Assembly (NCBI GenBank): GCA_021814565.1
Contig: JAKAIC010000007.1
Span: 1 to 41,071 of the forward strand
DNA from: Actinomycetes bacterium
Lineage (GTDB): Bacteria; Actinomycetota; Actinomycetes; S36-B12; UBA5976
DNA length: 41,071 bases
Direction of reading: 5' to 3'
The notes beneath the pieces are model-generated. The model was not told the origin of the DNA. It saw nothing but the letters and a program-made list of their open reading frames with translations, and made no database searches. The position numbers and the translations under genes are program-made. Shown one piece after another: positions 1-41,071 of the stretch. Numbering within the stretch: position 1 is the stretch's first letter; every line of letters starts with the position of its first letter.

Positions 1-1185
1 GGTGGTGCTGCTGCCGGTACGCACGCGGGCGGTGACGGTGGTGGCGACGTCGGAGTAGAGCAGAGCCGTGGCTTCCGAGACGGTGGGATCCACGGTGACG
101 GAGGCAGCCCGGTAGATAGGACTCAACATGGCCTCGGAGGCCAGGTCAGGGCCACCCTTGATGGCGATGTCGCTGGTGATGCCCGACAGGATCTCGGCAT
201 CCGCTTGCACCAGCACCATCACATCCCCGACCAATGCCGCATCGGGAAGCGGGATGCGCAGGAGCTTGTCCGCGTCGAGTGTGAGGTTCTCGGCGCCAGC
301 CAGCGGGTACACCCCATCGCTGGTGACGAGCGACACTCGTGCCGCCGTCGGCGACCCCGGTGACAGCAGGCCCAGCACAGCGTTGGTGGTGCCATTGGGG
401 ATCACGCCCACCAGGTCCGAGGCCAGCGGCGAACTGACGGGCGAGATGACGTCAATGCCCAACGATGACAAGGCCCGCTGTCCGCGGCTGAGGATGGCGG
501 AAGTCACCTGGCCGCCATTCGCCGTCACATGCACCGCGAACATGGCACGGTCGGGCTCCAGCTGGGCGAGGGAGATCTGCTTCACCGAGCGGGGCGGGAT
601 CTCGATGCCATGCAGCGATCGGGCGCTGGACTTGCCGCTTTCCGACCACACCTCGAGGTCGACGTCGGCGGTGGTGTCGTCGACATTGGCGATGCTCAGC
701 ACATCGGTGCGCCCCACGGTGCTGGCGCCGCCCACCAGCCATTGCGAACTGGTCGGAGGCTGGCAACTGTAGGTCGCGTAACCCCTGGTGGTGCTGGAGC
801 TCCCGGCGATGCTGGCGTCGGCCATGAGTTGCGAGGCGGCAGAGCCACTGGCGCTGAAGACGGCCGCGGCCGAGTGCCTGACGGCAGTGCTCGTAACTCC
901 ATGGGCGGTGATGTTGAGGTTGACGGGCTGGCGCGCCTGCAGTTGCAGCGAGGCGGAATGCGCCCCCGCCAGTAACGCCCCCTTGACGGCGATGCTCAGG
1001 CCCGGTGAGTCCGCGGGCAGGGTGGGGCACACCAGGCTCAGTGAGGAGATCGGCACCACCACGGTGCTGGCAGCCGGTGGGGTTCTGGGCATCGCCAGTT
1101 GGCCCCCCACCGTGAGCACCGCCATGGCGCCGATGAGGATGATGGAGCGGGAGACTGGACGCCGCCACCAGCTGGAGAAGGTCAT
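1..1185 (-). CDS. DUF5719-like secreted/anchored protein, 3' end off the window
   Basis: Open frame with no stop from ATG at 1185 to base 1 (MTFSSWWRRPVSRSIILIGAMAVLTVGGQLAMPRTPPAASTVVVPISSLSLVCP...), absent from the ORF track because it is truncated. N-terminal TM/signal. Start overlaps the stop of the upstream GT gene. Confidence 0.75.
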   Translation of the reverse strand, partial: MTFSSWWRRPVSRSIILIGAMAVLTVGGQLAMPRTPPAASTVVVPISSLSLVCPTLPADSPGLSIAVKGALLAGAHSASLQLQARQPVNLNITAHGVTSTAVRHSAAAVFSASGSAASQLMADASIAGSSSTTRGYATYSCQPPTSSQWLVGGASTVGRTDVLSIANVDDTTADVDLEVWSESGKSSARSLHGIEIPPRSVKQISLAQLEPDRAMFAVHVTANGGQVTSAILSRGQRALSSLGIDVISPVSSPLASDLVGVIPNGTTNAVLGLLSPGSPTAARVSLVTSDGVYPLAGAENLTLDADKLLRIPLPDAALVGDVMVLVQADAEILSGITSDIAIKGGPDLASEAMLSPIYRAASVTVDPTVSEATALLYSDVATTVTARVRTGSSTT

Positions 1186-4100
1186 GGCGCCATCACCTCC
1201 GCATCGGCATCGGTGAAGGGACGGTAGCTGGGGAGTGCCAACAGCAGGAGTCCGATGAGGGCCAGCAGGGCGAAGGTGAGCGCACCCAGCCGCTGCCCAT
1301 GCTGGTACTCCACGGTGAGCTGGCCATGGGCACCGCTGGGGATCTTCCAGGCCTGCCGCCAGGACGTGGAATACGAGGCTGCAGGTGCGAGGGGCTTGCC
1401 GTCCAGGCTGGCCAACCAGGCGCCCGCAGGCTCAGCAATGCTCACGATGCGATTGGAGCCCGCTGCATCGAGTTGCGTGCTGCCGGAGAGCGTCTGGCCG
1501 ACGGTGTAGTCCAACGGATCCACCACCGGCTGCGCCGATTCGAACCAGGTGAGGGCGAAACGCTGATTGGGTGCCTGCACCTCCCAGGTCGATGTGGATC
1601 CGCGCGTCCCGCCCGCCAGTCGCCGCAATCCCACCGCGCCATCGAGCGCCTGGATCATCGCCGGGTCACCATCTCCCACCGTGACGTACATGATGCCCAT
1701 GGCGGCGAGCCGTTGCGCGTCCGTGCGGTCACGGCCCGAAAGCATCGAGCCGACAATGGTCTTGAGGTCGCTGTTCGCGACATTGCGCGCCACATCCGCA
1801 TCGCCGATGGTGGCGTCGTGGCCGTCGTAGACCGAGAACCGCACGATGCCCGCACTGTCACGGTGCAGCGAGAGCACACGGATCGACATCGGCATCGAGG
1901 TCTTGGCCAGGACGAAGGCCGGGATGGCCGAGACCTCCGTGCGCCGTACAGGCGAATCCCCGTTGCGCCACAACCAGGATCCCGCGCTCAGGACCGGAGC
2001 CAGCAGCACCCCGAAGGTGAGTGCGATAGTGACCACCTGACGCCAGCTGAAGGTGGCACGCGACAGCGATTCGGCCAGACCGTCCGTGACGGAGGCGATC
2101 ACCAGGAGCAGTGCCAGACCCAGCGCGATGGTGAAAGGGCCGGCCCAGCGCTGCAGCGTGGACCCCGTACTGGGATCATCGACCTTCCACCAAGCGGTGA
2201 GCACGGTGAGGAGTACGTAGGAGCCGAACATGGTGACCGCGACGGTCCAGCCCAGCACAATGCGTCGGGTACGCCGCTTCTGCACCAGCGCACCCATGGC
2301 AGCGAGCAACAGTCCCGCTGTGCTGTACAGCCACGGTGAGGCTGCGCCACCCGGCTGCAGCAACAGGACGTGGAAGAAGGTCTGGTCGGCAGCGTTCGGT
2401 ACATCCGCCCCGGTACCCCTCAGCAAAGAGGACGGTTGTGCGATCCACTCCAGGGACAGCGGGAAGAGCACCAGCCAGGCCGACACCGCCATGAAGGCCA
2501 GACGCACACGCTGGATACGCAGTCGACGCCAGAAGAGGCCGGAGATGGACGCCCAGACGACGAAGAAGACCCAGGCCACAGGGACCCAGGCGGCAGTGAA
2601 GGCCACCGCCAGTGCCATGGCGGCGGCCCGCTGCCACGACTCGTCGCAACGCCAAGCCAGGCGCAGCAGCATGGGCAGCGCGATGGCGAGCACGATGGAA
2701 CCGAGGCGACCCGAGGACACCGCGATGAGCAGCCCCGGCAGCAGCGCATAGGTCGCCGCGAAGAAGGCGCGGGGCTCTGCCTGCGGCATCAGCGGACGTG
2801 CCGCCAGATGTGCGGAGAGGCCGGCAAGCGGAACACCGAGCACCAGCAGGGCACCGACGGCCGCACTGACATTGCCGCCGAAGAGCCAGGACCACATGGC
2901 GAGCAGCGGCATCCAGGCCGGGGTCGGTGCGTTCGAGCCCAGGCCGACCCGGTGCCAGTCACTGAAATAGGCCCGGAAGAGGTCGCCCGCACCGCCGTCC
3001 GCGGGCAGCAGACTCCCGCCCTGGAGGACGCCACTCCCCCAGGTGTTGCGGGTGCCCAGCACGCCGATGATGAGCAGGCCCACGAAGAGCAGGGTCCCGG
3101 GCCGCCGCCACACATGGCGCAGGAAGGACTGTCGCCTACTGCGCGTGAGCACAATGGGCTCCTCTGACTGTGCCTCAGCCGCATCCTCGGCATCGTCAAC
3201 GACCTCGACCACATCGAACACATCGCTGCCTGCCCAGACCTCCAGCAGATCATCGAGCTTCTCCACCGCCACCGTGGCCACCAGATCCACGCCGTGCCAC
3301 ATCTGCTCGGCGATGCTGGGACGCAGACGGCGCGGCGCGCGCACCGGAATGACACCACGGGATTCGATCTCCCGAAGCAGGAGCATGGGATTGGTGACGA
3401 AGGCGAACAATGCGCGCAGCTCGTCGCCGGAATCGCGCGGGTCTTTGCCCACGAAGTAGACCAGGGCACGCAACAAGCTGGCGAGCACCAGCCGGAGGAG
3501 GGTGAAGGGCCGGGCCAGAGCGGGCGCGTGGATGTAGGCCGTGGCCAGCGAGACCTCCCGCCCGATGCGATGGGCGCTGCCACGACGCACATCCTGCGAG
3601 CGCACGTCGTGCGTGGCTGCCTCGCGATGGGCCATCTCCGCCTGCGGCACCACGCGTACGCGATACCCGTGCTCCCAGGCCCGCCAGCAGAAGTCGATGT
3701 CATCGCGGTAGAAGGCGAATATGGCACGCATGCCCTGCAGTGTCTGCCAGACGTCTCGGCGGATGAGCATGCCCGCCGAACTGACCGCGAGCACCTCCTC
3801 GGTCTCTACATACTGGCCCTGATCGCGCTCGCCGTGTTCCACCCGTGGGTCACGATGCCCGCTGCCGGTCAGGGTGATGCCGACGTCCTGCAGTTTCGAG
3901 GAGTCGTTCCAGCCCACACTCTTGCAGCCCAGGATGCCGGCATCCGGATGCAATTCGCTGGCGCGCAGGAGCGCGGCTAGGGCTTCCGGCGCAGGCGCCG
4001 AATCGTCGTGGATAACCCAGATCCAGGCATCGTCGTAGGTCTCGATTCCGTCCTGCGAGGCTTCGGCGCCTCCCACTGCAACGTCGGGCAGGGTGGAGAT

Positions 4101-4397
4101 GACGCGGGCCAGGCTGCTGCCGAAGGCCTGATCGCGCGGTGCGGTCATGACGGTGCGCAGCATGGCGCCGGCATTGGCCAGGATCTCCAGGGTGCCGTCG
4201 ACGCTGCCCGTGTCGATGACATTCACGGAATCGGGTTGCACCGTCGAGCTGCGCAGTGCGGCCAGGGTACGAGGCAGCCAGCGCACGCCATCATGGGTCA
4301 CGAGCGCGACGTCGACGCGATGGCGGCGGGCGATTTCCGAGGGCAATTCCATGCCCTCGGCGAAGAAGTCGTCGACGAAGGCAGGGAAATCAGTCAT
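1182..4397 (-). CDS. Large glycosyltransferase family 2 protein with C-terminal polytopic membrane region
   Basis: N-terminal GT2 features (VALVTHDGVRWLPRTLAAL, DDAWIWVIHDDSAPAP, FYRDDIDFCWRAWEHGYRV) followed by many TM helices; 1071 aa. Confidence 0.9.
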   Translation of the reverse strand: MTDFPAFVDDFFAEGMELPSEIARRHRVDVALVTHDGVRWLPRTLAALRSSTVQPDSVNVIDTGSVDGTLEILANAGAMLRTVMTAPRDQAFGSSLARVISTLPDVAVGGAEASQDGIETYDDAWIWVIHDDSAPAPEALAALLRASELHPDAGILGCKSVGWNDSSKLQDVGITLTGSGHRDPRVEHGERDQGQYVETEEVLAVSSAGMLIRRDVWQTLQGMRAIFAFYRDDIDFCWRAWEHGYRVRVVPQAEMAHREAATHDVRSQDVRRGSAHRIGREVSLATAYIHAPALARPFTLLRLVLASLLRALVYFVGKDPRDSGDELRALFAFVTNPMLLLREIESRGVIPVRAPRRLRPSIAEQMWHGVDLVATVAVEKLDDLLEVWAGSDVFDVVEVVDDAEDAAEAQSEEPIVLTRSRRQSFLRHVWRRPGTLLFVGLLIIGVLGTRNTWGSGVLQGGSLLPADGGAGDLFRAYFSDWHRVGLGSNAPTPAWMPLLAMWSWLFGGNVSAAVGALLVLGVPLAGLSAHLAARPLMPQAEPRAFFAATYALLPGLLIAVSSGRLGSIVLAIALPMLLRLAWRCDESWQRAAAMALAVAFTAAWVPVAWVFFVVWASISGLFWRRLRIQRVRLAFMAVSAWLVLFPLSLEWIAQPSSLLRGTGADVPNAADQTFFHVLLLQPGGAASPWLYSTAGLLLAAMGALVQKRRTRRIVLGWTVAVTMFGSYVLLTVLTAWWKVDDPSTGSTLQRWAGPFTIALGLALLLVIASVTDGLAESLSRATFSWRQVVTIALTFGVLLAPVLSAGSWLWRNGDSPVRRTEVSAIPAFVLAKTSMPMSIRVLSLHRDSAGIVRFSVYDGHDATIGDADVARNVANSDLKTIVGSMLSGRDRTDAQRLAAMGIMYVTVGDGDPAMIQALDGAVGLRRLAGGTRGSTSTWEVQAPNQRFALTWFESAQPVVDPLDYTVGQTLSGSTQLDAAGSNRIVSIAEPAGAWLASLDGKPLAPAASYSTSWRQAWKIPSGAHGQLTVEYQHGQRLGALTFALLALIGLLLLALPSYRPFTDADAEVMAP

Positions 4398-4499
4398 GGC
4401 GTGGAAAGCCTAGGCGGTGCACGGCGTCAGGCGTCATCGACGTTGTTCGGATCCGGTTTGCCCGATTCACCGTCGCCGGACACCGACGACGGCCGAACT

Positions 4500-4745
4500 T
4501 CAGCTGGCGAGCTTGCGCAGACGGCGGCGTTCGCGCTCGGACAGACCGCCCCAGATGCCGAACCGCTCATCATTGGCGAGTGCGTACTCGAGGCACTCGA
4601 CACGGACATCGCAGGAGAGGCAAACTTTCTTGGCCTCGCGCGTGGAGCCACCCTTCTCGGGGAAGAACGACTCCGGATCGGTCTGAGCGCAGAGCGAACG
4701 CTCCTGCCACTGCAGCAGCGGATCGGTGACGACCACGTCCCCCAT
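4500..4745 (-). CDS. whiB2: WhiB-family Fe-S transcriptional regulator (WhiB2/WhmD-like)
   Basis: 81 aa with four Cys (LCAQTD, VCLSCDVRVEC) and GIWGG turn followed by a basic C-terminus; RBS GGAGGA upstream. Confidence 0.93.
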   Translation of the reverse strand: MGDVVVTDPLLQWQERSLCAQTDPESFFPEKGGSTREAKKVCLSCDVRVECLEYALANDERFGIWGGLSERERRRLRKLAS

Positions 4746-4901
4746 ACATCCTCCTGAAGCACCTGGTGCGGCGGCGCGCCGTTGCTGCGAATTACACGCT
4801 TGTTATTGCCCGTTAGTCAAGCCCTGATGCGAAGAATCCATCGGAACAAAGGACGATTGGCCCTATTCCCCGTGGGGTCTTGGTGCTGCCCCCACAACAC
4901 G

Positions 4902-5984
4902 TCAGGTGCGATCGGTGCTGAACCGTACCGCGGTATCCCCGATGACCGCGTCCGGGAAGATGCGCACACCCGGCGCGAACTCGTTGTTGGCGCCAATATG
5001 GGCACGATTGGCGACGACCCCCTCGACGCAGGAGGTGCCAGGACCGATGAAGGCATCGCGACCGATGATGGAGTCGATGACGATGGCGCCTTCGGCGATA
5101 TGCGCGCCCTCCATCACCACACTGCCCCGCACCAGGGCGTCCTCATCGACAAAGGCGCCATCGCCCAGGCAACTGCCGCCATCAACCCTCGCGCTGGGAT
5201 CCACCGATGCGCTGCCGAGGATGAGCGACTGCCCCACGGCCGTCACCGCCGGCGAGGGTGCGATGCCGGTGACGAGGTCCCGCGAACCGCGAGCGAAGGC
5301 CAGAGGATTGCCCAGATCCAGCCAGTACGCGTCTTCCACCCAACCCAGCACCGGCGCCTGACGGGCCAGCAGTGCGGGGAAAGTCTCGCGCTCGACGGAC
5401 ACCGGCCGGCCAGTGGGGATGGCGTCGATGACGTGCCGGGAGAACACATAACAGCCGGCGTTGATCTGATGGGTGACGATCTCCTCCGGCGTCTGGGGCT
5501 TCTCAAGGAAGGCCGTGACGCGGTTCTCGGCATCCGTGGGCACCAGGCCGAAGGGGCGGGGGTCGTCGACGTTGATGAGGTGGAGCGTGACATCAGCCTG
5601 CTGCTGCCGGTGGTGAGCCACCTGCCCTGCCATGTCGTGGCCACTCAGCACATCACCGTTGAGGATCAGCACGGGATCGTGGGGGCCGGATTGCAGGGCA
5701 TCCAGCACATTGCGGATGGCCCCACCTGTACCCAGCGGCACCCTCTCGGTCACGCACACCAACTCCACACCGAATCGGGAACCATCGCCGAAGTACTCCT
5801 CGAACACCTCCGCCCGATAGGAGGTGCCCAGGATGACGCGCGTCACGCCTGCTTCACGCAGCCTTGCGATCTGGTGTTCGGTGCACGGCTTGCCGGCAAC
5901 GGGCAGCATGGGCTTCGGGGTCTCGATTGTGAGAGGACGCAAACGCGTTCCCTGGCCACCGACGAGGAGGATCGCTTCAAGCAC
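4902..5984 (-). CDS. manB: Mannose-1-phosphate guanylyltransferase / NDP-sugar pyrophosphorylase with left-handed beta-helix C-terminus
   Basis: EAILLVGGQGTRLRPLTIETPKPMLPVAGKP nucleotidyltransferase signature; GTG start; hexapeptide-like C-terminus. Confidence 0.88.
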   Translation of the reverse strand: MLEAILLVGGQGTRLRPLTIETPKPMLPVAGKPCTEHQIARLREAGVTRVILGTSYRAEVFEEYFGDGSRFGVELVCVTERVPLGTGGAIRNVLDALQSGPHDPVLILNGDVLSGHDMAGQVAHHRQQQADVTLHLINVDDPRPFGLVPTDAENRVTAFLEKPQTPEEIVTHQINAGCYVFSRHVIDAIPTGRPVSVERETFPALLARQAPVLGWVEDAYWLDLGNPLAFARGSRDLVTGIAPSPAVTAVGQSLILGSASVDPSARVDGGSCLGDGAFVDEDALVRGSVVMEGAHIAEGAIVIDSIIGRDAFIGPGTSCVEGVVANRAHIGANNEFAPGVRIFPDAVIGDTAVRFSTDRT

Positions 5985-6059
5985 GGGCCAATGGTGGCAC
6001 AGCCGTCGCGGTCCACTGCGCTCCGGCGCCGTCCGCCCGCGGACCGCACCCTGCGCGGG

Positions 6060-9000
6060 TCAACGGTTGCGGAGCGGCGCGATGCTCGACGCATCCACGC
6101 CGACGCGGAAGACCAGTGTCAGGGCGGGGAGGCGTGGAATCAGGGCCATAAGTTCATCGGGCAACAGGCCGCCGGCACTGTCGATGGTGGTTGCCGTGGT
6201 GGACTCGGCTGAGGGCGGCGGATCGATGAAGAAACAGGGAAGCCCACTCCCCGCCGCAATCAGCAGGGACGCGGTCGGTGCCTGCGGACTGGCGACCACC
6301 ACAGCCGCAGTCGAGGAGTCGAAGACCTGCGAACTCGCCACAATCGAGGCCAGAGTGAGGTCGCTCGTGGTGAGGCGCGTGACGTCGCTGGCGAGACCGG
6401 CCACCAGAGCATCGGGCAGCACGTCGGCAGAGCCCACCACCGTGGCTGAGGTCGGCGCTCGCGCAGCTAGGTAGGACGACAAGTCGCTCGACATGGCAGC
6501 CCCGTCAAGCATGAGCAAGGGCGCGTGCGCGCGTGCCGCCAGCGAGACGGCCAAGGGCTGCGATCGGGCATCCTGCTGCGATACCAGCACCACCGAGCTG
6601 CCGGCGCCGGGCGGCAGCGCGTCGGCAAGCCGCACCGACAGGGCAGAGGCCGTCGGCGCATCGATACTGACACTGGCGATCCTCAGTGCGACCAGTGCCG
6701 CCACCAACGAGGGTGGGATGCGCCCGATCAGCACGACCTGTGTGGCGTCGCGGCGCCGAAGCTCGTTCCTGATGGCAGCATCGAGTGTGGCCCCGGTGTT
6801 GATGAACAGTCCCGCGCCGCGGGCACCGGCATAGGCCGAGGCCAGCGCCAGCACGGGGTTGGACGCCGCCGCGCTGGCCGAGTCACTCTGCGCCGCCTGC
6901 AGTAGCACCACGGTGGACGAGATGGCCCCGGGCAGCCGGGCACCGACACTGGTGGTGCCTGCCGACATCTGCATGGCGGATGCCGCCGCGCTTGAGGTGG
7001 GGACCTCGGTGTCCACGCGCCAGATCCACACCGATGGGATGCCCCGTGCCAGCACCTCGGCATCGGAGAGCCCGGAGTTGAGCCGCGACTTCAACGTCTC
7101 CGCCCCCAATGTGAAGCGTTGGCCGGAGGAGGAGATGGCCGTCGCAACGTCCACCGCACCCGACGCATAGCGATTCGACAGGTCAAGATAGGCAACGTCG
7201 GGAGCCCCGAAGGCGGCAGCCAGCTGCGCCTGGCTGAAGGAGCGTGGCACCCACCGTGACACACTGGATGCTGCGTAGGTGAGCGACCACGGGTCATCGA
7301 CACTGCGCGTGTATGACAGTGGCGCACCACCCCAGACATCCTCATTGTTCTGCGTCTTGCCGCCGTCCGCCGCCGAGTAGTAGGCGGAGACCACCTGCCC
7401 ACCGACGGTGAGCGCCAGGCCCTCGCCGTCGGAAACGGCCGTGCCGTCCACGGCTGCCTTCCAGCGCGCGCCGGCCCCTCCGGACTCAGCGAGCTTGGAG
7501 TAACCGGTGAAGTTCTGGTCACGCGGATCGTCATAGACATTGCAGCCGCAGGCGCTGCGGATGCCCGCCCGCACTCGCTTGTAGGCATAGGAGCGCGCGG
7601 TGATGATCTGGGCCTGTATGGCCGCAGCCGGCCAGGAGGAACTGACCTCCGAGATGCCGTAGAGGTATTCGTCGTGCAGCCGCAGGATGTTGTTCACCTG
7701 CAGGCCCAGGTTCAGGGCACCGGAGAGCTTGGCGACCGTGACCGTCACGTAGCCGTATCGGTATCGACCGCCCCTGGCGATGGACACCCCCGGCCCCGCC
7801 ACACGCAAGAGGGCAGGACCGCCGGTGGCCGTGCCCGAATCGCGGTTGCCGGGCCAGCGGAAGGTCAGCGATGTGGTGGTGAAGGCCGGCACCGGCGTGG
7901 CACCGGAGACCGACACCGCGATCCTGCCCGCCAGGTAGCGCGTGGTGACCACATCGTTGATGGGGAGCAGATGCACCGTGCCATCCGCCGCCGTGAGTTC
8001 CAAGGTGGAAGCGGGGTCACCCAAGGATTCGAGCCGGAACGACTGCGAGGCCACGCGGGACGAGAGCGAGACATTCACGTCCATGGTGTCGACGATGGGC
8101 GCAACCACGCTGCCGGTGAAGTAGTGCTGCAGGATCTGCGTGGCGGTGTTGCCCTCCTTGGCCATTCCATACGCCCCCCACTGCGACATTCCCACACCAT
8201 GACCGAAGCCGCTTCCCGAGAAGGTGAACTGCGCGGGGACCACCACCGGTGCAGCCGGCTTCATGGGCAATGCGGGCAGCGCACCGATGGCACCCCGATC
8301 GCCGATGAGGCGTCCGACGGCGATGGCAGTTGCCCTCGATATTCGTGGTGAGATCACGATGCCGGTGATATCGGCACGCGCCGTCAGCCACAGCTGCTGT
8401 GCGGTCGGGAGCCCGCCCGGGGCAATCAGCAATTGCCGTTGCCCCCACTGGGCCTGTGCAATGAGCGCCAAGGGATCGGCGCTCTGTGCGCTGTCGAGCA
8501 CCAGTGCTGGCTTGCCCACGGGCAGGGCGCGCGCCAGCACGAAGGAGGTCGAAGCGAGGTCCTTGCCGATGATGCGCGTGACGCCAGGCAAGGCGGCCAG
8601 GGAGCGATCGGAAAGCTGGTTGCTGTCGCCGATAGCCACGCCACCCAGCAGCCGCAGGCTTCTTATGGCAGATGCGGTGGCCCTCGAAGGTGTGCGCCCG
8701 GCATCCAGCAGCGGGACTCCGAGAGCGTTGGCGTAGGCCGTGGCCACAGCGATCATCGCGGGATCCCCGGCGAGTGACACATAGGTGGCGGTGCTGGATT
8801 CCGCTGGCTTCAGGCGGGCCGCGATCAAGGCTGCCGTGGCCGCCCGGTCAGCGCCACCGATGCGCACCACGGTGATACGCCGTGCCCGCAGCACGCGATC
8901 GACGGTGCTGCTCACCGCAGCCGGAGAGCCGATGACAACCGCCTTCATGCGATGCCTGGCCAGTGCCGTCGCCAGCGAGGCGAGCGACGCCGTCCTGGTG

Positions 9001-9569
9001 AGCAACACCAGTGGCAACTTGAAGCGGTGTGCATAGCTGGAGGCGATGGCGGCGTTGCCAACGTCCGTGGCGCTGCCGATGACCGCACTGCCGGATCTCG
9101 ATGCTGCGAGATCCACGAGACCCTGATGGAAGACATCCAAGCGGCCGAAGCCGGACACCAGGGAGCAGATCCGCTCGCCAGCGGTGCCGGACACCGTGAA
9201 AGTCTGCTCCACCGGAGCGGCGATCGCTGCGCCGCCGCTGTCGAGCAGGGTCACGCGAACGCGGTACTCGCCCGCTGTCAGGGCCACGCTCTGCGTGTCG
9301 ACGCCGTCCCACTGCACGGAGAAAGGTGAAGACGACGCGTAGCCGTTCAGGGTGCGCAGCGCGTCGCCACCACAGACCGACACCACGTCGACGCGCCAGT
9401 AGGCGGGCTGATTGGTGGTGACGGTGATATTCAGTGGCTGGCCAGGGGTCACCACCTGACTTGAGAGGCTGACCCCGGTGATGGCCGCTGCGGAAGGCGC
9501 AGCCAGGGCCGAGGTGGGCAGACAGAGCACGGTCGCCAGGGCGACGGTCAGGAGGGCCCGGATGCGCAC
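6060..9569 (-). CDS. SpoIID/LytB-domain protein flanked by cell-wall-binding repeat 2-like modules
   Basis: SpoIID motifs (GSGFGHGVGMSQWGAYGMAKEGNTATQILQHYF, ITARSYAYKRV, YYSAADGGKTQNNEDVWGG); CWB2-like repeats N- and C-terminal; signal peptide; GTG start. Confidence 0.85.
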   Translation of the reverse strand: MRIRALLTVALATVLCLPTSALAAPSAAAITGVSLSSQVVTPGQPLNITVTTNQPAYWRVDVVSVCGGDALRTLNGYASSSPFSVQWDGVDTQSVALTAGEYRVRVTLLDSGGAAIAAPVEQTFTVSGTAGERICSLVSGFGRLDVFHQGLVDLAASRSGSAVIGSATDVGNAAIASSYAHRFKLPLVLLTRTASLASLATALARHRMKAVVIGSPAAVSSTVDRVLRARRITVVRIGGADRAATAALIAARLKPAESSTATYVSLAGDPAMIAVATAYANALGVPLLDAGRTPSRATASAIRSLRLLGGVAIGDSNQLSDRSLAALPGVTRIIGKDLASTSFVLARALPVGKPALVLDSAQSADPLALIAQAQWGQRQLLIAPGGLPTAQQLWLTARADITGIVISPRISRATAIAVGRLIGDRGAIGALPALPMKPAAPVVVPAQFTFSGSGFGHGVGMSQWGAYGMAKEGNTATQILQHYFTGSVVAPIVDTMDVNVSLSSRVASQSFRLESLGDPASTLELTAADGTVHLLPINDVVTTRYLAGRIAVSVSGATPVPAFTTTSLTFRWPGNRDSGTATGGPALLRVAGPGVSIARGGRYRYGYVTVTVAKLSGALNLGLQVNNILRLHDEYLYGISEVSSSWPAAAIQAQIITARSYAYKRVRAGIRSACGCNVYDDPRDQNFTGYSKLAESGGAGARWKAAVDGTAVSDGEGLALTVGGQVVSAYYSAADGGKTQNNEDVWGGAPLSYTRSVDDPWSLTYAASSVSRWVPRSFSQAQLAAAFGAPDVAYLDLSNRYASGAVDVATAISSSGQRFTLGAETLKSRLNSGLSDAEVLARGIPSVWIWRVDTEVPTSSAAASAMQMSAGTTSVGARLPGAISSTVVLLQAAQSDSASAAASNPVLALASAYAGARGAGLFINTGATLDAAIRNELRRRDATQVVLIGRIPPSLVAALVALRIASVSIDAPTASALSVRLADALPPGAGSSVVLVSQQDARSQPLAVSLAARAHAPLLMLDGAAMSSDLSSYLAARAPTSATVVGSADVLPDALVAGLASDVTRLTTSDLTLASIVASSQVFDSSTAAVVVASPQAPTASLLIAAGSGLPCFFIDPPPSAESTTATTIDSAGGLLPDELMALIPRLPALTLVFRVGVDASSIAPLRNR

Positions 9570-9773
9570 GGCGATCAGTGTTCCATGCGCTTGTCGGCCG
9601 CCCGCGCAGACATGGCGTTCTCACAGCAAACACTTGGAAAGGCCTTGCACACATGCCGCAACCGCTGCTCCCGGGTGCCGGCCTTCGTAAGCAGTGTGTC
9701 AGCCTCGGAGCATTTGCGACCGTCCCGACGCTTCCCCGTCAAGCGATCGCCTTTGCACGATTACCCTTGGTCC

Positions 9774-11177
9774 ATGCATCTTCCCCGCAGTAGAGGCGGA
9801 CGCGCAGGGCTGGTGGGCCTGGCCGTTGTCGTTCTCATTGCGGGCGCAGGCTTCGTGGCCGTGCGCAAGCTCAGCGGCAACATCACCGCCATCGACCTCA
9901 CCAAGGGTCTTGGCAAGCGCCCCACCAAGGCAGCACAGGTGGTGGACACCGACGCCATGAACATTCTGGTTATGGGCTCCGATGCGCGTGCCGGCCAGGG
10001 CGCCGGATTCGGCAAGGCATCCGTCTACGGGTCATCCGCGCGCTCCGACACCACCCTGCTGGTGCATCTCTACAAAGGCCACCAACAGGCACTGGTGGTG
10101 AGCATTCCGCGCGATTCGCTGGTCACCATCCCCGCCTGCTTGCGTGCCGATGGTTCCAGCACTGCGCCCTGGACCACCAAGATCAATGCCGCGTTCTCGG
10201 AAGCCGGTCCCGCCTGCACCATCAAGACCGTTGAACAACTCACGGGCGTGTTCATCGATCACTACGTGGTGGTGGACTTCCGCGGTTTCCAGAAGATGGT
10301 GGACGCAGTCGGCGGCGTGCAGGTGTGCCTGACCAAGGCGGTGCAGGACTCCAAGTCGCATCTCGATCTCCCCGCCGGCACCAGCCTGCTCGACGGCAAG
10401 ACGGCACTGGCCTTCGTCCGTACGCGTTATTCCATGGGGGACGGCAGCGACACCGCGCGCATCCGCCGGCAACAGGGTTTCATCGCGGCACTGACGCGCA
10501 AGGTCAAGAGCGCCGGTGTCCTGCTCAATCCGGTGAAGCTCTTCAATCTGCTCGACGCCGCCACCTCCTCGCTCACCATGGATCCCGCGTTCGCTTCGCT
10601 CACCGAGTTGCAATCGGTGGCGCTGAGCCTGCGTTCGCTGAAGGCCAAGGACCTGCGTTTTGTCACGGTGCCCGCCAGCCCTGATGGTTCGGGCAATGTG
10701 GTGTGGACCAGCCGGGCCACGGAACTGTGGACTGCGATCAAGAACGACACGGTGTGGCCGGAGCCCGGCACGCTGGGCTTCGACGGCAAGCCACTCACGG
10801 TGGACCCCAGCGCCGTCAGCATCGATGTGGTGAACGGCGGCGGTGCGGCCCTGGTCGGTGCCAGTGACTCCATGACCGCGCTCGGGTACAGCGTCCACTC
10901 CAAGACCGACACCAAGACCCCGCTCGCGACCACCTCCATAACTGCCGGCCCCAACGGCCTGGAGTCCGCACGCACCGTCGCCGCCGCCCTCGGCATCAGC
11001 AATATCACTGTTGATTCGGCCACGGTGAGCTCGCGTGTGACGCTGACCATCGGTCGCAACTGGACGGATCCCAAGGCGGTAGTGGTGAATCCCGTCTTCA
11101 AGGACGCCAACTCCACATCCATCTACGGCCCCAGCGCGGGGATCACGGGCGACAACAACGCCTGCACCCGGGTCTGA
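9774..11177 (+). CDS. LytR-CpsA-Psr (LCP) family protein with LytR_C domain
   Basis: TM N-terminus, NILVMGSDARAG, SDTTLLVHL, VVSIPRDSLVTIP, ALAFVRTRYSMGDGSDTARIRRQQGF. ATG at 9774 preferred over the ORF-track start. Confidence 0.92.
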   Translation: MHLPRSRGGRAGLVGLAVVVLIAGAGFVAVRKLSGNITAIDLTKGLGKRPTKAAQVVDTDAMNILVMGSDARAGQGAGFGKASVYGSSARSDTTLLVHLYKGHQQALVVSIPRDSLVTIPACLRADGSSTAPWTTKINAAFSEAGPACTIKTVEQLTGVFIDHYVVVDFRGFQKMVDAVGGVQVCLTKAVQDSKSHLDLPAGTSLLDGKTALAFVRTRYSMGDGSDTARIRRQQGFIAALTRKVKSAGVLLNPVKLFNLLDAATSSLTMDPAFASLTELQSVALSLRSLKAKDLRFVTVPASPDGSGNVVWTSRATELWTAIKNDTVWPEPGTLGFDGKPLTVDPSAVSIDVVNGGGAALVGASDSMTALGYSVHSKTDTKTPLATTSITAGPNGLESARTVAAALGISNITVDSATVSSRVTLTIGRNWTDPKAVVVNPVFKDANSTSIYGPSAGITGDNNACTRV

Positions 11178-11178
11178 C

Positions 11179-12252
11179 TCAGCCGCGAACAGCCATCACG
11201 AATTCATCCTGAGCACGTTGCCAGTTGTAGTGCTCCCGCACTCTGGCGAAGGCGGCACGGGTCTTGGCCTCGCGATACTCCTCGGAATCACACAGCGCGA
11301 TGACCGCTGCCGCCGCGGCCGGTGCGACGCCATCGAAGGACGGCAGCAGCACACCGTCCTCGGCCAGCACCGAGCGCGACAGCGGTAGCGGCGTCGCCAC
11401 CACTGCGGCGCCAGCGGCCATGTATTCCAGGATCTTGGTGGGCATCGAATGTCGGTAGTTCGGAAGATCCTGCAGCAGGGCCAGACCGACCATCGATTGC
11501 TCGACTTCCAGCATGGCCTCGGCGTTGGGCAGGGCGCCGTCCCAGCGCACATTCGGGGTGGCGCCGATACGAACACGGTCCTCGGCACTCTGAGCCTCGC
11601 CGATCAGGCGCAGCGTGATGCCATGCTCTGCCAGGACCGGGGCCATCTCCAGCATGGCATCGAGGCCACGTGCACGGGTGATGGAGCCGACGTAGATGGC
11701 CTGCCGTTGGCGGGCCCGGGTGGGGAACGAGTCGGGCACCGGTGGCAGATTCAACACCACCTGATGATCGCGCGAGAAGCGCTGCGCATAGGCACTCTCC
11801 GCCAACAACAAAGTGGCCCGTCGCTCCGCCCAGTGCTCGAGGAGATGCACAGCAGGGACCAGCAGCCTGCGCAGCAGCGGCGGCAGATAGGCCTTGACCT
11901 CCAGTGCAGCAGCCAGGTCCTCGTGCACATCCCAGATGACACGCACCTTCAGTCGCTGCAGTTCACGCCAGGGAAGGACGAGCAGCAATTCCGGGTCGTG
12001 GATTACGAGTGCCTGCGCCCCCGGCGCGAGCGCGGAGATGCGGGCGCGGGCCGCGCGCCAGGCCGACCAGCGCCGTCGACCCACGGCTCGCGGGATGGCG
12101 ATGCGCTGGTACGCGGGGTCGTCCAAGTAGTGGTGTGTCCAGGGCGCGATGGCCACCACCTGCACACCTGCTTCGCGCAAGGCGCCGATCTGGCGGCGGA
12201 AGATGCGTGCGTCCGTGGTGTGGTGCACGACGGTACAGACCAGGACGCGCAC
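11179..12252 (-). CDS. Glycosyltransferase, GT4-like
   Basis: MRVLVCTVVHHTTDARIFRRQIGALREAG..., PTKILEYMAAGAAVVATPL. GTG start overlapping the ABC ATPase stop. Confidence 0.85.
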   Translation of the reverse strand: MRVLVCTVVHHTTDARIFRRQIGALREAGVQVVAIAPWTHHYLDDPAYQRIAIPRAVGRRRWSAWRAARARISALAPGAQALVIHDPELLLVLPWRELQRLKVRVIWDVHEDLAAALEVKAYLPPLLRRLLVPAVHLLEHWAERRATLLLAESAYAQRFSRDHQVVLNLPPVPDSFPTRARQRQAIYVGSITRARGLDAMLEMAPVLAEHGITLRLIGEAQSAEDRVRIGATPNVRWDGALPNAEAMLEVEQSMVGLALLQDLPNYRHSMPTKILEYMAAGAAVVATPLPLSRSVLAEDGVLLPSFDGVAPAAAAAVIALCDSEEYREAKTRAAFARVREHYNWQRAQDEFVMAVRG

Positions 12253-13028
12253 TAGCGTTTCCTGGCAGTGCCAAGGTATTCCTCGTACATCGGCAGCACG
12301 TCGGCGGTGCGGCCCGCAGCACGAACGACACCGCGCTCCAGCCAGATGCAGGTCTTGGTCGTCTCCTCGATGGTCGCGGCGTTGTGGTTGACCTGGATCA
12401 CGGCACCCGCCGCTCGCTGGATCTCCGCCAGTCGGGCCTCTGCAGCGGCCCGGAATTTGGAGTCACCGACGCCGAGAGCCTCGTCGACGAGCAGGATCTC
12501 GGGCGTGCGCGCGGTGGCAATGCCGAACTTCAGGCGCGCCTTCATGCCCGATGAGTAGGTGCGCACGGGCAGGTGGATGGAGTCCTTGAGGCCGGAGACC
12601 TCAATCACCTTGGGATAGAACTCCGTGACCTCCTCCGGTGAGAGCCCCAAGGCCAGCAGTCCCAGCCGGATGTTCCGGGAACCGCTGAGATCGGGCATGG
12701 TGACACCGGACACGCCGAGCATGGCGGGGGTTGAGGTCGCCCACACCGATCCCCGCGTGGGGCGCTGCAGGCCGGCAAGCACACGGACGATGCTCGACTT
12801 GCCCGAGCCGTTGCTGCCTATGAGCCCGAGTGCATCGCCACGCCGCAGCGTGAAGGACACATCACTGACGGCGTGGATGATCTGCTTGCGACCCATGACC
12901 TGGGAGACCACCCGCTGCAACGGCGACTTGCCATGACGCTGGGCCAGCACCTCGTACTCGATGGTGATGTGGTCTGCAATCAGGATCACGTCGTCCGACG
13001 CTTGCGCACCGGTTCCCTGCTCAGCCAT
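12252..13028 (-). CDS. ABC transporter ATP-binding protein, polysaccharide/teichoic-acid exporter type (Wzt/TagH-like)
   Basis: Walker A GSNGSGKSS, signature YSSGMKARLKFGIA, Walker B EILLVDEAL, switch VNHN. Confidence 0.9.
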   Translation of the reverse strand: MAEQGTGAQASDDVILIADHITIEYEVLAQRHGKSPLQRVVSQVMGRKQIIHAVSDVSFTLRRGDALGLIGSNGSGKSSIVRVLAGLQRPTRGSVWATSTPAMLGVSGVTMPDLSGSRNIRLGLLALGLSPEEVTEFYPKVIEVSGLKDSIHLPVRTYSSGMKARLKFGIATARTPEILLVDEALGVGDSKFRAAAEARLAEIQRAAGAVIQVNHNAATIEETTKTCIWLERGVVRAAGRTADVLPMYEEYLGTARKR

Positions 13029-13887
13029 GGCCGCGCTCGCTTCGCCAGAATGCGACGGTTCCGCAGATGATCAGCGTTGCCGTGATCACGCCGATGAAGA
13101 TGAGTTCGTGCGGCGCCGGCAACTGTCCCGGAATGAACACCGCCCGCGTGAGCTTGAGCAGGATCGATGCCGGGTTGAAGTTGGCGAGCGTGCGCACCAG
13201 GTGCGGTGCCTTGTGGAAGCGAACGGTGACGTCGTAGAAGACGCCTGACACGAACATCATGGCACGCAGGATGAGCGGGACGAACTGCCGCAGGTCGTAG
13301 ATCTTCTCGACCCAGCGGGCCGTGAACAGTGATACGCCGAACCCGAACAGTGAGGTGAGCAGGAAGGTGAACGGGAGCAGCAGCCAGGCCCAGGTGGGTC
13401 GCATGCCGTACAGCAAGGCGATCGGGTACAACACCAATGCCGATCCCAGCGCGCTCAGCGTCTCCTGCAAAGCAACCGCGATCGGCAGCAGGATCCGTGG
13501 GAACAGCAAAGACTCGGTGAGGTCCTTGGTCGTGGCAAGCACCAAGGACCCGCTCTGCATCACCGATGCGAACAGCTGCCAGGTGAAGACGCCGGAGACG
13601 AGGAACACCAGGAAGTCCGGGCTGTCCTTGGATGTGCCCAGGATGAAGCCGAAGGCAAAGTAGTAAATGCCCGACAGGAACAGTGGATTCAGGAGCTGCC
13701 AGAACAGCCCCAGGCGGTTCTGCACCGTGTCCACGATCGTCCGCGAAATCGCGTAATTGCCGGTGAAGTGGCGCAAGCGCCAGCAGTCGCGCAGATAGGC
13801 CGAGAACTCCCCCGCCTTGTCGACACGATGAAGTCCGGTGCGCCGAGCGAGCGCAGCGGCCTCCTCGGTGGTGAGGGGTGTGTCCAC
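13021..13887 (-). CDS. ABC-2 type permease, polysaccharide exporter (Wzm/TagG-like)
   Basis: Six-TM-type hydrophobic profile, overlaps the ATPase gene by 8 bp; NRLGLFWQLLNPLFLSGIYYFAFGFILG. Confidence 0.88.
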   Translation of the reverse strand: MDTPLTTEEAAALARRTGLHRVDKAGEFSAYLRDCWRLRHFTGNYAISRTIVDTVQNRLGLFWQLLNPLFLSGIYYFAFGFILGTSKDSPDFLVFLVSGVFTWQLFASVMQSGSLVLATTKDLTESLLFPRILLPIAVALQETLSALGSALVLYPIALLYGMRPTWAWLLLPFTFLLTSLFGFGVSLFTARWVEKIYDLRQFVPLILRAMMFVSGVFYDVTVRFHKAPHLVRTLANFNPASILLKLTRAVFIPGQLPAPHELIFIGVITATLIICGTVAFWRSERGHG

Positions 13888-15174
13888 TTACAGCCGCTCC
13901 ACGTTCGCAGCCTGCAACTTGCCGCGCGTGTCCAGCACCTGCTTCGATGCCTTGGCGATGGCGTCGAGGTCGTAGCCCCGGTGGGCCATGAGCAGCACCA
14001 CGATGTCGGCGGACGCGGCTGCGGACACCGGCTCCAGCTCGCGTTCCAGTACCCGATCGGTGGCTGCCGGACGTCCGTGTTCGTTGTCGATGTTCCAGTG
14101 CTGCACGTAGGGATCGTGGAAGATGACATGGGCACCGCTGGCCAGCAACTGCCGGGCCAAGGGGCGCACCGGGCTCTCGCGCTGGTCAGCGATATCGGGC
14201 TTGTAGGTGACGCCCAACAGCAGCACGCGCGCGCCCTTGAGGCTCTTGCCCTGCTCGTTGAGCAGATCCTGCACACGGCGCTTCACGTAGGCGGGCATGC
14301 CGGCGTTGATCTCCTGCGCCAGCTCCACGAAACGGAAGGGCTGGCCCAGCAGCGTCTTCACGCGGTGCGACAGGTAATTGGGATCGATGGGAATGCAGTG
14401 GCCACCCACGCCCGGGCCCGGGAAGAAGGCTTGGAACCCGAAGGGCTTGGAGGCGGCGGCGCTGATCGCGTCCCACACGTCGATGCCCAGCGGCTTGCAG
14501 AACTGGGCCATCTCGTTGACCAGCGCGATGTTGATGTGACGGTAGGTGTTCTCGATGAGCTTGGCCATCTCCGCCTCGCGTGTGCCACGAGCGCGCACCA
14601 CGGTCTTGACGAAGCGACCGTAGAAAGCCGCGGCCCGATCGGTGCAGGCCGGCGTGTGACCGCCGACCACCTTGGGGGTGTTCACCATGCCGTACACAGG
14701 ATTGCCCGGGTCTATGCGCTCGGGCGAGAAGGCGAGGCTGAAGTCGCCGCCGGCCAGCAGGCCGCCGGCCTCGAGGATGGGCCGCACATCCTCGTCGGTG
14801 GTGCCGGGGTAGGTGGTGGATTCCAGGATGATGAGCTGGCCACGGTGCAGATGCTTGGCGATGGCGCGCGTGGCACCGAGGACCGCGCCCAGATCAGGCC
14901 CGCCCTCGGGGCTCAGCGGTGTGGGAACGCAGATGACGATGGTCTCCGCCTGCGCCAGCACGGCATCATCGGTAGTGGCCTGGAAACCCGCCGCGAGCAT
15001 GACTGCGATGTCGTCATCCGACAGGTCGTCGACATGGGAGACCCCGGAGTTGAGGCCCGCAACCAGGCCCGCATGCAGGTCGTAGCCGCGAACCGAAAGG
15101 CCGGCCCCGCATGCTGCCTGCGCAAGCGGCAGGCCCACATACCCAAGACCAACGACGACAAGATCGATCGACAC
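13888..15174 (-). CDS. wecC: UDP-N-acetyl-D-mannosamine dehydrogenase-type nucleotide sugar dehydrogenase
   Basis: VSIDLVVVGLGYVGLPLAQAACGAGLSVRGYDL Rossmann start; FFPGPGVGGHCIPIDPNYLSH with catalytic Cys. GTG at 15174 preceded by GGAGG. Confidence 0.87.
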   Translation of the reverse strand: MSIDLVVVGLGYVGLPLAQAACGAGLSVRGYDLHAGLVAGLNSGVSHVDDLSDDDIAVMLAAGFQATTDDAVLAQAETIVICVPTPLSPEGGPDLGAVLGATRAIAKHLHRGQLIILESTTYPGTTDEDVRPILEAGGLLAGGDFSLAFSPERIDPGNPVYGMVNTPKVVGGHTPACTDRAAAFYGRFVKTVVRARGTREAEMAKLIENTYRHINIALVNEMAQFCKPLGIDVWDAISAAASKPFGFQAFFPGPGVGGHCIPIDPNYLSHRVKTLLGQPFRFVELAQEINAGMPAYVKRRVQDLLNEQGKSLKGARVLLLGVTYKPDIADQRESPVRPLARQLLASGAHVIFHDPYVQHWNIDNEHGRPAATDRVLERELEPVSAAASADIVVLLMAHRGYDLDAIAKASKQVLDTRGKLQAANVERL

Positions 15175-15239
15175 GTGCCCTCCAACGTCCAAACAGGCCA
15201 AGGCTAGTCGTTCACGCAGGGCTTTGCCCGTCGGGACGG

Positions 15240-16322
15240 TCAGCCTTGCTCAAGCCAGGAAACGACGATGTCGGCAATGCGCTCTCCCGCATGGCCGTCC
15301 CACAGGGGAGGTGTGACGTGTGCCGCACCCGGCTCGCGTGCCAAGGCGATTCCGGCTTCCGCTACCAGGTCGGCCACCGTGACCAGGCGGTTTGTGCCGT
15401 GGCTGATGGTGATAGGACGTTCGGTGTTGGGGCGCATGGTGAGACAGGGCACACCGAGGATGGTGGTCTCCTCCTGCACACCACCGGAGTCGGTGAGCAC
15501 CAGAGCGGAGCCCCGCACCATGGCAATGAATTCGAGATAGCCCAGCGGATCCATGAGGTGGATGCCCGGATGGCCTTCGATGCCTGCCTCCACCAGATTG
15601 GCTCGGCCGCGCGGATGCAGGGGAATGTAGATCGGTACCAGATCCGCCACCCCGTGCAGTGCTGTGACCAACACGCGCACTGCGTCCAGCGAATCCACAT
15701 TGGCGGGACGATGCAGGGTTGCGACCGCATAGCGATCGGGCAGCGCGAACTCGGTACGCACACCCGCAGGATCCAACTTGTCGAGGCTGGACAGCAGGGT
15801 GTCGATCATTGGATTGCCGACGAAGTGCATCCTGGCGGTGTCCATGCCCTCATGGGCGAGGTGACCGATGGCTTCCGGGCTGGTGACGAAGAGCAGGTCG
15901 CAGAGCTGGTCGGTGACCCGGCGGTTGATCTCCTCAGGCATGGTCATGTCGAAACTGCGCAGGCCCGCTTCCACGTGCGCCATGGGGATCTGCAGCTTGG
16001 AGGCCAGCAGCGCCGCCGCGACTGTGGAGTTGATGTCGCCGTAGACCATGACCAGCGCCGGTCGCTCTGCGAGGAAGGCCTGCTCCAGTGCCACCATGAT
16101 GTTGGCCGTCTGCACGGCATGCGAACCGGATCCCACCCCCAGGTTGATATCCGGCCGCGGCAGGTCCAGCTGCCTGAAGAAGACCTCGCTCATGCGGTCG
16201 TCGTAATGCTGACCGGTGTGTATGAGGCGCTGCTGCACGCCCCGCGCTGCCAGGGCCTTCCAGACCGGGCCCACCTTGGGGAAATTGGGACGGGCGCCAG
16301 TGACATGGACGACGAGCTGCAT
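15240..16322 (-). CDS. wecB: UDP-N-acetylglucosamine 2-epimerase (non-hydrolysing)
   Basis: VTGARPNFPKVGPVWKAL, HTGQHYDDRMSEVFF, VYGDINSTVAAALLA, HVEAGLRSFDMTMPEEINR, LTDSGGVQEET. Confidence 0.93.
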   Translation of the reverse strand: MQLVVHVTGARPNFPKVGPVWKALAARGVQQRLIHTGQHYDDRMSEVFFRQLDLPRPDINLGVGSGSHAVQTANIMVALEQAFLAERPALVMVYGDINSTVAAALLASKLQIPMAHVEAGLRSFDMTMPEEINRRVTDQLCDLLFVTSPEAIGHLAHEGMDTARMHFVGNPMIDTLLSSLDKLDPAGVRTEFALPDRYAVATLHRPANVDSLDAVRVLVTALHGVADLVPIYIPLHPRGRANLVEAGIEGHPGIHLMDPLGYLEFIAMVRGSALVLTDSGGVQEETTILGVPCLTMRPNTERPITISHGTNRLVTVADLVAEAGIALAREPGAAHVTPPLWDGHAGERIADIVVSWLEQG

Positions 16323-16354
16323 GACCGGAAGCCTAAGCGCCGCTCCCCCAACTG

Positions 16355-16415
16355 CGCTTCACCGGCTGAACTCACGCGACACGCCGTGCGTCGCGTGAGT
16401 TCAGCCGGTGAAGCG
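16355..16415. repeat. Perfect inverted repeat, 26-bp stem and 9-nt loop
   Basis: CGCTTCACCGGCTGAACTCACGCGAC-ACGCCGTGC-GTCGCGTGAGTTCAGCCGGTGAAGCG between rlmB stop and wecB start. Confidence 0.97.
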
Positions 16416-16421
16416 TGATCA

Positions 16422-16456
16422 GGGGTGGGGTGGGGTGGGTGAGACTGGGTGGGGGT
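16422..16456 (+). other. G-quadruplex-type motif
   Basis: GGGGTGGGGTGGGGTGGGTGAGACTGGGTGGGGG on the plus strand, adjacent to the inverted repeat and the rlmB stop. Confidence 0.7.
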
Positions 16457-16457
16457 G

Positions 16458-17417
16458 TCAGCGACGGGCGACGGCCACTGAGTAGAGCGCAACGCTGGCT
16501 GCCACCGATGCGTTCAACGACTCGGTGCCGCCGATCATGGGGATCGATACGACGACATCGCAGGTCTCGGTGACCAGCCGGGACAAGCCCTTGCCCTCGG
16601 AGCCGATGACGATCACCACCGGTCCGCGCGCCAGTTCCACGTCGAGATCGGGAAGCTGCGTCTGGCCATCGGCCGCCAGGCCCACCACGAAACAGCCGGC
16701 CTTCTTGTAGGCCTGCAGTGCACGCGTCAGGTTGACCGCCTTGGCCACCGGCGTGCGGGCAGCCGCACCCGCCGAGGTACGCCAGGCGACGGCCGTCATG
16801 TCCGCGCTGCGGCGCTCCGGTACCACCACGCCGGCGGCACCGAAGGCGCCGGCCGAACGCACGATGGCACCAAGATTGCGTGGATCGGTGACGCCGTCGA
16901 GCGCGATGATCAGCGGATTGCGCCCACCCCTGCTGAGCAGGTCACTGGGATCCGCGTACTCATAGGGGCGCACCGTGAGTGCAACCCCCTGATGCAACTC
17001 CACCCCGGTGATGCGATCCATCTCATGACGCGAGATCTCCAGTACCGGAAGCCCGGAATCTCCTGCAGTGGCAAGGATTTCCCGCACGCGGTCGTCGTAG
17101 TCGATGCCCGTTGCGATGTGCAGTCGCAGAGCTGGCACGTTGGCGCGCAGGGCTTCAACAATGGGATTGCGACCCACCACGATGTCCGAGGTGTCGCGAC
17201 GACGCGAGGGCGACTGGCCGTTGCTGATGCGACCGCGGGATGGTGCAGCGGCACGCTTGGCAGCCTTCTGCGCCGGGCTGCCCGGGCGATCAGCGGCCTT
17301 GGGCGTGGGGCCCTTGCCTTCCAGACCGCGCCGCCGCTGACCGCCGGAACCGACGGTGGGTCCTTTGCGCGAGGCGCCCTTGCGTACAGCACCGCGCCGC
17401 TGCGAATTGCCTGCCAT
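16458..17417 (-). CDS. rlmB: 23S rRNA (guanosine(2251)-2'-O)-methyltransferase, SpoU family, with basic N-terminal extension
   Basis: [73 protein letters not shown]. Confidence 0.93.
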
Positions 17418-18835
17418 TACTCGGCCTCTCTCGCCAGCACCCAGCGTGGGCCCTCGGCAGTGTCCTCGATCGCTATGCCCGCGTGGGCCAGCTTGTTGCG
17501 GATGGCGTCGGCACGCGCGAAGTCCTTGGCAGAACGAGCCTCCTGCCGTTCATGCAGTTCCGATTGCACCAGGACGTCGACCGCCTCGCGATAGTCGTCA
17601 CCACCGCTGTGCCGTGTGGCCCAGGGCTCGGCCAACGGATCCACGCCCAGCACTCCGAGGCAGCGGCGCACCGAGGCCAGGACGCCGCGCAGTGTCGCTG
17701 CATTGGCCGCCGAGCCCTGGGCCAGCAGGGTGTTGCCCTCGGTGACGAGCTCGTGGATGGCGGCCACCGCCGCAGGCGCGCCTAGATCGTCGTCCATGGC
17801 GAGCGCGAAGTCGGCGCACATAGGTGTGGCGTGCGGATCAACGTCGCCCATCCGTTCGGTGGCCCGCACCACGAAGTTCTCGATGCGACGGAAGGCCGCA
17901 CCACTCTCCTGCAGGGCCTCATCACTGAATTCGATGTTGCTGCGGTAATGCGCGGAAACTAGGTACCAGCGCAGTTCAATACCGCGGATGCGCTTGAGCA
18001 CCTCCTGCACCACCATGGTGTTCCCCAGGCTCTTGCTCATCTTCTCGCCCGCCTGCGTCACCCAGGCATTGTGGAGCCAGTACTGCGCGAAGCCGTCGCC
18101 CACCGCGTGCGACTGCGCAATCTCGTTCTCGTGGTGAGGGAATTGCAGGTCGAGTCCGCCGCCGTGGATGTCGAAGGTCGCACCGAGGTAGTTGGTGGCC
18201 ATGGCCGAGCACTCGAGATGCCATCCGGGTCGACCGGCTCCCCAGGGAGTGGGCCACGCCGGCTCCCCCGGTTTGGATCCCTTCCACAATGCGAAATCGC
18301 GGGGGTCGCGCTTGCGCGAGGCGAAGTCGGAATCCGCTGCCGGCTCGATGCTGTCAGGGCGCTGCCCGGAGAGCGCGCCGTACTCGGAGAAGGAGCGAAC
18401 GTCGAAGTAGACATCGCCATCGACGGCGTAGGCATGGCCGGCATCGATGAGTCGCTGCATGAGTTCCACCATCTGCGTCACGTGACCGGTGGCACGAGGC
18501 TCGATGGTGGGGGGCAGGACGCCAAGCGCGTCATAGGCGGCACTGAAGGCGCGCTCGTAATGCGCGGCCACCGCCCACCAGGGACGGCCCTCCTCCATGG
18601 CGCGGGCCAGGATCTTGTCATCGATGTCCGTGACATTGCGAACCAGGGTGACCTTGAATCCCGACTCCAGCAACCACCGGCTGAGGACATCGAACACCAC
18701 ACCGGCGCGCAGGTGGCCCACGTGCGGGAGCCCCTGCACGGTGGCACCACACACGTACATCGAGACTTCCCCCGGAATCAGCGGGACGAATGCGCGCGTA
18801 CCGCGGCGAGCGGTGTCGTAGAGGTGGAGTGCCAT
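17417..18835 (-). CDS. cysS: Cysteinyl-tRNA synthetase
   Basis: [17 protein letters not shown] (HIGH-type), [10 protein letters not shown] (KMSKS), WHLECSAMA zinc-site Cys. Confidence 0.96.
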
Positions 18836-18878
18836 GGGCGCAGCCTACTTTCCGGGACACCCCCGGTGGCGTGCTCGC

Positions 18879-20885
18879 TCAGGGAGCCGGCAGCTCCGCG
18901 GCGATCTCGTTTCGTCCCAGCTGCTTGGCCCGGTACATCGCGGCATCAGCGCGGGCGATGGTCTCGTCCACTGTGTCGGTCGGCCCGACCATCGTGACTC
19001 CGATGCTCAAGGTGACCTGGGTTTCCCGTTCAGGTGTGGGGATGGGATCGGCACAGGCAGCCAACAGCTTCCCTGCCACTGCCACCGCGCGCTCCGCCTC
19101 ACGCACCCCCTCCAGGATGATCAGGAACTCATCGCCCCCCAGACGAGCCACCACATCCAGTTCCCGCAATGTCGCACGCATCCTGGATACCAACGCAACC
19201 AGCACCGCGTCCCCGACAGCATGTCCGTGCAGATCATTGACGGACTTGAAGTGGTCGATGTCCAGGTAGAGGACGGCCGCCCCGCTACCGCCTTCCGCCA
19301 CCCGGGCGATGTTCCCTGCCAGCCGATCCAGCGCCGCTTCGCGCATCATGGCGCCGGTGAGGTCGTCATAGGTGGCGCGGTGGCGAAGTCGTTCCTGCGC
19401 CTCCACCTCGGCCTCCACGTCGCGCAGCACCACCACCCTGCCGGGTCGCCCGAAACCATCGTCGGCAACCTGTCTGCCCACTGCCTCCATCCACAGGTAG
19501 CTGCCGTCATGACGGCGCCAACGGAATCGAAGCCGGATATCCCTGCCTGTCCTGCTGCTGTCCTCGAGGGCCTCACGCAACGCCAGCAGCTCATCGGGAT
19601 GGATGAAGTCGGCGGCATGGTGCCCCTGCATCTCCTCCGGCCTCCAACCCACGGTGCCGGCCGAGGACGGGGAAACCCAGTTCAGTGCACCGGCCGTGTC
19701 AGTGAGCAGGATGACGTCGGAGGAGTTCTCCGCGAGCATCCGGAAGCGCCGTTCGGAGTCGGCCAGCCGCTCCGAGGCCAGATGCCGGTCCGTCACATCG
19801 CGCCAGGTCACGGCGAGCTGGTCATCGGGCAGGCTCTGGGCACGGATGTCGAAGTAGGCGATGCCGGGCGCAAACTGCGTCTCGTGCCGGAAGTCGTCCA
19901 CCGACAAGGCGGTGTCGCAGTCGAAGGCGTTGCGCAGGAGATCGAACAACGGCATCACCGGCAAACCGGGTGTCAGTGCACTGGCGCGCTTGTCCAGCAG
20001 TTCTTCGCGCATGCGACCCAGATAGCTGCAGGCTGCTTGATTGGCCATCACGAAGATGAAATCGGCGATCCCGCCCTGCTCATCACGAACCGCACGGATG
20101 AGCACCTGCGGATCCAGCATGGCATCGGCCGTCAGTTCCAACAACCGCTGCTGGGCGTGCGCCCGCTGCCGTTCGTACACCAGTTCATCTACAACCTTCA
20201 GGCCGCCGATGATGGAGGTCTCACGACCCTGCTCATCCATCACCGCATGCAGGTTGATGGCCATCCAGTGGTAGTCCCCGCCCTTGGTGGCCAGCCGCAG
20301 GATGAATCCTCCCCGCGGAACCTCAAAGGGTTGGCCGGTGTAGATCTGCTCACGAACCGCCTCCGTCGCGGCGCGATCGTCAGGATGCAGGAAGTCGGCG
20401 ATCTGCCTGCCGATGACCTCCTCCGGAGCCCAACCCAGCACTCTGCCCACGGAAGGGGCGATCCAGGTGACGGCGCGTGAAGGTGCGGGTTCGGCTGTGT
20501 ACACCACGTCGGACGCGTTCTCCGCCATGCGTCGGTACTGCTCGTTGACGACCCGCATTTCGTCCAGCAGGGCCCGCTGCGCCGAACCCTGCAGTTGCGC
20601 CTGCCGGGCGATCACATAGGCCAGCACTGCAATGCCGACGACCGCCCAGATGTCGTCAAGCAGGGTCAGCGTGGCATCGGATACGCCGAGGCGTTGGGCC
20701 ACCGACCAGTTCAGGGCGCGTATCAGCGTGTAGGCAAGCGCCGCCACCACCAGAGTACGGAGGGAGTGCCGGTCGGGGTTCCGGAACACTCTGGCGAGGG
20801 CGCTCCAACCCGTTGTCGTCGACTGTTGCACCGACGCACCACCCCTTCCGCCGCCCGCGGCCGGAGACCCATCATGCCCACCCAC
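18879..20885 (-). CDS. Membrane-anchored multi-PAS diguanylate cyclase (GGDEF)
   Basis: Two N-terminal TM helices, repeated PAS segments (RMAENASDVVYTAEP..., RMLAENSSDVILLTDTAG...), VVARLGGDEFLIILEG; RELD five residues before GGDEF matches the RxxD I-site. Exact start uncertain. Confidence 0.92.
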   Translation of the reverse strand: MGGHDGSPAAGGGRGGASVQQSTTTGWSALARVFRNPDRHSLRTLVVAALAYTLIRALNWSVAQRLGVSDATLTLLDDIWAVVGIAVLAYVIARQAQLQGSAQRALLDEMRVVNEQYRRMAENASDVVYTAEPAPSRAVTWIAPSVGRVLGWAPEEVIGRQIADFLHPDDRAATEAVREQIYTGQPFEVPRGGFILRLATKGGDYHWMAINLHAVMDEQGRETSIIGGLKVVDELVYERQRAHAQQRLLELTADAMLDPQVLIRAVRDEQGGIADFIFVMANQAACSYLGRMREELLDKRASALTPGLPVMPLFDLLRNAFDCDTALSVDDFRHETQFAPGIAYFDIRAQSLPDDQLAVTWRDVTDRHLASERLADSERRFRMLAENSSDVILLTDTAGALNWVSPSSAGTVGWRPEEMQGHHAADFIHPDELLALREALEDSSRTGRDIRLRFRWRRHDGSYLWMEAVGRQVADDGFGRPGRVVVLRDVEAEVEAQERLRHRATYDDLTGAMMREAALDRLAGNIARVAEGGSGAAVLYLDIDHFKSVNDLHGHAVGDAVLVALVSRMRATLRELDVVARLGGDEFLIILEGVREAERAVAVAGKLLAACADPIPTPERETQVTLSIGVTMVGPTDTVDETIARADAAMYRAKQLGRNEIAAELPAP

Positions 20886-20966
20886 CCGGGGCTGGCCGCC
20901 TTCGGATCTCCCGGCGTTCCCTACACAATCCTCACATGTTGCCAGTATTTGGGCATCCGGCCAGCG

Positions 20967-21440
20967 TCATGGTCTGCTGAGCAGCGCAGTCGCGATGGCG
21001 GCGACGCCCTCGCCACGGCCGGTGAAGCCCAGTCCATCGGTGGTGGTACCGGCAGCGCTCACGGCTGCACCGCCCAGTGCCACGGACATGGCGGCCTGCA
21101 TCTCGTCACGTCGACGACTCACCTGCGGTCGCCGTCCCACCACCTGCACGGATACGTTCTCGATGCTCCACCCCGCCTCCGTGATGAGGCGACGGGCCTC
21201 CTGCAGCATCGAGGCGCCCGAGGCGTTGCGCCATTCGGGGCGATCGACGCCGAATACCTCGCCCACATCACCCATGCCGGCGGCGGCGAAGATGGCATCA
21301 CAGACGGCGTGCGCAGCCACGTCACCATCAGAATGCCCAACCAGTCCGTGCTGGTCCGGCCACTCGATGCAACCCACCCACAGGGTGCGGCTGTGACCGA
21401 AGGCGTGGACGTCCACTCCGGTGCCGATACGAATCATCAA
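20967..21440 (-). CDS. ispF: 2-C-methyl-D-erythritol 2,4-cyclodiphosphate synthase
   Basis: [41 protein letters not shown]. Confidence 0.95.
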
Positions 21441-22258
21441 CGGGCTCCCAACACTGCTTCCGCCAGCAGCAGATCCAGCGGACGGGTGATCTTGAAGGCC
21501 AGCGCGTCACCATCCACCACCCGCACCGCAATGCCCGCAGCCTCGCAGAGCCCGGCATCGTCGCTGGTGTCGGTGTCGCCGCGCTCCTGGGCCGCCTGAT
21601 GGGCCCGCTCCAGCGCGGCCCGCGTGAAACCCTGCGGCGTCTGCGCGGCGCGCAGTTCCCGGCGATCGAGAGTGCGCATGACCGCCCCCTCCTCCACCAC
21701 TTTCACCGTGTCGGCGATGGGAATGGCGGGCACCACCGCGCTGGCACCATCGTGCAGCGATGCCAGAACTCGTTCGATGACCTGCGCCGGTGCCAGGGCA
21801 CGCGCGGCATCGTGGACGAGTACCAGCTGGACATCACCAGGCAGCACCGCCAGGGCATTGGCCACCGACTGCTGGCGGGTGGCGCCGCCGGCGACCACCA
21901 TGAGGCCCGGCACCTCACGCGCCCCCACGTCGTCAAGGGCCACGAACGCACCTGCGGGATCCACGAAGGCATCGGGGGCATCGTCGCTCGCTATGCCCGG
22001 ATCCGCAAGGAACGCCAATGCCTTCAGCACATCATCGATATGTGCGGGGGGTGCGGCCACCACGATGAGATCGATGGCACGCGCGCCCTCAGCACCGGAT
22101 CCCTCAACCTGCAGCCGGGCATCGACCAAGCCACGAACCGCCAGCTCGAGCAGGGATCGGGCACCCACCTTGTGCAGGGCCTTGGCGATGCCGACGCCCA
22201 ATCGTGTGCCACTACCGGCGGCCGGAACGATGGCAGCGGTGCGGTGCGCGGCACTCAT
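21437..22258 (-). CDS. ispD: 2-C-methyl-D-erythritol 4-phosphate cytidylyltransferase
   Basis: [48 protein letters not shown]; overlaps ispF. Confidence 0.94.
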
Positions 22259-22315
22259 CCAGTCTCTCCCGAAGTCTTCAACCGCGTGGAGTCTATGCGC
22301 GAAAAGAAAGCAAAC

Positions 22316-22345
22316 GGCCGCGCAACGTCGAAACGTAGCGCGGCC
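22316..22345 (-). terminator. Rho-independent terminator of carD
   Basis: Minus strand GGCCGCGC-TACGTTTCGACGTT-GCGCGGCC then GTTTGCTTTCTTTTCG; lies 12 bp past the carD stop. Confidence 0.8.
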
Positions 22346-22357
22346 GGAAAGCGGGGA

Positions 22358-22840
22358 TCAGGAAGCGAGAACCTCGTTCAGCACTTCCTCGGCACGGAGT
22401 TCGTCGGTCTTCTGGGCGAGCGCCAACTCCGAGACCAGGATCTGTCGAGCCTTGGCCAGCATGCGCTTCTCGCCTGCGGAAAGGCCGCGGTCCTGGTCGC
22501 GGCGGAAGAGGTCGCGGACCACTTCGGCCACCTTGATGACGTCCCCTGAAGCCAGCTTCTCGACGTTGGCCTTGTAGCGACGGGACCAGTTCGTGGGTTC
22601 CTCGATGTAGGGGCGGCGCAGGACGTCGAACACCTTTTCCAGGCCGGCCGCATCGACCACATCGCGGACGCCGACATACTCGGCATTGGAGGCGGGGACC
22701 CGAACCGTGAGGTCGCCCTGCTGCACCTTGAGCACGAGGTACTCGGTGGGGACTCCCTTGATGTTCCGGATTTCGATGGCTTCGATCAACGCCGCCCCGT
22801 GGTGCGGATACACGACCGTTTCCCCGACTACGAACACCAT
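22358..22840 (-). CDS. carD: CarD-family transcriptional regulator (RNAP-binding)
   Basis: [53 protein letters not shown]. Confidence 0.95.
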
Positions 22841-23022
22841 GCTGGATCCACCTCTCAGAGTTCCCTAGTCTACCAGCAATATGACGCACCCCTCACCTTG
22901 CCGGACAAGCGGGAAAACTCCATGGCGCACAAGGGGTTTCGCTGCGGCAGGAGCTGGCGGCAAGGCGACCCGAAGCGCATCAGCGGGGTCTGGCGCATAG
23001 CCGGCTGGGCTGGTCTCGAAAC

Positions 23023-23037
23023 AGGGCAAAACGCCCT
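23023..23037. terminator. Small hairpin AGGGC-AAAAC-GCCCT, possible terminator distal to the repeat array
   Basis: 5-bp stem with ATTT/TGTTT flanks on either strand. Confidence 0.35.
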
Positions 23038-23043
23038 ATTTCA

Positions 23044-23341
23044 CCCCTCGAATTTGTGTTCGCGCTTCGCGCTCAACAAATCCTCGTCGCTCGGGCAAGA
23101 CGAGCAAGCTCGTGCTGCACCCCTCGAATTTGTGTTCGCGCTTCGCGCTCAACAAATCCTCGTCGCTCGGGCAAGACGAGCAAGCTCGTGCTGCACCCCT
23201 CGAATTTGTGTTCGCGCTTCGCGCTCAACAAATCCTCGTCGCTCGGGCAAGACGAGCAAGCTCGTGCTGCACCCCTCGAATTTGTGTTCGCGCTTCGCGC
23301 TCAACAAATCCTCGTCGCTCGGGCAAGACGAGCAAGCTCGT
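23044..23341. repeat. Tandem array of a 76-bp unit, 4 copies (three full, the fourth identical for 70 nt)
   Basis: Copies start at 23044, 23120, 23196 and 23272: cccctcgaatttgtgttcgcgcttcgcgctcaacaaatcctcgtcgctcgggcaagacgagcaagctcgtgctgca. Confidence 0.98.
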
Positions 23342-23347
23342 CTTGCC
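23322..23347. terminator. Perfect 12-bp-stem hairpin with 2-nt spacer, 2 nt after the regX3 stop
   Basis: GGCAAGACGAGC-AA-GCTCGTCTTGCC; no U-tract, so terminator function is inferred only. Confidence 0.6.
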
Positions 23348-23349
23348 GC

Positions 23350-24048
23350 TCACTCCTCGAATTTGTAACCCAATCCACGGACGGTGAGGAGGTGGACGGG
23401 GTTGGCGGGGTCCTGTTCGATCTTGCCGCGTAGGCGCTTGACGTGCACATCCAGGGTCTTGGTGTCGCCGAAGTAGTCGGCGCCCCACACCCGGTCGATG
23501 ATCTGCGATCGCGTGAGCACGCGACCGGAGTTCCGCACCAGGAACTCCAAGAGGTCGAACTCCTTGAGCGGCATTGCCACCGGGCTGCCATTGACCGTGA
23601 CCAGGTGGCGATCGATATCGATGCGCACCGGCCCCGCCATGATGGAGCCATCCATGCCGTCAGCCTCGACATCGTGCGGCCGCCGCAGCACAGCGCGCAC
23701 CCGCGCCACCAGTTCCCGTCCCGAGAAGGGCTTGGTCACGTAATCGTCGGCGCCCAGTTCCAGCCCCAGCACCTTGTCCAATTCGGAATCCTTGGCCGTG
23801 AGCATGATGATCGGCACGGTGGATCGCTGCCGGACTGCACGGCACACGTCGGTTCCCGACATGCCCGGCAGCATGAGGTCGAGCAGGATGAGGTCGGCGC
23901 CCTCGCGCTCGAACGCCGCCAGGCCGCCATCGCCGGTGCTCTCGACTCGAACGTCGAAGCCCTCCTTCTCCAGCATGAAGGTGACAGCGTCGCTGAACGA
24001 CTGTTCGTCCTCGATCATCAGGATGCGGCTCACGGGACCTCTTTCCAC
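23350..24048 (-). CDS. regX3: OmpR-family response regulator, RegX3-like
   Basis: ILMIEDEQSFSDAV, LILLDLMLPGMSGTDVC, MLTAKDSELDKVLGLELGADDYVTKPFS, winged-helix C-terminus RGLGYKFEE; synteny with senX3, mshA, ybjN and gpm. Confidence 0.93.
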   Translation of the reverse strand: MERGPVSRILMIEDEQSFSDAVTFMLEKEGFDVRVESTGDGGLAAFEREGADLILLDLMLPGMSGTDVCRAVRQRSTVPIIMLTAKDSELDKVLGLELGADDYVTKPFSGRELVARVRAVLRRPHDVEADGMDGSIMAGPVRIDIDRHLVTVNGSPVAMPLKEFDLLEFLVRNSGRVLTRSQIIDRVWGADYFGDTKTLDVHVKRLRGKIEQDPANPVHLLTVRGLGYKFEE

Positions 24049-25127
24049 TCTGGAGCGGATGATTCACGAGTCCGGCCACGCGCAGGGAAACGCATGGTGA
24101 ACATCGACCCCCTGCCCACTGTGGATTCCACCGTGACTTCGCCGCCGTGAGCCAGGCAGATGTGCTGCACGATGGCCAGCCCCAGGCCGGTACCGCCCGC
24201 GTTGCGGCTCCGGGTGTCGTCGACGCGGTGGAACCGATCGAAGATGCGCTCGATCTGGTCGGGCGGGATGCCCATGCCCTGGTCCTCCACCGAGATACCC
24301 ACGTACCCGTCCTGCAATTGCGCGGACACGGTGACCGTGGTGCCCCTTGCCGAATAGGCGATGGCGTTGGTGAGGAGATTGCGAATGGCGGTGACCAACT
24401 GCTCGCCGTTGGCGAAGAGGCGCAGATCCGGCACCTCACGCTCGACGACGATGGCGCGCTCCCTTGCCGCCGCGGACACCGAGTCCACCGCCTCGAATAT
24501 GAGATCGCGCACGGAGACGAAGCGTGCGTGATCCATGGAATCCGAGGCCTGCAGCCGGGAGAGGTCGGTCAGATCACCAACCAGCGCACTGAGGCGGTTG
24601 GCCTCGGCCTCCATGCGTGAGGCATGGCCGGCGAGCGACTCAGGGTCACCACCCGGCACGCTCATGGCGTCCGCCAGCTGCAGCAGGGCCGCCACCGGTG
24701 CCTGCAGTTCGTCAGAGACATTGACGATGAACTCGCGACGCATGGCGTCCACGCGGCTGGCCGCACTGATGTCATCGACGAACAGCAGCACCCGGCCGTC
24801 CTCGAGTGGGGCGCTGCGCAGGCTCACCAGGCGCGGGGGTGCCCCGAATGCGACTCCGCCGATCGCCAGTTCCAGGACGTGCGAGCGGCCGTCGCTGCGT
24901 GTCCGCTGCACCAGCTCACCGGCCTCCGCCGAGGCCAGCCGCTCGCCCTGCAGCAGTCCCAGGTCGTGCATGCCATCCGAGTTCATGCTGGCGCGGTCGT
25001 GGGGGTCGAACAGCACCCACTCCCCGGGCAGGGAGGCGAGCAGGGCCAGGGATTCCCGCCGCACTGGCGCCGCGGGCGGGGATTCGGGGGCTGGCGATGT
25101 TCTTCGCAGACGTGTCCGCAGGCCCAT
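24030..25127 (-). CDS. senX3: SenX3-like histidine kinase homologue, degenerate H-box and no TM helices
   Basis: PAS-like N-region, DHp REFIVNVSDELQAPVAALLQLA (His replaced by Asp), intact N box NLLTNAIAYS, DQGMGIPPDQIERIFDRFHRVD and GGTGLGLAIV. ATG 25127 (GTG 25133 possible); in-frame TAG at 25137-25139. Confidence 0.9.
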   Translation of the reverse strand: MGLRTRLRRTSPAPESPPAAPVRRESLALLASLPGEWVLFDPHDRASMNSDGMHDLGLLQGERLASAEAGELVQRTRSDGRSHVLELAIGGVAFGAPPRLVSLRSAPLEDGRVLLFVDDISAASRVDAMRREFIVNVSDELQAPVAALLQLADAMSVPGGDPESLAGHASRMEAEANRLSALVGDLTDLSRLQASDSMDHARFVSVRDLIFEAVDSVSAAARERAIVVEREVPDLRLFANGEQLVTAIRNLLTNAIAYSARGTTVTVSAQLQDGYVGISVEDQGMGIPPDQIERIFDRFHRVDDTRSRNAGGTGLGLAIVQHICLAHGGEVTVESTVGRGSMFTMRFPARGRTRESSAPEWKEVP

Positions 25128-25235
25128 GGGCACAGCCTAGGCAATGGCCGGGGAAGCCCGGGCGGGTCGGCTGCGTTGCACCTGCGTTCGCCAATGACGG
25201 GAGAAAGCGCCACCATGAGCGCAGAGGAGGGCAGC

Positions 25236-26522
25236 ATGCTTGTCGACATCAACGCCAGGCCACGGCGCATCGCCGTCATCAGCGTCCACACCTCCCCCCT
25301 GGACCAGCCCGGTACCGGTGATGCCGGTGGCCTCAACGTCTACGTGCTGGAGACCGCCAAGCGCATGGCCCTGCGCGGTATCGAGGTCGACATCTTCACG
25401 CGCGCAACGCGCTCGGACCTGCCGGCCATCGTGCAGTTGGCGCCCGGAATCAGCGTGCGACACATCGAGGCCGGACCCTTCGGTGAACTGCGCAAGGAGG
25501 ACCTGCCCTCGCAGATGTGTGCCATGACCAGCGGCATGCTGCATGTCGTCGCCCACGAGGGCAGGGAGTACGACCTCGTGCACTCGCATTACTGGCTCTC
25601 AGGTCAGGTGGGCTGGCTCACCAGCGAACGCTGGGGCGTACCGCTGGTACACACCATGCACACCCTGGCCAAGGTCAAGAACGAGGCGCTGGCCGAAGGT
25701 GACACTCCCGAACCTCGCATCCGCATCATCGGCGAGGAGCAGGTGGTCGACGCCTCCTCGGCGCTGGTGGCGAACACGGTGCAGGAGGCGGTTGACCTCG
25801 AGACCTACTACGACGCACCCAGTGACCGTGTCATCGTGGCGCACCCGGGCGTGGATCTCGACACCTTCAATCCGGCCGACGGCAGGCGGGCGGCGCGCCA
25901 GCGTCTCGGCATCCGTCCGGATGCGCAGTTGCTGCTCTTCGTCGGACGCATCCAGCCCCTGAAGGCTCCCGACGTCCTGATCAATGCCGCGGCGGAACTG
26001 CTGGCCATGGACCCCTCGATGAGCGAACGCCTGCAGGTAGTCATCTGCGGTGGCCCCAGCGGTACCGGCCTCGAACACCCCGAGTCGATGGAGATGCTGG
26101 CCAGCGCACGCGGCGTTGACGTGGACTTCGTCCCGCCCCAGACCCGTGAGGTCCTCGCTGACTACTACCGCGCTGCCGACCTGGTCGTGGTTCCTTCCTA
26201 CTCCGAATCCTTCGGACTGGTGGCAATCGAGGCCCAGGCCTGCGGCACGCCGGTGATCGCAGCCGCGGTTGGCGGCCTGCGCACAGCTGTCGCACACAAC
26301 GTCTCCGGCATCCTGGTGGAGGGGCACGATCCCAAGCTCTGGGCCGAGCGCATCCACGAATTCCTGCGCTGCCCCATCTGCCCCCGGCGCCTTTCAGCAG
26401 GCGCTGTGCGACACGCTGCGCAGTTCACCTGGGACCACACCGTCGACGCCATGCTGGAGGCCTATCGCATTGCACGGGGCGCAGCGCTGGCCGAGTTGCG
26501 CGCCCAGGCCGGCCATGCCTGA
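25236..26522 (+). CDS. mshA: D-inositol-3-phosphate glycosyltransferase (mycothiol biosynthesis)
   Basis: RIAVISVHTSPLDQPGTGDAGGLNVYVLETAKRMALRG, HSHYWLSGQVGWL, VPSYSESFGLVAIEAQACGTPVIA; strong RBS GAGGAGG before ATG 25236. Confidence 0.93.
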   Translation: MLVDINARPRRIAVISVHTSPLDQPGTGDAGGLNVYVLETAKRMALRGIEVDIFTRATRSDLPAIVQLAPGISVRHIEAGPFGELRKEDLPSQMCAMTSGMLHVVAHEGREYDLVHSHYWLSGQVGWLTSERWGVPLVHTMHTLAKVKNEALAEGDTPEPRIRIIGEEQVVDASSALVANTVQEAVDLETYYDAPSDRVIVAHPGVDLDTFNPADGRRAARQRLGIRPDAQLLLFVGRIQPLKAPDVLINAAAELLAMDPSMSERLQVVICGGPSGTGLEHPESMEMLASARGVDVDFVPPQTREVLADYYRAADLVVVPSYSESFGLVAIEAQACGTPVIAAAVGGLRTAVAHNVSGILVEGHDPKLWAERIHEFLRCPICPRRLSAGAVRHAAQFTWDHTVDAMLEAYRIARGAALAELRAQAGHA

Positions 26523-26997
26523 CGCCCTGCAGCCCATAATGACATGGGCACACGAACTGGACCTGGAAGTGGAGCGGCCCTCTGAGGACACGCTCATCGT
26601 CAGCTTGCCGGGCTCCCAGCGCCAGCAGGTCTCCGTCGCCGTCACCGCCACCGCTCAGGCCCTGGTCTTCGAGAGCTTCGTGGCTCGCGGCACCGATGAA
26701 GATCCGGCCAAACTTCACGAATTCCTGTTGCGGCGCAACGCCAAGGCCTTTGGTGCGGCCTATTGCATCGACCAGTTCGGCGACGTCTACCTGGTGGGTC
26801 GACTGCCCCTGGCTTCCGCGACCATAGCAGGCATAGACCTGGTGCTGGCATCCATCCTGGGTATGGCCGACGGCGACTTCAACACCATCCTGCAACTGGG
26901 CTTCGCCGAGGCCATCGAACGCGAGTGGCGTTGGCGTCTGGCGCGCGGCGAATCCACGGCCAACCTAGCCGCCTTCGAGAACCTGCGCCCGCAGTAG
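26515..26997 (+). CDS. YbjN-domain protein
   Basis: Between mshA and gpm as in other Actinobacteria; [33 protein letters not shown]. Confidence 0.82.
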
Positions 26998-27047
26998 GCC
27001 CTTGGCCCCCGTGTGTCGCAAGGCACGGCATGCGGCACAATTGGCAC

Positions 27048-27800
27048 ATGGCCAACGAATACACACTCATCCTGTTGCGACACGGCGAAAGCACGTGGAA
27101 CGCGCTCAACCTGTTCACGGGATGGGTTGATGTCGACCTCTCCGACAAGGGCCAGGACGAAGCCGTCCGCGGCGGCCAGCTGATGGCGGAGAAGGGGCTG
27201 CTCCCTGACATCGTCCACACCTCCGTGCTGCGTCGGGCCATCAAGACCGCGAACCTGGCACTGGATGCCTGCGATCGTCACTGGATCCCGGTGCGGCGCG
27301 ATTGGCGCCTCAACGAGCGCCACTACGGCGCCCTGCAGGGCCGCAACAAGAAGCAGACCCTCGAGACCTACGGCGAGGAGCAGTTCATGCTCTGGCGCCG
27401 CTCTTACGACGTCCCGCCGCCGGCTATCGAACCCGAGGACGAGTACGCGCAGACGCACGATGCGCGCTACGCCGGTCTCGGTACCGAGCTGCCGGCCACC
27501 GAATGCCTCAAGGATGTCGTGGCCCGCATGATCCCCTACTGGGAAGCGGCCATCGTGCCCGATCTCAGGGCCGGCAGGACTGTGCTCGTCACCGCCCATG
27601 GCAACTCGTTGCGGGCGCTGGTGAAGCACCTCGACGGCATCAGCGACGAGGACATCGCGGCCCTCAACATCCCCACTGCCATGCCGCTTGTCTACCGACT
27701 TGACGAGCACATGCGGCCCCTCGTCCGCGGTGGTGAGTACCTCGATCCCGCGGCCGCAGCAGAAGCTGCAGCAGCGGTCGCGGCCCAGGGCAGGAAATAG
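27048..27800 (+). CDS. gpmA: 2,3-bisphosphoglycerate-dependent phosphoglycerate mutase
   Basis: [58 protein letters not shown]. Confidence 0.95.
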
Positions 27801-27829
27801 CGCAGAACACGCACCAGCAATCGGACTTC

Positions 27830-27865
27830 GAGGGCGCGCCAACCCACAGCGGTCGGCGCGCCCTC
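27830..27865. terminator. Bidirectional terminator-like hairpin between convergent gpmA and methyltransferase
   Basis: GAGGGCGCGCC - 14 nt - GGCGCGCCCTC, perfect 11-bp stem. Confidence 0.75.
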
Positions 27866-27870
27866 ACGTT

Positions 27871-28668
27871 TCAGACGGTGGGTGCGACGAGGGACCAGGG
27901 CACGGTGACCTCACCGAGGCTCCACCGCTTGCGATCCCCGATGACGGGGGTGCCCTGCTGGACGAGCAGGTCGACGGCAGCGATCCAACGCTGGCGGGCA
28001 CCGAAGGTGCCATGTGGGGCATTGATGGCCCAGGCACGATCAAAGGCCTGCAGGAACGCGTGCACGGGCTGGCCGGGCAGGTTGTGGTGGATGAGCGCCT
28101 TGGGCAGGCGCTCCGCCAGATCCGAAGGCTTGCCCAGCGAAGCCAACTGCGTGGAGAGCGTCAGCGACTGGGGCGCTGCCACGGCATCCGCGGTCTTGCG
28201 GATGGCCAGCCACGCCGAACGTCGACCGACCTCGTCGCAGGTGCCGTCGATGATGAGCCCACCGGGCGCCAAATGCGAGTACATCTCCTGCCACGAGCGC
28301 TGCACGCTGGATTCGTCGTACTGTCGCAGCACGTTGAAGGCACGCACCACATGCGCATGCATTCCCGCCAGCTCGAAGCCGCCGCGCCGGAAGCGCAGGT
28401 GCGGTTGCTCGAAGGGGATGGCCTGCTGGACGCGTTGTGGGTCGATCTCCAGGCCGACCACCTCAATGTCATCACCAACACTGTTGTGCAGCCTGTCAGC
28501 GAGTTCGCGCGTGGTGACAGGGTAGGCGCCATACCCCAGATCGATGACGATGGCGTGTTCAAGCGAACTCAGGCGACTGCATTCCATATGGATGAGCCAA
28601 CGGTCGCACCGGCGCAGCCGGTTCGGCGCAGTGGTCCCACGGGTGATGTTGCCGACCGGCGTCGTCAT
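27871..28668 (-). CDS. Class I SAM-dependent methyltransferase-like protein
   Basis: IVIDLGYGAYPVTTRELADRL (motif I), VVGLEIDPQRV, GGLIIDGTCDEVGRR. ATG 28668. Confidence 0.7.
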   Translation of the reverse strand: MTTPVGNITRGTTAPNRLRRCDRWLIHMECSRLSSLEHAIVIDLGYGAYPVTTRELADRLHNSVGDDIEVVGLEIDPQRVQQAIPFEQPHLRFRRGGFELAGMHAHVVRAFNVLRQYDESSVQRSWQEMYSHLAPGGLIIDGTCDEVGRRSAWLAIRKTADAVAAPQSLTLSTQLASLGKPSDLAERLPKALIHHNLPGQPVHAFLQAFDRAWAINAPHGTFGARQRWIAAVDLLVQQGTPVIGDRKRWSLGEVTVPWSLVAPTV

Positions 28669-28943
28669 CGGCGCGGCTCGATGGATGCAAGCTGGTGGCG
28701 GATCTCCACCAGGTACACCGAGATAGCCACGATGGCCGCGATCTCGAACATGATGCTGCGGAATCCGAAGAGCACGAAGACGGAGGCGATGAGGCCGACG
28801 ATCCACGCCGTCCGCGAACCGCGTCCCAGCACCTCGAAGGCGGGTGCACTGTGACGCAGGGCATCGACCACCGCGAACACGCCGGAAATGAGGAAGGCCA
28901 ACTCCACGCCCGTGATCAGCAGTGCCAGCAATGACGAATTCAT
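28665..28943 (-). CDS. DUF2516-family membrane protein
   Basis: 92 aa with about three TM helices; overlaps the methyltransferase start. Confidence 0.75.
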   Translation of the reverse strand: MNSSLLALLITGVELAFLISGVFAVVDALRHSAPAFEVLGRGSRTAWIVGLIASVFVLFGFRSIMFEIAAIVAISVYLVEIRHQLASIEPRR

Positions 28944-28973
28944 GTCTCCTCCGGGCCAGAGCGTAGCGAGCAG

Positions 28974-29936
28974 CTAGGCCAGCGCGGCGGCCAACCGTGC
29001 GCTGACTCGCGTCTGCCCCATGGAACGGCCGCCACCCAACACCGGCGCCACCGGCAGTTGCGCCACAGCATCATCGGCCAATCCCCAGGCGCCGAGCACG
29101 GCACGCAGCACCGGCTGGTGACCGCGTGCCGTGCCGTCGGAGACCTTGACAGCACCGGCTCTCCCGTCGGGCAGGGCGAAGGCAATCACGCCCTCGGCGC
29201 CGATCTTGGAGATGAGCCCGGGCATGAGTTGCATGGCTATGGTGTCGTCACGGCCGGGCCCCGCCACCATCTCCGGGAAGTGGCGCATGGCGCTCGCAAT
29301 CAGGCCTTCGGGGCTGTCCGCAGGGGCCGTGGCCACACTGCGGAAGAGCCGGGCCAGGCCCACCAGCGAGACGGCGAAGAGGGGCGCACCACAGCCATCC
29401 ACCGTCACCGTGGTAACCAGCTCCCCGGTCAGTTCCTCCGCCACTGCAAGCGCGGCACGCTGCATGGGATGCTGTGGATCCAGGTACGACGCCACCGTCC
29501 AGTGGTTCACGACGCAGGTGCCGATGAAGCCCGCGTGCTTGCCGGAGCAGTTGAAGTGCAGGCGATCAGGGGTGCCGCCTTCGCGCAGGTGGGCGTCCCG
29601 CTCCGTGGCACCCAGAGGCAGGCTTTCGGGGCACTGCAGATCGGCTGCCGTGCGTCCGTACTTGGCCAGTATCTCCTCCACGCCCGCAACATGCCCCGCG
29701 CCACCGCTGTGGGAGGCGGTGGCCAACGCCAGCAGGCGCGGTTCGAGGTCGAGGCCGTTGCGCACCATGGCCGCAGCCTGCGCTGGCTTGAGGCTGGAAC
29801 GCGGATACATGAGCGCCGATGTGTCGCCAAGGCTCAGGCGTACATCACCCGCTTCGTCGAGCAGCACCATCGCACCGCAGTGCCACGACTCGACGATGTC
29901 GCCGCGCACCACTTCCACCAGCAGGTCATCACGCAT
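28974..29936 (-). CDS. L-asparaginase II family protein
   Basis: LVEVVRGDIVESWHCGAMVLLD, YPRSSLKPAQAAAMV, ATASHSGGAGHV, FNCSGKHAGFIGTC, TVDGCGAPLFAVSL. Confidence 0.9.
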   Translation of the reverse strand: MRDDLLVEVVRGDIVESWHCGAMVLLDEAGDVRLSLGDTSALMYPRSSLKPAQAAAMVRNGLDLEPRLLALATASHSGGAGHVAGVEEILAKYGRTAADLQCPESLPLGATERDAHLREGGTPDRLHFNCSGKHAGFIGTCVVNHWTVASYLDPQHPMQRAALAVAEELTGELVTTVTVDGCGAPLFAVSLVGLARLFRSVATAPADSPEGLIASAMRHFPEMVAGPGRDDTIAMQLMPGLISKIGAEGVIAFALPDGRAGAVKVSDGTARGHQPVLRAVLGAWGLADDAVAQLPVAPVLGGGRSMGQTRVSARLAAALA

Positions 29937-29974
29937 GCCGGAAATCTATGCCCTCCAGCGCTGTGGGGCAGCGA

Positions 29975-31042
29975 TCAGGCGTGGCCCAGCATGCGCATGC
30001 GCACTTTGCCCGCCGAACCACGAGCCGTACCAGCCGTCTCCTGATTCACGATGATGTGCTGCGTGGCCTGCAGACCATCGACCGTGAGCTCCTGCGCAGG
30101 ATCCAGTGCACGCTTGACCAGTGCCGTCGCGATGGGACCGAGTTCGTGATGGTGCGCGGACATACCGAGGAATCCCACTTGCTCCTCCCCCGCCAGTACC
30201 GGCTCCCCGTGCTGCGGCAGATCGTCACGCGATCCGTCCAAGTGCAGCAACACCAGACGACGAGGCGGCTTGCCCGCGTTATGCACCTTGGCGACGGTTT
30301 CCTGACCGCGGTAGCAGCCCTTCTTCATGTGCACCGCAACGCCCAACCAGCCCACCTCGTGCGGAATTGTGCGCTCATCGGTCTCGACGCCGAAGCGCGG
30401 CAGGCCCGCGGCCAGGCGTAGGGCATTCCAGGCCCAGCTGCCGGCCAGCGCAGTGTGTGTCCCGAGATAGGCCTTGAGGTCCTCACGGGGCAGGAACAAC
30501 TCACGGCCGGCAAAACGCTCGGGCTGTTGCGCCACGCATTGCGACAGGTCAGCACCCGAATCCGGGAGTGGCAGGCCCGCGTACAGCGCAGGCGTGAGCA
30601 CGCTCGGGAATTGCGGATGGGCCTCGCGACGCGGCTCCCACACGGTCGCCCACTGCTCGCTGACATCACGCACCTCGACGCGCAGCATGAAGCGCATGCG
30701 ATCAAGAAAGGCCACCACACTGGCGGCATTACCGGGTTCCACGCCCATGAGCAGGCGGTCCTCGAGGACCGCGACATGGAGCTCGGCCTCGACCCGCCCA
30801 TGCGGATCGAGCAGCAGGTCGTAGGTGGAGTCACCGGGCTTCAGCGCCAGCAGCAACTGCGAGGTCAGGGAATCCAGCCAGCTCAACCGGTCGGCACCGG
30901 TGACCTCCAGCACGCCCCGATGGGAGAGGTCCACGGCACCGGCGCCCGCGGCCAGCAGGCGCTGCTCGGCAAAGGGATCCCCGTAGTGCCAGGGCACGCC
31001 GGCATCCACGTCATCAGCACGCATCATGGGCACGGCAGTCAT
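29975..31042 (-). CDS. ygfZ: Folate-binding YgfZ-type Fe-S biogenesis protein
   Basis: KKGCYRGQETVAKVHN signature; GADRLSWLDSLTSQ; SD AAGGAGGT before ATG 31042. Confidence 0.92.
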   Translation of the reverse strand: MTAVPMMRADDVDAGVPWHYGDPFAEQRLLAAGAGAVDLSHRGVLEVTGADRLSWLDSLTSQLLLALKPGDSTYDLLLDPHGRVEAELHVAVLEDRLLMGVEPGNAASVVAFLDRMRFMLRVEVRDVSEQWATVWEPRREAHPQFPSVLTPALYAGLPLPDSGADLSQCVAQQPERFAGRELFLPREDLKAYLGTHTALAGSWAWNALRLAAGLPRFGVETDERTIPHEVGWLGVAVHMKKGCYRGQETVAKVHNAGKPPRRLVLLHLDGSRDDLPQHGEPVLAGEEQVGFLGMSAHHHELGPIATALVKRALDPAQELTVDGLQATQHIIVNQETAGTARGSAGKVRMRMLGHA

Positions 31043-31111
31043 AGGACGCACCTCCTTCTCAGCGGCAACGCGCAAGCCGCTCCGTTGCTTCCCCAGCGGC
31101 GGCGAGGCAGG

Positions 31112-31549
31112 TCAGTGCTTACCGGCCCGACCCTGTTCGATGCACTTCCGGCAGCGCCCGTGGAACGACACATGCGAGACGTCGATGTCAAAGCCCTTGT
31201 CAGCGCGCAAGGCGCGGGCCAGTGACTCCAGGACATCTGCGGAGATGGACTCCACGTTGCCACAGGCATCACAGGCCAGGTGGATGTGCGTCTCGTCGTC
31301 GACCGAGTGGTACGTCGGCGCCCCGTGGCCGATATGGGAGTGGGTGACGAGCCCGACCTTCTCCAGCACCTCGAGCGCACGGTAGATGGTGGAGAGGTTG
31401 ACGCCAGCGGCGTGGCGCTGCACCTCGGCCAGCAGTTCCTCGGGTGAACCATGCCGTAGCGTCTCGACGGCCTGCAGCACCAATTGCCGCTGCGGCGTGA
31501 TGCGGTAGCCCTGCGCGTGCAGGCGACGATCCCAATCCGCCATGCTCAT
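31112..31549 (-). CDS. Fur-family metalloregulator
   Basis: YRITPQRQLVLQAVETL, NLSTIYRALEVLEKVGLV, HIHLACDACGNV, FHGRCRKC. ATGA overlap with nitrobindin supports start 31549. Confidence 0.93.
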   Translation of the reverse strand: MSMADWDRRLHAQGYRITPQRQLVLQAVETLRHGSPEELLAEVQRHAAGVNLSTIYRALEVLEKVGLVTHSHIGHGAPTYHSVDDETHIHLACDACGNVESISADVLESLARALRADKGFDIDVSHVSFHGRCRKCIEQGRAGKH

Positions 31550-32073
31550 GCCGACTGCAATCGGATCCACACGTGAGACTCCTCGGCTGCGCCCGCTACC
31601 GCCATGTCGAAGGCCATGAGCAATTCTCCGGCCACCAGCCCGTAGATCCGCTTCCCCGACTCGATGCGCGGTGCGCCGGGCGTGTGCACGAAGTTCGACG
31701 CGTGCACTTCCAGCTTGGCGCCGGTGATGCGCGCGTTCTCCAACGAGGTGACCGTCACCTTCCCCAGCCAGATCTCAGCGATGCCGTGGTAGTTGCAGAT
31801 GGTGACTTCCACACCGTTGTTCGGCCCGGCACGCCAATACCCCGATTCCGTGTGCGAGGGCCGTAGGCGCTGGTCGTCCTCGTCCACCATCCAGGACACC
31901 GAGCGGTACTCCAGAAAGGGGCGGCCGTCGGAGGCGAACTCCACGACCTCCTCGTAACGGAAACCGGGTGCGCCAGCAATCGCGCCTTCGCCGATCCCCC
32001 GCCAGCGCCCGACGAGCCAGGACAGGTGTGCTATATCAGGATGCACGCCGGCCAGTACGTCGGGTTCGCTCAT
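31546..32073 (-). CDS. Nitrobindin-like heme-binding beta-barrel (FABP-like) protein
   Basis: LSWLVGRWRGIGEG (GxWxGxG), ESHVWIRLQ C-terminal His. Confidence 0.85.
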   Translation of the reverse strand: MSEPDVLAGVHPDIAHLSWLVGRWRGIGEGAIAGAPGFRYEEVVEFASDGRPFLEYRSVSWMVDEDDQRLRPSHTESGYWRAGPNNGVEVTICNYHGIAEIWLGKVTVTSLENARITGAKLEVHASNFVHTPGAPRIESGKRIYGLVAGELLMAFDMAVAGAAEESHVWIRLQSA

Positions 32074-32183
32074 CAGGCCTGGCCCTTGAAGAGCTTGCTG
32101 ACAACGGTCACGGCAAATGCCGCGATACCGATCGACACGCAGACGAGTGCGATCATGTAGCCGGTTTCGACGATGCTGGTCAT
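32073..32183 (-). CDS. 36-aa single-TM microprotein
   Basis: MTSIVETGYMIALVCVSIGIAAFAVTVVSKLFKGQA*; stop overlaps the nitrobindin start (TGATG). Below the ORF-track cutoff. Confidence 0.7.
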   Translation of the reverse strand: MTSIVETGYMIALVCVSIGIAAFAVTVVSKLFKGQA

Positions 32184-32189
32184 GTCCAC

Positions 32190-32207
32190 AGTTTAGCCAC
32201 CTACCAT
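32190..32207. promoter_or_regulatory. Divergent -10 elements: TAAACT (minus strand, 32195-32190) and TACCAT (plus strand, 32202-32207), each 6 nt before an ATG
   Basis: Direct reading; TANNNT spacing typical of leaderless actinobacterial promoters. Confidence 0.6.
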
Positions 32208-32213
32208 TTCCCC

Positions 32214-32573
32214 ATGGCTCGTCTCGTCATCAAGATCACCTCGGGCGCCGAGGCCCTCGAACGCTGCAACCAGGGCTGGACGGTGGCCACCGCCGCGATG
32301 GCCGCGGGCGTGGAGACCAGCGTCTGGCTCACCGGTGACGCGGTCTGGTTCGCCACTCCCGGCTATGCGGACAGCGTGGAACTCGAAGGTGCGCAGTCGT
32401 TCTCCTTCGCCGTCGCTGAGATCCTCGCCCAGGGAACGCTCACCGCGTGCACGCAATGCCTCAGACGGCGCAACATCGAACCTGAGCAGGTGTTGCCCGG
32501 GGTGCGGGTGGCGGGGGCTATGGGCTTCGTGGAGGAAGTGATGGTGCCGGAGGCCAAGGCCCTCGTCTACTGA
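32214..32573 (+). CDS. DsrE-family protein
   Basis: MARLVIKITSGAEALERCNQGWTVATAAMAAGVETSVWLTGDAVW..., CTQC motif. Confidence 0.85.
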   Translation: MARLVIKITSGAEALERCNQGWTVATAAMAAGVETSVWLTGDAVWFATPGYADSVELEGAQSFSFAVAEILAQGTLTACTQCLRRRNIEPEQVLPGVRVAGAMGFVEEVMVPEAKALVY

Positions 32574-32578
32574 GCTGC

Positions 32579-33037
32579 TCACGCGGCGCGATGGCGCAGC
32601 CGCTGGATGAGCAGATAGGTCTCGCAGCCCAGGCAGTAGTTGAAGGCGGCGTTCAGGAAGGCCGCGGCCAGGGCCAGCGCTCCGGCCACCGTGAACACGG
32701 CCGCGCTGCCCACGACTGAACCCAGCAGCGATACCAGCGCGAACAGCAGTCCCACGGTTTGGGCGAAACGCGGTGGCTCCGGCGCTTCAAGCGGTACCGG
32801 ACCGGAGAGGCGCGGCTTCACCAGAGCCGCATAGATGCGACCGTAGGGCTGGGCCTGCAGGCCGACGATGGAGCCCAGACCGAACACCGCGGCCTGCAAC
32901 GCCATGAGCGCGGTGCCGAGCGCATGCGGTCCGGTGATCACCGCGATCGCCAGCACCACGGTGGTGATGCCAGCACCGAAACGAGGACCACGGGCGTCGA
33001 TCGGCTTGTGGGCATTCGCGGATGCGCTGGTGGTCAT
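32579..33037 (-). CDS. DUF4395-family membrane protein
   Basis: DARGPRFGAGITTVVLAIAVITG, several TM helices, NYCLGCETYLL. Confidence 0.88.
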   Translation of the reverse strand: MTTSASANAHKPIDARGPRFGAGITTVVLAIAVITGPHALGTALMALQAAVFGLGSIVGLQAQPYGRIYAALVKPRLSGPVPLEAPEPPRFAQTVGLLFALVSLLGSVVGSAAVFTVAGALALAAAFLNAAFNYCLGCETYLLIQRLRHRAA

Positions 33038-33090
33038 GGCAACTCCTTGCGTCGTGACGGTGCATGGCGGTATGCCGCACCGTGGTGGAA

Positions 33091-33531
33091 TCAGATGTCT
33101 TCGAAGCGGCGATCGTCGACAGCGACGAGCAGTTCGTCCTTGCGGGGAACGCCGCTGATGCGTGCGCTGAGGCGCCCACGCCCGTCCAGCACCAGGATGG
33201 TGGGCGTCCGCATGATGGCGAATTCACGCACCAGATCCATGTGCTCCTCGGCATTGACCTCAAGATGGCGAACCCCGGGCACGGTCGCAGCCACCTCCGT
33301 GGCAATGGCCTTGGCTGCGCGGCAGGGAGCGCACACGCTCGAGGAGAACTGCACGATGGTTGCGCGTTCCCCCATGGCGCCGTGCTGGGCGAAGGGTGAA
33401 TCCGCTGCCACCACCCCCTCGCTGTCGGCAGCGAGCGCCAGCTGCTGCACGCGTCCGTCCGTGAGTTTGCGCAGCACACCGAAGCCGCTGGCGAGCACCA
33501 GCACGGCCAGCACGACGATCGCTCCACTCAT
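33091..33531 (-). CDS. Membrane-anchored thioredoxin-like protein
   Basis: N-terminal TM, IVQFSSSVCAPCRAAKAIA (CxxC), MRTPTILVLDGRGR (cis-Pro). ATG 33531. Confidence 0.88.
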   Translation of the reverse strand: MSGAIVVLAVLVLASGFGVLRKLTDGRVQQLALAADSEGVVAADSPFAQHGAMGERATIVQFSSSVCAPCRAAKAIATEVAATVPGVRHLEVNAEEHMDLVREFAIMRTPTILVLDGRGRLSARISGVPRKDELLVAVDDRRFEDI

Positions 33532-33620
33532 GACACCACAGCCAACCCCATGCCGGGCAAACGCCGGAACCGCGTCCAGACTTCCCCCGACCCACTGCGA
33601 ACACTTCGCACTCGCCTGCC

Positions 33621-34439
33621 TCAGGCGCGCAGCACGGTTGCCGACCAGGCCGCAATGCGGTTGGTCAACTCCTGTGTGGTGCCGCGTTCGGCGTGGCCCA
33701 TTCCGGGCTCCACCCACAGTTCCGCACTCGTGTTGCCCGCTTCAACAGCCGCGCGATGCACCCGCGCGCTGTGCTCGGGCGGGAAATAGTGGTCGCGGTC
33801 GCCGTGCACGAAGAGCAGGGGATGCGTGATTACAGCCGCCGATGCCGCCGGTGAGGTGGGCAGACCGCAAGCAGGTGTATCGGGACCCTCGCCCCAGTCG
33901 CGCACCGTGAGCTTCACGCCCTCACCCACGCGCAGGGCCAGGCGGCCCCAGGGCGTTGCCGTGATACGGAACATGCGATCCATGACATGGGTGCCGCGGA
34001 AGAACCACTCGCCCACGCCACTAACCAGCACCGTGGCATCGGGCCGCTCCCGCACTTGGATCTCGCGGTCCTTCGGGGTCATGCGGTCAGGTGCGGTGGT
34101 CAATGCCGCATGACGAATCGCCACGGCCGCGCCCATGGAGAAGCCGACGGTGACCAGTGGTGCGTCGGACAGCGTTCTCGCCCAGGCGCAGACCGCATCA
34201 AGGTCGAGCGGCTCACGGTACGAGAGTGTGCAGGCACCCGCACTCTCACCATGGCCGCGCTGGTCGAACACCACCACGCGTCCGTAGGGAGCAAGCCACT
34301 GCGTGATGAGCGTGATGCCTGCCTTGCGTCGATTGCCGGTGATGCCGTGGGCCATGACGAAGGTGAGCGGGCCCTCACCGTGCGCCTCGGCCACAATGCG
34401 GGTGCCGTCACTAGAGCGCAGGACCGCGCTGTTCGTCAT
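33621..34439 (-). CDS. Alpha/beta hydrolase
   Basis: FVMAHGITGNRRKAG, VTVGFSMGAAVAIRHA nucleophile elbow, GDRDHYFPPEHS. Confidence 0.88.
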   Translation of the reverse strand: MTNSAVLRSSDGTRIVAEAHGEGPLTFVMAHGITGNRRKAGITLITQWLAPYGRVVVFDQRGHGESAGACTLSYREPLDLDAVCAWARTLSDAPLVTVGFSMGAAVAIRHAALTTAPDRMTPKDREIQVRERPDATVLVSGVGEWFFRGTHVMDRMFRITATPWGRLALRVGEGVKLTVRDWGEGPDTPACGLPTSPAASAAVITHPLLFVHGDRDHYFPPEHSARVHRAAVEAGNTSAELWVEPGMGHAERGTTQELTNRIAAWSATVLRA

Positions 34440-36205
34440 GCGTGCCCCACCTGCGTCGTCACGGGAAATCGGACCTCCAGCAGCATACGTCCAGTGCCGG
34501 CATCATGCGTGAGGCTCCAACGTTCCGGGCTCACCGAATCCAGCCACTGCGATCCGAGACCTGCCACTCCGCGACCCGCGGGCACGCCGTCATTGCGCAC
34601 TCGCACGAGCACCTCGTCCGCGAGCTGCTGCACAGCAATCTCGATACGAGTGGCATGGGCGTGGCGAACGGCATTGGCGATGGCCTCTTCAGCGACGGCA
34701 AGCACCTGCTGGCATGCCGAACAGTGCTCCTGGTCCGGGAGGTCCAGCGTCAGCGTGATGTCGACGACCGCGGACCACTCGGCCACAAGCGTGCCCAGCG
34801 CCTTGACCACATCCAGGGGTTCCGGTTCGAAGGCACCGATAAGCGGCGTCTCCATCAACGAGTCGAGCCTCTGCAGGGCCTGGGTGGCGGTTGCCGGATT
34901 GCGTTCGTCAGCCGCTCTTTCCAGTTCCAGCGAAATGGCCATCAGCCGACCCTGCAATGACGAATGCAAGTGTCGTGCCAGCAACCGGCTGGCCTCGGCC
35001 AGCTCGCGCGCACGCACCCGCTGCGCGACATCGGCTGCGTTGAGGCTGGCCGATGCCATTTCCAGGCGCACCCGGCGGGTACCCGTCAGCCCCACGATGA
35101 TGGAGGTGGCGGCCATCAGCAGCACACCCCCCAACGAACAGACGACTGCCCAGGCCACGGCCTGCGAGGTAGCCCAGCCCAGTTGTGGCATCACCAGCGG
35201 TGGCACGGACGCGATCAGCATGGCGGCGATGATGCCCGTCCAGTATTCGGCTGCACCGCGATGGCCCGGCACGCGCACGATGAGGTCAGCCACCGCCAGC
35301 ACCACACAGATGCAGGTCAGTTGCAGGATGAACATGAGCACGGCCCAGCCCGGGCTGGGCATGGACATGGCCATGCCGCTGGTGAAGAGCCAGGCGATGA
35401 GAGCCGACCAGAAGATGGGATAGGGCTGCGGATAGCAACCCAGACGCAACAGCAGCGGCAGATCCACCCGCACCTGCTCGCTCGGCGGCTCCTCCCACAA
35501 CTCATGCGAAATGGGGCGTATGTCGTGGTCCACCGCCTCACGCAGCGATGCTGCGATGCGTCGCAGCATCTGCACGGATTCATCGAGATCCATGGGCAGG
35601 GTCATGAAGGCACGGGTCCGTGACACGGACTCCTGCACTCGCACCGAGACGGTTGCGGCCAACTCCCTGGCCAGCGCCTGGGACAGGGCACTTTCATGCT
35701 GTGCGCGAACCAGCATCCGGGCCTGATCATCGAGCAGTCGTTCGCGCTCCGCGATGAAGCGGTCCCGGCCGTTGTAGTAGAGGCTGGTCAGCGCCAGCCA
35801 CACCAGCCCTTGGAAGGCGCCCGTCCAGAACCGCGTGATCCCCAGGTAGAGCGAGGGGATTCCGACCACCGAGTGCAGCGAGCCGATGGTGAGCATGCGG
35901 ACGGCGCCCACCACGGCAAAGGTCAGGATCTGCGCCTTCACCTGCCGCAGCACCAACCAGGTGCGCGAAAGCCAGCCGTAGAGCATCAGCAGCAACGCGG
36001 CGGCAGCGGATCCTAGGACGGCGGTTACCAACCCCCAGAACACAGTGCGCGGTGACTCCAGCAGGCGAACCTGGGCGACGGCCGTGGTGAGCGTGCCGAC
36101 GGGGACCATGTAGAGCAGTGGCCGCATGCGCAGCGCCGCGCCGGTTTCGACGGCCAGCCACACCTGCCGCACCCCATCGGCGAAGGACTCACTGGCGCGT
36201 GACAT
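34436..36205 (-). CDS. Polytopic NarL-type sensor histidine kinase with two membrane blocks
   Basis: RLLARHLHSSLQGRLMAISLELERA (HisKA_3-like), AEEAIANAVRHAHATRIEI, GVAGLGSQWLD; overlaps the response regulator and the hydrolase. Confidence 0.82.
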   Translation of the reverse strand: MSRASESFADGVRQVWLAVETGAALRMRPLLYMVPVGTLTTAVAQVRLLESPRTVFWGLVTAVLGSAAAALLLMLYGWLSRTWLVLRQVKAQILTFAVVGAVRMLTIGSLHSVVGIPSLYLGITRFWTGAFQGLVWLALTSLYYNGRDRFIAERERLLDDQARMLVRAQHESALSQALARELAATVSVRVQESVSRTRAFMTLPMDLDESVQMLRRIAASLREAVDHDIRPISHELWEEPPSEQVRVDLPLLLRLGCYPQPYPIFWSALIAWLFTSGMAMSMPSPGWAVLMFILQLTCICVVLAVADLIVRVPGHRGAAEYWTGIIAAMLIASVPPLVMPQLGWATSQAVAWAVVCSLGGVLLMAATSIIVGLTGTRRVRLEMASASLNAADVAQRVRARELAEASRLLARHLHSSLQGRLMAISLELERAADERNPATATQALQRLDSLMETPLIGAFEPEPLDVVKALGTLVAEWSAVVDITLTLDLPDQEHCSACQQVLAVAEEAIANAVRHAHATRIEIAVQQLADEVLVRVRNDGVPAGRGVAGLGSQWLDSVSPERWSLTHDAGTGRMLLEVRFPVTTQVGHA

Positions 36206-36824
36206 TGCCCGTCATCTCGAGGTACGCACGGGTGAGTTGCACCCGCTGATTGAATGACGAATCCGCTGGCAGTTCGAGGCGGAGTGCCACCCGTCGCATC
36301 ATCTGTTCCACCGCGCGCTCGGAAACGTTGCGACGTCTGGCGATTTCAGCGTTGGTGAGTCCTTCGGCAACGGCCCGCAGAATCGACAACTGGGAATCAG
36401 TGAACTGTTCTGCCAGACCCGGCTTGCTGATGACGCCACGCTGCCGCGGTTCCATACAGGTCTGGAGTGCTTGCGTTAGGTCAGTGATCGACTGCACATC
36501 GCGCTTGCGCAGGAAGACGGTTCGTGAGGGCAGATCGGGTGCCTGCTGCGCAAGCAGGCGGGGCGAGTCGTAGGTGGTGAGCACGACGATGCCGATCGCA
36601 GGATTCTGCCGACGCAGGGCGATGGCGATATCGGCACCATTGGGGCCGATGCCGAGATCGAGATCCAGCACCGCCGCTTCCGGGTGACCCAGGGCGGCGA
36701 ACTTCATGGCCTCGCTCGCGGACGCCGCTTCCCCAATGACGCTCAAACCCTGCTGCCGCAAGGCAGAGGCCACGCTGGAGCGGGTGAGTCCGTCGTCCTC
36801 CACCACCAGCACGCGCAGGCCCAT
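36189..36824 (-). CDS. Response regulator with LuxR/NarL-type HTH
   Basis: LRVLVVEDDGLTRSSVASAL, AAVLDLDLGIGPNGADIA, FTDSQLSILRAVAEGLTNAEIARRRNVSERAVEQMMRRV. ATG 36824; longer ORF is antisense to sua5. Confidence 0.88.
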   Translation of the reverse strand: MGLRVLVVEDDGLTRSSVASALRQQGLSVIGEAASASEAMKFAALGHPEAAVLDLDLGIGPNGADIAIALRRQNPAIGIVVLTTYDSPRLLAQQAPDLPSRTVFLRKRDVQSITDLTQALQTCMEPRQRGVISKPGLAEQFTDSQLSILRAVAEGLTNAEIARRRNVSERAVEQMMRRVALRLELPADSSFNQRVQLTRAYLEMTGNVTRQ

Positions 36825-36881
36825 GACTTCATTATTCACGGTTCGACGTCGCCGACTGCCTGCAGGCACAATGCGCGTGTG

Positions 36882-37814
36882 ATGGGAACCGACGCGCGGC
36901 TGGCCGCGGAGTGCCTGCGTCGCGGCGGTCTGGCTGCACTGCCGACGGAAACCGTGTACGGCTTGGGCGCCGATGCCACCAACGCGGTCGCGGTCTCTCG
37001 CATCTTCACGGTCAAGGGCCGGCCAGCCGATCATCCACTCATCGTGCACCTCGCCGATGCCCGCCAGGTCCGGTCCTGGGCACGCCAGATGCCGGCCTAC
37101 GCGCAACTGCTGGCCGCGGCCTTCTGGCCGGGGCCGCTCACCCTCATCCTGCCCAAACTCCCCGAGGTGCTCGACATCGTCACCGGCGGCCAGGACACGG
37201 TGGGCCTGCGCGTGCCGGCCCATCCGCTCATGCACGAGGTGCTGGAACATCTGGGTCGCGGGGTAGCAGCGCCCAGCGCCAATCGCTTCGGCAAGGTGAG
37301 CCCCACCGCTATCGAGCATGTGTTGGCGGACATCGGCAACCTGCTGGGAACCGACGACTACCTGCTCGACGGCGGCCCCTGCGCCGTCGGTGTTGAATCC
37401 ACCATCGTGGACTGCACCGGGTCGTCGCCACGGCTGCTGCGCACCGGCGCCGTGTCCGTCGAGATGATCGAGCAGACAACCGGACTGGCAGTGCTGGGGG
37501 CGGATGGTCGCATTCGCGCCTCCGGAACCCTGGCCAGCCACTACGCGCCCACCGCCACCGTGCACATTGTTAAAGCCGAGGACGTGAACAGCGCGAGCGT
37601 GGGTGCCGGGCTCATCGCCAGCGCCGCCGTGCGCACACCCGCGGGGATGGTGCGGCTGCTGGAAGCGGCCGACCACGGGGAGTACGCGCGCAACCTCTAT
37701 GCCGCCCTGCGTCGCAGTGATGAACTGGGACTGCGCGATGTGATCGCAGTGCTGCCGGAGGACGCGGGCTTGGGCTCGGCCATCCGCGACCGCCTGCAAC
37801 GCGCGGCGCATTGA
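36882..37814 (+). CDS. sua5: L-threonylcarbamoyladenylate synthase, Sua5 type
   Basis: GGLAALPTETVYGLGADATNAVAVSRIFTVKGRPADHPLIVHL, PSANRFGKVSPTAIEHV, SGTLASHYAPTA. Start ATG 36882 or adjacent GTG 36879. Confidence 0.93.
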   Translation: MGTDARLAAECLRRGGLAALPTETVYGLGADATNAVAVSRIFTVKGRPADHPLIVHLADARQVRSWARQMPAYAQLLAAAFWPGPLTLILPKLPEVLDIVTGGQDTVGLRVPAHPLMHEVLEHLGRGVAAPSANRFGKVSPTAIEHVLADIGNLLGTDDYLLDGGPCAVGVESTIVDCTGSSPRLLRTGAVSVEMIEQTTGLAVLGADGRIRASGTLASHYAPTATVHIVKAEDVNSASVGAGLIASAAVRTPAGMVRLLEAADHGEYARNLYAALRRSDELGLRDVIAVLPEDAGLGSAIRDRLQRAAH

Positions 37815-37833
37815 GGCCCGCCATACTGTGCCC

Positions 37834-38631
37834 ATGCGTGCGCTGCGTCTGACCGGATGGGCTTTGGCCACCGCCCTGGCCGTCAGTGGTTGTGGCCTGA
37901 CGGATGCGCGTGATGCCGCCCTGGCGGAGGCGCGCGTGAAACCACTGGATATGGCTGACAGCCTGCGCCCCGGTCTGGTCGGGATGCCCGACTACCCTGC
38001 CACCGGCTGGGGCAATTCCGCGCCTGCAGCCACGACATCCGCCACCGTGCAGGCCCGCCTGCAGCAGATCGGTCTGCAGGCCGCTGAGCTCGGCCCTGCA
38101 CTCACGGTCAGGACGGAACCCGATGGCACGTCACTCGGCATTCCCACACTGGACTTCTGCGCTGCCAACTACCCCAGCGAGGCCCTGCGCAGTGCCCGCG
38201 ATCAACGCGCGGCCTACGACAAGCACGGCAGCTTCGCCGGCATCTCCAGCGAAGTGGTGCTCTACCAGTCGGACGCGGCCGCGCAGCAGGCGCTGCACGA
38301 GGTGACGGCGGCCCGCATCGCCTGCCCTGTCGACAAGCCGGTGAAGACCTTCGACGGCCACACCATTGTCTTCGCCTTCCATCCGGCACCGGGACCGTCG
38401 AACACGCCACTGCTGCCGGCGGATGCGCGGCTCATCATCCACACCACCATGAAGGTTGATGGGCAACCGCAGACCGCCTTCCTCGTCTATCAGGTACAGG
38501 GTCGCGTGCTCGCCGCGCTGTATGCCGTGGATACGACGGGCAAGCCCATGGCGCAGTCGGCACTCGATCCGCTGTACGGCCTCGCAGGCGACATGGCCAA
38601 CCGCCTGAGAACCATCGCCCCCACCTTCTGA
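37834..38631 (+). CDS. Putative lipoprotein, PknH-like sensor-domain flavour, unknown function
   Basis: Lipobox MRALRLTGWALATALAVSGC. Confidence 0.7.
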   Translation: MRALRLTGWALATALAVSGCGLTDARDAALAEARVKPLDMADSLRPGLVGMPDYPATGWGNSAPAATTSATVQARLQQIGLQAAELGPALTVRTEPDGTSLGIPTLDFCAANYPSEALRSARDQRAAYDKHGSFAGISSEVVLYQSDAAAQQALHEVTAARIACPVDKPVKTFDGHTIVFAFHPAPGPSNTPLLPADARLIIHTTMKVDGQPQTAFLVYQVQGRVLAALYAVDTTGKPMAQSALDPLYGLAGDMANRLRTIAPTF

Positions 38632-38646
38632 CGCCCCCCACCCTCG

Positions 38647-38707
38647 CGCTTCACCGGCAGTTCTTGCGCGACACGCCGTGTTTTCAGTGAGTTCCGGCGG
38701 TGAAGCG
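38647..38707. repeat. Diverged second copy of the 16355-16415 inverted-repeat element
   Basis: CGCTTCACCGGCAGTTCTTGCGCGACACGCCGTGTTTTCAGTGAGTTCCGGCGGTGAAGCG; shares ends and the GCGACACGCCGTG centre; also 61 nt; between convergent lipoprotein and glnR. Confidence 0.88.
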
Positions 38708-38716
38708 GGATGGGGA

Positions 38717-39424
38717 TCAAGCGATGGTGGAGGACTGGCGGGTCTGCTCGGTCTCGAAGCGGTAGCCCACGTTGCGCACGGTGCCGATGAGGTTCTCGAA
38801 GTCACTGCCCAGTTTCATGCGCAGCCGACGCACGTGCACATCGACGGTGCGCGTGCCACCGAAGTAGTCATAGCCCCAGACCTCCTGCAGCAACTGGGCG
38901 CGCGAGAACACGCGCCCGGGGCTGCTGGCCAGGAACTTCAGGAGCTCGAACTCCTTGAACGTGAGGTCAAGCGCGCGACCGTGAAGCTTGGCCGTGTAGG
39001 TGGCCTCATCGATGACAAGTTCACCATGACGGATCTCCTCCGTGGACTCGGAGCCGTTGTTGCCGGCCATGGCCAGCTGCCTGCCCAGAGCCAGGCGGAT
39101 GCGGGCGTCGACCTCCGCCGGACCAGCGGTGTCGAGCAGAACATCGTCGATACCCCAGTCCGCGGAAACGGCCGCCAGCCCTCCCTCGGTGGCGATGAGG
39201 ACGATGTTGTTGTCGATGCCGGTGGTGCGGACGAGCCGGCACAGCGAACGTGCTGCGGCCAGGTCGCGGCGACCGTCGACCAGCACGATGTCCGACGCCG
39301 GCGCACTGACAAGTGCGGAGACCTCCGGGGGCAGCACTCGCACCTTGTGTGTGAGCAGTGCAAGCGCGGGCAGCACCTCGGTGGAGAGGGTCATGGCGCG
39401 AGTCAACAACAGCAGCTCAGCCAT
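38717..39424 (-). CDS. glnR: GlnR-type orphan response regulator (nitrogen control)
   Basis: [66 protein letters not shown], winged helix. RBS AGAGGTGGG before ATG 39424. Confidence 0.9.
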
Positions 39425-39508
39425 ACCCACCTCTTGAACACAAGAACTCGGACAGCCGGACGCCGGATGGCACCGTTGCCGAGTTCTGGCTGAACAATAG
39501 CGGAGTCC

Positions 39509-39716
39509 GGTCCCTGGACGGCGAGCCGCGCCTCGAAGAAGACACTGAGTGGCAGCCGCAGGAAGGCGCCCAGCAGCATGAAGGGCCCGAAGGGAATCGT
39601 GTCCTTGCGGCCAGTCCCTAGACCGCGAGCAGCGCCTCGAAGAAGGCACCCAGTGGCAGCACCAGGAAGGCGCCCAGCAGCATGAAGGGCCCGAAGGGAA
39701 TCGTGTCCTTGCGGCC
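39509..39716. repeat. 104-bp tandem duplication (39509-39612 and 39613-39716) of the prepilin-peptidase 3' end
   Basis: Units align without gaps; last 54 nt identical; offset 104. Confidence 0.95.
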
Positions 39717-40382
39717 GGTCCTGCGTGACGCCAGCAGCGCCGCAGACAGGGCGCCGCCACTCATGAAGCCCAGCGCCGTGGCACCCACCACGTAGGCCCA
39801 GCCCAGGTACCCCGTGAGGGCACCGATACTGAGCGCAAGTTTCACATCGCCCATACCCATACCGCCACGCGTGAGCAGGTTCATCAGGAAGTACAGGACG
39901 AACAACGCCACGGCTCCCAGGAAGGCGCCCTGAAGCGCGGCCGGACTGTGGAAGCCCGCGTCCGCAGCCGCCAACAGCAGGGCCACTCCCGCCGCGGGCA
40001 GCGTCAGCACATCGGGAAGGCGTTTGTGGTCGACATCGATGAACCACAGGGCCGCGGCCACAGGCACGAAAAGCAGCCAGGCGATGGCGAAGATACTGGG
40101 GAGCGGCGTGGTGACGACGGCCACGGTAAGCAGTACGCAAAGCAATTCCACCTGCAGGCGACGCGCACCGGGGCTGGTGCCGCACACCCGACAGCGACCG
40201 CGCCGGACCATCCACCCCACCACGGGGAACTGCGCGTGCCAGCCCAGTGGCGCAGCGCAGGTGCCGCATCGGAGCTTGCCCCGCAACGGTTCCTGCTCGG
40301 GCACGCGTTCGATGAGCAACTGCGCGAACCACGACACCGCAGTGCCGTAGACGACCGCGATCAACAGTGCCTGCCAGGTCAT
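39618..40382 (-). CDS. Prepilin peptidase (A24-type) with CxxC zinc-finger-like pairs
   Basis: [33 protein letters not shown] and [10 protein letters not shown] catalytic Asp motifs; RBS GGAGG before ATG 40382. Confidence 0.9.
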
Positions 40383-40468
40383 GGAGCCTCCTAGGTGCGA
40401 TTCTCGCAACCTAGAGGGAGTTCCCTGTGGACGACGGGCCGAAATCCGAGCCTTCTACACTCACCCAC

Positions 40469-41071
40469 GTGCTACGTATCGGGCGGTGGCTGGACGACGG
40501 GCGCGTCATGGCGGGGGCATGGGTCACCACCCACGCGCTCGCGCTGGCCATCTGGCACTTCTATGCATATGCCGCCTGTTGCGACGTCCACTACTACTGG
40601 ACGCAGATCTCCCGGCTGCAGCTGGTGGGGCCACAGCACACACTGACCGAGTACCCCACGCCCGTCATCTGGATCATGCAGATTCCATGGTGGATCTCGC
40701 AGGGCGAATGGACGTTGTACCACCGCTCCTTCGACGGCCTGATGATGTTGCTCGACGGCGTCTTCGCCATCGCCCTGTGGCGAGCGGGCGGCACCCGTCG
40801 CGTTCAGGCACTGCTCTTCTGGCTGGCCTTTCCACTGCTGCTCGGTCCCATCGCCTACATGCGCTTCGACATGATCCCGGCCGTGCTGGTGGGCGCCTCC
40901 CTGCTCACCCTGGGCGAGCAACGCCACCGTGTTTCAGGGGCGCTGACCGGCATCGGCGCGGCCATCAAGTTGTGGCCGGCAGCGCTGTGGCCCGTGTTGC
41001 TCGTGAGCCAGCGCAAGGGCAAGCTCCGCGCCAGCATCTGGTTCCTCGGCACCGCCGCGGCGCTGGCACTG
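40469..41071 (+). CDS. Polytopic membrane protein, probable GT87/DUF2029-like glycosyltransferase, 3' end off the window
   Basis: Open frame from GTG 40469 to the window end (VLRIGRWLDDGRVMAGAWVTTHALALAIWHFYAYAACCDVHYYW... YMRFDMIPAVLVGASLL... GAAIKLWPAALWPVLL); not in the ORF track. Confidence 0.65.
   Translation, partial: MLRIGRWLDDGRVMAGAWVTTHALALAIWHFYAYAACCDVHYYWTQISRLQLVGPQHTLTEYPTPVIWIMQIPWWISQGEWTLYHRSFDGLMMLLDGVFAIALWRAGGTRRVQALLFWLAFPLLLGPIAYMRFDMIPAVLVGASLLTLGEQRHRVSGALTGIGAAIKLWPAALWPVLLVSQRKGKLRASIWFLGTAAALAL

Follow-up and report, generated by a model that had tools for sequence, protein, structure and literature searches.

What is the four-copy repeat that separates regX3 from carD, and does it stand alone? 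The window, that is the whole stretch of 41,071 nucleotides that was analysed, carries both genes on the minus strand (ORF list; Pfam), with the regX3 stop codon at 23350–23352 and the carD start at 22840. TRF returned a 76-bp tandem array at 23042–23341 (3.9 copies, 100% match, no indels) and a direct-repeat search found units spaced 76 nt with 99–100% identity, which confirms that the four-copy array, spanning 23042–23345, is real. From the positions of the regX3 stop and the carD start, it occupies ~60% of the 509-bp gap. The features of the locus, listed from regX3 towards carD, are as follows.

23350–24048, minus strand: regX3-type response regulator, the host gene (ORF; Pfam Response_reg and Trans_reg_C)
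23359–23366, minus strand: T, ACAAATTC in the regX3 coding end, partner of T′ at 23304–23311 (sequence; fold z −4.34)
23280–23355, minus strand: copy 1, canonical, touching the regX3 stop codon (R1/R2 match, 84–85 bits)
23322–23347, minus strand: hairpin A of copy 1, 12-bp stem with CTTG loop (inverted-repeat match)
23304–23311, minus strand: T′ of copy 1 (GGATTTGT), complementary to the regX3 end (fold; covariation)
23286–23303, minus strand: hairpin B of copy 1 (TGAGCGCGAAGCGCGAAC) with the GCGAAGC mini-hairpin sequence (sequence; pair counts)
23270–23285, minus strand: second copy of the regX3 end (ACAAATTCGAGGGGTG; direct-repeat family D2)
23204–23277, minus strand: copy 2, with degenerate 5′ side (R2, 73.9 bits)
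23128–23201, minus strand: copy 3, same as copy 2 (R2 match; TRF)
23052–23125, minus strand: copy 4, same as copies 2 and 3 (R2 match; TRF)
23018–23042, minus strand: terminator-like hairpin GAAATAGGGC-GTTTT-GCCCTGTTTC between array and carD (fold z −4.46; putative function)
22358–22840, minus strand: carD, the next gene, on the same strand as regX3 (ORF; Pfam CarD_C)

Both hairpins described in the original prediction, ATTTGT..GCGC-GAA-GCGC..ACAAAT and ACGAGC-TT-GCTCGT, were found in the array units. The stated identity of the units holds for copies 2–4, which are mutually identical, but not for the copy adjoining regX3: its hairpin A is a perfect 12-bp stem (GGCAAGACGAGC-TT-GCTCGTCTTGCC), whereas copies 2–4 lack the GAGTGAGC step and carry a shortened hairpin with a degenerate 5′ arm. 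As copies 2–4 are degenerate on this side, only copy 1 has the full structure. Overlooked at first was that the units also repeat the host gene end, once directly and once inverted. A near-copy of the final 17 nt of regX3 (ACAAATTCGAGG[A/G]GTG) opens each unit, and the last codons of regX3 themselves supply the 5′ arm of the basal helix. Copy 1 together with the regX3 end gave an RNA fold z of −4.34, and the MFE structure includes a ACAAAUUC/GGAUUUGU helix. The near-identity of the units supports the proposed recent local expansion, and their identity from end to end, with no unique spacers, agrees with the earlier exclusion of a CRISPR array. For a phase-variable locus, which had also been considered, no evidence was found. 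The copy number was read from one contig of a draft assembly of 156 contigs and three of the 76-bp copies are identical, as might be expected of an assembly artefact; however, similar arrays, some with internal differences, occur in several other genomes and the element itself is present in many, and we consider an artefactual copy number very improbable. Elsewhere in the window, at 39510–39721 (minus strand), the 3′ end of a prepilin-peptidase-like gene (39618–40409) is duplicated in tandem (104 bp, 91% match), leaving a displaced second gene end; the duplication is devoid of the hairpin element of the regX3-array family.

A DNA search of the own genome with the repeat, as proposed along with the original prediction, returned the array and one weak match only. 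Further members were found with two covariance models: R1, with one seed row (alignment A2, G1t2mod) hand-shortened in hairpin B, and its successor R2, which has 25 members, natural matches only. In the own 2 Mb genome the R1/R2 searches yielded nine matches at ~5 loci, with members on contigs C15, C53, C78, C130/C24 and C143. The sister species G001 has more than ten matches at ~10 loci, which include two arrays (3.7 copies of a 73-bp unit, 2.1 copies of a 72-bp unit). Behind regX3, G001 carries one related element in the corresponding position, and its stems differ yet remain complementary. Order-wide, members were detected in 20 of 166 genomes and class-wide in 19 of 395; a phylum-wide sample added no further class, only genomes already within the class. 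The model is specific, giving one sub-threshold match (E 0.2) in 500 kb of unrelated actinobacterial loci and one match (E 0.23) in 1 Mb of the own genome's other contigs. Tandem arrays are present at 8 of the 57 element loci. The regX3 array is thus best read as a locally multiplied member of a dispersed gene-end hairpin family; the original prediction missed this membership.

The family is apparently uncatalogued, and Rfam holds no match to it. Among 13 element loci scanned against Rfam only tRNAs reached the gathering score, and on the minus strand of the window Clostridiales-1 (E 0.016) stayed below it, other matches being likewise weak. IMG/VR pattern scans and plasmid and phage similarity searches revealed no element copy, and searches of the open-licence literature returned no description of the motif, or of actinobacterial REP-like or rtT-like repeats or RNA motifs matching it. 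Variants occur as well. A 57-bp array in G001 (L178, C108, 1759–1914; 2.7 copies, 100%) comprises hairpin B and the gene-end copy without hairpin A, and at L272 (G245:C83, 1502–1606) the hairpin A loop is enlarged by ~25 nt. Family f7 (L225, L231, L232, L236, L242), located behind tRNA-Leu, has a longer hairpin B region in which the T-arm and acceptor end of the tRNA recur in degenerate form. L185 and L186, at the ends of contigs C130 and C24 of G000, are the same element with near-identical flanks, which reflects either an assembly break caused by the repeat or an overlap left unmerged.

How is the element built? It is ~65–80 nt long and, in sense orientation, the host gene or tRNA end (AC N3–5) is followed by GAGYGAGC, replaced by GATTGAGGCGAG in most other families, and by hairpin A, whose stem varies freely and whose loop measures 2 nt in 44 of 57 cases. 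Then come CCGAGCGA (CCGAGCCGATTGAG), N′ GT, TGA, hairpin B and GAAC or GATC, often with a second copy of the gene end (AC N again) thereafter. N′ GT, designated T′, is the complement of the host gene end, and both form the basal helix AC N3–5/N′ GT. In a 73-member alignment, which was fitted to the covariance model and whose pair counts lean towards its own structure, 94.8% of cells are paired, the covariation score is 0.550 as compared to 0.158 (sd 0.010) in shuffles, and both sides have changed in 253 cells versus 58. The test of the basal helix is independent, as this helix lies outside the model: complementarity between host end and T′ is far higher within than between loci (0 of 5000 permutations), and the own score of 5.53 compares with a maximum of 4.84 over 2000 permutations, counts that overstate independence because many loci are related (same tRNA, related species). 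In the basal helix A-T and C-G are fixed, and positions 3–6 covary with several pair types. Indeed, the helix is kept through change in regX3 orthologs (ACAAATTC/GGATTTGT versus ATAAGTTC/GGACTTGT) and in orthologs of the GGYR* gene (ACAGGT/ACCTGT versus ACCGC/GCGGT). Judged by the sequences of these compensated pairs, T′ follows the gene end over time, whether written at insertion or kept by selection.

Several features concern the strand that folds. The short covarying helix is bordered on both sides by opposed GA steps, which suggests sheared G-A pairs in tandem; these tandem steps are present on the sense strand only. The sense strand has the lower MFE at 52 of 57 loci, and all tRNA-adjacent elements share the sense orientation of the tRNA. 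Since hairpin A contains 32 G-T wobbles versus 7 A-C mismatches and the stems covary strongly, it is the transcribed strand that appears to fold, which points to the transcript as the folding molecule, with DNA folding of the same strand as an alternative. A transcribed structured 3′-UTR element with REP-like behaviour, as suggested originally, is a reasonable description.

Does the element belong to the gene ends or has it been inserted there? Elements lie behind tRNA 3′ ends at 24 of the 57 loci (23 at a distance of ≤9 nt, all sense, plus L175, which matches the same tRNA end) and elsewhere behind stop codons in sense direction, an adjacency that is partly automatic as the element contains TGA. 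At L221 (G126:C53:51000–53500; element at 1242–1312, minus strand) only a tRNA-Leu 3′ fragment is found upstream, as would be seen at the distal boundary of an integrated island. Behind rpsI the site is empty in G067, G044 and G052, where the next gene or a GATGCCCCGGG-type hairpin directly follows the stop codon. In G063, G056, G060 and G048 the element is located between stop codon and downstream sequence, and in G063, G056 and G048 the GATGCCCCGGG-type hairpin reappears further downstream. Similarly, the G000 ortholog site is empty for three G001 element loci. Sister species therefore differ in element presence at the same gene ends. The empty orthologous sites and the original terminators persisting downstream indicate that the elements are insertions rather than terminators, and at regX3 the original 3′ end is probably the hairpin at 23018–23042. 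That the array serves as an intrinsic terminator, or as the transcription barrier initially envisaged between regX3 and carD, would agree with stable GC-rich hairpins directly after the stop codon. We consider it very unlikely: no T run (U tract) follows the GC-rich hairpins of the array, separate terminator-like hairpins persist downstream at regX3 and rpsI, and elements are also located directly behind tRNAs.

The sequences flanking the element bear on the same question. The gene-end direct repeat has an own mean of 11.9 as compared to 5.65 (0 of 5000 permutations), and in most loci having a second gene-end copy this copy starts at (C)AC. As several single-copy loci lack a downstream direct repeat, the repeat may stem from tandem duplication rather than from insertion, and because hairpin A differs among copies within one genome, recent transposition is not directly demonstrated. 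Alternatively, the element could be a vertically inherited, immobile RNA motif of 3′ UTRs and tRNA trailers that protects or processes 3′ ends, repeats and arrays arising by replication slippage only. The strong covariation, the sense-only orientation, the wobble asymmetry and the positions common to related species at regX3, rpsI, tRNA-Leu and tRNA-Met speak for this scenario. It appears rather unlikely in view of orthologous gene ends that either carry the element or cleanly lack it, both within one genus (G001/G000) and within one family (rpsI), the location between stop codon and old terminator, and a (C)AC repeat boundary that is more precise than slippage would give. According to a further scenario, the element is a site-specific recombination target or miniature integrative cassette, on which a recombinase acts at AC within the 3′ ends of tRNAs and genes and whose unit brings its own gene end and displaces the old one. 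The preference for tRNA 3′ ends, the tRNA 3′ fragment beside one copy (L221) and displaced gene ends that diverge right after AC (rpsI, TAC|AGC versus AC|TCC; GGYR* gene, AC|AGG versus AC|CGC) would fit. However, no linked recombinase was identified, the phages and plasmids tested carry no copy of the element, the unit is too small for a gene, and host codons such as RegX3 Y-K-F are ancestral, so that gene ends carried by the element would require many lineages, each specific to one gene. We regard such a cassette as improbable.

Weighing these observations, we favour as the probable explanation that the array is a tandem amplification of one short structured insertion-type 3′-end element, which entered before AC at a gene or tRNA 3′ end. 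The element of ~65–80 nt would enter immediately ahead of an AC dinucleotide in the 3′-terminal sequence of a protein gene or tRNA; the host gene end lies on one side of the inserted unit, and at many loci a second copy of that end lies on the other. In the transcript, the gene 3′ end pairs with the element (AC N4...N′4 GT) by virtue of the inverted copy T′ inside the unit, enclosing hairpin A, and hairpin B adjoins this basal helix. Slippage or unequal recombination between the direct repeats of the gene end may then multiply the unit; at regX3 the presumed outcome is one canonical copy and three identical copies of a degenerate variant. As copies 2–4 are identical and share the loss of one step, in the simplest history the element would have inserted and duplicated once, the second copy would have degenerated, and that variant would then have expanded. 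Once transcribed, the element may act as a folded 3′-UTR or 3′-trailer cap between stop codon and original terminator, and it may be tolerated because the gene end is preserved. No mobilizing enzyme was identified, Y1_Tnp (PF01797) being detected in 0 of 20 genomes, own genome included, with positive controls. A broader proposal, which we put forward tentatively as a possibility, is that of a gene-less mobile element, site-specific at tRNA and protein-gene 3′ ends across Actinomycetes, which carries an inverted copy of each target, written or selected, each copy folding with its own host end, and which uses a machinery other than Y1/RAYT.

Small gene-end repeats are usually classed as REP-like families with a known transposase. 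The family described here is conserved as structure rather than sequence, the host gene 3′ end provides half of its basal helix, and sister species differ by its gain or loss behind tRNAs and genes, with no enzyme identified. The covariance model offers a tool for enzyme search and transcript 3′-end mapping.

Comparable features are known from other systems. Integron attC sites likewise occur in tandem at the 3′ ends of genes and fold into a conserved structure despite variable sequence. However, their basal boxes RYYYAAC/GTTRRRY are absent from the element, whose basal helix is AC N3–5/N′ GT, and unlike in attC the folding strand is the sense strand and there are no gene cassettes. A resemblance to attC, as well as to hammerheads, was rejected on core sequence. 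The rtT repeats of the E. coli tyrT locus are tandem units behind a tRNA, each with a copy of the tRNA 3′ end, similar to the host-end copies in our arrays; compared by description, the rtT units are longer and differ in host and sequence. REP/BIME elements of the GTAG and CGTC super-families are small hairpins, transcribed and located behind coding regions, in some cases reiterated in tandem (PMC3733652), and position and tandem arrangement of our hairpins would suit the suggested REP/BIME repeats mobilized by a RAYT transposase. Yet the element comprises 65–80 nt with two hairpins, forms a basal helix with the host gene end and also resides at tRNA 3′ ends. Its 73-row alignment has no conserved column resembling the unpaired terminal GTAG/CGTC tag, its ~5 loci (nine matches) in 2 Mb contrast with copy numbers often >100, and its arrays run head-to-tail in sense only, whereas REP/BIME units alternate in orientation. 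GTAG-type REPs have a Y1 (RAYT) transposase, and RAYT mobilization was dropped given the absence of Y1 enzymes from the 20 genomes, as far as these drafts are complete; membership in REP/BIME thus appears hardly credible. In M. tuberculosis, MIRUs are 77-bp units located between senX3 and regX3, and the copy number of mycobacterial MIRUs is strain-variable (PMC4213456, PMC2453075). Similarly, our array is actinobacterial, has a unit of 76 bp (the MIRU class spans 40–100 bp) and touches regX3, albeit after the gene rather than between senX3 and regX3. Compared by description and not by sequence, MIRUs are the closest known repeats in size and neighbourhood, and the array raises the question, as asked for MIRUs, whether the number of tandem copies modulates two-component genes such as regX3.
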